Shown here in pieces: positions 1 to 64,000 of a stretch of DNA of 64,000 nt. Origin of the DNA: Flaviflexus ciconiae. GTDB lineage: Bacteria; Actinomycetota; Actinomycetes; Actinomycetales; Actinomycetaceae. The notes below the pieces were generated by a model. The model was not told the origin of the DNA, searched no databases, and saw only the letters and a list, made by a program, of their open reading frames with translations. The first letter of the stretch is position 1; each line of letters opens with the position of its first letter. Location: assembly GCF_003971195.1 (NCBI RefSeq), contig NZ_CP034593.1, forward strand, positions 248,001 through 312,000, in the 5' to 3' direction. A program made the position numbers and the translations under genes.

Positions 1-19
1 TGGGAATGATGGAAAGCTA

Positions 20-45
20 CGGGGCCGCGATTATTCGCGGCCCCG
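20..45. terminator. Hairpin terminator at left edge
   Basis: Inverted repeat CGGGGCCGCG / CGCGGCCCCG around the loop ATTATT. It probably ends the gene to the left of the window (tsf in many actinobacteria, an inference) and may also serve the leftward GNAT gene. There is no long T-tract. Confidence 0.6.
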
Positions 46-95
46 GGCTGTTGTCGTTGGTGATTGACTGTCGGTTTCGGCAGTCCGGTGAGTGC

Positions 96-548
96 CTACA
101 GGCTGTCGACGACGGCGCTAGCGTTGAAGCGGTAGACGTTGGTTTCGCGCTTCTCGAATCCGCAACGCATGTAGAGACGGTTTGCTGCCTCGCGGGTTGG
201 GCGGGAGGTGAGGTCAACTGACTTGGCGCCGAGCTTGTCGGCGTAGGCGACCGCTTCTTCGATGAGTTTGCGGCCGGCTCCCTGGCCGCGGGCGGCCCCA
301 GAGACAACGACGTCCTCGACCCAGGCGCGGAGCCCGGTCGGGATCTTAAACGTGGCAAGGGTCAGCATTCCAACGATTGCATTGGTTTCGTCGTGACGGA
401 ATGCAAAAAGGTAGACCATCTCCTGCGCGAGAAGATCATCGACCTGCTCCTCGGTGAGAAGGGAGGCGGACTTGGAGAGCTGCGGGAGCAGCTCATTGAT
501 CGCTTCGACAACTTCAGGGGTGGAAACGGTCATCAATTCTACGGACAT
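96..548 (-). CDS. GNAT-family N-acetyltransferase
   Basis: About 150-residue single-domain GNAT protein. The acetyl-CoA-binding signature is visible as RGQGAGRKLIEEA, preceded by the strand VEDVVVSG and followed by NRLYMRCGFEKRETNVYR, the usual C-terminal GNAT strand-helix-strand. The start is set at MSVELMTV rather than the longer open frame, whose upstream part looks non-coding. It is transcribed leftward, away from pyrH. The acetyl acceptor cannot be predicted. It is likely cytoplasmic, since no signal or membrane segment is visible. Confidence 0.85.
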   Translation of the reverse strand: MSVELMTVSTPEVVEAINELLPQLSKSASLLTEEQVDDLLAQEMVYLFAFRHDETNAIVGMLTLATFKIPTGLRAWVEDVVVSGAARGQGAGRKLIEEAVAYADKLGAKSVDLTSRPTREAANRLYMRCGFEKRETNVYRFNASAVVDSL

Positions 549-805
549 CGGTAATCCTTCCGGGTCTCTTCGGGTTCCAGTTTGCCACCGCTTGATGATC
601 AATGTGGTGCTCTGAGGACGGTGCGTCCCAAAATTGTCCCCACATCAATAGCCTTTTAGGGGCGACTTTGGTCATGGTGGGCTGGTGCGGCCGGCGACCT
701 TTTGGCAATGGTGGGCGATCTCGCGGGGCCGTAAGGGCGCTTAATCGTCCGGAGTCCGATAGGCTAACAAGCGGATAAATTCGATCGGGAGGGACTCGAC
801 ACATC

Positions 806-1588
806 ATGACCACATCACCTTCGGATTCTTCGCCAGTTCTTGGCGATTACAACAAAGATAATAAGAGGCGAGTCCTCCTCAAGCTTTCGGGAGAAATGTT
901 CGGCGGCGGCGCCGTGGGCCTGGATGTTCAGGTTCTCACCCGCGTGTCCGCCGAGATTAAGGCGGCCGTCAACCAGGGCGTCCAGGTTGCCATTGTCGTT
1001 GGTGGAGGTAACTTCTTCCGCGGCGTTGAGCTTCAGAACGCCGGCATGGACCGTGCCCGCGCCGACTACATGGGCATGCTCGGCACCGTTATCAACGCCG
1101 TCGCCTTGCAGGACTTCCTTGAGCATGCGGGAGTTCCCTCCCGTGTTCAGACCGCGATCAACATGGCTCAGATCGCGGAGCCCTACATTCCACTCCGTTC
1201 GATTCGCCACCTCGAGAAGGGCCGCGTCGTCATCTTCGGTGCCGGCGCTGGCATGCCCTACTTCTCGACCGACACCGTATCTGCGCAGCGCGCTCTCGAG
1301 TTGCGTTGCGACGAGATCCTCGTGGGCAAGAACGGCGTCGACGGTGTTTACACGGCTGATCCGAACAAGGATCCGTCAGCGAAGAAGCTTGACTTCCTTA
1401 CCTACCAGGATGCTCTGGCGAAGGGCCTGCGGGTGGTCGACGCTGCGGCGTTCTCCATGTGCATGGACAACAATATGAATATGCGGATCTTTGGAATGGG
1501 AGAAGAAGGTGCGGTCACGCGTGCACTTCTCGGTGAAAAGATCGGTACCGTAGTCTCAACAACTCCACTGGAACAGGACAACTCATGA
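806..1588 (+). CDS. pyrH: UMP kinase
   Basis: Phosphorylates UMP to UDP with ATP, the committed step to UTP and CTP. It belongs to the amino-acid-kinase fold. Visible are the phosphate-binding [12 protein letters not shown] near residue 25, [10 protein letters not shown], and the C-terminal [10 protein letters not shown]. At 260 aa it is slightly longer than usual because of a Ser/Asp-rich N-terminal extension. The purine-rich GGGAGGG lies about 12 bases before the ATG, so a start a little further in remains possible. Its stop overlaps the frr start (ATGA), indicating translational coupling. A GTP/UTP-regulated hexamer is expected from the family. Confidence 0.96.
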
Positions 1589-2142
1589 TTGACGACATTC
1601 TGCTTGATGCAGAAGACAAAATGGAAAAGGCGATCGAGGTAGCTCGCAACGACTTCTCGAACATCCGCTCGGGCCGTGCCAACGCCGGCATGTTCAACTC
1701 GATCCTCGTCGACTACTACGGTGCACCGACGCCGCTTCAGCAGCTCGCGACCGTCGCGATCCCCGAGGCTCGTACCGTGACGATCTCGCCCTACGACCGT
1801 AGCTCGATCCAGGCGATCGACAAGGCCCTGCGCGAGTCCGATCTGGGAGTGAACCCGACCGACGACGGTCAGTTCCTGCGTATCAACCTGCCCCCGCTCA
1901 CGGAGGAGCGTCGCCGCGACTACGTGAAGCTGGCCCGCACGAAGGCTGAGGACGCTCGTATCACGATCCGTTCGATCCGCCGCAAGGCCAAGGAAGAGCT
2001 CGACCGCATCAAGAAGGACGGCGAGGCCGGCGAGGACGAGGTCGAGCGCGCCGAGAAGGAACTCGAGTCCGTCACCAAGCGTCACACGGACCTTGTTGAC
2101 CAGATCCTTGACGCCAAGGAAAAGGACCTTCTCGAAGTCTGA
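1585..2142 (+). CDS. frr: Ribosome recycling factor
   Basis: Full-length 185-aa RRF, which with EF-G splits the post-termination ribosome. The N-terminal helix ([23 protein letters not shown]) and C-terminal helices ([17 protein letters not shown]) form the three-helix bundle, with the compact domain II ([12 protein letters not shown]) between them. It overlaps pyrH by four bases and is followed after one base by cdsA. The pyrH-frr-cdsA order is the classic bacterial arrangement. Confidence 0.97.
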
Positions 2143-2143
2143 C

Positions 2144-3034
2144 ATGGAAGCTGTCAAAGGTGATGCGTGGCTGGGGAAGCTCGCACCGAGACCCCCTAAA
2201 CCACCGGCACCTACCGAGTCGCGGGCAGGAAGGAACCTGCCCGCGGCCATCATCACAGCACTGGCCCTCCTTGGAGCCGTGGGCCTGTCGCTGTTCGTCT
2301 GGATCGACAGCTTCATCGTGCTCGTCGCACTGTTCATGATGGTGGGGCTGTGGGAAGCCGCAGGAGCATTCTCCACCCGCGGGTTCTACATCCCGGTCCT
2401 ACCACTGTGGATCTCCGCGGCTGGCATAGCAGCCGCAACCTGGTTCTACGCCGACGTTGGCCTGCTCGTCACGTTCTCATTCGCTGCCATGCTCGTCATA
2501 GCGTGGCGGTTTAGAGCCGGCGGGAAGTGGGCAGCACGCGACTGTGCAGCCGGTGTTTTCGCGCTTTCCTGGATTGGCCTGCTCGGCGGTTTTGCCGTGC
2601 TGCTTGCCGGCATGGAGAACGGTGCCTGGGCAGTCATTACCTTTGTTATCTTGCCCGTGGCATCGGATACTGGCGGCTACTTCGCCGGTGTCCTGTTTGG
2701 CAAGCATCCGATGGCGCCGACGATCTCGCCTAAGAAGTCTTGGGAAGGTTTCGCCGGTTCAATCATCACCGCCATGATCATCGGCGTGCTCTGCGCGCAC
2801 TTCGCTCTCGACATTCCGGCCTGGTGGGGAATTATCCTCGGCGTGTGCTGCACAATCGCGGGAACCGCAGGAGATCTATCCGAGTCGCTCCTCAAGAGAG
2901 ACCTGGGCGTGAAAGATATGGGGTCGATCTTCCCCGGGCACGGTGGCGTGCTCGACCGCGTCGACTCGATCCTCGTGTGCGCACCGGTTGTCTACATTCT
3001 GCTTCTTGCGGCCACGGGCGGCTTCGCGGCGTAG
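2144..3034 (+). CDS. cdsA: Phosphatidate cytidylyltransferase
   Basis: Makes CDP-diacylglycerol from CTP and phosphatidic acid, the entry point to phospholipids, in the cytoplasmic membrane. The protein is 296 aa with a proline-rich cytoplasmic head (about 35 residues) and roughly eight hydrophobic segments. The family signature is complete near the C-terminus: SLLKRDLGVKDMGSIFPGHGG followed by VLDRVD. The start is the ATG one base after the frr stop; the open frame reaches back into frr but that stretch is out-of-frame RRF sequence. The pgsA-like gene near 59.8 kb would use its product. Confidence 0.94.
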   Translation: MEAVKGDAWLGKLAPRPPKPPAPTESRAGRNLPAAIITALALLGAVGLSLFVWIDSFIVLVALFMMVGLWEAAGAFSTRGFYIPVLPLWISAAGIAAATWFYADVGLLVTFSFAAMLVIAWRFRAGGKWAARDCAAGVFALSWIGLLGGFAVLLAGMENGAWAVITFVILPVASDTGGYFAGVLFGKHPMAPTISPKKSWEGFAGSIITAMIIGVLCAHFALDIPAWWGIILGVCCTIAGTAGDLSESLLKRDLGVKDMGSIFPGHGGVLDRVDSILVCAPVVYILLLAATGGFAA

Positions 3035-3225
3035 CCGACCGGCTGTTTCATCAGCCGCGCATGGCTCCGTAAGGCAACGACTTGTTGCGCCTCTGCGAAT
3101 TCAATGATTTGTTGCTTTTCGATGCTTGACCGCATCGTTGACTGAGTCACTTGCCTTTCGTGAGCGTGACGGACCTTTCTTATCTGTGGGTGTCAACTCC
3201 CAGTCTCATTTGAGAGACTTGGCGG

Positions 3226-4395
3226 GTGACTAACTCGAAGCCCCGCCAGGTCAGGCCCGCCGTCGAATCCGGACCCCGTCCGGTCCTTACGTTCACCGCG
3301 CAGCGACGCGGCAAGCCTCCCCGCCATTTTGCCGACCTTTCGGTCGAGGAGCGGAAGGAGGTCGCTGAGAAACTTGAGATTCCAGGGTTCCGCATGGACC
3401 AGATCGCCAGGCAGTACTACGTGCACCGCAACGCGGACACGTCAACAATGACCGACCTGCCGGCGGCGGACCGCGAACGCCTCGGCGAGGTTCTGTTCCC
3501 GCCGCTCCTTGAGAAGGTCCGCGACCTCGAAGCAGACGGTGGTTCGACCGTGAAGACTCTGTGGAAAATGCATGACGGCGTCATGGTTGAATCCGTTCTC
3601 ATGCGCTACCCGGACCGGGCCACCCTGTGCGTGTCCTCCCAGGCCGGTTGTGGCATGGCGTGCCCGTTCTGCGCAACCGGACAGCAGGGTTTCACCCGCA
3701 ATCTCTCCACGGCTGAAATCATGGAGCAAATCCGCCAGGCCCACCTCGCGTGCGAGCGCGGCGACCTGGGCGAAAAGGTTCGCCTCACCAACATTGTGTT
3801 CATGGGCATGGGGGAGCCCATGGTCAACTTCAAGGCCGTGTTCAACTCGCTGCACCGGATCTGCGATCCGGCACCCTCCGGGTTCGGCATGTCTGCGCGC
3901 GGTGTCACCGTGTCCACCGTTGGACTTGTTCCCGGTATCAACAAGCTCGGGGATCTCGGCCTGCCCGTCACACTCGCCGTCTCACTCCACGCTCCCGACG
4001 ATGACCTGCGGGATGATCTCATCCCGATCAACTCACGGTTCAAGGTCAAGGAGCTCCTCGACGCATCACGCGAATACTTCGTGAAGACCGGTAGGCGCGT
4101 CTCCATCGAATACGCCCTGATCAAGGACATGAACGACCACCAGTGGCGCGCCCAGGCACTCGCAGATGAACTGAACAAGCGTGGGCACGGGTGGGCGCAC
4201 GTGAACCCCATCCCGCTGAACCCCACCCCGGGATCGATCTGGACCTCGTCGACACGGCGTGCGCAGGACACCTTTGTGCAAACTCTGCGCGATAATGGGA
4301 TCCAGACAACGATCCGTGACACGCGCGGCTCCGATATCGACGGCGCGTGCGGACAGCTGGCAGCGGAACTGGTTGCCCAGAAAGGCCGGGGATAG
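3226..4395 (+). CDS. rlmN: Dual-specificity 23S rRNA/tRNA A2-methyltransferase RlmN
   Basis: Radical-SAM enzyme that makes 2-methyladenosine at 23S A2503 and tRNA A37. The 4Fe-4S motif is Cys142-x3-Cys146-x2-Cys149 (AGCGMACPFCATGQQGF), and the second catalytic cysteine is Cys375 in DGACGQLA near the C-terminus. SAM contacts (FMGMGEP) are present. It is 389 aa, slightly longer than E. coli RlmN because of a basic N-terminal tail. It starts at GTG; no strong ribosome-binding site is seen. Its stop overlaps the next gene's GTG (TAGTG). Confidence 0.95.
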   Translation: MTNSKPRQVRPAVESGPRPVLTFTAQRRGKPPRHFADLSVEERKEVAEKLEIPGFRMDQIARQYYVHRNADTSTMTDLPAADRERLGEVLFPPLLEKVRDLEADGGSTVKTLWKMHDGVMVESVLMRYPDRATLCVSSQAGCGMACPFCATGQQGFTRNLSTAEIMEQIRQAHLACERGDLGEKVRLTNIVFMGMGEPMVNFKAVFNSLHRICDPAPSGFGMSARGVTVSTVGLVPGINKLGDLGLPVTLAVSLHAPDDDLRDDLIPINSRFKVKELLDASREYFVKTGRRVSIEYALIKDMNDHQWRAQALADELNKRGHGWAHVNPIPLNPTPGSIWTSSTRRAQDTFVQTLRDNGIQTTIRDTRGSDIDGACGQLAAELVAQKGRG

Positions 4396-4943
4396 TGGCA
4401 ACGTTTGCGAAGACTGGTGTGTGGCGACGAGGTTATGACATCGATGCCGTGGACGCCTTCTTTGACAAAGCAAAGAAGCTCTACCAGGAAGAAGAACTGT
4501 CCGTAGAGCTCGAAGTTGAGAAGATCCGGACCGTGGCGTTCAAACTCGTTCGCAACGGATATGATACCTCCGAGGTCGACCATGCCTTGGACCGGCTCGA
4601 GCAGGCCTGCTGGCAGCGGCAACGCGCCCAGGTCGTCTCCGGCGTGGGAAGCCAGGAATGGCTGACCCGGGCCTACGAATCGGCTTCCTCCCTCTACCCG
4701 CGCCTGAATAGGCCAAGGGGAGAGCGCTTCAGGGCCCCGAATAAAGGGCAGGGCTACAAGAGGCCCGAAGTTGATGACCTCCTCGATCGCCTCGCGCTCT
4801 ACTTCGATGGCAAGGGTGACATGAGCGCGGGGGAGGTTACGAACTCCTCGTTCACCATGACTCGCAAGTCCAACGGCTACGACGTTGCCGTTGTTGACGT
4901 CTATCTCGATCGGGCCAGCAGTGTCCTCCAGGCAGTCGAATGA
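4395..4943 (+). CDS. DivIVA-domain repeat protein
   Basis: 182-aa cytoplasmic protein with four copies of the short DivIVA-type motif that binds membrane or partner proteins in DivIVA/Wag31: GYDIDAVDAFFDKA, GYDTSEVDHALDRL, GYKRPEVDDLLDRL and GYDVAVVDVYLDRA. No long coiled coil follows any of them, unlike real DivIVA. The start is the GTG overlapping the rlmN stop; the longer frame lies inside rlmN. The C-terminal ATGA overlaps dxr. Genes of this kind commonly sit between rlmN and dxr in actinobacteria. Function unknown; a link to polar growth or division is only inferred from the motif. Confidence 0.85.
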   Translation: MATFAKTGVWRRGYDIDAVDAFFDKAKKLYQEEELSVELEVEKIRTVAFKLVRNGYDTSEVDHALDRLEQACWQRQRAQVVSGVGSQEWLTRAYESASSLYPRLNRPRGERFRAPNKGQGYKRPEVDDLLDRLALYFDGKGDMSAGEVTNSSFTMTRKSNGYDVAVVDVYLDRASSVLQAVE

Positions 4944-6127
4944 TCGACATTGTCATTCTCGGCTCCACCGGGTCGATCGGAACCCAAGCTCTTGACGTCG
5001 CCCGGCAGCAGGGCAACTTCAACGTTCGTGGACTATCGGCAGGCGGCGGGAATCTCGCGCTCCTCGCACAGCAAGCAGCGGAGTTTAACGTGCCGGTCGT
5101 TGGTATCGCGGATCCTTCGAAAGCCGATGAACTAGCGCAGGCACTGAAGAGCGCTGGTTCCGAAGCTGAGATTATGACGGGCGAGAATGCATCCGAGCAG
5201 ATCGGGGCCCTAGTTCCGAGCGGTACCGTCCTCAACGGCATCACCGGCTCCATCGGCCTCAAACCCACCCTCGCAGCGTTGCGTGCGGGATCCACCCTTG
5301 CGCTTGCGAATAAGGAATCGATGGTGGCGGGAGGAACTCTCGTCAAGGAAGCCATGACCCGGCCGGGGCAGATCGTGCCCGTTGACTCCGAACATTCCGC
5401 GATCGCCCAGGCGCTCCTTGGTGGCAGGCACGAGAAGGGCCTCACCTCACCGGTCGTGACCGGGAAATCCGAGGTAAAGAAGCTTGTTCTGACCGCCTCC
5501 GGCGGTCCGTTCCGCGGCAAGAAGCGCGATGAGCTAACCGGAGTGACGGCCGAGCAGGCTCTCAAGCACCCGACGTGGGCCATGGGACCCGTTGTCACCA
5601 TCAACTCCTCGTCGCTCATGAACAAGGGCCTCGAACTCATCGAAGCATCCCTGCTGTTCGATATTGACCCGGACGACATTGTCCCCGTCGTTCACCCGCA
5701 GTCGGTCATTCATTCCATGGTCGAGTTCATTGATGGATCGACACTTGCCCAGGCATCGCCGCCCGACATGAAACTTCCGATTGCTCTCGGGCTGACCTGG
5801 CCGGAGCGCATGGAAGGGATCGCTACCCCCTGCTCGTGGGACAGCCCCGTCCAGTGGACGTTCGAGCCGGTCGACCACGAAACCTTCCCTGCACTCAGCC
5901 TCGCGAAGCAGGCACTCAAGGCGGGCCCCCTCCATCCGGCTGTCCTGAATGCCGCCAACGAAGAGGCCGTCGATGCGTTCCTTCGTGGCAGGCTCGGCTA
6001 CCTCGAGATGGCGTCCCTTGTTGAACAGGTGCTCGGAGAATTTGATTCCCCATCCGTAATCACCCTCGATGAGGTTGCCGCAGCCGAAGACTGGGCGCGT
6101 GCCCGGGCACGGGAGATTGCCGCGTGA
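4940..6127 (+). CDS. dxr: 1-deoxy-D-xylulose-5-phosphate reductoisomerase
   Basis: Second step of the MEP isoprenoid pathway: NADPH-dependent conversion of DXP to MEP. The N-terminal Rossmann motif is GSTGSIGTQALDV at about residues 8-20. The metal and substrate residues appear in ANKESMVAGG, PVDSEHSAI, ASGGPF and MNKGLELIEA. It is 395 aa, full length. It is translationally coupled to the DivIVA-domain gene upstream and to rseP downstream (both ATGA overlaps). The later MEP gene ispG is in the same window. Confidence 0.96.
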   Translation: MIDIVILGSTGSIGTQALDVARQQGNFNVRGLSAGGGNLALLAQQAAEFNVPVVGIADPSKADELAQALKSAGSEAEIMTGENASEQIGALVPSGTVLNGITGSIGLKPTLAALRAGSTLALANKESMVAGGTLVKEAMTRPGQIVPVDSEHSAIAQALLGGRHEKGLTSPVVTGKSEVKKLVLTASGGPFRGKKRDELTGVTAEQALKHPTWAMGPVVTINSSSLMNKGLELIEASLLFDIDPDDIVPVVHPQSVIHSMVEFIDGSTLAQASPPDMKLPIALGLTWPERMEGIATPCSWDSPVQWTFEPVDHETFPALSLAKQALKAGPLHPAVLNAANEEAVDAFLRGRLGYLEMASLVEQVLGEFDSPSVITLDEVAAAEDWARARAREIAA

Positions 6128-7418
6128 CCATCACCGGACTCATTGTCCTCATCATCGGGATCATCCTTGCCATTGCCCTCCACGAGCTTGGCCACCTCAT
6201 TCCCGCCAAGCTTTTCGGAGTGAAAGTCCCGAGATACTTCATCGGATTCGGTCCGACACTGTTCTCGAAAACAATTAACGGAACAGAGTACGGGGTGAAA
6301 GCAATAGCGCTTGGCGGCTTTGTTTCCCTCTCGGGCATGTATGCCCCATCCAAACCCGGCGCGAAGATCACGAACCGCAAGGGGCAGCTGACGCTCGCCG
6401 AAGAAGTGCGGCAAGTATCTGCGGAAGAGCTGGAACCGGGGAGGAAGATCGGGCGTTCTACAAGCTGTCGGTCCCGAAGAAGCTTGCCGTCATGTTCGGC
6501 GGTCCCTTCGTTAACCTCCTGATCGCTCTTGTTCTTTCCGCTGTTCTCCTCGTCGGAGTGGGCGCCCCGGCGCTCCTGTCCCAGGTCGGTTCGGTTGCCG
6601 AATGCGTGAGCTCGGCCGAATGCACTGACTCCGACCCACAAGGTCCCGCTTCCCAAGCCGGCCTACAACCGGGCGATGAGATTGTCTCCTGGGGCGGTAA
6701 TGAAACCGAGTCCTGGAACGATGTGCAGCAGGCTATTACCCGCGGCGAGGCGGCCCCGACCGACGTTGTTATCGAACGCGACGGGGAGCGCATGACGCTC
6801 ACGGTCACGCCTGTTATGCAGGAGAGGCCCGTCGTTGACGCGGAGGGTAACCCGGTCATGGACGGCGATGACTACGTCACCGCTCCCGTGCCCTATGTTG
6901 GTATCTCACCCGCAATCGGATTGGAGAAGCAGTCCCTATCGGAGGCGCCTTCGTACCTTGGCAACATGCTGTGGCAGACCGCAGGAATCATTGTTCGCCT
7001 GCCCCAGCAGCTGTGGAACCTGACCTCCGATTTTGTGACGGGCCAGGAACGCGACCAGACCGGGATCGTCGGCATCGTCGGTGTCGCCCAGGTAGCCGGT
7101 CAGATCACCGGCGCCGATATCGAAGGCTATTCGGGTCTAGAAAAGTCGGCCGATCTCATCAACCTGCTGGTTGCGCTCAACATTTCGCTGTTTGCGTTCA
7201 ACATGCTTCCGCTCCTGCCACTCGATGGTGGCCACATTGCAGGGGCCCTTTACGAGGGAGCAAGACGCCAGTGGGCGAAGCTCCGCGGCAAGCCAGATCC
7301 GGGACCCGCGGACACGGCGAGGCTCATGCCGCTCAGCTACGTCGTTGCTGGCGCGTTTATCCTCATGACCGTGATCCTTGTCGTCGTTGACGTTTTCAAC
7401 CCGATCAGTCTCTACTGA
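6124..7418 (+). CDS. rseP: Site-2 zinc metalloprotease (M50, RseP-like), frameshifted
   Basis: Intramembrane protease that cleaves anti-sigma factors and other membrane proteins. The N-terminal membrane helix carries HELGH (HExxH zinc site) near residue 19. A PDZ domain follows (GLQPGDEIVSWGG), and the C-terminal NMLPLLPLDGGH holds the third zinc ligand. The frame breaks in the G-run at 6438-6441: the first part reads EELEPG and the second resumes as DRAFYKLSVPKKLAVMFGGP. Restoring one G gives a continuous 431-aa protein reading EPGEEDRAFYKLS. A sequencing error is more likely than a true loss, given infB and dapA in this window. Confidence 0.88.
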
Positions 7419-7636
7419 TCGCTGGCTGCAAGTTGATCGCCGGCCACAAGCTGGTCTTCGACTGTCGTCCAACTGCTGATCTGCCACTGGGCACAATCAT
7501 TGGCTGGCCACGGATCAGGTATTCGGGCAAATTGAATCTTCGTAAAGATGCCGGACGGGGTCTCTTCAATGCAGGTAAGCACGTCTGTCGGAAGACTCTG
7601 GACCTGCTCGATAGCCCTCTGACCAGTATCAATCAA
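7412..7636 (-). CDS. Possible small hypothetical protein
   Basis: A 74-codon leftward frame (TTG start) in the otherwise gene-free 311 bases between rseP and the YCII gene. The translation has natural-looking composition (e.g. DVLTCIEETPSG, WQISSWTTVEDQL) and no Arg/Pro excess typical of shadow frames. It has no clear ribosome-binding site and I recognise no family. A rightward frame (7433-7675) covers the same bases and looks less protein-like. Treat as a weak candidate; the region may simply be a degraded remnant. Confidence 0.25.
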   Translation of the reverse strand: MIDTGQRAIEQVQSLPTDVLTCIEETPSGIFTKIQFARIPDPWPANDCAQWQISSWTTVEDQLVAGDQLAASDQ

Positions 7637-7729
7637 CTAACGAAAGAGACGGTTCTGTTCCGCAGGTGCGGTTAGCGGACTAGAGTTTAGTGAATGAGGA
7701 GAAACGTTCTGCGGCGAGAGGGGAAGACC

Positions 7730-8071
7730 ATGCCAAAGTTTCTGATCTCATTTCCATCCAGCGCGATGAATCTGACGCCCGAGGAACTGGAAGAAGCCGT
7801 CAATGATTCGCATGCTGTTTGGCGTGAGGCAGTGGACGCAGGTGTCTGGGTGTTTGGTGGAGCGATCGACGAGGATACGGCGCCAGTTATTGTCGAAGCC
7901 GATGGTGCTATGACGCGTGGAACCTATCCTGATTCCGGAAAACTTGACGGTGGGTTTGCGATCTTCGACGTGCCTACCTACGAGGAGGCGGTTGAGTGGG
8001 CCGCGAAGATAGCTAAGGCCTGCAAGTGCCCCCAAGAGCTGCGGATCTTCAGTGATGATCCTGAGGCCTAA
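7730..8071 (+). CDS. YCII-related domain protein
   Basis: 113-aa protein of the YCII/DGPF superfamily: MPKFLISFPSSAMNLTPEEL, central WVFGGAIDEDTAPV, and C-terminal PTYEEAVEWAAKIAKACKCPQELRIF. These are small alpha-beta-barrel proteins of unclear function, some fused to or co-encoded with ECF sigma factors. The start is the ATG preceded by GAGGGGAAG; the longer frame adds an Arg-rich stretch before this site. It stands alone between rseP and the leftward ECF-transporter operon, with a bidirectional hairpin after it. Confidence 0.85.
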   Translation: MPKFLISFPSSAMNLTPEELEEAVNDSHAVWREAVDAGVWVFGGAIDEDTAPVIVEADGAMTRGTYPDSGKLDGGFAIFDVPTYEEAVEWAAKIAKACKCPQELRIFSDDPEA

Positions 8072-8128
8072 CCAGGCAAGCTTGAGGAGGCCCTAGCCTG
8101 GACAGTTGATCCCCGACTGGATAAACGA

Positions 8129-8158
8129 ACCGGAGACCTCCACGTGAAGGTCTCCGGT
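8129..8158. terminator. Bidirectional terminator
   Basis: Perfect 11-bp stem ACCGGAGACCT / AGGTCTCCGGT with an 8-base loop, followed rightward by AAATTTATT. It lies between the converging YCII gene and ecfT and probably serves both. Confidence 0.75.
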
Positions 8159-8180
8159 AAATTTATTGATCCCCTTTCCT

Positions 8181-9008
8181 CTACGTGCGGTAGATGGGCC
8201 ACATGGCCCCGGCCCAGAAGCAGATTACGATAAGGATGATGGTGCCTGCCAGGACGGCGATATCGAGGGTGGTGATCGTCAGGTAGGCGAGGCGTAGTTG
8301 CCTGCCGCGTCCGTCCTCTTGGGCGTAGGTGAAGCCACGGGTCTCGAGTGCCTCCACGGTTGTTCGTACGTTCTTCGCGGTGTTGAGGAAGATCGGGTAG
8401 AAGCTCAGCACCGCCATCTTCACCCAGTGGACGATGGTGCGCCACGCAAAGATGCCGTGTTTTTCTGGTGCCGCCATGCGCAACCGATATCCGTCGAAGA
8501 CGGTGTTGAACTCTTCAACCATGATGGGGAGCATGCGGTATCCGTAGGAAACGCCGAAGGCCAGCAGGCTGGGTGCCTTGAAAGCGAGCAGAGCATCGGA
8601 GAGTTTCTCGGGATCGAGGGAAACGAAGGCCGCCATGGAGGCCATGGATACGGCTCCGAGTTTCAGGTTGAGGACACCGAGGGCGATGAGGGTGTCGAAG
8701 TTACCTCCGAAAAGCAGGGAGGCTGCGACGAGGTAGATGATTTCGAATCCGAGCCCAATGATGAACAGGCCAAGGACGAGGGGACCGACGCGGGCGGCGA
8801 TGACGGAGACGGCACCGAGGAGGAACAGTCCCGCCAGGACGGTCACGTTGTGGGTGAACCAGGGGACGATCGCGAGGATCAGGTACCAGACGATCACAGC
8901 CCGGGGATCCATCCTGCTGAACAGGCCGCCGCGGGTCGCGTAGGCGGTACGGATAAGTTCGAGCTTCACCCATTCGATGGAGAGAACATCTCGTTGTTTG
9001 CGTGCCAT
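8181..9008 (-). CDS. ecfT: ECF transporter transmembrane subunit (EcfT)
   Basis: 275-aa CbiQ/EcfT-family membrane protein coupling ATP hydrolysis to the substrate-binding S subunit. Several hydrophobic segments occupy about residues 35-130, with another at the C-terminus (VLAGTIILIVICFWAGAMW). The two cytoplasmic coupling-helix motifs typical of EcfT are visible as DGYRLRMAAP and EALETRGFTY. The start overlaps the ATPase stop by one base. It is last in the leftward operon HAD-S-AA-T. Substrate unknown. Confidence 0.9.
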   Translation of the reverse strand: MARKQRDVLSIEWVKLELIRTAYATRGGLFSRMDPRAVIVWYLILAIVPWFTHNVTVLAGLFLLGAVSVIAARVGPLVLGLFIIGLGFEIIYLVAASLLFGGNFDTLIALGVLNLKLGAVSMASMAAFVSLDPEKLSDALLAFKAPSLLAFGVSYGYRMLPIMVEEFNTVFDGYRLRMAAPEKHGIFAWRTIVHWVKMAVLSFYPIFLNTAKNVRTTVEALETRGFTYAQEDGRGRQLRLAYLTITTLDIAVLAGTIILIVICFWAGAMWPIYRT

Positions 9009-10699
9009 TACACGGCCTCCATGGAGTTCTGCAGGGCGGAAACAAGTTCGTCGACGCTCAGCGGGGGAGGGGTGACTCCCAGTTCGTTGCCGAGGAGAAC
9101 AACCTGGGGTGGGACCACCCGTGCCCGTGCCAATGTCTCCGGCATAGTAAACAGCTCCCGCGGTTCGAGATCTGCTGCGACCGTGCCGTTTTCGAGAACA
9201 ATGACTCTATTCGCCCACTCGGCCACCAAATGCATGTCGTGGGTGGCGACTACGGTGCACTCGATGACGCCGGCGAGCTCCGCCAGCATGGTGGTGACGT
9301 CCTCGCGGGACGACACATCGAGGGAGGACGTCGGTTCGTCCAGCAGGAGGATCCGGGGCCTCATGGCGAGCCCAATGGCGAGGGTTGCTCGCCTCTGTTG
9401 CCCGCCGGACAGTGCTCTGCCGTCTCGATCCGCGAAGTCGGTGAGGTTCACTCGGTTGAGTGTGTCGTCGACAAGTTCTTCCCAGTTCTCGATTCCCCGT
9501 CCCTCGGGGAAGAGGGCGATGTCGGAACGGATCGAGTCTTTGAGGAACATCTGCTGGGGATGCTGGTAGAGATAGGCGGCGATCTCGGAGAGCTTGCTGG
9601 CCGACCGGCTACGGGTGTTCACCCCGTCGATCTCAACCTCACCGGAGCGAGGCACGGACAGTCCTGCCAGTTGCTTGAGGAGCGTGGTCTTGCCAGAGCC
9701 GTTGCCGCCGACGACGGCAATACGGTCCCCCGCATAGAACTCCAGGTTGATGCCCTTGAGGACCGGGAGGACGTCCCCGCCGACGGACTTGTACCCGTGG
9801 TGGAGGTCCGTCGTGCGGGCAACGACTCGTTCGGCTGGGCGGTGTCGCGGAAGGGCGGTGACCATGCCGGTTGCCATGCCCCGATCTTCGAGCATTCGGG
9901 CGGCGGTGGGCACATCCCTGGGTGCTCTTTCCATTCCCATGGTGGAACAGACCTGGACGACCTGGGGCGCGGGGATACCGTGCTCTTCCAGTTCGTCCGT
10001 GCGGTTGACGGCTTCGTCGATGTTAAGATGCCAGACGGGTGCACCATCAGCCATAAGCACGACCGATTTCGCGTATTGTGCGATGAACTCGGCGTGGTGC
10101 TCGATGGTGATAATGGTCAGTCCCTGCTCGTTGAGTTCCTGGAGCTGACGATAGATTTCGTGGGCTCGGGCCGGGTCGAGTTCGGCGACGGGTTCGTCAA
10201 CAACGACGATGTCGGGACGCAGGGCAAGCACGGCGGCGAGTGCCGTCGTGTGTGCCTGCCCGCCGCTGAGTGCCCAGGTGAAGCGGTCAGCGATGTTCTC
10301 AATACCAAGGGTGTGAAGAACCTCTGCGGAACGCTCCTCAAAGTCAGCGTGTCCGAAGTTGACGGGACCGAACCTGATCTCGTCACGGACGGTGGGTCGG
10401 ACCAGCTGGTTCTGGAAGTCCTGGTAGACGTATCCGACCTTGGAGGAAAGGACGGCAACATTCGACTCGAAAGTGTCGATGCCGTCGACGACAACATCGC
10501 CTGCGAAGTCGCCGTTCCAGTAGTGGGGGATGAGTCCGTTGAAGGTTTTGCACAGGGTGGTTTTACCCGAGCCGTTGCCTCCAACGATGGCGACGAAGTC
10601 GCCACGCTCAATGGTGAGATTAACGTTTTTGAGGGTGTCCTCCTCAGCTCCCGGGTAGCGGAAGCTGAGATCGGACACCGTGATGATCGGATTGCTCAC
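9008..10699 (-). CDS. ECF transporter fused double ATPase (A-A')
   Basis: 563-aa cytoplasmic ATPase with two complete ABC domains in one chain. Domain 1: Walker A GGNGSGKTT at about residue 39, signature ALSGGQAHTTALA, Walker B VVVDEP, switch IEHH. Domain 2 (from about residue 300): Walker A GGNGSGKTTLLKQ, signature ALSGGQQRRATLA, Walker B LLLDEPTSSLD, switch THDMH. The linker is about 45 residues. Starts GTG, overlapping the S-subunit stop (GTGA). Such fused A components are common in actinobacterial ECF systems. Confidence 0.93.
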   Translation of the reverse strand: MSNPIITVSDLSFRYPGAEEDTLKNVNLTIERGDFVAIVGGNGSGKTTLCKTFNGLIPHYWNGDFAGDVVVDGIDTFESNVAVLSSKVGYVYQDFQNQLVRPTVRDEIRFGPVNFGHADFEERSAEVLHTLGIENIADRFTWALSGGQAHTTALAAVLALRPDIVVVDEPVAELDPARAHEIYRQLQELNEQGLTIITIEHHAEFIAQYAKSVVLMADGAPVWHLNIDEAVNRTDELEEHGIPAPQVVQVCSTMGMERAPRDVPTAARMLEDRGMATGMVTALPRHRPAERVVARTTDLHHGYKSVGGDVLPVLKGINLEFYAGDRIAVVGGNGSGKTTLLKQLAGLSVPRSGEVEIDGVNTRSRSASKLSEIAAYLYQHPQQMFLKDSIRSDIALFPEGRGIENWEELVDDTLNRVNLTDFADRDGRALSGGQQRRATLAIGLAMRPRILLLDEPTSSLDVSSREDVTTMLAELAGVIECTVVATHDMHLVAEWANRVIVLENGTVAADLEPRELFTMPETLARARVVPPQVVLLGNELGVTPPPLSVDELVSALQNSMEAV

Positions 10700-11619
10700 G
10701 CATCGACCTTGTCGTTGTTATCGACCTGCTGGTCGGTGTTCTTATCCCGGATTCCGATCCGGTATGAGACAAAGGCAATGATCGTTGTCAGGACGATCGC
10801 GCCCACGCCAACCCAGAGGAAACTCATGCCGTACTGTTCCAGGAACTCGGGTTCGAAGACACCGATTTCAACATCCCAGGACTCGAGGAAAGCGAAGAAG
10901 GCGGAACCGATTGCGATAGCAACGGCAACGACAACGAACCAGCCTGCGCGGGGAGCCTCACCGGGGATCGGCTCACCGGTGACGCGGGGACGCATACCCA
11001 TGAGCGGCTCGATCTTGCCGTGAAGCGCGGGGATGAGCCACATGGCGGGGATGGCGCCGAAGAGGATACCGGAGATAACAATGTCGACACCGAAACCAAT
11101 CGACTCGATAGCGAGCATCGACTCTGGAAGACCCTCGACGTACTCGGCGTCCTCAAGACCAACCCAGACCTTCGTCAGGTCAACGGCGGCCGACAGGAAC
11201 TTGTCAATAACAACCACCATGATCGCGCCAACCCAGATCTGGGTCTTCGAACGCGGATCACGGATGAGGGAGCCTGCGATAAAGAGGGCGAGGAACATCT
11301 GGAAGAAGCCCTCAATCTCCGCCAGGCCGGAGAAGTCACCCATGAGCAGGTCAACGAAAACAATCTCACCAAGCGGTGCGCCAAGTGCTGCCCAGAAAGG
11401 CGAGAACAGGGCAACCATCGTGAGGGGGACAAAGACGAAGTAGGAGACGGACACGTCGATCGGGCCGAGCGACACGTCAGGAATGATTTCCAGGATGATG
11501 TTTGCCAGGCCAAACAGGGCCATCGACAGAACGAACACCATGAGCTTCTGAGGGGTAGAGAGAGTGGGCTTGGAACCTTCGGTGCGAACGCGACCGGCGC
11601 GCTCATACGTTGTGGACAT
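10696..11619 (-). CDS. ECF transporter substrate-binding (S) component-like membrane protein
   Basis: 307-aa integral membrane protein encoded before the ECF ATPase and T subunit, so the probable substrate-recognition subunit. Hydrophobic segments: MVFVLSMALFGLANIILEII, FVFVPLTMVALFSPFWAAL, GFFQMFLALFIAGSL, IWVGAIMVVVIDKF, a segment near IGFGVDIVISGILFGAI, then two more at the C-terminus (GWFVVVAVAIAIGSAFFAF and FLWVGVGAIVLTTIIAFV). The C-terminal pair is extra to the usual six-helix S component. Start chosen at MSTTYERAG, preceded by AAAGGAAG. It overlaps the HAD gene end by 17 bases. Substrate not readable from sequence. Confidence 0.8.
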   Translation of the reverse strand: MSTTYERAGRVRTEGSKPTLSTPQKLMVFVLSMALFGLANIILEIIPDVSLGPIDVSVSYFVFVPLTMVALFSPFWAALGAPLGEIVFVDLLMGDFSGLAEIEGFFQMFLALFIAGSLIRDPRSKTQIWVGAIMVVVIDKFLSAAVDLTKVWVGLEDAEYVEGLPESMLAIESIGFGVDIVISGILFGAIPAMWLIPALHGKIEPLMGMRPRVTGEPIPGEAPRAGWFVVVAVAIAIGSAFFAFLESWDVEIGVFEPEFLEQYGMSFLWVGVGAIVLTTIIAFVSYRIGIRDKNTDQQVDNNDKVDA

Positions 11620-13375
11620 GATCTTCCTTTGCGAGGGAGTGGATGATAGCTGCGGAAAGTTGTTGGGGAGTATCGACAACGAGTGTTGCCGTACCGTCGG
11701 ACAGGGCATTATCGAGGACATTGTCGGGAGTGGAACCACCCCGGATCAGGGCACGATTGGCTATGCCCGCGCGGCGAGCACCCGTCGCATCATTGACTGG
11801 CTTGTCGCCAAGGAACCAGGAGTTCTTAGGATCGGCACTGGCAATAGCGAGAGCTTCTTCAAAGATTGGAGCGCTCGGCTTACGAACACCGATCTCGTCG
11901 GAACAGACAAAGGCATCGATGGTGAGCCCGTGCCTTTCGCATTCGGACCGCACCGTGCGTCCCGAAATCGTATTCGAGACGACGATGATTGCCATGCCGT
12001 TCTCCCTGCACGTCTGAAACAGTTCCGGGATCCCCGGACGGAGAGTGCGGGAAGTCTTAGCCCTGGCGAACCTCACCGTCAGGTCGTGGGCCTCAGCTCG
12101 GAACCATGCGGCGTTCACAACGCCTAGGAACTCGTTCACGGTGGCCCAAAACTCGGTGGGTTGCTGCTCGGGAATATCGGTGCGGGAACCCGCCAGGAAA
12201 GCCTCGTTCCATGCTGTTTTCAGCTTCTTATGAACGGCACGAGCAGAGTCAATAGCCTCACGAACCTCAGAGGCTGTCACAACATCGCCAGGTAGGAGAG
12301 GAATCCGAGAAGCAATATCTTCAGCAACCTCATTGACTGCCTCAGGATTGGGCGTAGATGTCGAAATAACACCGCCGTGATCGATGAGCAGGGCAGCGCG
12401 CGAACCAAATACATTTGTGGTCAGTGAACCGCTGGTTTGGTGCGATGATGCTGGGTCGGACTTTGACGATGCTCCGGTGGGAAGAAGAACCGAGCCGGGT
12501 TGTGACGAAGTCGGTGCCGGCTGTGACGCCGCCGGTGCCTGTTGGGACTCGGACGATGACTGTTGGGACGTCGTCGAGGTACCCCGAGAGGAGTATGGAT
12601 CCATCTGTTCCGTAGCGTTGATGAGCGCGTCAAGGAGTCCACGCGGATCATCAAAGACAGCGTCTGGGGTTTCGCGAACGTAGAACGGAGGATTGTCGGT
12701 GTGCTTAGAACGAGTCAGGATCAGTCCGGCAACGCCGGCCGCACTGCCCGCGACAACATCCCGGTCCTGCGTGTCACCCACGTACCAGCACTTGTCGACA
12801 TCGACATGCAGAGCATCGGCGGCTTGGGCGATCATGCCCGGATGAGGTTTACGGATACCGACCTCATCAGAATAGACCTGCACCCCAAAATACGAGTCCA
12901 GGTCGTGTTCGGCCAAGATCCGGCGGTGCGCCAGCCCAGCATGAGCATTGGACACAATGCCAAGAGGAATCTCGTTTGCTTTGCAGAACTCGAGGAGTTC
13001 CGGAATGCCAGGGCGAACAATGTGGTCGGACATTGTCATCGAGATCGTGGCAAGCAGTTCTGTCGCCTCTGCAATGAGGAGCCTGCGCGGTCCCTCGGGT
13101 AGACGAGAGAACAGGAACTCTCCAACAACCTCCCGAGCGTCGATCTCGGTGGGGTAGGGGCGTCGTGACGAGGAATGCTTCCAGTGCTTGAGGCCGGTTC
13201 TGCCTGCCTCAAGCTCGCGGGCCAGCTCGTCCTCGGACAGGTCGTAGCCGCCGCGCAGAAGCATTTCGCGCACGTGACGTGCCACGTCCTTGAGCCCATC
13301 GGGTCGCTTGTGTGTTTCAAAGATGACTCCGCCGAAGTCGAGCAGGAGCCCGTGGGGGCGGTGAGTAAGAGCCAT
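11603..13375 (-). CDS. Tandem HAD-superfamily hydrolase (two HAD domains)
   Basis: 590-aa protein made of two HAD-like phosphatase domains. Domain 1 (about 1-255): LLLDFGGVIFE with nucleophile Asp13, VSNAHA, KPHPGM, GDTQDRD. Domain 2 (about 325-590): LLIDHGGVIS with Asp332, VSNTISG, RKPSAPIFEEAL, GDKPVNDATGARRAG. The usual second Asp of DxD is Gly in both, as in the DFGG-type HAD subgroup. A Ser/Gln/Pro-rich linker (about 260-315) joins them. First gene of the leftward ECF operon, behind a LacI-type operator; it may process the transported compound or its phosphate ester (inference). Confidence 0.87.
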   Translation of the reverse strand: MALTHRPHGLLLDFGGVIFETHKRPDGLKDVARHVREMLLRGGYDLSEDELARELEAGRTGLKHWKHSSSRRPYPTEIDAREVVGEFLFSRLPEGPRRLLIAEATELLATISMTMSDHIVRPGIPELLEFCKANEIPLGIVSNAHAGLAHRRILAEHDLDSYFGVQVYSDEVGIRKPHPGMIAQAADALHVDVDKCWYVGDTQDRDVVAGSAAGVAGLILTRSKHTDNPPFYVRETPDAVFDDPRGLLDALINATEQMDPYSSRGTSTTSQQSSSESQQAPAASQPAPTSSQPGSVLLPTGASSKSDPASSHQTSGSLTTNVFGSRAALLIDHGGVISTSTPNPEAVNEVAEDIASRIPLLPGDVVTASEVREAIDSARAVHKKLKTAWNEAFLAGSRTDIPEQQPTEFWATVNEFLGVVNAAWFRAEAHDLTVRFARAKTSRTLRPGIPELFQTCRENGMAIIVVSNTISGRTVRSECERHGLTIDAFVCSDEIGVRKPSAPIFEEALAIASADPKNSWFLGDKPVNDATGARRAGIANRALIRGGSTPDNVLDNALSDGTATLVVDTPQQLSAAIIHSLAKEDHVHNV

Positions 13376-13385
13376 GTGTCCTCGT

Positions 13386-13403
13386 TTCTGGAACGTCTAG
13401 CCG
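13386..13403. promoter_or_regulatory. Candidate LacI-type operator O2 (imperfect)
   Basis: TTCTGGAACGTCTAGCCG, eleven bases before the HAD start. Its left half matches the left arm of the perfect-arm operator at 13452-13469; the right half is degenerate. The TGGAACG core is typical of LacI-family sites. Confidence 0.5.
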
Positions 13404-13451
13404 TGACCTTAGAGGGCGTAAGTGACATCCACGTGGCGGGAAGGTTAACAA

Positions 13452-13469
13452 TTCTGGAGCGTTCCAGAA
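13452..13469. promoter_or_regulatory. LacI-type operator O1
   Basis: TTCTGGAGCGTTCCAGAA: 7-bp inverted arms TTCTGGA/TCCAGAA around GCGT, with the central CG characteristic of LacI-family operators. It ends 17 bases before the lacI-type gene start, so autoregulation plus control of the divergent ECF operon is likely. Confidence 0.75.
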
Positions 13470-13486
13470 CGTGATAGAACTAGTAC

Positions 13487-14452
13487 ATGCGAAACCGAAC
13501 AACAATCGTCGACGTGGCCAAGGCAGCGGGAGTGTCAAAATCACTCGTTTCCCTTGCCATCAGAGGCGATGCGGGAGTGAGCGACGAAACACGCCAGCGG
13601 ATCCTCGCGGTTGCCGATGACCTCGGATATCGCTCCAATGTGTGGGCGCGTTCCCTGGCACACGGGAAAACCAACATGATTGGCGTGCTACTGACGGACC
13701 TCAGTAACCCCTACCACACCGACGTTGTTATCGGCGTGGAGGATGCTGCCCACGAACGGGGACAGAACGTTCTCATCAGCCACGGCAGGCGAGACCCTGA
13801 TCTGTTGGCGAGCCAGCTCCTAAAGTTTGAAGCACTTGGCGTTGATGGCATCATCGTTATTTCTGCGCATACCCCCAGTGATGTCATTGCCGATATTGCA
13901 CAGCGCACGCGAGTGGTTATTGTTGGTCGGCCAGGGGAGCTACCGGAAAGTGTGAGCCGAATCCGTAACGATGACGAACTCGGAGCAAGAAGGGCAACCA
14001 CCCACCTTCTCGAGAGCGGCAGAACGCGTATCGCTTTCCTCCAGAACTCGACCTCGCCCTCTGCTCGTGCGCGGCAGAAGTCTTACGAGCAGACACTAAG
14101 GGAAGCAGGGCTAGATCCTCTCGTCCTTACTCCAGGTGACCTCACTGCCGATGCGTTCACAGGGATTGACGGAATCGTTGCGGCCAATGATCGCGGCGCA
14201 GTCCACGCACTTGGGGAGGCAAGCGATGCTGGGGTACGCGTACCAAGCGATCTTGCGATAGTCGGCTATGACAACTCGCAGCTTTCTCGAGTTGTCCGGC
14301 CGCAGCTTTCTTCCGTCGATCAGCCGAGGATCCAGATGGGAAGAAGAGCACTGGAAGCCGTACTCGGCAACGAGGTTATCCACGAAGTGTTCGAACCCGA
14401 ACTCGTCATCCGTGACTCCTCGGCGCTCGAGAGGGCAACTGTCGAGAGCTAA
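13487..14452 (+). CDS. LacI-family transcriptional regulator
   Basis: 321-aa repressor. The N-terminal helix-turn-helix and hinge read TTIVDVAKAAGVSKSLVS then RGDAGVSDETRQRI and LGYRSNVWARSL. A periplasmic-binding-protein-like effector domain follows (NMIGVLLTDLSNPYHTDVV, GIVAANDRGAVHALGEA, DLAIVGYDNSQLSRVVRP). It is divergent from the HAD/ECF operon with palindromic operators between, and 36 bases before the ketosamine-kinase-like gene, which suggests one regulon. The ligand is probably a sugar or sugar-derived compound by family precedent. Confidence 0.93.
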   Translation: MRNRTTIVDVAKAAGVSKSLVSLAIRGDAGVSDETRQRILAVADDLGYRSNVWARSLAHGKTNMIGVLLTDLSNPYHTDVVIGVEDAAHERGQNVLISHGRRDPDLLASQLLKFEALGVDGIIVISAHTPSDVIADIAQRTRVVIVGRPGELPESVSRIRNDDELGARRATTHLLESGRTRIAFLQNSTSPSARARQKSYEQTLREAGLDPLVLTPGDLTADAFTGIDGIVAANDRGAVHALGEASDAGVRVPSDLAIVGYDNSQLSRVVRPQLSSVDQPRIQMGRRALEAVLGNEVIHEVFEPELVIRDSSALERATVES

Positions 14453-14488
14453 CCGATAGAACCGGGTAGCGTGGTGTCAGGAGAGAAA

Positions 14489-15286
14489 ATGACTGACACC
14501 TTCACAAAGTCTTCCGCAAACAACCGCGGCGAAGCCGCAGGCCTCACCTGGCTCGGCCAGGCCACGGGTGGCGGAGGAGCGCGCGTCACCCGCGTCATCC
14601 ACGTAGACGACTCCGTTCTCGAGATCGAACGGATTAAACAGACTGCTCCAAGCCCCGAGAATGCTCGAGCCTTCGGCCGGGCACTCGCCCACACTCACGC
14701 GGCCGGAGCACCCTGGTGGGGATGTGCACCCGAGGGGTGGATTGGTCCCGACTACATTGGGCGCTCGCGAACGAAGCTGTTCCCCGAAAAAGAAACCGCA
14801 CCCACATCCTTCGGCCAGTTATACGGCGAGCACCGCATCGCCGACTTCGCCAAACGCATCGTTGACCGCGGACTCATCACCGCGAAAGAAGCGAGAATCT
14901 TCGACGACCTAGCCGAGCGGCTCATCGCAGGTGACTTCGACTCCGAACAACCAAAGCTCGTACAAGACGCCGGATTCGACGTTGCCAGACTGCATGGCGA
15001 CATGTGGGCAGGAAATGTTCTCTACTGCGGTGGACCTACCGGCGCCGCGTTGATTGATCCCATGGCGCACGGCGGACATGCAGAAACGGACCTGGCTGCG
15101 CTCGCGGTCTTCGGTTTCCCCTACCTTGAAGAGGTCTACGCAGGCTATGACGAAGCCTCACCTTTGGCTGATGGTTGGCAGGGGAGAAGCGGGCTCCACC
15201 AGCTCGGAATGATCATCATGCATGCCCACCTTTTCGAAGGGCACTACGTGGGGTGGGCGGAGGAGGTTGCGGGGAAATATCGGTAG
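14489..15286 (+). CDS. Fructosamine/ketosamine-3-kinase family protein
   Basis: 265-aa kinase-like protein of the fructosamine-kinase/aminoglycoside-phosphotransferase fold. The catalytic loop is LHGDMWAGNVLY (HGDxWxGN) and the metal-binding Asp is in ALIDPMAHGGHAETDLA; the N-lobe contains GGGGARVTRV. Start is the ATG after AGGAGAGAAA; the GTG six codons earlier is less well placed. It probably phosphorylates ketosamines (glycated amines) or a similar sugar-amine. It lies 36 bases behind the LacI gene, so likely co-transcribed and tied to the ECF locus. Confidence 0.86.
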   Translation: MTDTFTKSSANNRGEAAGLTWLGQATGGGGARVTRVIHVDDSVLEIERIKQTAPSPENARAFGRALAHTHAAGAPWWGCAPEGWIGPDYIGRSRTKLFPEKETAPTSFGQLYGEHRIADFAKRIVDRGLITAKEARIFDDLAERLIAGDFDSEQPKLVQDAGFDVARLHGDMWAGNVLYCGGPTGAALIDPMAHGGHAETDLAALAVFGFPYLEEVYAGYDEASPLADGWQGRSGLHQLGMIIMHAHLFEGHYVGWAEEVAGKYR

Positions 15287-15415
15287 CCGCTAGCAACCTC
15301 CCGGATTGTGGTGGACGGCTTGTTCCCTGGTCTCGGCTTTGCCAGTGGCGTCTCTCTGGCCGCCCCGTCTAGGTAAAGGCGAGAAACTGGGCGCTGTCGG
15401 TGACATAATGGAGCG

Positions 15416-16576
15416 GTGACTGAACCAATATCGCTTGGAATGCCTGGTGTCCACGAGGAGCCGGCCGTGCTCTCCCCGAGGAAGAAGACCCGCAGGATCA
15501 AGGTGGGTGACGTCTACGTGGGCGGCGATGCCCCGATCTCGGTGCAGTCGATGACGACAACAAAGACGCACGATATTGGTGCCACGCTGCAGCAGATTGC
15601 TGAGCTGACGGCATCGGGTTGCGACATTGTTCGCGTTGCCTGCCCGACCGATAAGGATGCTGAAGCCCTCAAGGTTATTGCCCAGCAGTCCACGATCCCG
15701 GTCGTCGCCGATATTCATTTCCAGCCACGCTATGTGTTCGCAGCTATTGATGCTGGTATGGGAGTCCGGGTTAACCCGGGCAACATCAAGAAGTTCGATG
15801 ATCAGATTCCCGAGATCGCCAAGGCCGCGAACCTCAACGGGACGGCGATGAGAATCGGCGTGAACGCAGGCTCTCTCGATCCGCGCCTACTCAAGAAGTA
15901 CGGGAAGGCTACGCCCGAGGCGATGGTCGAGTCGGCTGTTAATGAGGCACACCTTTTTGAGGAGGCGGGCTTCTACGACTTCGCGATCTCCGTTAAGCAC
16001 CATGATCCCGTTGTCATGGTCCGAGCCTACGAACTCCTGTCCGAGGCAGGTGAGTGGCCACTACACCTCGGGGTTACCGAGGCAGGTCCTGCCTTCCAGG
16101 GCACGATCAAGTCCTCGGTTGCGTTTGGTGCTCTCCTTGCCCAGGGTATTGGTGACACTATTCGTGTTTCGCTGTCAGTTCCTCCGGTTGAGGAGATCAA
16201 GGTGGGGGAGCAGATCCTTCGTTCCCTTGGACTGCGGCCCAAGCAGCTTGAGATTGTTTCCTGCCCCTCGTGCGGTCGCGCCCAGGTTGATGTTTACACG
16301 CTTGCCGAGAAGGTAACCGAGGGTCTGAAGGACGTCACCTTCCCGCTCCGCGTGGCCGTTATGGGTTGCGTTGTGAACGGCCCGGGTGAGGCGCGCGAAG
16401 CTGACCTTGGTGTTGCCTCCGGTAATGGCAAGGGACAGATTTTCGTCAAGGGCAAGGTTGTCGAGACCGTCCCCGAGGACGAGATCGTTGAGGCCCTTAT
16501 TACCAGGGCTCGTGCGGTTGCCGAAGAGCTCGGTCTCGAGTCCGCCGAAGGTGTGACACCGGACGTTATCGTCTGA
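15416..16576 (+). CDS. ispG: 4-hydroxy-3-methylbut-2-enyl diphosphate synthase
   Basis: Penultimate MEP-pathway enzyme, a 4Fe-4S protein converting MEcPP to HMBPP. Iron-sulfur ligands are visible in [13 protein letters not shown] and [13 protein letters not shown]. The TIM-barrel start reads [17 protein letters not shown]. It is 386 aa, full length, GTG start. Downstream, the GNAT gene start overlaps its stop (TGATG). ispG-GNAT-proS is a common actinobacterial order following dxr-rseP; here the ECF/LacI block is inserted between rseP and ispG. Confidence 0.96.
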
Positions 16577-17421
16577 TGTTTTGGGGATCATCTGGTCGCC
16601 GCGTTATGCGGTTGCCGGGCCGATACCGCAAGGCGGTACACGACCATCTCGCCAAAGACCCGGTCGGCTCTGTGCTGGCAGCGGTGCACGCTGACTCCAT
16701 GGGGCTTGGCTCCTCCCGCATGCTCGGCATAGTTGATAACGGGGAGCTGTCTTCGACCGTTTGGTACGGGGCGAACCTGGTGCCGGTTGGGACCAGTCAT
16801 GACGACCGGATTCTCTACGCGGACTTTATTCTGCGCAGGCCGAGAGAATGCTCCTCGATTGTGGGGGACTCAGCCGAAGTCTTGGATTTATGGGAAATGC
16901 TCCGGCACGACTGGCGGGTAGAAGCCGAGGTGCGTGCCAGCCAGCCTTCCCTTGTGGCGGGTGACCTTCGCGTTGCACCTGATCCGCGAGTCCGCCCGGC
17001 CGAACTGGCTGATGCTCCGATGGTTTCGCCCGCGGCCGTTGCCATGTTTACCGAAGAAGTCGGCTACGACCCGACCCAGTACGGACCCGGCTACGTGTCG
17101 AGAGTGTATGAACTTTGCAGGCTCGGCAATACCTTTATCCGCACCGGAATCGGCCCCGACGGGACCGAACGCGTTGAATTCAAGGCAGATATTGGCGCTA
17201 GCTACAACGGCGTCGCCCAAATCCAGGGCGTGTGGACGGCACCCGATCTACGGGGAACGGGAATCGCTACGGGAGCTATGGCGGCGGTTGTAGAACTGGT
17301 GCGCAAGCGCGTCGCCCCGACCGTGTCACTGTACGTCAACTCCTACAATCACGCCGCACTAAGGGTCTACGACAAGGTCGGATTCCACCAGGTTGGCGAG
17401 TACGCAACAATCCTTCTATAG
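16576..17421 (+). CDS. GNAT acetyltransferase with N-terminal DUF4081-like domain
   Basis: 281-aa two-part protein. The N-terminal half (about 1-130) resembles the DUF4081 region found in many actinobacterial GNATs beside ispG. The C-terminal half is a canonical GNAT fold with acetyl-CoA loop APDLRGTGIATGAMAAVV and final NSYNHAALRVYDKVGFHQVGEY. Its start overlaps the ispG stop, implying coupling. Substrate unknown; conserved synteny with ispG and proS suggests a housekeeping role. Confidence 0.88.
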   Translation: MFWGSSGRRVMRLPGRYRKAVHDHLAKDPVGSVLAAVHADSMGLGSSRMLGIVDNGELSSTVWYGANLVPVGTSHDDRILYADFILRRPRECSSIVGDSAEVLDLWEMLRHDWRVEAEVRASQPSLVAGDLRVAPDPRVRPAELADAPMVSPAAVAMFTEEVGYDPTQYGPGYVSRVYELCRLGNTFIRTGIGPDGTERVEFKADIGASYNGVAQIQGVWTAPDLRGTGIATGAMAAVVELVRKRVAPTVSLYVNSYNHAALRVYDKVGFHQVGEYATILL

Positions 17422-17550
17422 GAAATTGACGATTGCTCCCCCAACATCTGACCCCTAGATTCTGACCGTCCGCGATCAAGATTCTGTTGTTCGGTACTCA
17501 AGGCATGTGAGAAAGCGGGGTAAAGGGCAAAGATTCGGTAAGCTGACCTC

Positions 17551-19359
17551 GTGCTGAAAATGTCAAATCTCTTTGTCCGGACCCTGCGCGAGAACCCCGC
17601 TGACGCGGAGGTCCCATCGCACCAGCTACTCGTACGCGCAGGCTATATCCGCCGTGCCGCCCCCGGCATCTACTCCTGGCTGCCGCTGGGCCTGCGGGTG
17701 CTCCGCAAGGTCGAGAAGATCGTGCGCGACGAGATGAATGCAACGGGAGCGCAGGAAGTGCACTTCCCGGCACTCCTGCCGCGCGAACCCTACGAGGCAT
17801 CAAACAGGTGGACCGAGTACGGCCCGAACCTGTTCCGTCTCAAGGACCGTCGCGACAACGACTACCTTCTGGCTCCTACGCACGAAGAGATGTTCACCCT
17901 GCTGGTGAAGGATCTCTACTCCTCGTACAAGGACCTGCCGCTGAATATCTACCAGATTCAGACGAAGTACCGCGACGAGGCACGTCCCCGTGCGGGCCTG
18001 ATCCGTGGCCGCGAGTTCATCATGAAGGACGCATACTCCTTCGATGTTCACGATGAGGGGCTGGAAGTTCAGTACCAGACGATGAGGGACGCGTATGAGA
18101 AGATCTTCAACCGTCTCGGACTCGACTACGTCATCTGCTCCGCGATGTCCGGAGCCATGGGTGGTTCCCGCTCCGAAGAGTTCCTTCACCCCACTGAAAT
18201 CGGTGAGGACACGTTCGTACGCGCTGCCTCCGGCTATGCTGCCAACGCGGAAGCCGTGACCACACCCCAGGCTGACGACGTCGACTTCTCCGACGTTCCC
18301 GCGGCCCAGGTATACGAAACACCCGAGTCGACTACGATCGAGGCCCTCGTCGACGTCGCCAACACGTTGCTGCCCCGGGACACTCCCTGGGAGGCCAAGG
18401 ATACGCTGAAGAACGTTGTCCTCGTGCTCAGCCATCCCGGCGGTGAAAAGGAAGTTATCGTTGTGGCACTTCCCGGCGACCGCGATGTCGACCTCAAGCG
18501 CGTCGAGGCGGCGCTAGCGCCTGCCGAGGTGGACGTGGCGGGACCCGAGGATCTCAAGAACCACCCCGAGCTCGTTCCCGGCTACATCGGTCCCGAGGTT
18601 ATTGGACCGAACTCACCCAACCGCGTGGTCGACGAAGATGGAAACATCTCGGGCTCGGTCCGCTTCCTTGTTGATCCCCGGATTGCACGCGGCTCAGCTT
18701 GGGTGACCGGTGCGAACGAGAACGAGAAGCACGTCTTCAACCTCGTCTATGGACGCGACTTCGAAGCGGATGGAACCATTGAGGCCGTGGAGATTCGCGA
18801 GGGCGATCCCGCACCCGACGGTTCGGGACCTCTCGAACTTGCTCGCGGCATCGAAGTCGGCCACATTTTCCAGCTTGGTCGCAAGTACGCCGAGGCGCTC
18901 GATCTCAAGGTTCTTGACGAGAACGGCAAGTCCCAGGTTGTCACCATGGGCTCCTACGGCCTTGGTGTCACCCGCGTGCTCGCAGCACTGGCGGAGAAGA
19001 ACCACGACGACCTCGGTTTGGCATGGCCGATCAATATCGCGCCCGCCCACATCCACGTGCTCGCCACCGGCAAGGGTGCAGAAATCTTTGAAACCGCCGA
19101 GTCACTGTCGGGTGAGCTGACAAAGGCTGGCTTCGAAGTCATCTACGACGACCGTGCAAAGGTATCCGCCGGCGTCAAGTTCAAGGATTACGAGCTACTC
19201 GGCGTTCCCTACGGTCTTGTCGTTGGGCGCGGCCTCGCCGAAGGCAAGGTCGAGATCCGCAACCGAGTGACCGGTGAATCCACCGAGGTGCCCGTCGAGG
19301 AAGCCGTAGAGCGCGTTGCTGAACTTCTCAAGACTGACCTGGAAGCGCACGGAGAGTGA
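17551..19359 (+). CDS. proS: Prolyl-tRNA synthetase
   Basis: 602-aa class II aminoacyl-tRNA synthetase of the bacterial type with an editing (INS) domain between motifs 2 and 3. Motif 2 region: [21 protein letters not shown]. Motif 3 region: [15 protein letters not shown]. The C-terminal anticodon-binding domain starts near [14 protein letters not shown]. Start at GTG; an ATG three codons in (MSNLFVRTL) is equally plausible. Followed by a strong bidirectional terminator. Confidence 0.96.
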
Positions 19360-19428
19360 CCGCGTGCGAGCAGTGGCAATTATCGACTGAGAATAAATCG
19401 ACTATCAAAACTCGTGCATGAGTGGTTT

Positions 19429-19454
19429 GTGGGCCCGAACTAATTCGGGCCCAC
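19429..19454. terminator. Bidirectional terminator after proS
   Basis: Perfect 11-bp stem GTGGGCCCGAA / TTCGGGCCCAC with loop CTAA, between the converging proS and gntR-type genes. Confidence 0.75.
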
Positions 19455-19513
19455 GTACACGTTAAGTGCGTAGTTTACGAGCTGGCATGATCCAACTTCG
19501 ACTACTGGCCGTC

Positions 19514-20185
19514 TCAGGAGTAAGAGTTGCTGGAGATACCGGGGATGTCTAGCAGGTGTGCCTGAAGAACGGAGAGTGCTCGCGCCTTGTCGCCTGCTCG
19601 AATGGATTCGAGAATCTCCCGGTGCTGAGCGTTAATAAGATCGATCCGTTGAGGCATAGACGAGACGGTACGTACTCCCATGCGGAACTGTCTTCTCAAG
19701 AGCGATTCGTGCAGCTCGGTAATAATCGAGTTACCCGCTTGGCTGACGAGACTGGAGTGGAATCTCTGGTCAGCGACAACAACGTCATACCAGCGTTGCT
19801 CACGTCCGGCGGCTTCGTGATCAACGAGGTGAGGGTCCGACAGGACTGTTGGGTCAATATTTTGATCAACGAGCTCGCCGATAGCGAATGACTCGAAGAC
19901 ATATCGGGCGGTAAATCCCTCCTCGAGTTCCGTAGGGCTAATGATGTGTACTTGGGTGCCACGGCGGGGGAGGATATCAACGAACTTTTCCGCAGCAAGG
20001 CGTTTAAGTGCTTCTCGAACCGGAGTGCGCGACGTTCCTACAAAGTGTGCAAGCTCTACTTCGTCGAGAAAGTCGCCTTCCTTGAACTCTCCTTTGAGAA
20101 TCGCATCCCGAATACAGCTGTAAGCACGCTCGCCTGCGGAAGGCCTGCCGGTGATGCCGCGGCCGGAGTCGGAAGAAGTCTTCAT
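19514..20185 (-). CDS. GntR-family (FadR/FCD) transcriptional regulator
   Basis: 223-aa regulator. The winged helix lies near residues 15-75 (AYSCIRDAILKGEFKEGDFL, TSRTPVREALKRLAAE, PRRGTQVHII), and the C-terminal FCD ligand domain has the metal-ligand pattern in VADQRFHSSLV and INAQHREILESI. Start set at MKTSSDSG; the longer frame would run through the palindromic operator region. It is divergent from the aldolase-nitrilase-TRAP operon, so it very likely controls it. FCD regulators usually sense organic acids. Confidence 0.92.
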   Translation of the reverse strand: MKTSSDSGRGITGRPSAGERAYSCIRDAILKGEFKEGDFLDEVELAHFVGTSRTPVREALKRLAAEKFVDILPRRGTQVHIISPTELEEGFTARYVFESFAIGELVDQNIDPTVLSDPHLVDHEAAGREQRWYDVVVADQRFHSSLVSQAGNSIITELHESLLRRQFRMGVRTVSSMPQRIDLINAQHREILESIRAGDKARALSVLQAHLLDIPGISSNSYS

Positions 20186-20190
20186 ATAAG

Positions 20191-20249
20191 CAGTGTAGTT
20201 CACCGTCTTTACATTCAGTACACACTGTGTATACATTACGTCTACACTG
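20191..20249. promoter_or_regulatory. Palindromic operator cluster between gntR-type gene and aldolase operon
   Basis: Three nested inverted repeats: TACACA-C-TGTGTA at 20219-20231, TGTATACA at 20228-20235, and outer arms CAGTGTAG (20191-20198) / CTACACTG (20242-20249). The locally A+T-rich divergent promoter region and its position fit a GntR/FCD operator. Confidence 0.65.
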
Positions 20250-20290
20250 TTGTGACTGGGCTAACGTCCCCACTGGAGCAAAGGAGCACC

Positions 20291-21037
20291 ATGGCAATTC
20301 CAGAGCAATGCGTCTGGCTTTCAGAACCCTCGACTGCCAAAGTCGACATCGCGAAACTAACTGGATTCGATGGGGTGATTCTCGACGTCGAACACGGACT
20401 GTTTGAACTTCGTTCTCTTGACTGGATGGTCTCGTACATCAAGGCGAACGGCTTGCGAGCAATCGTCAAGGTTCTTGGACCGGAACGGGAACCGATCCAG
20501 CAGGCCTTGGACTTCGGTGCAGATGCGGTAGTGATTCCCCACGTTGAGTCGGTTGAACACGCAATGCGGGTCACTGCGTTCGCCAAGTTCCCGCCGCTCG
20601 GTGATCGGAGCCTCGCAGGCGGCAGGACTGCTACCTACGTGGCGTACACGGATGAAGGGGTGGCCGAGATGGATCGGTCAACAAAGTGTTACCCGATGAT
20701 TGAAGATGCTGGCGCCCTCGAAGACGTCGAAGAGATTCTTGCTCTTGACACTGTTGATGGCATCTTTGTGGGCCCCACGGACCTGGCACTTCGGCGCGAA
20801 GGCGGAATCTACACGGCGAATGACGCAGAGGTCGAGGACATTCTTCGTGCGGCTCGGGCCGCTAATGCGGCGGGTAAGCCGTGGATTTTCCCGGCATGGT
20901 CCGCAAAAGAACAGGATATTGCTGTTCGCGAACGCGCGGCCATCGTCGGGCTCGCAATGGAGTACAGCGTTCTCTACAGTGGCTTCGCCAAGGTAAAGAG
21001 TGAGTTCGAGCAGATTGTGGAAAGGAATGGTTCGTGA
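20291..21037 (+). CDS. HpcH/HpaI-family aldolase/citrate lyase
   Basis: 248-aa TIM-barrel class II aldolase family protein; relatives cleave 4-hydroxy-2-oxo acids to pyruvate plus an aldehyde. Seen: ILDVEHGLFE (base His), AVVIPHVESVEHAM, metal ligand Glu in MIEDAGALEDVEEI, and metal ligand Asp in FVGPTDLAL. The catalytic Arg normally found in the IVRV position is Lys here (AIVKVLGP), so activity may differ. Start is the ATG after AAGGAGC; the longer open frame extends into the regulator. First gene of an overlapping operon. Confidence 0.9.
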   Translation: MAIPEQCVWLSEPSTAKVDIAKLTGFDGVILDVEHGLFELRSLDWMVSYIKANGLRAIVKVLGPEREPIQQALDFGADAVVIPHVESVEHAMRVTAFAKFPPLGDRSLAGGRTATYVAYTDEGVAEMDRSTKCYPMIEDAGALEDVEEILALDTVDGIFVGPTDLALRREGGIYTANDAEVEDILRAARAANAAGKPWIFPAWSAKEQDIAVRERAAIVGLAMEYSVLYSGFAKVKSEFEQIVERNGS

Positions 21038-21834
21038 CCATTAAGGCAGCAGTTGTCCAGTTCAGCCCCGGCAAGAACAAGGGCGAGAATCTCGACGCTA
21101 TTGAACACCATCTGAGAGCCGCCTCGGCAGAAGGCGTGCGCCTAGCAGTTCTTCCCGAATTTGCGATCTACACCGCCCCGGTCATGGGACAGGAGTTTGT
21201 TGATGCCGCAGAATCTGTCGATGGTCCGAGCATACGGCGGCTCCAAGAGCTCACCACGGAACTGAAGATCGCAATTGTTGCTGGAATGAACGAGACGGCG
21301 GACGGAAAACGGATCCACAACACGCTCGTCGGTATCGACGGGGGAGAGACCGTCGCCGTTTACCGGAAGGTTCATCTCTACGACGCTTTCGGATACAAAG
21401 AATCCTCGCACGTGATTCCCGCGGAGCCGGGCAACGGCGATACCTTTGAGGTTGATGGCTTTACGGTCGGAATGCAGACCTGCTACGACCTGAGATTCCC
21501 CGAGGTCAGCAGACTCCTGATTGATGCCGGGGCAACAGTTCTTGCTCTGCCGGCCGAATGGGTTCCCGGCCCTCAAAAGGAGTATCACTGGAACACGCTT
21601 ATCCGGGCCCGAGCGATTGAGAACACCGCCTATGTGGTTGCGGCGGATCAGAGCGGCCCGGCAGGAGTTGGCCAAAGCGCAATTATTGACCCCATGGGAG
21701 TGGCGCTCGCCCAGATTGGTGAAACGCAGGGGATCGTGACCGCAGAGATTTCTAAAGAGCGACTTGAATCTGCTCGGCAAACCAATCCTGCGCTTGTGGC
21801 GAGGCGATACCGCGTGGACAAGGGTGAGTCGTGA
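21034..21834 (+). CDS. Nitrilase-superfamily carbon-nitrogen hydrolase (amidase)
   Basis: 266-aa single-domain enzyme with the full catalytic triad: Glu42 (LPEFAIY), Lys112 (YRKVHLYDAFGYKES) and Cys150 (MQTCYDLRFPEVSR). The Nit2/omega-amidase-like motifs HLYDAF and CYDLRFPE suggest hydrolysis of an amide of an organic acid rather than a nitrile. GTG start overlaps the aldolase stop (GTGA), and its stop overlaps the TRAP binding-protein gene. Probably acts on the imported substrate to release ammonia (inference). Confidence 0.92.
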   Translation: MTIKAAVVQFSPGKNKGENLDAIEHHLRAASAEGVRLAVLPEFAIYTAPVMGQEFVDAAESVDGPSIRRLQELTTELKIAIVAGMNETADGKRIHNTLVGIDGGETVAVYRKVHLYDAFGYKESSHVIPAEPGNGDTFEVDGFTVGMQTCYDLRFPEVSRLLIDAGATVLALPAEWVPGPQKEYHWNTLIRARAIENTAYVVAADQSGPAGVGQSAIIDPMGVALAQIGETQGIVTAEISKERLESARQTNPALVARRYRVDKGES

Positions 21835-22910
21835 TGATGCGAAAGAACAAACTTGTTGGTGGCCTAGCGGCACTGCTTACGCTCGGCACCGTTGCCGCAT
21901 GTTCCGACTCCGGTGCAGAGTACACGCTCCATTACGCGACGTACTCCAGTCCGACGTCTGACCAGTCGAAGGTTGTTCAGCGTTGGGCCGCAGATATTGA
22001 GGAGGCAACTAACGGTGAGGTGGAAGTGATCTTCCATTACTCGGGTAGCCTGATCGGTGCTGAGGATGCACTTCAAGCCACCCTCGATGGTCGGGTCGAT
22101 ATCGCTCAGGTGGGTTCCATCTATGCAGCATCCGACCTGTCGATGTACACCGTTGTTGATCTTCCTTTCAAAACGAAGAACCCTGAAGTTCACATGCATT
22201 CGATCATGCGACTGTACGAAGAATCGGAGACCTACCGAGAGGACTTCGAACGTCAGGGCGTCAAGCTCATGTACCCGCTTCCCCTCGGCAGCATGATGAT
22301 CGGGCTGAGCTCACCAGCTGCCACACCAGAGGATCTCGAAGGGCGCTCTATTCGCGCCGGTGGTCTCACTTCTCAGGTGATTCTGGCACGCGGGGCGAAC
22401 CCTGTTGCGATGGGAGCTAACGATATTTACGAGTCGCTGGAACGCGGGATCGTCCAGGGATACACGTCGATTTCGCTACCGAACCTCCCTGCGTTTGGCC
22501 TGACGCGTTCCACCGATTATGTGGTCGACCCGGGAATCGGCGTTGCCGGTAGCTCGATTGTTGTCATCAACCAGGACCTGTATGAATCCATGCCCGAGGA
22601 ATACCAGCAGGCTATTGACGAAGCGTCTGCGAACAGCCTTCAGTACGGCACGGAAGAAATGGATGCGGCGGGCGCCGCGGCCTGTACAGAACTGAGGGAG
22701 GCCGGCACCGAGTTCTCGGCATTCGAAGATGCTGACGTCGAGGACTGGCGCGGAGATCTCGCACTCGATCAAGACTGGGTCACGGAATTCGAGGAGCGCG
22801 GGTACGATGCGCAAGGCGTCCTCGATGACTTTGAACAAATCATTGCCGAAGAAGAGCCGCTCTCGGACTACTCGGCACCGCTCAATGCATGCATGGGGGG
22901 ATCGCAATGA
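21831..22910 (+). CDS. dctP: TRAP transporter substrate-binding lipoprotein (DctP type)
   Basis: 359-aa extracytoplasmic binding protein. It has an N-terminal lipoprotein signal with lipobox TVAAC (Cys24), so it is anchored in the membrane. The DctP fold is seen in HYSGSLIGAEDALQATLDGRVDIAQV, PEDLEGRSIRAGG and ESLERGIVQGYTS. The family usually binds carboxylates through a conserved Arg; SIRAGG is the likely site. First TRAP gene of three, all overlapping by four bases. Its ligand is probably the substrate of the coupled amidase and aldolase. Confidence 0.93.
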   Translation: MMMRKNKLVGGLAALLTLGTVAACSDSGAEYTLHYATYSSPTSDQSKVVQRWAADIEEATNGEVEVIFHYSGSLIGAEDALQATLDGRVDIAQVGSIYAASDLSMYTVVDLPFKTKNPEVHMHSIMRLYEESETYREDFERQGVKLMYPLPLGSMMIGLSSPAATPEDLEGRSIRAGGLTSQVILARGANPVAMGANDIYESLERGIVQGYTSISLPNLPAFGLTRSTDYVVDPGIGVAGSSIVVINQDLYESMPEEYQQAIDEASANSLQYGTEEMDAAGAAACTELREAGTEFSAFEDADVEDWRGDLALDQDWVTEFEERGYDAQGVLDDFEQIIAEEEPLSDYSAPLNACMGGSQ

Positions 22911-23500
22911 GAACAATTCCACGCCCACTCGTCCTGTTGGCCGAAACGCTCGTCATTGTCGCTGGCGCTCTACTTGTTTTCCTTATGCTCCTGACCGTTG
23001 CCGACGTCGGAGGCCGAGCATTTGCAGACAGCTCAATCCTTGGAACGGTCGAGATCTCAACGCTTCTCATGGTTGCTATTGCGTTCCTGGGCTTGGCGGC
23101 GGCCGAGATCCACAATCGTCATGTCTCCGTTGAACTGGTGGAGGCATATCTGCCGCCCGTAGTTCGCCTCATTCTCGCAGGTGTGCGAACCGTGCTTATT
23201 ACCCTCACCGGCATCGTGATCTCTTGGGGCCTCCTCGGTGTTCTCACGTCCGCCTTTGAACGCGGAGAAACAACCAGCGGAATTCTACGGCTCGCAACAT
23301 GGCCAATGAAGGGGATTCTCCTTGTTTCATTCGTGCTGTTCTTTGTTGTGGCGATCTGGAACGCCATCAACGAATTCCTTGACATGAAAGAAGGGAAGGT
23401 CGTCGAAGACGACCAGTTGCTCGCCGTTCAGCAAGCCATTGATGACGCCGACGACATTACGGATACGGTCGTTGCCCATAGGACGGAGGAGAAGAAATGA
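22907..23500 (+). CDS. dctQ: TRAP transporter small membrane subunit (DctQ type)
   Basis: 197-aa protein with four hydrophobic segments: LVILAETLVIVAGALLVFLM-like segment at about 10-35, LLMVAIAFLGLAAAEIH, VRTVLITLTGIVISWGLLGV and GILLVSFVLFFVVAIWNAI. The DctQ pattern of a charged residue after helix 2 (EIHNRHVSVELV) is present. The C-terminal tail is acidic. Start at MRTIPRP, overlapping the dctP stop. Forms the membrane complex with DctM. Confidence 0.92.
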   Translation: MRTIPRPLVLLAETLVIVAGALLVFLMLLTVADVGGRAFADSSILGTVEISTLLMVAIAFLGLAAAEIHNRHVSVELVEAYLPPVVRLILAGVRTVLITLTGIVISWGLLGVLTSAFERGETTSGILRLATWPMKGILLVSFVLFFVVAIWNAINEFLDMKEGKVVEDDQLLAVQQAIDDADDITDTVVAHRTEEKK

Positions 23501-24846
23501 CCGGTGCAAGTGTTGGCGCTCTCGTCGCCGTCCTTATTCTCTTCTTCGTTCTTCTCGCGATTAGGCTTCACGTTGCCTTCGCACTGATGCTGGCGGGACT
23601 TCTGGGTGTCGTCATGCTGCGTTCGACAGATGCCGCAGTCTCAACCGGAGCGAATGCGCCGTTCTCAACGGCGGCCGACTATTCGCTTATCATCATTCCG
23701 CTGTTCATTTTCATGGGTGTCCTAGCCGTTAAAGCGGGACTTGCCCAGGCGGGCTTCGACGTAGCCTCCAGAGTGCTCCGCAAGCTCCCGGGAGGAGCTG
23801 CACTGTCCTCGCTCGCCGGATCTGGCATGTTTGCGGCGGTCACCGGTTCGTCCGTAGCAACGGTCGCAACTCTCGCCAAGGTATCGACCGAGGCGATTCT
23901 CAAGGCAGGGCATTCGATCAAGCTTGCCGCCGGTGTTGTGTGCGCGGGCGGTACGCTCGGTGTTCTTATCCCACCGTCGATCATCCTCGTCCTGTACGGC
24001 ATTATCACGGAGGAATCGATTGGCAGGCTCCTTCTTGCCGGTATTGCTCCCGGTATTCTCACAATCCTCATTTACGGAATGACGATTATGGGTCTTGTGA
24101 CGAGGGAGCGGAGACGTACAGCAGGCACGGCCAACTCACTCATTGAAAGAGAGCGGGCCGCGGCTGAAGAAGCGAAGAAGATCAAGATGGATGGCATGGG
24201 TTTTGCCTACCTCATCGTCATCTTCGCAGTCTCGATTGGAACGATCTATCTCGGTGTGGCAACACCAACGGAGGCTGCCTCCTTCGGTGCGACAGCTGCC
24301 CTGATTATCTTGTTCATCCGGAGCCAGAAGTCGAAGTTCCTGACCGGTCTTAAGGACTCCCTGGTTGAGTCCATCGGGCTGACCTCCATGACGTTCCTGC
24401 TCATGGTCGGAGCCGGGGTCTTCACGTACTTCCTTGCCCTCTCGGGCGCCTCAACGGCGCTCGTCGACGCGGTGGTTTCGGCTGATGTATCGCCGTACCT
24501 GGTTCTTGTCCTCTGCCTGCTCATGATCATCCCACTCGGGATGTTCCTGGACGGCACGTCAATGATCCTCATTGCTGCACCGCTCCTTCATCCCATCCTC
24601 ACCGGATATGGATTCGATGCAATCTGGATCGGAATCCTTATCGTTAAGGTTGCGGAAATGGCGCTTATAACGCCGCCTGTCGGCATGAATGCGTTTGTCT
24701 ACGTTGGGACCGTGCCTCAAGCTCGGCTCGGTGAAACCTTCCGTGGAATCTTCCCGTTCATCATTGCCGACATTGTCGTTGTCGCAATCCTGATCTTGGT
24801 GCCCGACATCGTCACCTTCATTCCTGATCTCTCCGGAACCACGTGA
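23497..24846 (+). CDS. dctM: TRAP transporter large permease subunit (DctM type)
   Basis: 449-aa ion-transporter-superfamily permease with about twelve hydrophobic segments. Diagnostic DctM sequences: SLIIIPLFIFMGVLA, GSGMFAAVTGSSVATVATLA, GTLGVLIPPSIILVLYGI, DGTSMILIAAPLLHPI and ITPPVGMNAFVYVG. It moves substrate with sodium symport, without ATP. Overlaps dctQ by four bases; the operon probably ends here or after the SDR gene, with a weak hairpin in between. Confidence 0.94.
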   Translation: MTGASVGALVAVLILFFVLLAIRLHVAFALMLAGLLGVVMLRSTDAAVSTGANAPFSTAADYSLIIIPLFIFMGVLAVKAGLAQAGFDVASRVLRKLPGGAALSSLAGSGMFAAVTGSSVATVATLAKVSTEAILKAGHSIKLAAGVVCAGGTLGVLIPPSIILVLYGIITEESIGRLLLAGIAPGILTILIYGMTIMGLVTRERRRTAGTANSLIERERAAAEEAKKIKMDGMGFAYLIVIFAVSIGTIYLGVATPTEAASFGATAALIILFIRSQKSKFLTGLKDSLVESIGLTSMTFLLMVGAGVFTYFLALSGASTALVDAVVSADVSPYLVLVLCLLMIIPLGMFLDGTSMILIAAPLLHPILTGYGFDAIWIGILIVKVAEMALITPPVGMNAFVYVGTVPQARLGETFRGIFPFIIADIVVVAILILVPDIVTFIPDLSGTT

Positions 24847-24898
24847 TCGAGAGCCGGAACTGCACTGATAGCCAGCTTTACAGCTGATCGGTAGGAGG

Positions 24899-24938
24899 CA
24901 AGGGGGGCGATGAATCGAGAAGATGAACGGCCCCCTTG
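24899..24938. terminator. Hairpin after the TRAP genes
   Basis: CAAGGGGGGC / GGCCCCCTTG (nine of ten positions pair) with a 20-base loop, no T-tract. Possibly a partial terminator between dctM and the SDR gene. Confidence 0.45.
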
Positions 24939-25121
24939 TCGTGCCCCACGCATTTACCGAGATTTTGCGCGTCGACAAGGCCAGTAAAAGGTGATTAAGA
25001 GGGGGATTTTGATAGTCCAAGAGAGTCAAGGAACTAAGTCCTGACACATTCTTAGGTAATCCTAATATTCTGGATATTTATTACAGAGAAACTGTAATTA
25101 AACAGTAAGGATGGGGTTAAC

Positions 25122-25870
25122 TTGCTGGGAGACTCGATGGCAAGGTTGCAATCATTACCGGTGCAGGCAACGGCATGGGAGAGGCAACAACCAAGCTCTT
25201 TGCTGAAGAAGGCGCAACGGTCTACGGCGTGGATATCAAGTCGGATGCACTGAAGAAGTGGGAAGACAATCCGAATGTTATTCCTGTCGTTGCTGACCTG
25301 CTCGATAATGACGACATTGAAAACCTCTTCAACCTTGTGAAGGAGAGGGAGGGCAAACTCGATATTCTTGCGAATATCGCGGGAATTAACGACCTCTGCT
25401 ATCCGCTTCTAGACACGACGGAAGAGCGGTGGGACATGGTTATCGACCTTGATCTCAAGGTTCCCTTCCTCCTGTCCCAGAAGGCTGTTGAGATGATGCT
25501 TCCGAAGGAATCCGGTGTCATCAGTGTTGGCTCCTACGCTGCGTACCGCGGTAACCACGGCCCGTCCTACTCCGCTGCTAAGCACGGACTCATGGGGCTG
25601 ACGTCAAGCGTTGCGGCAGGCTATGCAGATAAGGGAATCTGCTGCAATGCGATCAACCCCGGCGGTGTGAACACAAACATCGCGGAGAACTCGGGTGGCG
25701 AGTACCACGAGGAAGGCGTGAAGAGGTTGGGCATGGCGACCGGAAACGTTCCCGTTCCCTACGGTGAGCCGATCGAGATCGCCCGTGCGGCGCTCTGGCT
25801 GTCCGTCGACGAAGCCCACCACATCAACGGCGCACTCGTCCCCGTAGATGCTGGACTTTCTGCCTTCTGA
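25122..25870 (+). CDS. Short-chain dehydrogenase/reductase, start region disrupted
   Basis: About 249-aa SDR oxidoreductase: cofactor motif KVAIITGAGNGMGEATT (TGxxxGxG), NIAGIND, catalytic Ser in VISVGSYAAYRG, YSAAKHG (YxxxK), and NPGGVNTNI. The coding frame is open back to a TAA at 25118-25120 but has no ATG/GTG/TTG before the cofactor motif. A TTG at 25122, ten bases after AAGGA, would start the protein (M-AGRLDGKVAIITG) if one G were restored after it. The first in-frame ATG (25175) would cut off half the cofactor site. Last enzyme of the TRAP locus; it probably oxidises an alcohol intermediate. Confidence 0.85.
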
Positions 25871-25901
25871 GTTAAACATCAGTAGCCCCTTCGGAAATCC
25901 A

Positions 25902-25932
25902 GTGGAGCCCGCACGTTTTGTGCGGGCTCCAC
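25902..25932. terminator. Terminator after SDR gene
   Basis: Perfect 13-bp stem GTGGAGCCCGCAC / GTGCGGGCTCCAC with loop GTTTT. Confidence 0.75.
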
Positions 25933-25995
25933 GCTGTAAAGCAACAAGGTCACTGGGCACGAAACCATTCTGGGTGTTTACCCACCATTCTGGTG

Positions 25996-26029
25996 AAGGC
26001 ATGGGATGCAATAAGGCATGGGATGCAAT
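25996..26029. repeat. 17-bp tandem duplication
   Basis: AAGGCATGGGATGCAAT occurs twice with no gap, in the non-coding stretch between the SDR terminator and the nucleoside hydrolase. No function seen. Confidence 0.8.
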
Positions 26030-26126
26030 GCTGTCGAGAAAGCACTGGTGTTCCAGGGCGTCCTGGGCTGGACTCATATGATCTCAAGCGTTTGCTGAGA
26101 GTCAGCAGTTCTGTTGAGCTGAAGCA

Positions 26127-27056
26127 CTAGAGCCGCCCAATTGAGTCGATAACAAGGTCCCAGAACTTTGCGACATCAAGGCCCGTTGCCACGTGCGTGG
26201 TGGAAACGTGGTTGATCCAGGGCCTGCGCTCTACGAGAGTCATGCCGGTGGTGTACGTGCCTTCAGTCTCGACAACGATCTTGGCGTTGAGCGTATCGAC
26301 AATGCTGGGATCAATAACCCTGGCCAGTGCTACCGGGTCGTGAACGGGCGGTGCTGTGAACCGCTGTTCTAATTTGTTCGATTCGATGAAGAACGCCATG
26401 AGATCAACGACGAAGTTGCCGATCGGGGTGCCGAGTTCTCGGAAGCGGTCAACGACATCGGGGGTGGCCTGAGCCTCGTGGGTGACGTCCAGGCCCACCA
26501 TGGTTACCTGCCATGGCGCAGAGAAGACGAGATTGGCAGCTTCGGGATCGACAAGAATGTTGAACTCGGCTGCGGTCGTGGCGTTGCCGAGATTCATGCC
26601 GCCACCCATGAGGCTCACTTCTCTCACGCGGCCAATGATCTCGGGTTGTTTGCGCATGGCCATGGCAATATTCGTGAGCGGCCCCGTCGGAACAAGAGTG
26701 ATCGTGCCTGGCTCCGCGGACATGACCACATCGATCATGACGTCGACAGCGTGCCTGCGGTCGAGCTCCATGGCCGGCTCTGGCAAGGTGACCCCGTCGA
26801 GCCCGGACTCGCCGTGAATCTCGGGTGAGGTGACAAGGTCACGCACCAGGGGAGTGGCACATCCCGCAGCTATCGGTGCACTGATTCCAGCCAGGGTGGC
26901 AATGCCAAGGGCGTTGCGGGTGACCTTCTCCAGAGTCTGGTTGCCACCCACGGTGGTGATTGCCGCAATCTCGACATGGGGGTTGCCTGCCGCGAGCAGT
27001 ATTGCCACGGCATCGTCATGCCCGGGATCGCAGTCAAGGATGATTCTTAGCGTCAT
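26127..27056 (-). CDS. Inosine/uridine-preferring nucleoside hydrolase
   Basis: 309-aa enzyme that cleaves the N-glycosidic bond of ribonucleosides. The calcium-binding N-terminal motif LDCDPGHDDAVAI is intact, as are TTVGGNQTLEKVTRNAL, VPTGPLTNIAMA, EVSLMGGG, AEFNILVDPEAA and the later PPVHDPVALA. Start chosen at MTLRIIL, behind GAAGG; the extra upstream codons precede this site. Transcribed leftward, convergent with the TRAP/SDR block, so it need not belong to that pathway. No signal peptide, so cytoplasmic nucleoside salvage. Confidence 0.93.
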   Translation of the reverse strand: MTLRIILDCDPGHDDAVAILLAAGNPHVEIAAITTVGGNQTLEKVTRNALGIATLAGISAPIAAGCATPLVRDLVTSPEIHGESGLDGVTLPEPAMELDRRHAVDVMIDVVMSAEPGTITLVPTGPLTNIAMAMRKQPEIIGRVREVSLMGGGMNLGNATTAAEFNILVDPEAANLVFSAPWQVTMVGLDVTHEAQATPDVVDRFRELGTPIGNFVVDLMAFFIESNKLEQRFTAPPVHDPVALARVIDPSIVDTLNAKIVVETEGTYTTGMTLVERRPWINHVSTTHVATGLDVAKFWDLVIDSIGRL

Positions 27057-27146
27057 GGGCGAACCTTCGTTTTGAACGTTCTTCCGGTTCAGATTGACCT
27101 GCATCAGAAGATGGGGACCTATTTCGGGCTGTGCTCCGCACTTCGC

Positions 27147-28085
27147 CTAGGGAGCTACCTCAAGGAGCGGGAAGGATCCCATCTCCGCACGCATTGATGG
27201 GGTTAAGAATTCGAGGGACGTCACAGCAATTTGCGAGTTCATCGACATTGTGGCGGTCGGGATGTAGGAGAACAGTTCCCTAGCAACAAGGCGGTAAGCA
27301 TCCGCTTCCAGCTGTGCCGCCGTCTGTGCACTGGGGTCTTCCAAGAACCAGTCGGGCAGAGGAGCGAACGGCTCGCGGATGTCGTCCATCCCCGCGTCCA
27401 AGATCTCGCTCGTGTAGTCGTTCAGGTCGGCGATCCGCGCGAGTGCACGGTCCGGGGCTTCAAGGTGAGGGGTGGCTGCTTCCAGCCACTGCCGGGCGCG
27501 ATCCAGTTCAACGAGACTCGTCTCGGAGGCGAGCTCGGCCACCTGGGCGGAGGTTAGCGGCTCGGCCGAAATACCGCCTGTTGGTTCCTCTCCTTCGGGG
27601 GCGGTCGCAATATCGTCGTGGGCGACTTGGAGGCGGATAAGAATCGAAGCGTAGAGCGGTGAGTCCGACGGATCGCCGCTTTCCAGCGCGGCCTGAGTCG
27701 CGGTGATGGCGTCCTCGAGAAGTACCGTCAGGTCATCCGTCGTGGCAGCGGGCGGGGGCGGGTTTTCGGCACCGTCCGGTGCCCCGTCGGGCCACGGCAC
27801 CCACAGACCACCGACAGCATCGAGGTGGTCGGAGGCGACCGATGCTAGTTGTGAGGGATCGGATTCGGTGTCGCCCGCGGCCGCTTCATCGCTTGCTTCG
27901 GCAAGAAGATAGTACGAGTCGGCGGCTTCCTGTCGATGAACCTCGTCGGCCCCGGGGGTAGGTAGCTCGGGTGGGCCGGTGTCGATTCGGGTTCCGACAA
28001 CGACCATGGCCAGGATAAAGATAGCGATACCAATGGCGATTGAGAGCGCGAATCCTGGGGTCGAAAGGCCCGTGCGACGTGTCAT
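27147..28085 (-). CDS. DUF4439-type ferritin-like domain protein
   Basis: 312-aa protein with one N-terminal membrane anchor (FALSIAIGIAIFILAMVVVG) and a mostly helical, Ala/Glu/Asp-rich extracytoplasmic part. The C-terminal half (about 180-310), with LVELDRARQWLEAATPHLE and AAQLEADAYRLVARELFSYI, resembles the ferritin-like DUF4439 domain of actinobacterial proteins encoded just before rimP. Start at MTRRTGLS; the longer frame runs across the rimP promoter. Function unknown; a metal site is only inferred from the fold. Confidence 0.72.
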   Translation of the reverse strand: MTRRTGLSTPGFALSIAIGIAIFILAMVVVGTRIDTGPPELPTPGADEVHRQEAADSYYLLAEASDEAAAGDTESDPSQLASVASDHLDAVGGLWVPWPDGAPDGAENPPPPAATTDDLTVLLEDAITATQAALESGDPSDSPLYASILIRLQVAHDDIATAPEGEEPTGGISAEPLTSAQVAELASETSLVELDRARQWLEAATPHLEAPDRALARIADLNDYTSEILDAGMDDIREPFAPLPDWFLEDPSAQTAAQLEADAYRLVARELFSYIPTATMSMNSQIAVTSLEFLTPSMRAEMGSFPLLEVAP

Positions 28086-28182
28086 ATATCCATAGTGCCA
28101 CAGGGTATCGATCAGCCAGTGGCGTAGTGGAATCCGTGTCCAGGTGCAGAGGGAGTTGGTGGATGCAGGTACGCTAGGACAC

Positions 28183-28632
28183 ATGAAAGACGTCGAAAAG
28201 ATCCACGAGGTGCTGGCACCGGCAGTTGCCGGTGCCGGGCTCTTCCTGGAACAAGTTGAACTCAAGCCCGCCGGTAAGCGCACTCTCCTGCGCGTAACCG
28301 TTGACCTGGCAGATGGTCCCGGGGGAGTGGACTCCGATCAGCTCACCGACGTCTCTCGCGTCATCTCCGAGACCCTCGATGAAAGCCCGGACGCTCCCGC
28401 GGGACAGTATGTTCTCGAGGTTTCCACCCCCGGAGCAACACGTAAGCTCACCGAGCCGCGCCACTTCCGACGTGCGGAAGGCCGCAAAGTCATCCTTACC
28501 ACTGCCGATGGCGAGGTTACGGGGCGTCTTGAGTCGGTCGAAGGCGATACACTGGCGATCAGCAATAACGGGCATACCCAGGAGATCGCAATCTCCGACG
28601 TGGTCAATGCTCGTGTGGACGTCGAACTCTAG
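28183..28632 (+). CDS. rimP: Ribosome maturation factor RimP
   Basis: 149-aa two-domain protein needed for 30S subunit assembly. N-terminal alpha-beta domain: GLFLEQVELKPAGKRTLLRVTVD, then VSRVISETLDESP and YVLEVSTPGATRKLTEPRHFRR (the family signature). C-terminal SH3-like barrel: VILTTADGEVTGRLESVEGD. Start at MKDVEKIHE. It heads the classic operon rimP-nusA-ylxR-infB-rbfA-truB. Confidence 0.95.
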   Translation: MKDVEKIHEVLAPAVAGAGLFLEQVELKPAGKRTLLRVTVDLADGPGGVDSDQLTDVSRVISETLDESPDAPAGQYVLEVSTPGATRKLTEPRHFRRAEGRKVILTTADGEVTGRLESVEGDTLAISNNGHTQEIAISDVVNARVDVEL

Positions 28633-28640
28633 GAGCCCCC

Positions 28641-29744
28641 GTGGATATTCAGATGAGCGAGCTGCGGATCGTCGAATCCGAGCTCGGAATTAGTGTCGAC
28701 GTTCTGGTCGGCGCAATCGAGGATGCACTTCTGCACGCCTACCACCGTGTCCCGGGAGCAATCGGCCAGGCCCGAGTTGAGCTTGACCGCACCTCCGGCA
28801 AGGCAACCGTCTGGGCCGTCGAGTTTGATGACGACGGTGAGCCCGTCGGCGAGTTTGACGACACCCCGAACGACTTTGGGCGCATCGCGACTTCAACCGC
28901 GCGTTCGATCATTGCGCAGCGTCTGCGCGATGCCGAGGCAGACCGCGTCCTTGGCTCCTTTAAGGGCAAGCAGGGGACCATCGTTTCCGGCGTTGTGCAG
29001 GCGGCCCCGCCTCGCTCCAACCCCGAAGATATTTACGTCAACGTCGGTGAGCACGAGGCGATCCTCCGCAAGGACGAGCAGGTTCCCACCGAACGTTTCC
29101 GCCACGGTGACCGGCTCCGCGCCTACGTCACCGATGTGTCCGTTGGTCACCGCGGTGCCACCGTCCGCCTGTCCCGCTCCCACCCGGAGCTGGTCCGCCG
29201 TCTCTTCGAGGCCGAGGTTCCCGAGATCGAGGGCGGAGATGTTGAGATCGTTGCCCTTGCTCGCGAGGCTGGCCACCGGACGAAGCTTGCCGTGTGGAGC
29301 GCTGACGAGTCGATCAACGCCAAGGGTGCCTGTATCGGACAGCACGGACAGCGCGTCCGCGCCGTCATGGAGGAGCTTGGTGGAGAGAAGATCGATATCG
29401 TCGACTACGACGACGATCCCGCTCTGTTCATCGGGGCCTCCCTGTCGCCCGCACGCGTCACCCAGGTCGACATCCTCAACGCGGATGCTCGCCAGGCCCG
29501 CGCGGTCGTTCCCGACGACCAGGCATCGCTCGCCATCGGCAAGGAAGCGCAGAATGTACGCCTCGCCGCAAAGCTGACCGGCTGGTCAATCGATATCCGT
29601 AAGGAATCGGAAATGGCGGCGGCACGCGCCGAAGCCGAAGCAGCCGCAGCTCGCCGGGCTGAAGAGGCCGCGGCAGCCGCTGAACTCGATGACTCAGCCG
29701 AGTACGACGACGATTTCGACGAGTCTGACGACACGGAGAATTGA
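28641..29744 (+). CDS. nusA: Transcription termination/antitermination factor NusA
   Basis: 367-aa RNA-polymerase-binding factor controlling pausing, termination and antitermination. N-terminal domain (about 1-125), S1 domain (KGKQGTIVSGVVQAAP region), then two KH domains (DPVGACIGQHGQR-type GACIGQHGQRVRAVMEEL, and ASLAIGKEAQNVRLAAKLTG). The C-terminus is a Glu/Ala/Asp-rich tail instead of the acidic repeats of E. coli NusA, as is usual in actinobacteria. GTG start, eight bases after rimP. Confidence 0.96.
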   Translation: MDIQMSELRIVESELGISVDVLVGAIEDALLHAYHRVPGAIGQARVELDRTSGKATVWAVEFDDDGEPVGEFDDTPNDFGRIATSTARSIIAQRLRDAEADRVLGSFKGKQGTIVSGVVQAAPPRSNPEDIYVNVGEHEAILRKDEQVPTERFRHGDRLRAYVTDVSVGHRGATVRLSRSHPELVRRLFEAEVPEIEGGDVEIVALAREAGHRTKLAVWSADESINAKGACIGQHGQRVRAVMEELGGEKIDIVDYDDDPALFIGASLSPARVTQVDILNADARQARAVVPDDQASLAIGKEAQNVRLAAKLTGWSIDIRKESEMAAARAEAEAAAARRAEEAAAAAELDDSAEYDDDFDESDDTEN

Positions 29745-29826
29745 GAGATCACCCACCACGTGGCCGAAACAGTTGGTTTGTGGCCGCGAATTGATAGAAT
29801 GGCGGATGGTTTACGCCGCCTAGCAG

Positions 29827-30153
29827 ATGGACACTGTGTTGACTCATACACCTCAGCGCACGTGCATCGCCTGTCGGCAGCGGGAACCGCGGTCCGCCCT
29901 GGTCCGTTTTGTGGCGCAACAAGGAAAGCTTGTTGTTGACACGGACGCGACTCTCCCCGGGCGAGGCGCGTGGCTGCATCGTCGCCGCGCATGCCTGAAC
30001 AAGGCCCTTGTGACCCGGTCGTTTAACCGTCACCTGCGTACGCAGATCACGGACACGACCGAGGCTGAGGCCCGGTTCGACTTAGGCTCAACCGGAGCCG
30101 AGAAACAAGAAGCGACGAAGAAAGCGGGTAGAGAGCCGATGGGCGCCCGATGA
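29827..30153 (+). CDS. ylxR: YlxR family RNA-binding protein
   Basis: 108-aa protein with the YlxR domain: RTCIACRQREPRSALVRFV, then GRGAWLHRRRACLNKAL. YlxR proteins bind nucleic acid (some modulate RNase P) and sit between nusA and infB, as here. The last 30 residues are a charged tail. Starts a few codons either side (ATG 29827 or following GTG/TTG) are possible. Confidence 0.88.
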   Translation: MDTVLTHTPQRTCIACRQREPRSALVRFVAQQGKLVVDTDATLPGRGAWLHRRRACLNKALVTRSFNRHLRTQITDTTEAEARFDLGSTGAEKQEATKKAGREPMGAR

Positions 30154-30223
30154 GTACCCAGCGATGAGCTGCCAGCAATAACGGGTCTGTCGCACCTGCG
30201 CGGACCCCACACAAAGGAGAAAT

Positions 30224-33099
30224 GTGGCCAAAGTCCGCGTCCACCAACTCGCCAAGGAACTAGGAATCCAGAGCAAGGAACTGCTTGCCTACCTGTCCGA
30301 AGCCGGCGAGTTTGTTAAATCAGCGTCCTCGACGCTCGAGCCTCCCGTTGAGAGGAAGGCTCGCGAGCACTACGAGGCGAATGCGCCGAAGGCTGAAGAA
30401 AAGCCCGAGGCCAAGAAGGCTGCACCCAAGGCGCAGTCCCGTCCCGCCGCACCCAAGCCGGGACCCGCGCAGAGCCCGAAGACGGAGCCTGCCGCGAAGC
30501 CTGCACAGACCAAGGAGACACCGAAGCCGGCCGCACCCAAGCCCGGCCCCAAGACAACTCCCGCCGCTCCCGCACAGGAGAAGGCGGAACCGAAGGCATC
30601 GGCTCCGGCTCCCAAGCCGGCAGCACCTGCCCCAAGCCTGCGGCGCCCGCACCGAAGCCGGGTCCCGCGCAGTCAACCCCGGCAGCATCCGCGAAGCCCG
30701 GCCCCCGTCCCGCAGCTCCGAAGTCCGGCCCCAAGCCGGGCGGTCAGCAGCGCGGCGGCGACCAGCGCCAGCAGCGCGGCGGTAAGGGCGGTCCTCGCCC
30801 CGGTAACAACCCGTTCTCGTCGAGTCAGGGAATGCCCCGCCCCGGCGGCGGCAAGGGCGGTCCCCGTCCCGGTAACAACCCGTTCTCGTCGAGTCAGGGA
30901 ATGCCCCGCCCCGGCGGCGGCAACAAGGCTGGCGGAGGCCAGGGTGGCCAGGGTGGGTCACGTCCCCGTCCGGGCGCAGGTGGTGCGAACAGGGGCGGAC
31001 CTCGTCCCTCGCCGGCCATGATGCCCGGCCACTCCGCACTTGCGGACCAGTCGAAGGGCGGCGGCCGCGGTGGTCGCGGCGGTCGTCCTGGTGGCGGTCG
31101 TGGCGGAGCACCCGGCGCAGGCGGACCCGGAGGCGGCCCGAACAGGGGTCGTCCGCAGCGCGGTGGTACCGCTGGTGCATTCGGTCGTGGCGGCGGCCGT
31201 CCCGGTAGGGGACGGAAGTCGAAGCGCGCGAAGCGTCAAGAGTACGAGCAGCAGAATGCTCCCATGGTGGGCGGTGTCCGCGTTCCCCGCGGCGACGGTT
31301 CAACCGTTGTCCGGATCCGCGCAGGCGCATCCCTTGCTGACTTCGCCGAGAAGATTAACGTCGATCCCGCAGCACTCGTGACCGTCATGATCACGATGGG
31401 CGAGATGGTGACAGCTAACCAGTCGCTCGACGAGGACACGTTCAAGTTGCTCGGTGCTGAACTCGGTTACGACATCCAGATCCTGTCCGCCGAGGACGAG
31501 GATCGCGAGATTCTCGAGCAGTTCAACATTGACCTCGAGGCCGAAGAGGCCGCCGAAGACGATGAGGATATGCGTCCGCGTCCGCCGGTCGTCACGGTCA
31601 TGGGCCACGTCGACCACGGTAAGACGAAGCTCCTTGACGCGATCCGTTCCGAAGACGTTGCCGAAGGCGAAGCCGGCGGCATCACCCAGCGGATCGGCGC
31701 TTACCAGGTTGCTGTCGATCACGAGGGCGAAAGCCGCGCGATTACCTTTATCGATACCCCCGGTCACGAGGCGTTCACGCAGATGCGTGCCCGCGGTGCC
31801 GAGGTTACCGACATTGCGATCCTTGTTGTCGCAGCGAACGACGGCGTTATGCCGCAGACCGTCGAGGCGCTTAACCACGCCCAGGCGGCCGGTGTTCCGA
31901 TCGTTGTCGCGGTCAACAAGATTGACGTTGAGGGAGCTTCCCCGGACAAGGTCCGCGGTCAGCTCACCGAATACGGTCTGGTTGCCGAGGATTACGGCGG
32001 CGACACGATGTTCGTCGACGTTTCCGCCAAGCAACGCCTCAACATTGACGATCTCCTCGAAGCTGTCCTCCTCACGGCAGACGCGGCTCTCGAGCTGACC
32101 GCCAACCCGGACAAGCCGGCACGCGGCGTTGCGATCGAGTCCAAGCTGGACCCGGGCCGCGGCTCCCTTATCACGGCTCTTGTCGAGTCCGGTACGCTCC
32201 GCGTTGGCGACTCGATTGTTGCGGGCACCGCCCACGGCACCGTCCGTGCGATGTTCGACGACAAGGGCAACACGGTGGACGAGGCCGGTCCTTCGGATCC
32301 AGTCCAGGTCCTTGGCCTTACCTCGGTCCCGAGCGCCGGTGACGGCTTCCTCGTGGCAGAGGATTCGCGCCAGGCCCGTCAGATCGCCGACAAGCGGGAG
32401 ACCGCTAAGCGCGCCGCTACGCTCGCTAAGCGCCGCAAGCGCATCTCCCTCGAGGACTTCAACGAGGCACTCAAGGCCGGCCAGGTCGAGACCCTCAACC
32501 TCATCATCAAGGGCGACTCCTCGGGAACCGTCGAGGCTCTCGAATCGTCCCTGCTGGAGCTCGAGGTCTCAGACGAGGTTGCGCTCAACATCATTCACCG
32601 CGGTGTCGGTGCGATCACGCAGAACGACGTCAACCTTGCCACGGTCGACTCGGCCGTGATCATCGGCTTCAACGTCCGCCCGGCAGAGCGAGTCACCGAC
32701 TACGCCGACGCCGAGGGTGTGGAGATGAAGTTCTACTCCGTGATCTACGACGCGATCGACGACGTTGAAAGTGCTCTCAAGGGCATGCTCAAGCCGATCT
32801 ACGAAGAGGTCGAGCTCGGCCGCGCGGAGATCCGCCAGATCTTCCGTTCCGGCAAATTCGGCAACATCGCCGGTTCGATGGTGCTCTCCGGTGTTATCAA
32901 GCGCGGCGCAAATGCGCGCCTGGTACGCGACGGCGTCGTCATCACCCCGAATCTCGAAATCGTTTCGCTCCGCCGCGAGAAGGACGATGTCACCGAGGTC
33001 CGCGAAGGTTTCGAGTGCGGTATTACGCTCGGCCACAAGGACATCGCTGAAGGCGACATCATCGAGACGTTCGAGATGCGGGAAAAGCCCCGCGAATAA
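30224..33099 (+). CDS. infB: Translation initiation factor IF-2, frameshifted
   Basis: GTPase that places initiator tRNA on the ribosome. N-terminal domain ([21 protein letters not shown]), a long Pro/Ala/Lys then Gly/Arg-rich disordered region, then the GTPase core with [22 protein letters not shown] and NKID, and domains II-IV. The frame breaks in the C-run at 30630-30633 within the disordered region: AAPAP is followed by out-of-frame Arg-rich sequence until the true frame ([13 protein letters not shown]) resumes. One extra C restores a 958-aa protein. Because the factor is essential, an assembly error is most likely. Confidence 0.93.
30781..30918 (+). repeat. 69-bp tandem repeat inside infB
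   Basis: Two adjacent 69-bp units (30781-30849 and 30850-30918) coding [20 protein letters not shown] plus PGG, nearly identical in DNA. They lie in the Gly/Arg-rich disordered region of IF-2 and could vary in copy number between strains. Confidence 0.85.
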
Positions 33100-33118
33100 C
33101 GCGACTAAGCCACAGGCA

Positions 33119-33140
33119 GGTGGGCCCTCCGGGGCCCACC
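33119..33140 (+). terminator. Hairpin between infB and rbfA
   Basis: Perfect 9-bp stem GGTGGGCCC / GGGCCCACC with a four-base loop, no T-tract. Could be a partial terminator or an mRNA-stability element within the operon. Confidence 0.5.
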
Positions 33141-33159
33141 CCTGGGAACAGGAATATCC

Positions 33160-33591
33160 ATGGCCGAAAACCCTCGCGCCCGCAAGGTCGCCGATCGCAT
33201 CCAGGAGATCGTGGCCGTCATGATCGACCGGAAGCTCAAGGATCCGCGGCTCGGCATGGTCACCGTGACCGATGTTCGAGTTACCGGCGACCTGCAGCAC
33301 GCAACGATCTTCTACACCGTCCTCGGTGACGAAACGGTTCTCCGTTCGTCCGGCACGGCTCTCGAGTCCGCAAAAGGCATGATCCGTTCCGAGGTGGGCA
33401 AGCAGCTTGGCTTGCGGCTCACCCCGACCATCGAGTTCGTTGCGGATGCTCTTCCGGTGACCGCGCAGTCCATTGAGGACGCTCTGGTCGCGGCGCGCGC
33501 ACGCGATGCCGAACTGGCTCGTCAGCGCGAGTCGGCGAAGCCCGCGGGCGACTCCGATCCGTACAAGAAGCCGGCCGACGACAGCGAATGA
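33160..33591 (+). CDS. rbfA: 30S ribosome-binding factor A
   Basis: 143-aa single KH-like-domain protein that matures the 16S rRNA 5' end. Diagnostic stretches: [36 protein letters not shown] and [15 protein letters not shown] (given in pieces: [24 protein letters not shown]). The C-terminal 30 residues are a polar tail. Its stop overlaps truB (ATGA). Confidence 0.94.
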
Positions 33592-34493
33592 TCGACGTCC
33601 CTCGAGGAGCGGCACCCGCACAGTCCGGCATCCTCATAGTCGACAAGCCCGCCGCTGCCACCTCTCACGATGTGGTGGCGGCGGTTCGCCGTCTCGCCCA
33701 CACCCGCAAAGTCGGCCACGCCGGCACCCTCGACCCTGCGGCAACGGGGGTGCTCGTCATTGGCATCGGCGCAGGGACCAAGCTCCTGACCTACCTGTCG
33801 GGAGCCGACAAGGACTATCTGTCAACGTTCCGGCTCGGCCAAGAGACCGACACCGAGGACGCCGATGGACAAATCATCTCCACCCCCGGGCTGACAGCAA
33901 CCGATGAACAAATAGATGTTGCCCTTGCCTCCCTCACCGGAACGATCGAGCAGATTCCGTCCGCCTACTCGGCCAAGAAGATCGACGGCAAACGCGCCTA
34001 CGATCTGGCGCGGGCGGGAGAGAAAGTTGACCTGAAGGCCGCGACTGTCACCATCGACCGTCTTGATCGCACGTCTCCGGTTACTCGCCACGATGATCTG
34101 GCTGACTTCGATGTCGAAGTGAGTTGCTCCACCGGTACCTACGTGCGGGCCCTCGCCCGGCAAACCGCGAATGCTCTCGGATCCGCTGGCCACATCACCT
34201 ATCTGCGACGCACGAGAGTTGGCGGCTTCGACCTTTCTGAAGCTCACACGATTGAGTCCCTGATCGAGCAAGCTCAGTCCGGCCCTATCTCAGTCCTCCC
34301 CATGGCAGAGGCCGCGAAACGCTCCATGCCATCCGTGCAGATCACGGCCGAGCAGGAGACGGCACTGCGCTACGGCCAGTTCATCGACCTTGACGTTGAG
34401 TCCTTCCCCGTTGCTCTTATCCGCGATGACACCCTTGTTGCTATCGGCACGAAACGAGGCAACCAGGTTGGCCCGGCAACGGTCTTCGCTTAG
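33588..34493 (+). CDS. truB: tRNA pseudouridine(55) synthase
   Basis: 301-aa enzyme converting U55 in the T-loop of tRNAs. The catalytic Asp is in [53 protein letters not shown] and [13 protein letters not shown] are typical TruB motifs. A C-terminal PUA-like domain follows. Translationally coupled to rbfA; last gene of the rimP operon. Confidence 0.95.
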
Positions 34494-34548
34494 GGACAGG
34501 TGACATCTTGTCGCCGGAGGGTTATTCCTCGATGCTTACTGACCTGCC

Positions 34549-35733
34549 CTACGGCGTGAGTTGAAGGGCAAGCCAGAGAATTGCAGCATCTGCGATCCTG
34601 CGAGGGTCCAGTCCCGTCGAGTCCGCGATGCGGTTGAGCCTGCCGGTGAGGGTGTTCTTGTGAATGAAAAGAATGTCGGCGGCTCGGGAGAGTGATCCGT
34701 CTGCGTCGAAATAGGCACGAAGGGACCGAATGAGCTCATCGCGATGCTCTGCAGGCAGCCCCTCGAAGACTCGGAGAACGAATGCCTGTCGTTCCCGCGC
34801 GGGAGTGGCCGACAGTAGCAATTCGATGGTCAGCCCGTCATAACGATGAATGTCGGTGGGGGAGTGAAGTGCGTGGCTCAGCGCTTTCTCCGCCTGATCG
34901 GTTGCCTGCGGCCCGCGCAGGCCGATACCGGAAAGTCCCACAGCGAGCCTGAGGGTGGACTCTGCCCGCACCCTCCGCGCGAGATGATCAAGCCAGGAGA
35001 CGATCATCGCCAGTTGTTCTGAAGACTGCGAGTAAGCGGAACTATCTCGACTTCCCATCGGATTCTTGTCGAGGACAGCATGGGGGATAAGGATGACGAT
35101 ACGAGAGGCGAGAAGAGCGGTGATTGCCCCGCGGGCGCGTGCTTCTTCAAGAACCAGTTCGCTCATGCGATCCACCTCGGCTTGGAACGAGGAGGAGGCA
35201 GCGGGTTTGGTGGGGCTGCCTGCTGAAGTGACCCTGGCGGTAGCAACGACGTAGGCCGCACGAACATCGATGTTGAAGTCGTTACCTTCGGTGACAATCT
35301 CGGGAGTGGGCTCCCGAGTGTCGGTCAACCAGGCCTCAAGGAACCGAGAATAGGATCTGCCGTGCCGTTCCGCTCGTTCCCGGACGTGGGTTTCCCGCAG
35401 GAGAATTTCCGTCATTTTCTGCAACACGTGGGCCGGGGTGGTGAAGGTGGCGGGATCACCGGTGATGCCAAGAACGCCCGTGATTTCGCCTTCGACCCAG
35501 ATCGGTAGGTTGAGGCCCGGGCGGACCCCTGGCAGCCGGTCGTGCGGCTCAATGATCAGCCGATCAAGCTGCTCCGTGATGACTCGTTCCGCCCCAAGGT
35601 GATGGTTGCCGATCCGGTTAGGGTCCGTGCTTGCCATGATGACCGCAGACCGGTCCATGAGATTCACGTCCTCGCCAAGGACCGAACTGATCTCGGACAC
35701 GATCCGCTGAGCATTCTCGACAGAGATCTTCAC
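34549..35733 (-). CDS. CdaR-family sugar-diacid/glycerate regulator
   Basis: 394-aa transcriptional activator of the CdaR/PucR group. N-terminal sugar-diacid recognition domain (about 1-130; LPGVRPGLNLPIWVEGEITG), a middle GGDEF-like region, and a C-terminal PucR-type helix-turn-helix (LSRAADILFIHKNTLTGRLN then RIADSTGLDP). GTG start behind GGAGGAGGA. Divergent from gntP-glxK; CdaR homologues respond to glycerate, galactarate or glucarate, which matches the target genes. Confidence 0.92.
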   Translation of the reverse strand: MKISVENAQRIVSEISSVLGEDVNLMDRSAVIMASTDPNRIGNHHLGAERVITEQLDRLIIEPHDRLPGVRPGLNLPIWVEGEITGVLGITGDPATFTTPAHVLQKMTEILLRETHVRERAERHGRSYSRFLEAWLTDTREPTPEIVTEGNDFNIDVRAAYVVATARVTSAGSPTKPAASSSFQAEVDRMSELVLEEARARGAITALLASRIVILIPHAVLDKNPMGSRDSSAYSQSSEQLAMIVSWLDHLARRVRAESTLRLAVGLSGIGLRGPQATDQAEKALSHALHSPTDIHRYDGLTIELLLSATPARERQAFVLRVFEGLPAEHRDELIRSLRAYFDADGSLSRAADILFIHKNTLTGRLNRIADSTGLDPRRIADAAILWLALQLTP

Positions 35734-35865
35734 CGATCCTCCTCCACGCTGAGAAACCCCGCTTCACCTGCGGAAATATTGGTTGAACATGCGATCTGAA
35801 ACACACCGCTGTGGAACGATCCTAGCTCCTTACTGGTCTGGCGACTATCAAAACGTGGAAATCAT

Positions 35866-35877
35866 GGTCTGAAGACC
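35866..35877. promoter_or_regulatory. Candidate operator in cdaR-gntP intergenic region
   Basis: GGTCTGAAGACC, 5-bp inverted arms around GA, in the 214-base divergent promoter region. A further GGTCT half-site lies near 35835. Weak evidence only. Confidence 0.3.
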
Positions 35878-35947
35878 GTCGACTCTTGTGAATGACTCGC
35901 CCTACTGTGGTGCTCATCTCTCGCTAGTCTGTCGCAAAGGAGCAGAA

Positions 35948-37351
35948 ATGACTGGCATACCGCTCATTATCGTGTTTGTTCTCGCAATCGCGCTCATGAT
36001 CTTCATGATTTCGGTGTGGAAGATCCACCCGTTTATCTCGATCATGCTTATCGCCCTCGGCTTCGGCCTGATCGGCGGCATACCCCTCGTCAACCAACTA
36101 GACGCGGACGGCGAAGTAGAAGTTAATGGCATTGCCACCGTTATTGGGCAAGGCTTCTCGGGAACGTTTACCTCGATCGGCATCGTCATCATTCTCGGTG
36201 CCCTCATCGGACTCGTTCTCGAAAAGACCGGTGGCGCCTTCCAGATCGCCGATGCTCTGGTCCGCGTCATCGGTAAGAAACGCCCGGTTCTCGCCACGCA
36301 ACTCATGGGCTGGGTCGTCTCGATCCCTGTGTTCTGTGACTCCGGCTTCGTAATTCTCAACCCAATCCGTCGGGCACTTGCTAGGCGTACCGGCACCTCT
36401 GCTGTCGCCATGACCGTGGCGCTGTCCGCCGGTCTCTACACGGCCCACGTGTTCATCCCGCCCACCCCGGGCCCAATCGCCGCAGCCAGCACGCTCGGCA
36501 TTGGCGACAACCTCCTGGTTGTCATCGGTCTGGGTCTTCTTGTCTCCATCCCGTCTCTCATCGTGTCCTACTTCTATGCCCTCTACATCGGCAAGCGGAT
36601 CCGCACCGACGAGGACGATGAGATCGCCGATGATGCTATGTTGGAACAGGCCTACGACGACCTTCGTACCTCGTACGGCAAGCTCCCCAGCGTCGCCAAC
36701 TCCTTCCTCCCGATCGTCGTTCCCATCCTCCTCATGGCACTCGGTTCGATCGGCTCCGTTTTCGAATGGGACGGCCTCCTGGGCGACATCGTTGGCTTCT
36801 TCGGCACCCCGATCATCGCGCTCGCGGTCGGCGTGGTCTTCGCCGTTGTGACGCTGCTCAGCGTGACCCGCGGTAAGGAGCTTTACGACATCACGGACGA
36901 GACGCTCCGGGTCGTCGGTCCGATCCTCTTCATCACCGCCGCCGGCGGCGTCCTCGGACGAGTTATCGCTTCGACCGACATGGTTGTCTTCATCGAGGAC
37001 AACGCGACAAGCTTCTCCTCGATCGGACTGTTCTTCCCGTTCATCATCTCCGCGATCCTCAAGACCGCTCAGGGCTCCTCGACGGTTGCTCTCGTGACCA
37101 CGGCAGGCATTGTCGCCCCGACACTCCCGGCCCTCGGTCTCGTTACTCCGGCGGAAATCGCCTTGGCGGTCATGGCCATCGCGGCTGGTGCCATGACCGT
37201 GTCGCATGCAAACGACTCGTACTTCTGGGTCGTCACGAACTTCACCGGCATGACACCGCAGCAGGGTTACCGCACGCAGACAACGGTCACGTTGCTCATG
37301 GGTGTCACGTCGATTATCTTCATCTGGATCCTGGGACTGTTCATCATCTAG
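35948..37351 (+). CDS. GntP-family gluconate/glycerate permease
   Basis: 467-aa proton symporter with about twelve hydrophobic segments. GntP motifs: IHPFISIMLIALGFGL, GFSGTFTSIGIVIILGALIG, FCDSGFVILNPI, HVFIPPTPGPIAAAS, KTAQGSSTVALVTTAGI and SHANDSYFWVV. Start at MTGIPLII, preceded by AAAGGAGCAG. Followed by glycerate kinase, so glycerate is the likely substrate. Controlled by the divergent CdaR-type regulator (inference from position). Confidence 0.92.
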   Translation: MTGIPLIIVFVLAIALMIFMISVWKIHPFISIMLIALGFGLIGGIPLVNQLDADGEVEVNGIATVIGQGFSGTFTSIGIVIILGALIGLVLEKTGGAFQIADALVRVIGKKRPVLATQLMGWVVSIPVFCDSGFVILNPIRRALARRTGTSAVAMTVALSAGLYTAHVFIPPTPGPIAAASTLGIGDNLLVVIGLGLLVSIPSLIVSYFYALYIGKRIRTDEDDEIADDAMLEQAYDDLRTSYGKLPSVANSFLPIVVPILLMALGSIGSVFEWDGLLGDIVGFFGTPIIALAVGVVFAVVTLLSVTRGKELYDITDETLRVVGPILFITAAGGVLGRVIASTDMVVFIEDNATSFSSIGLFFPFIISAILKTAQGSSTVALVTTAGIVAPTLPALGLVTPAEIALAVMAIAAGAMTVSHANDSYFWVVTNFTGMTPQQGYRTQTTVTLLMGVTSIIFIWILGLFII

Positions 37352-37397
37352 TGACCGGTACCGAACTAGTAGCCTAAGAAGAGTAACTGCGGGCCAC

Positions 37398-37441
37398 GGG
37401 CGGGGCCAGGGACAGCCACAAGCTGACACCCGGCCCCGCCC
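37398..37441 (+). terminator. Hairpin between gntP and glycerate kinase
   Basis: Perfect 10-bp stem GGGCGGGGCC / GGCCCCGCCC with a 24-base loop, no T-tract. Could attenuate or stabilise the gntP transcript ahead of glxK. Confidence 0.5.
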
Positions 37442-37462
37442 ACCCGCACATCGAGAAGGAAC

Positions 37463-38623
37463 ATGCTCGTGAAGAACATCGTCGTCATTCCCGACTCGTT
37501 CAAGGGAGCCGTGACCTCCTCGGAAGCCAGTGGGGCGATCACCGAAGGCCTCCGCCAGGTCCTCCCCGATGCTGCTATCACGCAGATCTCGGTAGCCGAT
37601 GGGGGAGAGGGCACCGTTGACGCCATGCTGGCAGCCGGCACCGGCCGCAGCATCACCGCGCAAGTCTGCGGTGTTTTCCCCGGGGAATCGATCAATGCCA
37701 CCTACGGAATCCTCGATTCGGCGGATAATACTCCAACCGCGGTGGTGGAGATGGCGGCGTGCGCCGGCCTTCCGCTTGCCGAAGGCAGAAAGAGCGCCGG
37801 CAAGACAACGACCTACGGGGTGGGCGAACTCATTGCCCACGCAATCGAAGGCGGCTCCAAGCACGTCATCGTCGGAGCCGGTGGTAGCGCCACCACAGAT
37901 TTGGGGTGCGGGGCGGCCGCCGCCCTCGGCGTCCGGTTCTACAACAGGTCGGATGAGGAGTTCGTTCCCGTCGGCTCGACGCTCAAAGACGTGGCCCGTA
38001 TCGATGCCACGGGTGCAGAAGAGATTCTCTCCGGAATCTCCGTCACCGTCATGTGCGACATCGACAATCCTCTTGCCGGGCCCAACGGTGCCGCCTACAT
38101 CTTCGGTCCTCAAAAGGGAGCCGATCCCGACACGGTGAAAGAGCTGGATTCCGGGCTTATCCACGTCGCCAACATCATCAAACGCGATCTTGAGATCGAT
38201 ATCGCCCAGGTCCCCGGAGCGGGTGCCGCCGGGGGACTTGGCGGCGGGCTACTTGCTTTCACCGGTGCCGAGCTCCGCCCCGGAATCGACACCCTCCTGG
38301 AAGCCGTGCGCTTTACCGACATCATCAAGGACGCGGACCTCATCATCACGGGCGAAGGCCAGATCGACGGTCAGTCCCTGTCGGGCAAGGTGCCGGTAGG
38401 AGTCTCCCGCTGGGCAGCCAAGCATCGCGGGCCCGACCTCCCCGTCGTGGTCCTTGCAGGATCCATAGGCGAGGGGATCGACGACGTCTACGCCAAGGGT
38501 GTTACCGCCGTGTTCCCCATAGCTCGGCGCCCCGGTTCCCTTTCGGAAGCGATAGAGCACACTGCCGAAAACCTCACCGCCACCGCGAAGGACGTCGCCC
38601 GGTTAACGGCTTTCCTCACGTAG
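37463..38623 (+). CDS. glxK: Glycerate 2-kinase
   Basis: 386-aa class I glycerate kinase phosphorylating D-glycerate to 2-phosphoglycerate for glycolysis. Family motifs: VVIPDSFKGAVTSSEA at the N-terminus, VADGGEGTVDAML, GAGGSATTDLGCGAAAALG, CDIDNPLAGPNGAA, PGAGAAGGLGGGLLAF and TGEGQIDGQSLSGKVP. Start ATG after GAAGGAAC. With the GntP permease and CdaR regulator it forms a complete glycerate uptake-and-use module. Confidence 0.95.
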   Translation: MLVKNIVVIPDSFKGAVTSSEASGAITEGLRQVLPDAAITQISVADGGEGTVDAMLAAGTGRSITAQVCGVFPGESINATYGILDSADNTPTAVVEMAACAGLPLAEGRKSAGKTTTYGVGELIAHAIEGGSKHVIVGAGGSATTDLGCGAAAALGVRFYNRSDEEFVPVGSTLKDVARIDATGAEEILSGISVTVMCDIDNPLAGPNGAAYIFGPQKGADPDTVKELDSGLIHVANIIKRDLEIDIAQVPGAGAAGGLGGGLLAFTGAELRPGIDTLLEAVRFTDIIKDADLIITGEGQIDGQSLSGKVPVGVSRWAAKHRGPDLPVVVLAGSIGEGIDDVYAKGVTAVFPIARRPGSLSEAIEHTAENLTATAKDVARLTAFLT

Positions 38624-38729
38624 GAGCGGTTATCTCCTGCGACAAATTAGTTCTCGGTGGAGCGGTTATTCCGGCGAAGTATTTCCCCTAGGTCGTGACA
38701 CCTAGCGCCCTACGAATGTGTGTCTCTGA

Positions 38730-39311
38730 CTAGATAGCGTTAGCTTCCTTGGTCCAGCGGATCAGGCCGCGCGGGATCTTCTCCTTGCCGATCACGTCGT
38801 CGACAAGGCCGTGATCGATGAGCCGGTCCGAGGTCAGGATTGAAATTTCGCCGGTGGGTTCGAGGATAATCGCCGAGATCTGATCGTTGGATTGGATACC
38901 CGCCAGGCGAAGCTTTGACTGGAGTTCGTCACGGCTGATTCTGGTCTTCCGAAGAACATCCTCGAGGGGCTTCGATCCGGCATACAGCAAAATCGGCTGG
39001 TTGTTTACCCAGTGCTCGCCACGCTTCGTGTGGGCGATCTGTCCGATCGTTCCCTGTAGAGCAACAAGCGTCAGGAAAGCGATGATGCCGGTTGTGAGGG
39101 TAGGGCCCGGACCTAGGGTGGCACGGCCGACGATGGCACCGAAGATGATTCCCGCCAGCAGGTCGAAACTCGTTAAGCCCGTGAGCACTCGAGCACCAAG
39201 TATTCGTGACACGAGAATGACAAGAAGGTACATGACGGTCGTGGCGATAACTGTCGCCAGCGCACCTTCCGGGGTAATAAACAGCCATTCCAGCAGAATC
39301 TCGGTATCCAT
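38730..39311 (-). CDS. DUF421 (YetF-type) membrane protein
   Basis: 193-aa protein with three N-terminal hydrophobic segments (TVIATTVMYLLVILVSRI, FDLLAGIIFGAIVGRA, TGIIAFLTLVALQGTIG) and a C-terminal cytoplasmic domain (GEHWVNNQPILLYAGSKPLE, RDELQSKLRLAGIQS, AIILEPTGEISIL). This matches the YetF/DUF421 family, of unknown function. Monocistronic and leftward. Confidence 0.9.
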   Translation of the reverse strand: MDTEILLEWLFITPEGALATVIATTVMYLLVILVSRILGARVLTGLTSFDLLAGIIFGAIVGRATLGPGPTLTTGIIAFLTLVALQGTIGQIAHTKRGEHWVNNQPILLYAGSKPLEDVLRKTRISRDELQSKLRLAGIQSNDQISAIILEPTGEISILTSDRLIDHGLVDDVIGKEKIPRGLIRWTKEANAI

Positions 39312-39639
39312 AGAACAAGCTTGCCAAATCCCAAGCTGATCAACCGAGAAAAGGAGAAAACAGACACCGGGCAGGTGTTTCTCGTTGGATATCGGATAGG
39401 GGAGAGATGGCGGTCATTGGAAGGAGCAAAACGAGAGCCCGCAAGTCCTGCGGAAGCACGGACGGTATGACGTACGACGGACTGGATTACCGGATGACCA
39501 GTCGAACGATCAGTGGAATGCTAGTACTGCAGACCGGTGTTGACAGTGTTGCAGAGTTTTGCTGAGCATCACCCACGTCCCTATTTCTCCAACTGCATAC
39601 GGTTCCGCCTCGGCGGGTGGATCGACGTAGACTGTGCCC
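39312..39639. other. Non-coding gap before the mini-protein gene
   Basis: 328 bases with no convincing gene; the leftward frame across 39487-39804 mirrors the mini-protein repeats. A possible promoter is TTGACA at 39540-39545 with TGAGCA 17 bases later, poor at the -10 position. Confidence 0.4.
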
Positions 39640-39924
39640 ATGAGTCAAACCTGTGCATGTGGAAAGCGCGAAGTATCGGCAGCATCCAGCGGCTGTGGCT
39701 GTGGAGGTCACGGTCACGCCCACGGTGGCGGCCACGGTCATTCCCACCAGGGTGGCGGCGGCTGTGGCTGTGGAGGTCACGGTCACGCCCACGGTGGCGG
39801 CCACGGTCAGTCCCGCCAGGGTGGCGGCTGCGGTTGTGGCGGCGGTGGATCAAAGGGCGCTGATCCGCGGATTGTCGACCGCTCCGAGGGTCGCCCGCAG
39901 CTCGGCCTGCGTTCCGGCCTCTGA
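39640..39924 (+). CDS. His/Cys/Gly-rich small protein, probable metal binder
   Basis: 94-aa protein starting MSQTCACGKREVS. Two adjacent repeats follow, each containing CGCGGHGHAHGGGHG (the first goes on HSHQGGGG, the second QSRQGGG), then CGCGGGG and a tail ending RPQLGLRSGL. Cys and His spacing suggests metal binding, though no named family is recognised. The underlying DNA repeat is about 69 bp. No signal peptide. Its stop overlaps the ribF start (TGATG), implying translational coupling. A GTG two codons upstream is an alternative start. Confidence 0.65.
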   Translation: MSQTCACGKREVSAASSGCGCGGHGHAHGGGHGHSHQGGGGCGCGGHGHAHGGGHGQSRQGGGCGCGGGGSKGADPRIVDRSEGRPQLGLRSGL

Positions 39925-40943
39925 TGCTGGTCTGGCGTACACCCGCCGACATCCCGTCCGATTTCGAAGGCTCCGTCGTTACTGTTGGGGTGTTCGATGG
40001 TGTGCACAAGGGCCACAGGGCTGTCATTAACGAAGCGGTTGTCGAGGCCCGGTTACTCGGAGTTCCCAGCGTTGTGCTGACCTTCGATCCCCACCCGGCC
40101 ACCGTTCACAACCCGGACCGGACCGTACCTCTCGTTATTTCGGTCGAGGACAGGCTCCGCAGGCTCGAAGCTCTCGACGTCGACATTGTTTACGTCCAGC
40201 ACTACACGCGCGTCTACTCCCAAGCCACGGCAGAAGAGTTTATTCTCGACCAGCTTGTGGGTGAGCTCAAGGCAAAGTCTATTGTCGTCGGCGAGGATGC
40301 TCGGTTCGGACGCGACAACAGCGGTGACTGCGACTTTTTGATGGACATGGCGGACAAGCACGGCTTTACCGCCACCGTGGTTTCCGACCTCGAGGACGAT
40401 GCGTCCGGGCGACGCTGGTCCTCGACCTGGCTACGCGAAGTGCTCGACCGCGGCGACGTCAAGGCCGCGACGAAGGTGCTTGGTCGCCTGCACCGGCTCC
40501 GGGGTACCGTCGTTCACGGCCACAAGCGGGGCCGCGAACTCGGTTTCCCCACCGCAAACCTGCAAGCATCATCCGCCGGGGTTGTCCCCAAGGATGGTGT
40601 GTACGCTGGCTGGCTCGTCCGGGACGTCCCCGGTACCTCAGCGGTGGAGAATCTACCGGCAGCTATCTCGATTGGCACCAACCCCCAGTTTGATGGCAAG
40701 GGAAGAACGGTTGAGGCACACGTCCTCGGACGTGCCGACCTTGACCTGTACGGCGAGGACATCGCCATCGATCTCGTTGCCTACCTTCGCCCCATGGTTT
40801 CTTTCGACAGGGTGGAGACGCTCCTTGAACAGATGGATGAGGACCTGCGGCAGTCAGCCCTTGCCCTTGGCGTCCCGGTATCCGGCCGGGTCGACCCAAC
40901 TCAGGTGACCGCTGGCCTCCAAGCCGAAGAGTTCAACCTGTAA
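39924..40943 (+). CDS. ribF: Bifunctional riboflavin kinase/FAD synthetase
   Basis: 339-aa two-domain enzyme making FMN then FAD. N-terminal nucleotidyltransferase: [16 protein letters not shown] and [12 protein letters not shown]-terminal kinase: [12 protein letters not shown] and YAGWLV, ending with the helix [18 protein letters not shown]. Upstream overlap with the mini-protein gene is unusual, since ribF normally follows truB. A short CCGCGG hairpin (40958-40977) follows the gene. Confidence 0.95.
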
Positions 40944-41124
40944 CGATTCTCCGGGGACCGCGGTTGCCATGCCGCGGGTACGTAGCGAATATCACCGGAT
41001 GCTCGCGGTGAGTGCCTGGGGGCTGCGTGGTAAGCTTGCAAAGCCGTTAGATCGGCCACGGATGCGTCATGCCCGGGAGAACAGGCCCCGGAGCTCTGTG
41101 CAACGGAAAGAAACTGGAGAATCA

Positions 41125-41394
41125 ATGGCTCTCTCAGCTGAGAAAAAGCAGCAGATTATCAAGGAATACGCCACCCACGAGGGTGACACTGGTTCGCCTG
41201 AGGTGCAGGTTGCTCTGCTCTCGCAGCGCATCAACGACCTGACCGAGCACTTCCGCTCGCACAAGCACGATCACCACTCGCGTCGTGGTCTCATGCTTCT
41301 CATCGGGCAGCGTAAGCGCCTCCTCAAGTACCTCGCGGACGAGGACATCGAGCGTTACCGCGCTCTCATTGCACGCCTCGGTCTGCGACGCTAA
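41125..41394 (+). CDS. rpsO: 30S ribosomal protein S15
   Basis: 89-aa full-length S15, which binds the central domain of 16S r[23 protein letters not shown], then [19 protein letters not shown] and [21 protein letters not shown] are family-diagnostic. Start at MALSAEKK with ACTGGAG just upstream; the longer frame is the leader. Strong terminator follows, then pnp, the common rpsO-pnp pair. Confidence 0.97.
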
Positions 41395-41401
41395 GACCAC
41401 C

Positions 41402-41426
41402 GGCCCGGGCCCAACAGGCCCGGGCC
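41402..41426 (+). terminator. Terminator after rpsO
   Basis: Perfect 10-bp stem GGCCCGGGCC / GGCCCGGGCC with loop CAACA, eight bases after the rpsO stop. Partial read-through into pnp is usual in this gene pair. Confidence 0.7.
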
Positions 41427-41576
41427 AACCGCTGTCTAGGGACAGCACACTGAAGAAAAAATAAGAAGAATAATGTATGTGGAGCGGACGCCCGGTCCTC
41501 GGTTGCAAATTACGGGGCAGGTACCCGTGACTGGCAATCGATGACCGTGACCGTCTCCAAGAAAGATAGAGGAACC

Positions 41577-43871
41577 ATGGAAGGTCCCGACGTTAAATTT
41601 TCCGAAGCAGTCATTGATAATGGCTCCTTCGGCACCCGCACGATCCGTTTCGAAACCGGCCTGCTTGCTCGCCAGGCAGCCGGAAGCGCAATGGTTTACC
41701 TGGATGGCGAGACCGCTATCCTGTCCGCCACCGCAGTCTCGAAGGCACCGAAGGATCACTTCGACTTCTTCCCGCTGACCGTTGACGTGGAGGAGCGCTC
41801 CTACGCCGCCGGTCGCGTCCCCGGCTCGTTCTTCCGTCGTGAAGGCCGCCCGGGTACGGACGCGATCCTCGCGTGCCGTCTCATCGACCGCCCTCTGCGT
41901 CCCGCCTTCGTCAAGGGCCTGCGCAACGAGGTCCAGGTTGTTGCCACCGTAATGGCGGTGCACCCTGATGATGCGTACGACGTTGTCGCCATCAACGGCG
42001 CATCGATGTCCACCACACTGTCCGGTCTGCCCTTCTCGGGCCCGATCGGCGCCACCCGCATCGCACTCATCGACAACCAGTGGGTTGCTTTCCCGCGCTA
42101 CTCCGACCTGCCCCGCGCAACCTTCAGCATGGTTGTTGCCGGCCGTATCGTCGGTGACGACGTTGCCGTCATGATGGTTGAGGCTGAGGCTGGCGAGTAC
42201 GCCTGGGACCTTATCCAGGAAGGTGCTCAGGCACCGACCGAGGAGACCGTCGCCGAGGGTCTCGAGGCCGCCAAGGGCTTTATTCGCGTTCTCTGCGACG
42301 CACAGCAGGAACTCGTCGACCAGGCTGGCAAGGAGACGCAGGACTACCCGCGCTTCCTCTCCTACTCGGACGAGCAGTTCGACCGCGTTGAGAAGCAGAT
42401 CGGTGACCGTCTCGGCCCGATCCTCGAACTCGTTGGCAAGGCCGACCGCGATAACGCACTGAACGAGCTCACCACTCACGTGGTTGCCGAACTGTCGAAG
42501 GACTACCCGGAGGGCGAAGGCGAGCTGTCCGCAGCCGTTAACGCCGTCTTCTCGAAGCAGATGCGTCACCGCGTTCTCACCGAGGGTGTTCGCATGGACG
42601 GCCGTCAGCCCGCGGAGATCCGTTCGATCTCCGCCGAGACCAATGTTCTTCCCCGCGTGCACGGCTCCGCCCTGTTCCAGCGTGGCGAGACCCAGATCCT
42701 GGGTGTCACTACCCTTAATATGCTGAAGATGGAGCAGCAGCTCGACAACCTCTCCCCGGAGAAGTCGAAGCGCTACATGCACCACTACAACTTCCCGCCC
42801 TACTCGACCGGTGAAACCGGCCGCGTTGGCTCCCCGAAGCGTCGCGAAATCGGTCACGGCATGCTCGCAGAGCGCGCCCTCGTCCCGGTCCTTCCGTCGC
42901 GCGAGGACTTCCCGTACGCAATCCGTCAGGTCTCCGAGGCCCTCGGTTCGAACGGCTCGACCTCGATGGGCTCCGTCTGTGCATCGACCCTGTCGCTGCT
43001 GAACGCCGGTGTGCCGCTCCGCGCCTCCGTCGCCGGTATTGCCATGGGTCTCATGTCCGAAGAGATTGACGGCGAGCAGCGCTACGTTGCCCTCACCGAC
43101 ATTCTTGGCGCCGAGGATGCCCTGGGCGACATGGACTTCAAGGTTGCAGGTACCCGCGAGTTCGTGACCGCTATTCAGCTCGACACGAAGCTCGATGGCA
43201 TCCCGGCCCAGGTGCTCGCAGCGGCACTTGGCCAGGCACGCGACGCACGTCTCGCGATCCTCGACATCCTCGATGGCGCGATCTCGGTTCCTGACGAGAT
43301 GAACGAGACCGCACCGCGAATCATCACCATTAAGATCCCCGTTGACAAGATCGGCGAGGTCATTGGCCCCAAGGGCAAGATGATCAACCAGATCCAGGAG
43401 GACACGGGCGCCGAGATCTCGATCGAGGACGACGGCTCCGTGTTCGTTGGTGCGACCACCGGCTCCGCTGCCGAGGCCGCACGTCAGGCGATCAACTCGA
43501 TCGCCAACCCGACCATGCCCGAGGTGGGCGAACGCTTCGTTGGAACCGTCGTCAAGACAACCTCCTTCGGTGCGTTCGTATCGCTGACCCCCGGTAAGGA
43601 CGGCCTGCTCCACATCACGCAGATCCGCCGCATGGTTGGTGGTAAGCGCGTCGAGAACGTTGAGGATGTCCTCAATGTGGGCGACAAGGTCCAGGTTGAG
43701 CTCGCTGAGATCGACCAGCGCGGCAAGCTCTCGCTCCACGCCATCGTTGAGGGCGAAGAGAACGAGTCCGCTGAGGAGAACGATAACGAGGAGAACGGTC
43801 ACGAGGAGCGCGCCGAGCGTAAGCCCCGCAACCGCAACCGTCGTCGTACCCGTTCCTCCGATGAGGACTAA
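41577..43871 (+). CDS. pnp: Polyribonucleotide nucleotidyltransferase
   Basis: 764-aa phosphorolytic 3'-5' exoribonuclease. Two RNase PH domains (first around [32 protein letters not shown]; second around [31 protein letters not shown]), a KH domain ([19 protein letters not shown]) and an S1 domain ([21 protein letters not shown]), then a charged Asn/Arg tail. Start at [12 protein letters not shown], with GAGGA close upstream; a further ATG twelve codons earlier lacks such a site. Confidence 0.96.
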
Positions 43872-43932
43872 GTAGCCACGACGAACCAGTCGCGACTAAT
43901 CAGTCGTTAACAACCGATAAGGATGTTATGAG

Positions 43933-43962
43933 TATGGGCCGGACCTTCGGGACCGGCCCATA
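43933..43962 (+). terminator. Hairpin in the leader of the M16 peptidase gene
   Basis: 10-bp stem TATGGGCCGG / CCGGCCCATA ending 11 bases before the next ATG. It may terminate pnp transcripts or modulate translation of the peptidase. Confidence 0.5.
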
Positions 43963-43973
43963 CCGGTATCACC

Positions 43974-45266
43974 ATGACATATACAGAAATCCGCCTGGCA
44001 GACCAGGACCTTGATGTCGAAGACTCCGGAATGCATTTGCGCCGCACCCTCCGCCACGGCATTCGCTTCATCACCGAACACATCCCCACGCAACGCTCCG
44101 TTGCGCTCGGCATGTGGATCGGTGCGGGTTCCCGCGATGAAGAAGCGGGCCACGAGGGCTCCACGCACTTTCTGGAACACCTGCTCTTCAAAGGCACCAG
44201 GAACCGTTCCGCTATCGATATTGCTGAGGAGCAGGACTTCCTTGGTGGCGACTTCAATGCCATGACCGGCAAGCAGTTCACGGCCTACCACGGCAGGGTC
44301 TTCCAGGATGATCTGAAACGCGCGGTTGACCTCCTTGCCGACATGATCACCTCGGCACGGCTCGACCGGGAAGACATGGACGTGGAGCGAGGAGTGATCC
44401 TCGACGAGCTGGCCATGTATGCTGACGATCCCTCGGAAGTGGCCCACGAGGCACTGCCTGCCGCGGTTTTTGGCGACCACTCGCTAGCCCGCCCCGTGGG
44501 CGGAACCAAGCAGTCAGTGGGTGCACTCGACCACGGCTCCCTGCTCGAACACTACGCTGACCACTACCATCCGGGTGAACTGGTCGTTGCGGCCGCAGGT
44601 GCCGTTGACCACGAGGAGTTCATCGAGACCGTTATCGATGCACTGCGTCGTCACGGCTGGGAACTGGATGGCACGGACACCGTGCCCCGCCGGATCGAGT
44701 CACCCCTGTCCTATAGCCTGTCGGACCGTCGGATCGTTCAAGCATCCGAGCAGTCCGCCGTGGTGATTGGAATGCCGGGGGTGACAAGCGATGATCCGAT
44801 GCGACCCGCCCTGATCGCTGCCCTCACCATTCTCGGCACCGGTTCCTCATCCCGCCTCTTCCAAGAGGTACGAGAAAAGAGGGGATTGGCCTACTCTGCT
44901 TACGCTCTCGCTGCGTCCTATGAGACCGGGGGACTGGTAGCTATGGCGGCACCAACCTCCCCGAAGAACGCCGATATCGTCGCCGAGCTCATGAACGACA
45001 CCCTCAACTCCATGGTCGGCACGGTTAAAGAATCCGAAGTGGAGTCCGCCTATCGCAGGCTCAGGGTCGGGGTTGTGTTCGATGCTGAAGCCGCGCAGCA
45101 GAGAATGATGAGGCTCGGACTGGCTGAGGTTGCCACCGGCCGGCTTATTTCCATGGACGAATCGCTCCGCAGACAGCGTGCCGTCACACGTGACGATATT
45201 GAGCAGGTGCTGTCACAGCTCGTCGTGAACGACCGGGCTCGCGTTGTCGTTGGACCGGTAGAGTGA
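43974..45266 (+). CDS. M16 (insulinase-type) zinc peptidase
   Basis: 430-aa mitochondrial-processing-peptidase-like enzyme. The inverted zinc motif is His65-FLE-His69 (STHFLEHLLFKGT), with the third ligand Glu145 in VILDELAMY, 76 residues later as in the family. Tyr/Arg substrate motif GLAYSAYAL is in the C-terminal half. Gene follows pnp in most actinobacteria and precedes dapB, as here. No ribosome-binding site at the ATG; a start at MHLRRTLRHG (codon 20) is possible. Confidence 0.93.
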   Translation: MTYTEIRLADQDLDVEDSGMHLRRTLRHGIRFITEHIPTQRSVALGMWIGAGSRDEEAGHEGSTHFLEHLLFKGTRNRSAIDIAEEQDFLGGDFNAMTGKQFTAYHGRVFQDDLKRAVDLLADMITSARLDREDMDVERGVILDELAMYADDPSEVAHEALPAAVFGDHSLARPVGGTKQSVGALDHGSLLEHYADHYHPGELVVAAAGAVDHEEFIETVIDALRRHGWELDGTDTVPRRIESPLSYSLSDRRIVQASEQSAVVIGMPGVTSDDPMRPALIAALTILGTGSSSRLFQEVREKRGLAYSAYALAASYETGGLVAMAAPTSPKNADIVAELMNDTLNSMVGTVKESEVESAYRRLRVGVVFDAEAAQQRMMRLGLAEVATGRLISMDESLRRQRAVTRDDIEQVLSQLVVNDRARVVVGPVE

Positions 45267-45270
45267 TCCC

Positions 45271-46011
45271 ATGAAGATTGCAGTCATTGGAGCAAAGGGC
45301 CGCATGGGCCAGGCCATGAGCGCGGGAGTCGAGCAGACGGATGGGCTGGAGCTGGTCGCACAGCTTGATGCCGGTGATGAAATCACGACCGAGTCCCTCA
45401 ACGGGGCAGAGGTCGCCATCGAATTCACCCGTCCCGATTCGACACTCAAGAACACCCTTGCCGTCATAGGTGCAGGAGTGCACTGCGTCGTTGGCACGAC
45501 GGGGTGGACGGATGAGGGGCTGGACCAGGTGCGGGAGCTCCTGGAAACAAAGCCCGGTGTAGGCGCCATTATCGCACCCAACTACGCTCTGTCCGCCGTG
45601 CTCGCCATGTCTTTTGCGAAGAAGGCAGCAGCCTACTTCGAATCCGCGGAAGTCATCGAACTTCACCACCCGAACAAGGTCGACGCACCCTCGGGAACGG
45701 CTCTGACAACCGCCAAGGGAATTGCCCAGGCGCGCCGCGAGGCGGGTCTGGGTCCCATGCCCGATGCAACCGAAACGGATCCGGGCGGCGCACGCGGAGC
45801 AAACATCGATGGAGTACACGTTCACGCGGTACGCCTGCGCGGCCTGACCGCACACGAAGAGATTGTCTTCGGCAATCCCGGCGAGCAGTTCACGATTCGT
45901 ACCGATTCCTTCGACCGCGAATCGTTCTTCCCCGGCGTGCTCCTTGCCGTGCGGGAAGTATCCGGCAGGCCAGGCCTGACCTACGGTCTCGACCAGCTTA
46001 TGGATATATAA
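45271..46011 (+). CDS. dapB: 4-hydroxy-tetrahydrodipicolinate reductase
   Basis: 246-aa NAD(P)H enzyme of lysine/diaminopimelate synthesis. Rossmann motif VIGAKGRMGQAM at residues 4-15, GTTGWTDEGL, and the substrate signature ELHHPNKVDAPSGTA. Starts four bases after the M16 gene. Its partner dapA lies 4.4 kb downstream, separated by a sialidase and a GNAT gene. Confidence 0.95.
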   Translation: MKIAVIGAKGRMGQAMSAGVEQTDGLELVAQLDAGDEITTESLNGAEVAIEFTRPDSTLKNTLAVIGAGVHCVVGTTGWTDEGLDQVRELLETKPGVGAIIAPNYALSAVLAMSFAKKAAAYFESAEVIELHHPNKVDAPSGTALTTAKGIAQARREAGLGPMPDATETDPGGARGANIDGVHVHAVRLRGLTAHEEIVFGNPGEQFTIRTDSFDRESFFPGVLLAVREVSGRPGLTYGLDQLMDI

Positions 46012-46049
46012 ATTATGAATTCTTAGAGAAGTTTCTTCTCAAACAATAA

Positions 46050-46082
46050 TGGGGCCCGCATGTCCAGTACATGCGGGCCCCA
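46050..46082 (+). terminator. Terminator after dapB
   Basis: Perfect 14-bp stem TGGGGCCCGCATGT / ACATGCGGGCCCCA with loop CCAGT, followed by CTATTCCT. Confidence 0.85.
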
Positions 46083-46121
46083 CTATTCCTGATTGCTACG
46101 GGTTGTCGCAGCGTAGTTGGT

Positions 46122-46164
46122 GAGCGGCGGGCCGAGGGAGGTGACGGACCTTGGCCCGCCGCTC
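46122..46164 (-). terminator. Terminator after the sialidase gene
   Basis: Perfect 12-bp stem GAGCGGCGGGCC / GGCCCGCCGCTC with a 19-base loop, five bases from the leftward sialidase stop. Confidence 0.7.
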
Positions 46165-46169
46165 AGTGC

Positions 46170-49070
46170 CTAGAGGTGGCGGTTGAGGGCAGGGGTGTCC
46201 CTGCCGTCGCCGTCCCAGTCGCCAACGAGGATCGTGTCGGTAGACAATCCCAGCGTGATTTCCTGCTCGGCGTTGCCGCCGGTGTGGGCGTTGTTGATGA
46301 GGAAGACATTGTCGCGTCGTAGCGTAACAGTGTCGGTTCCGTCGCCGCTGAAGTCACCCGCGAATGCCTCATCGGATTCCCAGCCGTACCTGTACTCAAT
46401 ATCGGCGTTGCCACCGGTTAGAGCATTGTTGACGAAGAAGACCTTGCCACGGCGAACCGTGAAAGTATCCGAGTCGTTGCCGTCCCAGTCGCCGACAAGG
46501 ATTTCGTCGTTGTCGCGGCCGTACTTGAACTCGTGATCGGCGTTGCCACCAACCAGTTCGTTGTTCAGGTAGATGGTGTGGCCGCGGCGAACACCGAGGG
46601 TGTCGGTTCCGTCGCCGTCCCAGTCGCCGACGAGAATTTCGTCGTTGTCGCGGCCGTACTTGAACTCGTGATCGGCGTTGCCGCCAACCAGTTCGTTATT
46701 CAGGTAGAACGTGTGGCCACGGCGAACGCCGAGGGTATCGGTTCCGTTCCCATCCCAGTCACCAGCGAAGACCTGGTCGCCTTCCTTACCAAAAGCAATT
46801 GCCACGTCGTGGGTCTCGGACTCCCAGGAGTTGTAGAGGAAGAAGGCGTTACCGGTTGGTTCCGGTTCCGGAGCGGGCTCAACCTCGAGCTCAACAACGG
46901 CAGGCTCGGCGTCTGCCGAGACAGAAAGCGAGCCGTTGGTAGCGGCTGCGGAGGAGGACAGCGTCGCGGATTCCGCGGCGATGTCGTCCTCGGTGAGGGT
47001 GTACGTGCGGGACTCGCTAAGTGATTCTTCAGAGCCGAGCTCAGCGGCTTCAATCGCTCCGGTCACGTCGGTGAGGCGTACGTTGCCGGTGTTGGTGACG
47101 GTTGCGTCATAGGAGACGATGTCACCGGCCGAGTCGTAGCCGTCGCCATCGACATCTTCGATGCTGGCGACGGATAGGGCAACGGTGAGTTCGGGCAGAC
47201 GCTCGATCAGATCAACCTCGTCACCCACGATATCGAGCGACAGCGGCTCGAGACCGGCGCCTTCAACAGCCCAGGTGCTGGTTGGGAGGAAGAATCCATC
47301 AGCAAGCTCGTCGGCGTTGACCATGTGGAATGCTGTGGTGCAGGTATATCCGGCACCGGCGGGAAGCGTACGGTAGCGGCAGTTTCCAGCACCATCATCC
47401 GGAACGAACGGATAGAAGTCACCAGCCGTTGGATAGGTCGTCTGGGTAACGTTCGATTCGGAGTCAACTCGGAAGTGGTAGTTCAGCCTCTCACCCTCGG
47501 TGTAGGGATCGACTGCCACGTCACGAGTGGAGTCACCCGGGTAGCCCTCGATGTTTGCCCCGAGAGTCGGTGCGGCGCCTTCGAGGACCGTAACTGTCGC
47601 GTCACCGCGCAGGCTGTATTCACCGGCGGAGATGAGAATATCGCCGTTTTGCACCTGGCCGTCGGCGGTCCAGATCGGGATATCGACGTCGAGAGTGACC
47701 TCGACGGATTCGCCGGGCGCCAGCTCTGAGAACTTGGCCTCTGTGGCCGACCATCCCGAACCAAGATCCGCGGTAACGGTTCCTGCTGGCATGGCCTTGT
47801 CGTCATCGTTGTTGATCGTGAAGGTCAGCGGAACGGTGTCGCCAGCATTGCCTTCGGAAGCGGTGTCAGCGAACGAGGCGCAGAATGGCTTGAGCCAGTC
47901 CTCGTCGAAGTCGCCGTAGAGAATCTCCGAGTTGGCGCCCTCGTAGACAACGCCGTAGGTGCCATCGTCGAGTGCAACGAGGTCGGAGTAGGAGTGGCCG
48001 CCGGGCTCGTAGGTTTTAGATACGGGCCAGGTCTGACCGTCGTCGCACGAGTAGCGAACCGTGCCGTTCGTACGGCTCGTGGCATTCGCATTCGAGAACA
48101 GGAGTTCCTTTGCCTCGAGCGAACCGGCCTCGGCGCCCGGGTTCATTTGAATGATCGATGCGTTATTCCGGGGATCAAGAAGCGTGTGGTCGAGCTCTGG
48201 CTCGGACCAGCTATGCCCACCGTCGTCCGAGTAGGCAACCCAGCGCGCGGTGTGGGTATGGTGGGCACGAGAGTTCATCATGAGCCTGCCATCGGACAGC
48301 TCAACGACCTTGTTCTCATCCATAAGGGAACCGACCGGTTCACCCATCTGCCACGTTTCACCGTGATCATCAGAGTATACGGAGTACGCGACAACTGCTC
48401 CGGAACGTACCTGGCCAGCGTACTGCTGGACAAGACGACCCGCGTATTCACCCCGGGTGATCTGGATTCCGTGACCGGATGTGGCGAACTGGCCGCGCAT
48501 GTTCTCCGGCTTGACCACATCGGTGATCAGGCGGTGCTCCCAGGTCACGCCGTTATCTGTCGACACCGATACCTCGGCCGAGATAACGTCACGGTCCTCG
48601 TCGTCGTTACCGTAGACGCTTCCCCAAAAACCCTGGTCCTTCGAGAAAACGTGGAAGTTGAACAGGGTGTTTGTTTCAGCGTCGTAAACGTACGAAGGAT
48701 CGGAATAGCCAAGCTTGTTCTCGCCGGTCTTGCCAGCGTGAACAACGGTCTGCTCCTCCCAGGTCTTTCCACCATCCGTTGAGCGGCGCTGCAGGATGGA
48801 GTTCGGTCCGGGGGAGTCCGCGCCGGTTGGCCGTCCGTCGTAAGAAATCAGCAGATCGCCGTTGTTGAGCTGAATGATCGCGGGAATGCGGTAGTTCGGG
48901 AACACCCCATCGCCACCCAGGGCGATACGCAACGTCGTGAATTCCTCGGCGGCGGCCTCATCCTCCGCCATCGCAGGAATCCCGGCAAACGTCGAAGCAA
49001 GAAGTGCGACACCTGCCCCTGCACTCAAGAATCTCCGCCGTGCTGTTTTTGGCCTGTGCTTTATAGCCAC
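46170..49070 (-). CDS. Secreted sialidase with C-terminal FG-GAP-like repeats
   Basis: 966-aa exported GH33 exo-alpha-sialidase releasing sialic acid from glycans. The signal has a twin-arginine motif (RRRFLSAGAG) and probable cleavage after AMA. Catalytic propeller (about 45-410): NYRIPAI (Arg-Ile-Pro) and Asp boxes STDGGKTW, STDNGVTW, SDDHGETW, SDDGGHSW. Then NEW3/CARDB-like beta domains (about 420-735), a Glu/Pro linker and five 45-residue repeats (about 740-966) with GDWDGDGTDTLGVRRG. No LPxTG anchor. GTG start behind GAGGAGGT. Confidence 0.9.
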   Translation of the reverse strand: MAIKHRPKTARRRFLSAGAGVALLASTFAGIPAMAEDEAAAEEFTTLRIALGGDGVFPNYRIPAIIQLNNGDLLISYDGRPTGADSPGPNSILQRRSTDGGKTWEEQTVVHAGKTGENKLGYSDPSYVYDAETNTLFNFHVFSKDQGFWGSVYGNDDEDRDVISAEVSVSTDNGVTWEHRLITDVVKPENMRGQFATSGHGIQITRGEYAGRLVQQYAGQVRSGAVVAYSVYSDDHGETWQMGEPVGSLMDENKVVELSDGRLMMNSRAHHTHTARWVAYSDDGGHSWSEPELDHTLLDPRNNASIIQMNPGAEAGSLEAKELLFSNANATSRTNGTVRYSCDDGQTWPVSKTYEPGGHSYSDLVALDDGTYGVVYEGANSEILYGDFDEDWLKPFCASFADTASEGNAGDTVPLTFTINNDDDKAMPAGTVTADLGSGWSATEAKFSELAPGESVEVTLDVDIPIWTADGQVQNGDILISAGEYSLRGDATVTVLEGAAPTLGANIEGYPGDSTRDVAVDPYTEGERLNYHFRVDSESNVTQTTYPTAGDFYPFVPDDGAGNCRYRTLPAGAGYTCTTAFHMVNADELADGFFLPTSTWAVEGAGLEPLSLDIVGDEVDLIERLPELTVALSVASIEDVDGDGYDSAGDIVSYDATVTNTGNVRLTDVTGAIEAAELGSEESLSESRTYTLTEDDIAAESATLSSSAAATNGSLSVSADAEPAVVELEVEPAPEPEPTGNAFFLYNSWESETHDVAIAFGKEGDQVFAGDWDGNGTDTLGVRRGHTFYLNNELVGGNADHEFKYGRDNDEILVGDWDGDGTDTLGVRRGHTIYLNNELVGGNADHEFKYGRDNDEILVGDWDGNDSDTFTVRRGKVFFVNNALTGGNADIEYRYGWESDEAFAGDFSGDGTDTVTLRRDNVFLINNAHTGGNAEQEITLGLSTDTILVGDWDGDGRDTPALNRHL
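46486..46755 (-). repeat. Two near-identical 135-bp units in the sialidase tail
   Basis: Units 46486-46620 and 46621-46755 differ at few positions and code for the repeat containing FYLNNELVGGNADHEFKYGR / IYLNNELVGGNADHEFKYGR. More diverged copies flank them. DNA similarity this high suggests recent duplication and potential copy-number change. Confidence 0.85.
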
Positions 49071-49140
49071 AGGTACCTCCTCGTCGTGTGGTCTGTCGGC
49101 AACGCTGCCGACCGTGCAGATATCCGACACATGAGACTTC

Positions 49141-49155
49141 AGATGTCAGACATCT
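49141..49155. promoter_or_regulatory. Perfect 15-bp palindrome upstream of the sialidase
   Basis: AGATGTC-A-GACATCT, 71 bases before the sialidase start codon. Its size and position suit an operator. No dedicated regulator gene is adjacent. Confidence 0.5.
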
Positions 49156-49543
49156 TCTGAGCAGTGTAATTCGGACAACAGCAATATGCGACCGCTAGCA
49201 CGAATGACGTACTGCCTGCGACGATATTGTGCATACGCTAGGTAGTTAACAGATTTCACTGCTATGAGGTGCAGTGGAAATTTTCTCGGTCGCATCAGCT
49301 GACCTGGGAGGATGGGGCGTCAGTAGCGCTATTTGAGCGTGTCGCTACTGTCGGATTCTTGCCCTCGCGCCGGAGCCTCCCAAACGCGTGTGTAGGTATA
49401 GCAAGATGGTTGCCCTGGTGATACTAAAGCGGCGCAAGAGGAACCTGCGCCGTGAGGCAAGGAAAAGGTAACTGCGCCGCGAAGGAGGGAAAAGTGGTAA
49501 ACGAGCGGGCTGAGGGGTGTGCTCACCCTTCAGGGAGGGATGT
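49156..49543. other. Long gap upstream of the sialidase, no gene seen
   Basis: The 473 bases between the sialidase and the next GNAT gene (both leftward) hold the palindrome at 49141-49155 and a small stem CGGCGCA / TGCGCCG (49430-49452). The short open frames here look random. The sialidase promoter presumably lies nearest the palindrome. Confidence 0.4.
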
Positions 49544-50116
49544 TTACTCTGCTGGGTCGAGGACGGTGTACCAGCACTGCTCGGTCACGGTGCCGGTGCC
49601 GAGGTCGAGGTTGCGCTGGATGCCGCGAGGTGCGAAGCCTGCGCCCTGGAAGAAGCGGGTTTTTGCCTCGTCACCAACCATGATCCACACCTGCATCTCC
49701 TCAGCCTTGTCCTGTTCGGCAAACTCTGCGATTGCGGCAAGGAGGCGCGAGCCGTGGCCCTTGCGGCCGTTATTGCGGGGAACCTCGAGGGCAAGGATCT
49801 CAATGGTGCCGGGATTATCTTCGGCGTCGCCGATCATGGCCTGGTCGGCGGGGGCGATTGCGGCGAATCCCACTATTGCTGCCCCTTCAACGGCGGTCAG
49901 GGTCCGGTACGCCGGTGACGGTGGGGCGGAGATTGAGTCAGACCAGCCCTTCGCGAGTGCCTCACTAGTCAGCTGCGCTGAGACCTCCGCGGGGAGGTCG
50001 TGGCCGAGCGCTGCGGCCAGTGTCGCCTTCATCGTCGTTGCATGCATATCACCGAGGAACGGCACATCGGAGATGATGGCGGGTCGGACAAAGGAATCAG
50101 GAAGAGCTTGAGTCAC
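49544..50116 (-). CDS. GNAT-family N-acetyltransferase
   Basis: 190-aa GNAT protein: core VEGAAIVGFAAIAPA, IEILALEVPRNNGRKGHGSR then LLAAIAEFAEQ (acetyl-CoA loop NNGRKGHGSRL), and RFFQGAGFAPRG, ending LGTGTVTEQCWYTV. GTG start. Leftward, divergent from dapA. Substrate unknown; no membrane or signal segment. Confidence 0.88.
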   Translation of the reverse strand: MTQALPDSFVRPAIISDVPFLGDMHATTMKATLAAALGHDLPAEVSAQLTSEALAKGWSDSISAPPSPAYRTLTAVEGAAIVGFAAIAPADQAMIGDAEDNPGTIEILALEVPRNNGRKGHGSRLLAAIAEFAEQDKAEEMQVWIMVGDEAKTRFFQGAGFAPRGIQRNLDLGTGTVTEQCWYTVLDPAE

Positions 50117-50372
50117 CAGGCCAGCCTATCGATCCTGCGGCCAAGGGTCCATGTGGCCCCGGTGAGATGTGAAGATTCTCGGTCACCACGACGCGACGCA
50201 TCCGTTCGTCGACAAATGAGGCTGTCTTCTAGTCAAAGAGGTGATCCAGCGGAGCTGAATAGGCGTATATCCGAACCATTTGGCTGGTCAGATTGGGTGA
50301 AAAGGTGTCCATATGTTCGACACTTGGGACCGTTGGCGCCGATCCGCCGGATAAAAGATCTAGGATGTCCCC

Positions 50373-51271
50373 ATGGGTAGTACACCGTCACGCACATTTG
50401 GCTCCGTCGGAGTGGCCATGGCAACGCCATTCGCCCCGATGGTTCACTGGACATTGAATCGGCCCGCAAGCTCGCGGACCACCTCGTAGGCGAGGGTGTT
50501 GATCTGATCGTCCTCTCTGGCACGACCGGTGAGTCGCCGACGACTCACCAGCCTGAGAAGGACGAGCTTGTCACCGAGGTCGTTGCCGAGGTTGGCGACC
50601 GCGCCATGGTGATCGCGGGCGCTGGTTCTAACGACACCGCGCACGGCGTCAGGATCGCGAAGGGCGCAGCCAAGTGCGGTGCCCAGGGCCTCCTTATCGT
50701 CTCGCCCTACTATTCCCGTCCCTCCCAGGAGGGCATCTACCAGCACATCACCGCGATCGCGGCCTCGACGGAACTGCCCGTCATGGTCTACGACATCCCG
50801 GGCCGCACGGGTGTGCGGATCTCTGACGAGACATTTGATCGTCTCGCGGAAAACCCGAAGATCAAGGCAGTGAAGGACGCCGTAGGCGACCTGCCGAACG
50901 GTATCGCCACCTCCCGACGCACCGGCCTCGAATACTACTCGGGCGATGATGCTCTCAACCTGCCGTGGCTGACCATTGGTGGCTCGGGCGTCGTCTCGGT
51001 TGTTGGACACATCGGCGGTAGGCGTTACCGCGACATGATTGATGCTGTTGACGCCGGGGATTACGCCAAGGCGCAGCAGATCGACGATGAGATTCATCCG
51101 CTTGTCAACGCGATCATGGGTGGCGGCCAGGGTGCGGTTATGGCGAAGGAAGCACTCGCCATGACCGGGGTGATCCCGCACGCCACGGTGCGTCTGCCGC
51201 TCGTTGGTGCCAGCCAGAACGAACTTGACTCGCTGCGCCGAGTCCTCCAGGTTCAGGGCTACCTCAACTAA
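50373..51271 (+). CDS. dapA: 4-hydroxy-tetrahydrodipicolinate synthase, frameshifted
   Basis: Condenses pyruvate with aspartate semialdehyde in lysine/diaminopimelate synthesis. It is a TIM barrel with GTTGESPTT, YSRPSQEG and VYDIPGRTG; the Schiff-base lysine is in KIKAVKDAVGD. The N-terminus from ATG 50373 reads GVAMATPFAP then goes out of frame at the C-run 50434-50437. Adding one C gives MATPFAPDGSLDIESARKL and a normal 299-aa enzyme. Without that, only a protein from 50606 is open. Same signature as rseP and infB, so probably an assembly error. Confidence 0.92.
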
Positions 51272-51367
51272 CCTTCCCGGAACCGTAGGGCGGGAATAGC
51301 TATCTGACGCGGGGCGGTACGAACAATGTTCTTACCACCCCGGGACCCTCTGTCCATGCGTGGCACA

Positions 51368-51405
51368 AACTCAAGAGAGCAAAGTGAACTCAAGAGAGCA
51401 AAGTG
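51368..51405 (+). repeat. 19-bp tandem duplication over the rnj start
   Basis: AACTCAAGAGAGCAAAGTG occurs twice head to tail (51368-51386, 51387-51405). Each copy carries a purine-rich stretch and a GTG; only the second GTG is in the RNase J frame. Confidence 0.85.
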
Positions 51406-53148
51406 AACGGGCCCCAGGCCCGCCATGTATCGAATCCGTTCCGTTCATGGGACAATGACGACGTGAATTACGCTCGACCTGATCTTCAGACACCCGCCCC
51501 CCTCAAGAAGAACGCCCTGAGAATTGTCCCTCTCGGCGGTCTTGGCGAGGTTGGGCGCAACATGACCGTTTTCGAGATCAACGGACGCCTGCTCGTCGTT
51601 GACTGCGGCGTCCTGTTCCCCGAAGAGGTCCAGCCCGGCGTCGACCTTATCCTTCCCGACTTCGAATACATCGAGGACCGTCTCGACGACATCGAGGCCA
51701 TTATCCTCACGCACGGTCACGAGGACCACATTGGCGCCGTCCCGTACCTGTTGCGACTCAAGAACGACATTCCCGTCGTTGGTTCCCAGCTCACCCTTGC
51801 CTTCATTGAGGCCAAGTTGCAGGAGCACCGAATCACGCCCTACACCCTCCAGGTTGCCGAGGGTGATGTCGAAGAATTCGGCCCGTTCGAGGTCGAGTTT
51901 GTCGCCGTTAACCACTCGATCCCGGACGCGCTCGCCGCAATGATCCGCACTGTTGCCGGCAACGTTCTTATCACCGGTGACTTCAAGATGGACCAGCTGC
52001 CGCTCGATCGCAGGATCACCGACCTCCGGGCCTTCGCTCGCCTCGGTGAAGAGGGTGTCGACCTGTTCATGACGGACTCGACGAACGCCGAGGTCCCCGG
52101 TTTCACAACCTCCGAGGTTGAGATCGGCCCGGTGCTCAAGCAGGTGTTTGCGGGAGCTACGGGACAGATCGTCGTTGCTTCCTTCGCGTCCCACGTGCAC
52201 CGCGTCCAGCAGGTCCTCGATGCTGCCGCGGCAAACAACCGCGTCGTCACCTTCGTCGGACGCTCCATGGTCCGTAACATGGGGATTGCGTCAGATCTCG
52301 GCTACCTCGACGTCCCCGACGGGGTCCTTGTTGACCTGAAGAAGATCACGGACTACCCGGAGTCCAAGCGCGTGTACATGTCGACGGGCTCCCAGGGTGA
52401 GCCGATGGCGGTGCTGTCCCGGATCGCGAACGAGAACCACCCGAAGATCTCGGTGGGCCCCGGCGACACGGTCGTCTTTGCTTCCTCCCTTATCCCCGGC
52501 AACGAGAACTCCGTCTTCCGTCTCATCAACGGGCTCATGAGGCTCGGTTCCAAGGTGGTCCACCAGGGGAGCGCCCGTGTGCACGTTTCCGGGCACGCCT
52601 CCGCTGGTGAGCTTCTCTACTGCTACAACATTGTTCAGCCCACGGCGGTTATGCCGATCCACGGGGAAATCCGCCACCTGGTGGCAAACGGTGCGCTCGC
52701 GGTCAAGACCGGCGTCCCAGCCGAGAACATCATGCTTGCAGAGGACGGCGTTGTCGTTGACCTCGTTGACGGCGAGGCCTCGATCGTGGGTGCGGTGCCC
52801 TGCGGCTACGTCTACGTCGACGGCTCCTCCGTTGGTGACCTGACCGAGGCCGAGCTCAAGGACCGCAGGATCCTCTCCGAGGAGGGCTTCGTTGCCATCT
52901 TCGCTGTCGTTGATCCCTCGAAGAAGGAAATCGTTTCTGGCCCCCACATCCAGGCTCGTGCCATGGCGGAAGATGATGAGGTGTTCGAGAAGGTCCTTCC
53001 CGAAGTGACCCAGGCACTCCAGGACGCCCTTGATGATGGTGATGACTCCTACCAGATGCAGCAGGCAATGCGCCGGGCTATTGGTCGCTGGGTCTCTCGC
53101 AGGCTCCGCCGCCGCCCCATGATTGTCCCCACCGTCATCGAGGTCTGA
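51403..53148 (+). CDS. rnj: Ribonuclease J
   Basis: 581-aa metallo-beta-lactamase/beta-CASP RNase with endo- and 5'-3' exonuclease activity. Zinc motif LTHGHEDHIGAVPYLL, then VNHSIPDALA, LITGDFKMD, beta-CASP motifs TDSTNAEVPG and SGHASAGELL, and IHGEIRHL. The C-terminal domain ends RRLRRRPMIVPTVIEV. GTG start within the duplicated segment; a second GTG twenty codons on (VNYARPDL) is possible. Follows dapA as in most actinobacteria. Confidence 0.94.
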   Translation: MNGPQARHVSNPFRSWDNDDVNYARPDLQTPAPLKKNALRIVPLGGLGEVGRNMTVFEINGRLLVVDCGVLFPEEVQPGVDLILPDFEYIEDRLDDIEAIILTHGHEDHIGAVPYLLRLKNDIPVVGSQLTLAFIEAKLQEHRITPYTLQVAEGDVEEFGPFEVEFVAVNHSIPDALAAMIRTVAGNVLITGDFKMDQLPLDRRITDLRAFARLGEEGVDLFMTDSTNAEVPGFTTSEVEIGPVLKQVFAGATGQIVVASFASHVHRVQQVLDAAAANNRVVTFVGRSMVRNMGIASDLGYLDVPDGVLVDLKKITDYPESKRVYMSTGSQGEPMAVLSRIANENHPKISVGPGDTVVFASSLIPGNENSVFRLINGLMRLGSKVVHQGSARVHVSGHASAGELLYCYNIVQPTAVMPIHGEIRHLVANGALAVKTGVPAENIMLAEDGVVVDLVDGEASIVGAVPCGYVYVDGSSVGDLTEAELKDRRILSEEGFVAIFAVVDPSKKEIVSGPHIQARAMAEDDEVFEKVLPEVTQALQDALDDGDDSYQMQQAMRRAIGRWVSRRLRRRPMIVPTVIEV

Positions 53149-53239
53149 GCACGGACAAAACTAGCAACGAGGAGCTTTTCCGGATCCAAGCTCCGCGATC
53201 CTCAGGACCCGAGAAGTTGCCCGAGATACTGGAGAGGTT

Positions 53240-53259
53240 GGCCGCCCCGCGGGGCGGCC
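53240..53259. terminator. Terminator after rnj
   Basis: Uninterrupted 20-base palindrome GGCCGCCCCGCGGGGCGGCC; in RNA it would fold as a short-loop hairpin flanked by GAGG / CCTC pairing. Confidence 0.6.
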
Positions 53260-53407
53260 TCCCTGTTTGCTTGGTTCTTTATGGATACTGATGAGCCGAT
53301 CCGCCGCGCCGAACCGAACACCTTCCTAGATCGTTGCGAGGCCTCTAGGATGGGTGAAAAGGACACGGTCCTTTCCTGGTGAACATCGTGGTTCGTAGGA
53401 GGTTGCA

Positions 53408-54433
53408 GTGACCCAGTTTGTTGGCGTTGAGAATATGGTGCGATGGATCCAGCGTGACGGCGTGGAACCAATCATCGTGAAAATGGTGGGTGCACTCGAA
53501 CAGGACTTCGCGCGGTGGGAACAGTTCGAGAGGACCCCACGGCTCGCCTCGCACTCGCCGATCGGCGTCATCGAGCTCATGCCAACGACCGACGGGGAAC
53601 AGTACTCGTTCAAGTACGTCAACGGACATCCCTCCAACCCTGCAAGAGGTTTCCAAACCGTGACGGCATTCGGTGCGCTCGCGGATGTCGACAATGGTTA
53701 TCCCGTCTTCGTTGCGGAGATGACGCTCCTGACGGCTATGCGAACTGCGGCGATCTCGGCCATGGTTGCCAAGCACCTGGCGCCCACAAACTCGCAAACC
53801 ATGGCGATGATTGGAACGGGTAGCCAGGCGGAGTTCCAGGCGCTTGCCATGAGGGGAACACTCGGAATTGAGAACCTTGTCGTGTACGACGTGGATCCGG
53901 GTGCCGTGGAGAAGTTCTGGCGGAACATGGAACCCCTGGGATTCTCAATTACGTCCTGCTCGAGCACCTCGGAGGCCATTCTCGGTGCCGACATCATTAC
54001 GACCTGCACGGCAGACAAGCAGCTAGCGACAGTCCTGCACTCCAACCAGGTGGCCCCGGGCGTACACATCAACGCGATTGGCGGTGACTGCCCCGGCAAG
54101 ACGGAACTCGATGTCGAGATCCTCCGTGGAGGTTCGGTCTTCGTTGAGTTTGAGGAACAAACGAGAATCGAGGGTGAAATCCAGCAGATGGATGCTGACT
54201 CCCCGGTGACGGAGTTCTGGAAGGTCTTAACCGGGGACCACCCGGGGCGGGTCTCGGACGAGGAAATCACGATCTTCGACTCCGTCGGCTTCGCTATCGC
54301 TGACTTTGTGGCACTCAAGGTCTGCCAGGCTGAGACCGCGGGAACCGACCTACAAGCCAAAATCGACATCATTGCCGAACCGGACGACCCGAAGGACCTG
54401 TTCTCCCTCCTCAAAATAAACGCACCTGTGTAG
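53408..54433 (+). CDS. Ornithine cyclodeaminase/mu-crystallin family protein
   Basis: 341-aa NAD(P)-dependent enzyme family. Substrate part: FKYVNGHPSNPARGFQTV and FVAEMTLLTAMRTAAISAM. Rossmann fold: AMIGTGSQAEFQALAM. GVHINAIGGDCPGKTELD completes the family core. Relatives deaminate ornithine to proline or reduce/oxidise imino acids; the precise substrate is not decided here. GTG start behind AGGAGG. Single gene between rnj and ftsK, with no catabolic neighbours. Confidence 0.87.
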   Translation: MTQFVGVENMVRWIQRDGVEPIIVKMVGALEQDFARWEQFERTPRLASHSPIGVIELMPTTDGEQYSFKYVNGHPSNPARGFQTVTAFGALADVDNGYPVFVAEMTLLTAMRTAAISAMVAKHLAPTNSQTMAMIGTGSQAEFQALAMRGTLGIENLVVYDVDPGAVEKFWRNMEPLGFSITSCSSTSEAILGADIITTCTADKQLATVLHSNQVAPGVHINAIGGDCPGKTELDVEILRGGSVFVEFEEQTRIEGEIQQMDADSPVTEFWKVLTGDHPGRVSDEEITIFDSVGFAIADFVALKVCQAETAGTDLQAKIDIIAEPDDPKDLFSLLKINAPV

Positions 54434-54592
54434 TCTGCTCGATTCCGCTAACTCCCTGACTTGTGGGGCTTTCTAGCGGCCTCGCCCTGCAGTTTAAGGC
54501 CGATGTTTCAGGGTGGGGATGGTTGCGAGCTGGCGTCGTTGTGGGGTTTTTCGTGTCAGTGAGAAAAACCGCTAAGGGCACAGAATCGGCGC

Positions 54593-57154
54593 GTGCCTAG
54601 GAAACCTGCTGGTGGGCCAACTATTCTCGGAGGTGTGAGTAAGTCAGAACCGAGGAAACCGGGACGGAAGGCGTCGCAGGAAACGAGTGGGCGAGTGCCC
54701 GCACGTGGCCGCCGCCAGCAGACCCCGAAGACGGAGATCAGGCGCGAGCCTGTCCAGGACGAGGTCAAGGAGCCAGTATCTCCGGCCAGGCGGGACGGAC
54801 TTGCGCTCACCCTCATTGGGCTTGCGATTATCGTTGCCCTGCGGGAATGGTTCCAGCTATCGGGAGCCCTTGGGGACCTCATCCACCACGCTACGGCTGG
54901 CCCCGTTGGCTTGCTGTCGATCTTCGCCCCGATCGTTCTCGTGTTCTTCGCGGTCCGCCTGTTCCGTGAATCGACTCGTGAGTCGAACAAGAACCTCGTG
55001 ATTGGAACGGTCCTCCTTGTTCTCGCGATCACCGGCGTGCTTCATATTCTTCTCGGGGCAGCGAGCCCCATGGATGACATCAACAGCGTAGAAAACGCGG
55101 GTGGAATTATCGGATGGGCAGTAGGTGGGGGACTGGAGTATCTGCTGTCGCCCTACGGTGCGGTGCCAATCCTTTTCCTTCTCGCTATCTTCGCGATCCT
55201 TTATGGAACGGCTACGTCGATCCGCGACATTCTCGACTTCACAAAGGCGAACAGGCCGGAGAGTATTCGCCCACCCTTTGCTGACCGGTTGCGTCAAAAG
55301 CGTGAGGACGCCATGGCGTTGGAGAGCGAGCCGTACGAGGATCCGTTGGAGATGGACGAGGCGCCGGACCTGCCGGCACTCGACATGAACACGAAGCGGA
55401 ATCCAAAGCCTGCCGCTCCGAAGGAAACACCGAAGACTCAGGTCATGAGCTCCGCATCCTCGATTGATCTGCCGGCGCCCGCGCCCTCGCCCGAGGAGCC
55501 CGAGACCGAGCCAACCGTCTTCGAGCAACCGGAACTGTCGTCCAGTCTCGCCTACGAACTGCCCGACATGGACATGCTGGTGGCGGGCGCCCCGCACCTT
55601 GAGAGGTCCGAAGCAAACGACAATGTCGTTGCCGCCCTCACCCGGGTCTTCGAAGAGTTCTCCGTCGGTGCTGAGGTTACGGGCTTCTCCCGCGGCCCGA
55701 CAGTCACCCAGTACGAGGTTGAGCTCGGCCCCGGTGTGAAGGTTGAGCGAATCACGCAACTGTCGAAGAACATCGCCTACGCCGTTGCCAGCGCCGACGT
55801 TCGCATCCTGTCTCCGATTCCCGGCAAGCAGGCGGTCGGCATTGAGATTCCGAATGCCGACCGCGAGACCGTTGTTCTCGGTGAGGTCCTGCGATCCAAT
55901 GTCGCGAAGAAGCAGACCCATCCTCTTGTTGTTGGTCTTGGTAAGTCCGTTCAGGGCAACTATGTGGTTGCGAACCTGGCTAAGATGCCGCACCTGCTGG
56001 TTGCGGGCGCGACCGGTTCCGGTAAGTCTTCGTTCGTGAATTCGATGATCACGTCGATTCTCATGAGGGCAACGCCCGACCAGGTTCGGCTTATCCTTGT
56101 TGACCCGAAGCGCGTTGAACTGACCATTTATGCCGGCATCCCGCACCTCATCACCCCGATCATCACGAACCCGAAGAAGGCCGCCGAAGCTCTCGAATGG
56201 GTGGTTGAGGAAATGGACCGCAGATACGACGATTTAGCCGCGTTCGGCTATCGTCACGTCGACGAGTTTAACGAGGCCGTCAAAACGGGCAAGGTGCAGC
56301 CCCTGCCGGGCTCCGAGCGAGAGATCAAGCCCTACCCGTACCTTGTTGTTGTCGTAGACGAGCTCGCGGACCTCATGCTGGTTGCTCCGAAGGACGTTGA
56401 ATCCTCGATCCAGCGCATCACGCAGCTGGCACGAGCCGCCGGCATCCACCTTGTGCTCGCCACCCAGCGGCCCTCCGTCGACGTTGTCACGGGCCTCATC
56501 AAGTCGAACGTGCCGTCGAGGCTCGCGTTCTCCACGTCGTCCCTGGCTGACTCCCGAGTCATCCTCGATCAGCCGGGCGCCGAGAAGCTGATCGGGCAGG
56601 GTGATGCTCTGTTCATGCCTTCCGGTGCCACGAAGCCGGTCCGCGTTCAGGGTGCCTGGGTTGGGGAGTCTGAAGTTAAGAAGGTCGTCGACTACGTGAA
56701 GGGCAAGATGGAGCCCGAGTATCGTGCCGACGTGACTGCGAAGCCCGAAGCTAAGAAGCAGGTGGATGACGACATCGGTGACGATCTCGACATCCTCCTC
56801 CAGGCCGCCGAGCTCGTCGTCTCAACCGACTTCGGTTCAACCTCGATGCTCCAGCGTAAGCTTCGCATCGGCTTTGCTAAGGCGGGGCGCATGATGGACC
56901 TGCTGGAGTCTCGTGAGATCGTAGGGCCCTCCGAAGGCTCGAAGGCTCGCGAGGTGCTCGTCAAGCCAGATCAACTCCCCGAGGTTCTCGCTATGCTCCG
57001 CGGCGAAGAGCCGCCGCAGGAGACGTATGAGACCCCGGTGGAGGAAGGTCCAGTCGATGGAACCGAAGTTCTTCCCGCGGCCCGCGAGGCCGAAAACTAC
57101 TGGGATGATGACGATGACGACTCCGAGGATGCCTGGCAACTAACAGGTCGCTGA
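54593..57154 (+). CDS. ftsK: DNA translocase FtsK/SpoIIIE
   Basis: 853-aa septal DNA pump. N-terminal basic tail, four hydrophobic segments (about 65-210), a Pro/Glu linker, then the motor: GATGSGKSSFVNSM (Walker A), VVVVDELADLM (Walker B) and ATQRPSVDVVTGLIKSNVPS. The C-terminal gamma winged helix (SMLQRKLRIGFAKAGRMMD) reads KOPS-type sites. Start GTG at 54593; a GTG fourteen codons later directly behind GGAGGT is another choice. The stop lies within a hairpin. Confidence 0.95.
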   Translation: MPRKPAGGPTILGGVSKSEPRKPGRKASQETSGRVPARGRRQQTPKTEIRREPVQDEVKEPVSPARRDGLALTLIGLAIIVALREWFQLSGALGDLIHHATAGPVGLLSIFAPIVLVFFAVRLFRESTRESNKNLVIGTVLLVLAITGVLHILLGAASPMDDINSVENAGGIIGWAVGGGLEYLLSPYGAVPILFLLAIFAILYGTATSIRDILDFTKANRPESIRPPFADRLRQKREDAMALESEPYEDPLEMDEAPDLPALDMNTKRNPKPAAPKETPKTQVMSSASSIDLPAPAPSPEEPETEPTVFEQPELSSSLAYELPDMDMLVAGAPHLERSEANDNVVAALTRVFEEFSVGAEVTGFSRGPTVTQYEVELGPGVKVERITQLSKNIAYAVASADVRILSPIPGKQAVGIEIPNADRETVVLGEVLRSNVAKKQTHPLVVGLGKSVQGNYVVANLAKMPHLLVAGATGSGKSSFVNSMITSILMRATPDQVRLILVDPKRVELTIYAGIPHLITPIITNPKKAAEALEWVVEEMDRRYDDLAAFGYRHVDEFNEAVKTGKVQPLPGSEREIKPYPYLVVVVDELADLMLVAPKDVESSIQRITQLARAAGIHLVLATQRPSVDVVTGLIKSNVPSRLAFSTSSLADSRVILDQPGAEKLIGQGDALFMPSGATKPVRVQGAWVGESEVKKVVDYVKGKMEPEYRADVTAKPEAKKQVDDDIGDDLDILLQAAELVVSTDFGSTSMLQRKLRIGFAKAGRMMDLLESREIVGPSEGSKAREVLVKPDQLPEVLAMLRGEEPPQETYETPVEEGPVDGTEVLPAAREAENYWDDDDDDSEDAWQLTGR

Positions 57155-57200
57155 GGAAAATCAGGAACCGGTCATTTTGACACCGGCTAGTTTCCTCAGC
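57150..57200 (+). terminator. Long stem overlapping the ftsK stop codon
   Basis: GCTGAGGAAA / TTTCCTCAGC (10 bp) enclosing an inner CCGGT / ACCGG pair. The stop codon TGA is inside the left arm. Confidence 0.55.
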
Positions 57201-57210
57201 TTGGTCCTGC

Positions 57211-57244
57211 CCGAAGATCGCACGACCCACCGTGCGATCTTCGG
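57211..57244. terminator. Terminator after ftsK
   Basis: Perfect 14-bp stem CCGAAGATCGCACG / CGTGCGATCTTCGG with loop ACCCAC. The remaining sequence to 57550 holds a candidate promoter but no gene. Confidence 0.8.
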
Positions 57245-57310
57245 TTATAAGCGGCAGGTGCAGTCCTGCCCGGTTGATAACGATATGCGCTCGATAACTC
57301 TTTTTGGGTG

Positions 57311-57338
57311 TTGACTGAATGGGGAGGTGGGGTATTGT
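57311..57338 (+). promoter_or_regulatory. Candidate sigma-70-type promoter
   Basis: TTGACT at 57311-57316 and TATTGT at 57333-57338, 16 bases apart, in the 396-base region before the secreted hypothetical gene. The leader to the ATG would be about 200 bases. Confidence 0.4.
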
Positions 57339-57550
57339 TCGGAACATGACGCCAGGGTTCGTGAGAACCCGACCGGGAATCTCGTGTTCCAGTTGGAATG
57401 CTTCATCACCTCACCGGCCAATGCCGGCCAAGCCGATTATGCCGAACCAATTGCCAAACCCAATGTGCGCCGACAATGTGTTGGTGACATCGCACTAGTT
57501 CGTCGGTAGAGCCAGACGGCAAGAGCCCAAACACTAATGGCGGTAGCGCC

Positions 57551-58141
57551 ATGAATAGACGACTGATCGGCACATTGAGCACGGTTGGAGTTGCAGCGGC
57601 TGGTGTCCTGGTTGCAACCACGGTGCTGGGCGACGATTCTGATAATTCGCGCCACATCGTTCAAGTGGCACCGGTTATCTACAGCTCCTTTGACGACGCA
57701 CAGAACCAGCATGACGCGACACTGGTCGTTACGGTTGTGAATGTCGAAGACGAGTATGTCGATTATGGAGGAGATGGGAAGCCGGACCACGCCGATGATC
57801 CTGGTCTTTCGATGGAGAGCCTCACCGTCAAGGTCGACGACGTCCTGAAGGGCGACGAATCGCTGGCGGGAACAGAACTGACGCTTGTCCACTCATCGCT
57901 GGGCACGATGAGCGAAACGTCCGAGGAGGAACACCTGGTTCCTGGACGTAACTACGTCATCATTGCTTTGGAGTACACACCCAATCCCGGGACGGTGGAC
58001 GGCACAGTATGGTAAACGCCCCTGGCGGGCCAAGGCGTTTTCCCGATCGTCGAGGGCGAAGCCGTTCCCACGCGCGCGGATGTTTTCCCTGAAACCTTCG
58101 GCGGTGGGTCCGTGTCATTGGACGTGCTCGACGAGTCGTAG
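57551..58141 (+). pseudogene. Secreted hypothetical protein interrupted by an in-frame TAA
   Basis: The ATG frame gives 154 residues: a membrane/signal segment (LIGTLSTVGVAAAGVLVATT), an extracytoplasmic part with VVNVEDEYVDYGG, VKVDDVLKGDESLAG and EEHLVPGRNYVIIAL, ending GTVDGTVW at TAA 58013-58015. The same frame then continues for 42 codons as TPLAGQGVFPIVEGEAVPTR to DVLDES and stops at TAG 58139-58141, just before a hairpin. Proteins with the VLKG...EEHLVPG layout usually end in a G-x-FP-V segment like this, so the TAA probably replaces a Tyr codon (TAC/TAT). Confidence 0.7.
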
Positions 58142-58168
58142 AAAAGGCTCTTGGCAGTCGGATTTGGG

Positions 58169-58194
58169 CGGGTGACGGTCATGATCGTCACCCG
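58169..58194 (+). terminator. Hairpin after the interrupted gene
   Basis: CGGGTGACG / CGTCACCCG with an 8-base loop, 28 bases after the downstream TAG. It supports 58141 as the original gene end. Confidence 0.55.
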
Positions 58195-58445
58195 TTGAAC
58201 CGCTGCGGTAAATGAGATTGGTGCCGATGCGGGCCGGATGAGCAAGGCTGCCCCAATAGACAACGGGGTTTCGATAGACAGTACCGTCGCGATAGACAAC
58301 GTTGTCGCGGTCGCCGACGTGAACGCGGCCTCGAAATGGAGACGAGCGTTGCCCGACGAGTTATTGCTGGGAAACACTCATCCAAAGAATATGTGGACGC
58401 GTGGTGCGTCAATGGACTGGGTGGAGACTAGTGCCCGGGGTTCGA
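58195..58445. other. Gap with low-complexity repeats, no convincing gene
   Basis: Between the interrupted gene and the leftward CapA gene. It contains irregular repeats of a GATAGACAACG-like unit (about 58253-58305). Frames on both strands read through it, but neither has recognisable domains or a start signal. Confidence 0.4.
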
Positions 58446-59798
58446 CTACCGCCGTGGGGTCACCGATTCGACCTGCTGCTCGGGGACGTCGAGCCGTTCA
58501 GTACTACCGTTGGCTTCCATCACCGGGTAGGTGGCGTCGCCGCGGGCAATGAGCTCAGCGTCGCCCAGGGTAAGTGTCGCGGGCCGTCCGCCCCGGAGTT
58601 CCTGGTTGAGGAAGTAGAGGCGGTTCGCTCCTGGGGCGTCCTGCGTGACAACCGTCCAGTCCAGCTGTGCGACAGTCGCGGGACCCTCGCGGGGAACATC
58701 GATGGTTGCGGTACCCAGGTATCCGGTCGTAACGCGATAACCGTGGTTGGCGATTGTCTGGCCGGAAATGAGGTTGCCCATTGACCAGGCCACCCACATG
58801 CCCTCGCCGCGCGGGCCACCCTCAAGCTCAACGACCGGCTCCGGGACGTGGGAATGATTGCCGTAAACAAGGTCGACCTGACCGGACTCTGCCAGTTCCT
58901 CAGCAATAATCAGCTGCTCATCAATCGGCTCCGAGACGTATTCGGTGCCCCAGTGCATCGACACAACAACGAGATCGGCGCCGTCCTCGCGGGCCTGCTC
59001 CGCCATGTCGACAACATCGGAAGTCTCGTAGGGACCCAGCTCTCCGATGACGAACCAGGACCACGGCTGCTCGCCGCGGATCGGGATTCCATTCGTCAGC
59101 GTCGTGGCAGAGATATGAGCGACGGTAACCGTGCGCTCTTCCAGGTCCAGATCGTAGAACTGGACCTCCTCGGACTCTTCCTCGGTACGTGCCCCGCCAT
59201 GAAAGCCCATGCCGTTCTCTTCAAGAACGGTGTTCGTGCGCTCCACGCCGGCGAAACCTCTGTCCATCGTATGGTTCGTTGCCGTGTTGCACCCGTCCCA
59301 GCCAACCTCCTTCAGGGAAGGAATGAGATCGGCGGGAGCCCCAAACGTCGGATATCCGGAATATGCCGTGCCCTCCGGGGCGATCGGGACCTCAAGCGAA
59401 CAGAGCGCCAGATCGGCTCCGCTGATCCACGGCTCGATGTGCTCGTACTGGTAGGTGAAGTCGTACGTATCACCCTCAACCCAGGCGGTCTGATAGATCG
59501 ACGGGTGCAGGAGAATATCCCCGCCCGACACGATCGTCAGCTGCGAAATAACCTCAGCCGGATCAACCTCGGGCTCCGTCGGCTCCGGCTCACCTGACGC
59601 GGAAGGCTCAGCGGTATTCTCGTCGGACCCCTCGGCCGAGCCTTCGCCAGTGTCTGTATCGGAGGAGGCCGTTGGCTCCTGCGCACCTGTGTGAGAAGGC
59701 GCGTCGGTGGTGGCGTCATCGCCCTCGGTCACGCTCGAACACGAGGAAAGGAGGAGCGTCGCCGCGAATGCGGCAGCTGTGAAAGTGCGGATGGACAT
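58446..59798 (-). CDS. CapA-family (poly-gamma-glutamate synthesis-type) lipoprotein
   Basis: 450-aa lipoprotein: signal TAAAFAATLLLSSC with lipobox LSSC (Cys20), an acidic Ser/Thr/Glu/Pro-rich linker to about residue 80, then a metallophosphatase-like CapA domain with SGGDILLHPSIY, TATNHTMDRG, VVSMHWGTEY and YGNHSHVPEPVVE. Such proteins are anchored outside the cell; true capsule-synthesis function is doubtful because no capB/C genes adjoin. Leftward, divergent from pgsA. Confidence 0.88.
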   Translation of the reverse strand: MSIRTFTAAAFAATLLLSSCSSVTEGDDATTDAPSHTGAQEPTASSDTDTGEGSAEGSDENTAEPSASGEPEPTEPEVDPAEVISQLTIVSGGDILLHPSIYQTAWVEGDTYDFTYQYEHIEPWISGADLALCSLEVPIAPEGTAYSGYPTFGAPADLIPSLKEVGWDGCNTATNHTMDRGFAGVERTNTVLEENGMGFHGGARTEEESEEVQFYDLDLEERTVTVAHISATTLTNGIPIRGEQPWSWFVIGELGPYETSDVVDMAEQAREDGADLVVVSMHWGTEYVSEPIDEQLIIAEELAESGQVDLVYGNHSHVPEPVVELEGGPRGEGMWVAWSMGNLISGQTIANHGYRVTTGYLGTATIDVPREGPATVAQLDWTVVTQDAPGANRLYFLNQELRGGRPATLTLGDAELIARGDATYPVMEANGSTERLDVPEQQVESVTPRR

Positions 59799-59845
59799 GG
59801 GTCAAGCATAGGGGACAGGCGGACAAGACAACGTAGGCTAGGGGT

Positions 59846-60457
59846 GTGAACACTCAAGAACCGGTACCGGTCCTCAACATCGCGAACTTCGTGACGATCA
59901 TCAGGTTGCTGCTGATCCCGGCGTTCATATGGGCGTTTTGGGAAGCCGACCCCACATCGCGGTGGATAGCCACCGGCATATTCTTCGTCGCGGCCATGAC
60001 CGATAAGCTCGATGGACACCTGGCGCGCTCGCGGAATCTCATCACCGATTTTGGGAAACTGGCCGACTCGATTGCCGACAAAGCACTGATCGGCGCCGCC
60101 CTCATCATGCTCTCCTGGCACGACATGCTGCCCTGGTGGATCACGATCGTCATGTTGCTCCGCGAAGTCGGCATCACCGTCATGCGCATGTACATGAAGC
60201 GGAAATCGGTGATGGCGGCGGGCAAGGGCGGCAAGCTCAAGATGATGCTCCAGTCCCTCTTCATCGGCGGACTCCTCCTGCCCTGGCGCTCCTTCCTGCC
60301 GGACTGGGCAGCCACAACCATGGAGTGGGCAACCTGGGTCCTCGTTGCAGGGGCCCTCATCACCTCCATTTGGTCCGCGATCCAATACGTCCAGGATGCG
60401 ATCCGAATCAACAAGGAATACGAGAAGAACCATGGCAGCGACAACCAGCCCGAGTGA
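59846..60457 (+). CDS. pgsA: CDP-diacylglycerol-glycerol-3-phosphate 3-phosphatidyltransferase
   Basis: 203-aa CDP-alcohol phosphatidyltransferase in the membrane. The catalytic signature D-G-x2-A-R-x8-G-x3-D-x3-D is complete: DGHLARSRNLITDFG then KLADSIADK. Four to six hydrophobic segments. Probably makes phosphatidylglycerol phosphate from the CdsA product, though other CDP-alcohol transferases share the motif. GTG start. Overlaps cinA by 26 bases. Confidence 0.9.
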   Translation: MNTQEPVPVLNIANFVTIIRLLLIPAFIWAFWEADPTSRWIATGIFFVAAMTDKLDGHLARSRNLITDFGKLADSIADKALIGAALIMLSWHDMLPWWITIVMLLREVGITVMRMYMKRKSVMAAGKGGKLKMMLQSLFIGGLLLPWRSFLPDWAATTMEWATWVLVAGALITSIWSAIQYVQDAIRINKEYEKNHGSDNQPE

Positions 60458-60932
60458 GGTCCTCCTCAAGAAGGGCGACACCATAGCGGTGGCGGAATCC
60501 CTGACCGGCGGTCTCGTCTGCGCAACCCTTGTCCAGGTCCCGGGAATCTCCGAGATCCTCCGGGGCGGAGTTGTGTCCTACACGAATGAAATCAAAGCCC
60601 ATGTTCTAGACGTCGACCGGGACCTTCTAAACCGAGAAGGCCCCGTCAACGGCCAGGTGGCAGTTCAGATGGCGCGGGGAGTTGCCGAGCTGACCGGAGC
60701 GACCCACACCGTTTCGACAACGGGAGTGGCGGGACCCGGCCCTGCCGACGGTTTCGACGCTGGCACCGTCTGGATCGGCCGGGAGGATGGTCGGGCAACT
60801 CTGTTCCTATTCCCGGGCGGTCGAGAAAATATTCGGGAATCTTCCGTCCTAGCCGCCCTGCATATTCTGGCGGAGATGGAACTACCGGAAAAACTGGCGA
60901 AATTCCGCCAAAAGATAGAAACCTGGAAATAG
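60432..60932 (+). CDS. cinA: CinA C-terminal-type nicotinamide-nucleotide amidohydrolase
   Basis: 166-aa protein consisting only of the CinA/PncC domain, which hydrolyses NMN to nicotinate mononucleotide. Motifs: TIAVAESLTGGLVCATL, GGVVSYTNEIKAHVL, VSTTGVAGPGPADG and TVWIG. Start at MAATTSPSEVL inside the pgsA end. The pgsA-cinA-clgR-DUF3046-recA-recX order is typical of actinobacteria. Confidence 0.92.
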   Translation: MAATTSPSEVLLKKGDTIAVAESLTGGLVCATLVQVPGISEILRGGVVSYTNEIKAHVLDVDRDLLNREGPVNGQVAVQMARGVAELTGATHTVSTTGVAGPGPADGFDAGTVWIGREDGRATLFLFPGGRENIRESSVLAALHILAEMELPEKLAKFRQKIETWK

Positions 60933-60997
60933 TCTGTGGCGTTCCCGGCCTTTTTGGCTCATCGGGAACAAATATCGGGAATACCTCGTTGAACTAG

Positions 60998-61396
60998 GTG
61001 ATGACAATGGAAACACGAACCGGCGTAAACCGGAAGAACCAGACCGAAATTATTCGCCCGCGCGACATGGGCGCCTCCAAGTCGTCCGAACCTGTACTCC
61101 TTCGTCGTGAACTCGGCGATGTCCTGCGGGCATACCGCCAGCGCCAGGGCCGCACGCTACGCGAGGTGTCCTCGGACGCACGCGTATCGCTCGGCTACCT
61201 TTCGGAAGTTGAGCGTGGACAGAAGGAAGCTTCCTCGGAGCTTCTTCTCTCAATCACGCAGGCGCTCAACGTCCCCCTCGGCCACGTGCTTCGCCTCGTG
61301 GCTGACCGGATCGACCTGTCGGAGGGCCGTGTGCCCCCGAGCTTCCGGGTCCCCGACACCGTCCAGGAAGCTCTCGCCGAAGCTGGCGTGAACTAA
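60998..61396 (+). CDS. clgR: XRE-family transcriptional regulator ClgR
   Basis: 132-aa DNA-binding protein with a central helix-turn-helix: LRAYRQRQGRTLREVSS, VSLGYLSEVERGQKEASSE, LLLSITQALNVPLGHVLRL. This matches ClgR, activator of clp protease genes in actinobacteria, and its place after cinA agrees. GTG start; MTM and MET codons just inside are alternatives. Followed by a strong terminator. Confidence 0.9.
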   Translation: MMTMETRTGVNRKNQTEIIRPRDMGASKSSEPVLLRRELGDVLRAYRQRQGRTLREVSSDARVSLGYLSEVERGQKEASSELLLSITQALNVPLGHVLRLVADRIDLSEGRVPPSFRVPDTVQEALAEAGVN

Positions 61397-61409
61397 CCTG
61401 ATACTGCGG

Positions 61410-61435
61410 AAGCCGCGGCTGATGCCGCGGCTTTT
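61410..61435 (+). terminator. Terminator after clgR
   Basis: AAGCCGCGGC / GCCGCGGCTT with loop TGAT, then TTGC; a classical intrinsic terminator. Confidence 0.85.
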
Positions 61436-61490
61436 GCATTCCCCACGACAATGACCGCACCATTGCGCACCATCCGAACGATCGCTGAGA

Positions 61491-61500
61491 CCCCCCCCCC
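61491..61500 (+). repeat. Ten-C homopolymer before DUF3046 gene
   Basis: Ten consecutive C bases end two bases before the ATG, exactly where a ribosome-binding site would be expected. The length is uncertain, given homopolymer errors elsewhere in this window. Confidence 0.8.
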
Positions 61501-61502
61501 GC

Positions 61503-61727
61503 ATGAACCACTCGGAATTCTGGAAAGTTGTCGACAACGAATTCGGCACCGCCTACGGCCAGGCCCTCACCAGGTCCCTTGCCCTCCCGTCCCTTGGACA
61601 CAAGACCGCGGCGGAGCTCATCGAGGACGGCGAGAAGCCACAGAAGATCTGGCTCGCCCTATGCGAAGAGATGGACTTGGGGGAGGACCACATGTTCCCG
61701 CACCGCAAGGAACAAAAGAAAAAGTAG
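61503..61727 (+). CDS. DUF3046 protein
   Basis: 74-aa acidic/basic helical protein: SEFWKVVDNEFGTAYGQAL, LTRSLALPSLGHKTAAELIE, DGEKPQKIWLALCEEMD. It matches DUF3046, a small actinobacterial family found directly upstream of recA. Function unknown. No Shine-Dalgarno sequence; a C10 tract occupies that position. Confidence 0.9.
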   Translation: MNHSEFWKVVDNEFGTAYGQALTRSLALPSLGHKTAAELIEDGEKPQKIWLALCEEMDLGEDHMFPHRKEQKKK

Positions 61728-61749
61728 TCCGGACCGGTCGAACCAAAAT

Positions 61750-61768
61750 GCCACGCCGACGGCGTGGC
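61750..61768 (+). terminator. Terminator after DUF3046 gene
   Basis: Perfect 8-bp stem GCCACGCC / GGCGTGGC with loop GAC, followed by GGATTTCTT. Confidence 0.65.
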
Positions 61769-61776
61769 GGATTTCT

Positions 61777-61792
61777 TCGAACGAATGTTCAG
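61777..61792. promoter_or_regulatory. LexA-type SOS box upstream of recA
   Basis: TCGAACGAATGTTCAG matches the actinobacterial consensus TCGAAC-N4-GTTCGA at ten of twelve fixed positions. It lies 164 bases before the recA start, fitting damage induction of recA-recX. Confidence 0.7.
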
Positions 61793-61955
61793 TTAGGATG
61801 TTCTCCGGAGCGATGCAATCGCAGATGTCCACAGCGTGGAGTTCTGTCGATTATTGTGCCTAAGGCGTGGCCTAGCGTTGCTCTTAGGTTGCCGCTCGGA
61901 GAGGGCGGGTTCCCTACAGTTCGCCTGTTCTACCCGCACAAGTCAAGGAGAAATA

Positions 61956-63023
61956 ATGGCCGTGAAAGCCGAAGACCGCCAAAAGGCACTCGACACTGCT
62001 CTTGCCCAGATCGATCGCCAGTTTGGCAAGGGGTCGATCATGCGACTGGGAGACCAGTCTGCCCAGAAGGTCAAGGTCATCCCGACCGGATCCGTTGCCC
62101 TTGACGTTGCGCTCGGAATTGGCGGCCTCCCGCGAGGCCGCGTCGTTGAGATCTACGGCCCGGAATCCTCCGGTAAGACAACCGTTGCCCTCCATGCGGT
62201 AGCAAACGCTCAGAAGGCTGGCGGCATCGCTGGCTTCATCGATGCGGAGCACGCCCTCGACCCGGCCTACGCCCGCAAGCTCGGTGTCGACACCGACGCC
62301 CTTATCGTTTCCCAGCCCGATACGGGTGAGCAGGCCCTCGAGATTATGGACATGCTGATCCGCTCGGGTGCTCTCGACATTGTCGTCATCGACTCCGTCG
62401 CCGCCCTTGTCCCCAAGGCAGAAATTGAAGGCGAGATGGGAGACTCCCACGTTGGTCTTCAGGCCCGCCTCATGTCCCAGGCCCTTCGCAAAATCACCGG
62501 TGCGCTCTCAGCATCGGGAACGACAGCGATCTTCATCAACCAGCTGCGTGAGAAGATCGGTGTCTTCTTCGGTTCCCCCGAAACCACGACCGGTGGTAAA
62601 GCCCTGAAGTTCTACTCCTCGGTCCGCCTCGACGTTCGTAGGATCGAGACGCTGAAGGAAGCCGGCCAGCCGATCGGTAACCGCACCCGCATCAAGGTCG
62701 TCAAGAACAAGATGGCCCCGCCCTTCAAGCAGGCCGAGTTCGACATCCTGTACGGCCAGGGCATCTCCAAGGAGGGTGGTCTCATCGATATGGGTGTCGA
62801 TAACGGCATCGTCCGTAAGTCCGGCGCCTGGTTCACCTACGAAGGTGAGCAGCTGGGGCAGGGCAAGGAGAAGGCGCGAACCTACCTCATCGAGAACAAG
62901 GACACCGCCGAGGAAATCGAGCAGAAGATCCTGCAGAAGCTCGGCATTGGACAGTACGCGGACGTGGAATCGGCGGCCAGCCCTGAGGGTGCCGACGAGG
63001 AAGCGATCCCTACTGACTTCTAA
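61956..63023 (+). CDS. recA: Recombinase A
   Basis: 355-aa strand-exchange ATPase. Walker [14 protein letters not shown], Walker [33 protein letters not shown] (L1/L2 region), and full C-terminal domain ending in an acidic tail. No intein. Start at MAVKAEDRQ behind AAGGAG. The recX start overlaps its stop. Confidence 0.97.
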
Positions 63024-63535
63024 TGAAGCTCACCGGTGAGGAAACCCCGGAGGAACTCCGCAAGGAGGCCCGGGCGATCGTCATGAGGCAGCTGGCGATG
63101 ATGGACCGATCTCGCCAGCAACTCATCGACGCCCAAACCTCCCGCGGGGTCTCCGAGGATCTCGCCATGGAGATGGTTGACAAGTTCGAGAAAGCCGGAC
63201 TCGTCGACGACGAAAAGTTTGCGGCCTCGCTCATTCGAAGCCGGATGGCCGAGAAGCCCATCTCCCGCAGGGGACTCGCCCGCGACCTCGATCGAAAAGG
63301 CATCTCTCGCGAGATCGCCGAAGAGGCACTCGCAGAAGTCAGCTCCGATGATGAGCGCCGGGCCGCCTTCGAGCTTGCGAGGAAGAAGGCGCGCTCGACC
63401 GAGGGCCTCGACTATGAGGTCCGGCGGCGACGCATCTATGGCGCACTTGCGCGCCGTGGCTTCAGCCCCGATCAGACCATGTCAGCCGTTCGCGCCGTTC
63501 TTGATGACAATGATGACTCAAGCTATTACACTTGA
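63023..63535 (+). CDS. recX: Regulatory protein RecX
   Basis: 170-aa helical protein that inhibits RecA filaments. Three-helix repeats: VMRQLAMMDRSRQQLID, RSRMAEKPISRRGLARDLD and EVRRRRIYGALARRGFS. ATG overlaps the recA stop (TAATG), so expression is coupled to recA. Confidence 0.94.
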   Translation: MKLTGEETPEELRKEARAIVMRQLAMMDRSRQQLIDAQTSRGVSEDLAMEMVDKFEKAGLVDDEKFAASLIRSRMAEKPISRRGLARDLDRKGISREIAEEALAEVSSDDERRAAFELARKKARSTEGLDYEVRRRRIYGALARRGFSPDQTMSAVRAVLDDNDDSSYYT

Positions 63536-63575
63536 AATTAATAAATCAAGGTTATGAACTTGGGTAGGTGACGGC

Positions 63576-64000
63576 ATGTTCGTCCTAACAATTGACCAAA
63601 TTGGATCTCGTAGCGGGGATGACCGAGTGCCGGAGCTTCTCGCTCGGCTCGGATCGTATGAGTGCGAGCGCCCGTTCGAGAGAACGGTAGGTGACGAAGT
63701 GCAGGGTGTCATTTCGGACCCCAGTCTCGTCCGAGAGATCGCCCTTGCTCTGATCCGCGACGGCTCCTGGCATATCGGCATCGGTGCAGGCGAGGCAAGC
63801 CTCGGTGACACGGCGCGGTCGGGAACCGGCCCAGCCTATCTGCACGCCCGCAGCGCCGTTGAACGCGCCAAGTCCGCAAACCGTTTTACTCCATCAGTCG
63901 CGGTTGACTCCGATCAGGTGGACGCTGCCGCGTCCGCGGAATCCCTATTACGGGTTCTCGGCTTCATCATTTCCGGGCGGACGGATGCTCAATGGGAAGC
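63576..64000 (+). CDS. Conserved actinobacterial hypothetical protein, cut by the window edge
   Basis: The frame from ATG 63576 is open to the last base. It reads MFVLTIDQIGSRSGDDRVPE, then PFERTVGDEVQGV, LALIRDGSWHIGIGAGE and GPAYLHARSAVERAK. The pattern (DQ-x-GSR, RT-x-GDEVQG, IG-x-G, A-x-ARSA-x-ERAK) is that of a family often found after recX in actinobacteria, resembling SatD-like/cyclase-fold proteins. Function unknown. The C-terminus lies outside the window. Confidence 0.75.
   Translation, partial: MFVLTIDQIGSRSGDDRVPELLARLGSYECERPFERTVGDEVQGVISDPSLVREIALALIRDGSWHIGIGAGEASLGDTARSGTGPAYLHARSAVERAKSANRFTPSVAVDSDQVDAAASAESLLRVLGFIISGRTDAQWE

What the first reader, a model, noticed from the sequence alone, without database searches (positions are those of the whole stretch)
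8181..15286. LacI-controlled ECF transporter, double HAD phosphatase and ketosamine kinase: a possible new uptake pathway
The locus pairs an ECF transporter of unknown specificity, which normally takes vitamins and metals, with a sugar-type regulator, a two-domain phosphatase and a fructosamine-kinase-like enzyme. Shared operators suggest one regulon. A plausible reading is import of a sugar-amine, nucleoside or phosphosugar, with kinase and phosphatase steps. I know of no described system with this set.
Basis: partly seen in the sequence, partly recalled or inferred. Interest (0 to 1): 0.75.

Follow-up and report, generated by a model that had tools for sequence, protein, structure and literature searches.

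The report
Sugar-type ECF importer with dedicated phosphatase
A self-contained bacterial uptake cassette, in which an uncharacterised vitamin-type (ECF) transporter travels with its own phosphatase and a sugar-sensing type of regulator, recurs across actinomycetes and bacilli and probably imports a sugar-like, possibly phosphorylated, nutrient.

Summary
The genes are real and the operon is conserved. In the window a tandem HAD hydrolase, S, fused A-A' ATPase and T form one overlapping operon divergent from lacI. Of 77 actinomycete loci (75 of the best 80 of 483 database hits, one plasmid, the window), 73 carry HAD and 70 LacI; the 4 without HAD hold at most 359 bases before the S match. A palindrome, YCTGGAACGTTCCAGR, lies between lacI and HAD. 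The kinase is a passenger (1 of 86 loci). The S model has the ECF S-component fold; no relative is solved, and the family is often named 'FtsQ'. In 18 Bacilli loci and 9 loci of another family of the window's phylum the same transporter has a different regulator and enzyme: RpiR and PHP. Three haloarchaeal plasmids carry ComB, PHP or IMPase phosphatases instead. Unrelated phosphatase families beside one transporter point to a phosphate-ester step. A second locus of the same genome pairs a sister HAD and LacI with an IMPase and an AfuA-like binding protein. Best reading: uptake of a sugar- or polyol-type compound plus dephosphorylation. That the imported form carries the phosphate is favoured, unproven, and opposed by an acid-rich outer face of S.

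The parts
8121..8166 (.). inverted repeat (23-nt arms) between the YCII-like gene and the ECF operon, terminator-like
   Evidence: pair I1; function inferred
8181..9008 (-). EcfT (T component, CbiQ family)
   Evidence: present in 86 of 86 loci
9008..10699 (-). EcfA-EcfA' fused ATPase (two ABC domains)
   Evidence: 86 of 86 loci
10696..11619 (-). S component, DUF8171/PF26509-labelled family; six-helix S fold plus two extra C-terminal helices (the latter at pLDDT about 65-76)
11603..13375 (-). tandem HAD hydrolase: two complete capped HAD domains, both with catalytic Asp, Ser, Lys and motif IV acids and with Gly at Asp+2
   Evidence: (72 sequences)
13387..13400 (.). degenerate second operator (TCTGGAACGTCTAG), starting 66 bases from the first
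   Evidence: sister loci L009, L010, L011, L013 have two sites at the same spacing
13453..13468 (.). LacI-type operator TCTGGAGCGTTCCAGA
13487..14452 (+). LacI-family regulator, divergent
   Evidence: a divergent LacI in 70 of 77 actinomycete loci
14471..15286 (+). fructosamine-kinase-like protein; judged a passenger, not part of the system
   Evidence: (1 of 86 loci)

Best explanation
A self-contained uptake cassette. Shown by sequence and predicted fold: a dedicated ECF transporter (S, fused AA', T) is encoded in one overlapping operon with a two-domain HAD hydrolase and faces a LacI-family regulator whose operator lies between them. Inferred: S binds a small sugar- or polyol-like compound outside the cell and the ATP-driven module brings it in; the phosphatase removes a phosphate monoester, which traps the product and releases a sugar that enters general metabolism; LacI is relieved by that sugar. 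In Bacilli and in one other family of the same phylum the same transporter stands beside an RpiR-family regulator (a family that senses phosphosugars, by general knowledge) and a PHP phosphoesterase-like protein. Most likely, but not shown: the imported compound itself carries the phosphate, because the cassette has a phosphatase and no kinase.
For: Operon conservation: HAD in 73 of 77 actinomycete loci, the 4 without it holding at most 359 bases before the S match; a divergent LacI in 70 of 77. Different phosphatase families at the same transporter: HAD (actinomycetes); PHP in 18 Bacilli loci and 9 loci of family f41; ComB plus PHP, ComB, or two IMPases on three haloarchaeal plasmids. Regulators of sugar type in both bacterial versions. 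Catalytic residues conserved in HAD (72 sequences) and PHP (23 sequences). A second locus in the same genome has a HAD 38% identical to domain 1, a LacI relative in two frames (42% and 36%), palindromes with the core TGGARCGNTCCA, an IMPase and a binding protein. Two rhizobial relatives of that binding protein, of 158 records hit, were looked at: both sit with LacI, ABC permease, ATPase and IMPase. Their profile reaches AfuA, a proven sugar-phosphate binder (PMC4546632, abstract and passages).
Against: The outer half of S has 11 acid positions conserved at 92% or more (E44, D48, D55, D90, D95, E101, E103, D147, D157, E159, E172) and one conserved base, K150 (which face is outward is inferred): odd for an anionic ligand. 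The binding-protein profile scores an iron-named protein as well as AfuA. Both HAD domains lack the usual second Asp, and haloacid dehalogenases rank beside phosphatases in the fold list. The best NCBIfam model of the Bacilli PHP protein, below cut-off, is CehA/McbA, not a phosphatase. The own genome has 14 operator-like sites at up to 2 mismatches against 3 for the reversed control pattern; the other 13 were not examined, so a wider regulon is not excluded. No substrate was found for any member, and all function is inferred.
Confidence: 0.5

Rival explanations
1. The imported compound is free (unphosphorylated), probably an amino sugar, polyol or other cation; a housekeeping kinase phosphorylates it inside, and the dedicated phosphatase removes a harmful or dead-end phosphate ester.
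For: Acid-rich outer face of S with a single conserved Lys and a conserved aromatic at W152; LacI regulators usually bind free sugars (general knowledge).
Against: No kinase is conserved in the cassette (for the window's kinase; for other recurring clusters); a phosphatase would be needed in every lineage for a side product.
Confidence: 0.3
2. An importer of a phosphorylated vitamin or nucleoside (for example a B6, thiamine or riboflavin phosphate, or a nucleotide), with the phosphatase making it usable.
For: The S fold is that of FolT, RibU, ThiT, PanT and BioY; weak, below-cut-off HAD, PHP and IMPase matches include nucleotidase models.
Against: No vitamin riboswitch at S in the window or in the 23 other loci scanned; regulators are sugar-type. 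In the 67 loci clustered, no gene cluster outside the core occurs in more than 12 loci; those small clusters were not annotated, so this is weak.
Confidence: 0.13
3. Sugar-amine or glycated-amine utilisation with the fructosamine-kinase-like enzyme.
For: The kinase starts 18 bases after lacI, on the same strand, and is absent from this place in the relatives checked, so it may have come with the cassette.
Against: Kinase beside the cassette in 1 of 86 loci; a relative in 47 of 61 family genomes, while S is in 2 of 121.
Confidence: 0.03

Closest known systems
Vitamin-type ECF transporters (FolT, RibU, ThiT, PanT, BioY with EcfAA'T)
   Different: No solved structure matched by sequence with the family profile; two extra helices; ATPases fused; dedicated phosphatase-like gene; LacI or RpiR beside it; no riboswitch in the loci scanned
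AfuABC hexose/heptose-phosphate ABC importer (PMC4546632: abstract and passages seen)
   Same: Possible function: active import of phosphorylated sugars; relatives of the binding protein of a second locus in this genome pair with LacI and phosphatases
   Different: AfuABC uses a periplasmic binding protein and classical ABC permease; the window cassette has neither
HAD sugar-phosphate phosphatases (MtlD phosphatase domain, AlnB, YihX)
   Different: Two domains in one chain, conserved in the 72 sequences aligned; substrate unknown

Membership tests
ECF transporter | S component with the six-helix S fold | tested here: met
ECF transporter | EcfT of CbiQ/EcfT type | tested here: met
   PF02361, 36.9 bits against cut-off 25
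ECF transporter | two EcfA-type ATPases | tested here: met
   TIGR04520, 373 bits against cut-off 315, two stretches in one chain
ECF transporter | high-affinity uptake of a substrate through S | not testable with these tools
   needs purified S or a transport assay
HAD phosphatase (C1 cap) | nucleophilic Asp, Ser/Thr, Lys and acidic motif IV | tested here: met
   both domains, 72 sequences, with one or two exceptions at some positions (for example the domain 2 nucleophile is Asp in 71 of 72)
HAD phosphatase (C1 cap) | second Asp at +2 (DxD) | tested here: not met
   Gly at +2 in 70 of 70 with a residue there (domain 1) and 72 of 72 (domain 2); so 'phosphatase' stays an inference
LacI-family local repressor | LacI HTH plus sugar-binding domain and a palindromic CG-centred operator nearby | tested here: met
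   of 55 loci with LacI at 43% identity or more, 48 have a site of 13/16 or better; of 14 below that, 2
vitamin ECF system under riboswitch | vitamin riboswitch upstream of S | tested here: not met
   none at S in the window or in 23 other loci, gathering scores; the remaining loci were not scanned
fructosamine utilisation | kinase conserved with the transporter | tested here: not met
   1 of 86 loci
AfuABC sugar-phosphate importer | periplasmic binding protein and classical permease in the cassette | tested here: not met
   none among the window cassette's genes; the comparison is of possible function only

The most novel reading that the evidence does not exclude
A widespread family of ECF transporters that import a phosphorylated sugar, polyol or cyclitol without a binding protein, each coupled to a lineage-specific cytosolic phosphatase (tandem HAD, PHP, ComB or IMPase) and, in bacteria, a sugar or phosphosugar regulator: an ECF counterpart of AfuABC and UhpT, and a first ECF class for phosphorylated carbohydrates.
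Probability: 0.38. Interest if true: 0.8.

Novelty: new variant of a known kind. Interest (0 to 1): 0.6.

Why it matters
ECF transporters are known for vitamins and metals. A family with at least 2,891 relatives at E 0.001 among the 7,999 candidates scored, many of them publicly named 'cell division protein FtsQ', turns out to be part of a compact uptake cassette with its own phosphatase-like gene and sugar-type regulator. If the substrate is a phosphorylated carbohydrate, the ECF class extends to a new kind of nutrient, and Gram-positive bacteria gain a route for scavenging phosphate esters. Because regulator and phosphatase are swapped as a pair while the transporter stays, the substrate can be tested with several independent enzymes.

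Tried and rejected
Fructosamine kinase as pathway enzyme: rejected. Vitamin riboswitch: none at S; the guanidine-I hit in L006 lies beyond the cassette, on the other strand. Wider LacI regulon: the own genome has one perfect site, one with 1 mismatch and 12 with 2, against 3 for the reversed control pattern; the 13 imperfect sites were not examined. Of 34 handles given, 32 genomes were held; the exact YCTGGAACGTTCCAGR occurs in 9 of them, once each. By coordinates, 8 of these 9 lie at the lacI-HAD region; in Jonesia (G134) the site (472737) is about 190 kb from S (280917).

Sequence match of S to solved structures: FolT at E 0.088 with the single sequence, plus an unrelated weak hit; none with the profile. 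Viral fold library: nothing at E 0.001. Foldseek against PDB was never accepted; VIA-align was used instead. Literature: ten searches listed no paper on this cassette or DUF8171, judged by titles and abstract starts; several lists were cut (30 of 44, 15 of 17, 10 of 95, 8 of 2,812), and the library holds open-licence papers only. PMC11109136 (S-component fold) was searched for six terms and gave nothing on this family (passages only).

Failed or faulty scripts: and one search stopped with errors, one search stopped half-way (finished); gene calling dropped 39 of 86 loci and 19. Counts therefore rest on unfiltered BLAST, the strand check and tblastn. One search read a wrong frame and is not used. 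The strand check's adjacency rule was met by 65 of 77 loci; 7 more (L032, L037, L048, L054, L060, L076, L087) have HAD on the same strand just upstream by their coordinates but an overlong S frame; L057 has HAD downstream on the other strand; 4 have none.

Dropped rows: of 16 Bacilli hits, G153 is the Salibacterium genome already counted as L083; I fetched 13 others and left out G184 (contig edge) and G418 (E 8.8e-4). Of 10 hits in family f41, 9 were fetched; G788 (split between two matches) was not. The HAD alignment left out L020 (149 bits, under my 200-bit limit). The tree labelled all nine f41 loci as PHP before all nine were verified.
Full report
What is there. The window lies in a 2.83-Mb, single-contig genome of an unnamed actinomycete (phylum inferred from its relatives). 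Between rseP/YCII and ispG sit T (8181-9008), fused A-A' (9008-10699), S (10696-11619) and tandem HAD (11603-13375) on the minus strand, and lacI (13487-14452) and a fructosamine-kinase-like gene (14471-15286) on the plus strand (rseP and ispG were named by eye). The four minus-strand genes overlap by 1 to 17 bases, as in one translationally coupled operon. A terminator-like inverted repeat (8121-8166) separates it from the YCII-like gene.

The cassette is probably acquired. S is found in 2 of 121 genomes of the family (own included) and in none of the other five members of the genus searched. In the nearest of these (ispG 96% identical) rseP runs straight into ispG; in two others only the YCII-like gene lies between. 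GC content does not differ from the flanks.

Conservation in actinomycetes. A scan of species genomes found 483 encoding stretches; the best 80 were kept, so close relatives are favoured. With five plasmids and the window I examined 86 loci: S, AA' and T in 86, HAD in 73, LacI in 70, kinase in 1. Of the 77 actinomycete loci, the 4 without HAD (L012, L061, L070, L072) hold at most 359 bases before the S match. Of the 7 without LacI, six lie at contig ends and one (L057) is rearranged, with HAD downstream. The family is patchy: S in 31 of 297 genomes in the order of one carrier, one of these hits weak, and in 5 of 296 across the phylum, one of them weak and interrupted by a stop. A full-length tandem-HAD match (E 1e-40 limit) occurs in 1 of 296, the own genome, so no genome of that sample has the tandem HAD without S.

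Operator. The lacI-HAD region carries YCTGGAACGTTCCAGR. Of 55 loci whose LacI is at least 43% identical to the window's, 48 have a site of 13/16 or better within the stretch tested around the lacI start; of 14 with a more distant LacI (mostly Brachybacterium and Brevibacterium), 2 do. As control, the best score elsewhere in the same locus reaches 13 in 15 of 69 loci. Of 2,761 control segments, 479 reach the locus's own score, 477 of them in the 19 loci scoring under 13; in some of these (L064, L074, L075) an overlong lacI frame probably put a good site outside the tested stretch. The window has one site at 13453-13468 and a degenerate one starting at 13387; four sister loci have two sites at the same spacing. 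The own genome has one perfect site, but 14 at up to 2 mismatches against 3 for the control pattern, so a wider regulon is not excluded.

The same transporter with other partners. In six Bacilli loci found first and in 12 of 13 further loci fetched the order is RpiR (divergent)-S-AA'-T-PHP; the thirteenth (L134) is a divergent S without AA'T. In family f41 of the window's own phylum, S, T, PHP and RpiR lie together in 9 of 9 loci fetched. RpiR has HTH and SIS domains above cut-off in L083; in L006 the HTH is just below cut-off and no SIS match was listed. All 23 PHP proteins aligned keep the putative metal ligands (H6, H8, H42, E78, H131, D188, H190 in L083; assigned by general knowledge) and four basic residues. 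On haloarchaeal plasmids the cassette is followed by ComB and PHP (Halobacterium), ComB (Halostagnicola) or two IMPases, the second on the other strand (Halopiger); no regulator was identified there. In the S tree the HAD carriers fall, with the four contig-end loci, in one clade (100/100), and the PHP carriers lie outside it. So the regulator-phosphatase pair was exchanged as a whole, probably once. Unrelated enzymes with one shared expected chemistry beside one transporter are the main evidence for a phosphate-ester step.

A parallel locus. The tandem-HAD search hit the own genome a second time, near 2.61 Mb. L173 has a binding protein (8931-10187), a single HAD (7898-8704, 38% identical to domain 1), an IMPase overlapping it (7071-7901), and LacI pieces in two frames (42% and 36% identical to the window's). 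Palindromes with the core TGGARCGNTCCA lie at 10279 and 10167, around the start of the binding-protein gene (scores 13 and 12 of 16, weak alone). I recognised no permease nearby, and transposase-like ORFs flank it (by eye), so it may be decayed. Relatives of the binding protein (42-47% identical) were hit in 158 plasmid records; I looked at two. In Devosia and Sinorhizobium they sit with LacI, an 'iron' ABC permease, an ATPase and two or one IMPase. Their profile reaches AfuA (4r72, E 1.4e-5) and equally an iron-named protein (8x1a, E 1e-5). AfuABC is a demonstrated hexose/heptose-phosphate importer once predicted to carry iron (PMC4546632: abstract and passages). This supports a phosphorylated substrate by analogy only.

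Against the favoured reading. On the side of S that should face outward by homology with the S fold, 11 acid positions are conserved at 92% or more and only one base, K150 (59 sequences; helix limits set by hand). That suits a cation, an amino sugar or a polyol better than an anion. I therefore keep two claims apart: a sugar-type uptake system with a phosphate-ester step (about 0.7), and import of the phosphorylated form itself (about 0.4). Coordinates of the model were not available for pocket analysis.

Verdict. Observation confirmed; interpretation right on the ECF-LacI-HAD unit and not supported on the kinase; a conserved variant of the ECF class on which my ten literature searches listed nothing.

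Noticed in passing
G000:C1:2604000-2621000 (L173): Second LacI/HAD/IMPase/binding-protein locus in the same genome; the LacI frame is split and transposase-like ORFs flank it; PfkB and PIG-L genes nearby.
   Followed up: partly
L136:6218-6895 and L137:6451-7146: A single HAD-like protein with a DMGNVL or DMGGVL motif lies divergent to S in two of the nine loci of family f41, a further phosphatase-like neighbour (by eye, no family search).
   Followed up: no
L134: A divergent S gene (45% identical to its nearest reference) without AA' or T beside it.
   Followed up: no
L006:13093-13192: Guanidine-I riboswitch on the minus strand just beyond the Niallia cassette, ahead of small multidrug-transporter-like genes (the genes named by eye).
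   Followed up: no
L128:10128-10491 and 10614-10978: Two tmRNA matches in tandem next to the cassette.
   Followed up: no
public databases: Many members of the S family are named 'cell division protein FtsQ', apparently a propagated misannotation.
   Followed up: partly
L083, L085, L086 downstream of the PHP gene: Genes that look like parts of a dihydroxyacetone kinase (DhaM, DhaL, in L083 also DhaK) lie on the opposite strand beside the cassette in Salibacterium (names by eye, not from a family search).
   Followed up: no
G000, 13 further sites: More operator-like sites at 1 or 2 mismatches than the reversed control pattern gives (14 against 3, the perfect one included); not examined.
   Followed up: no
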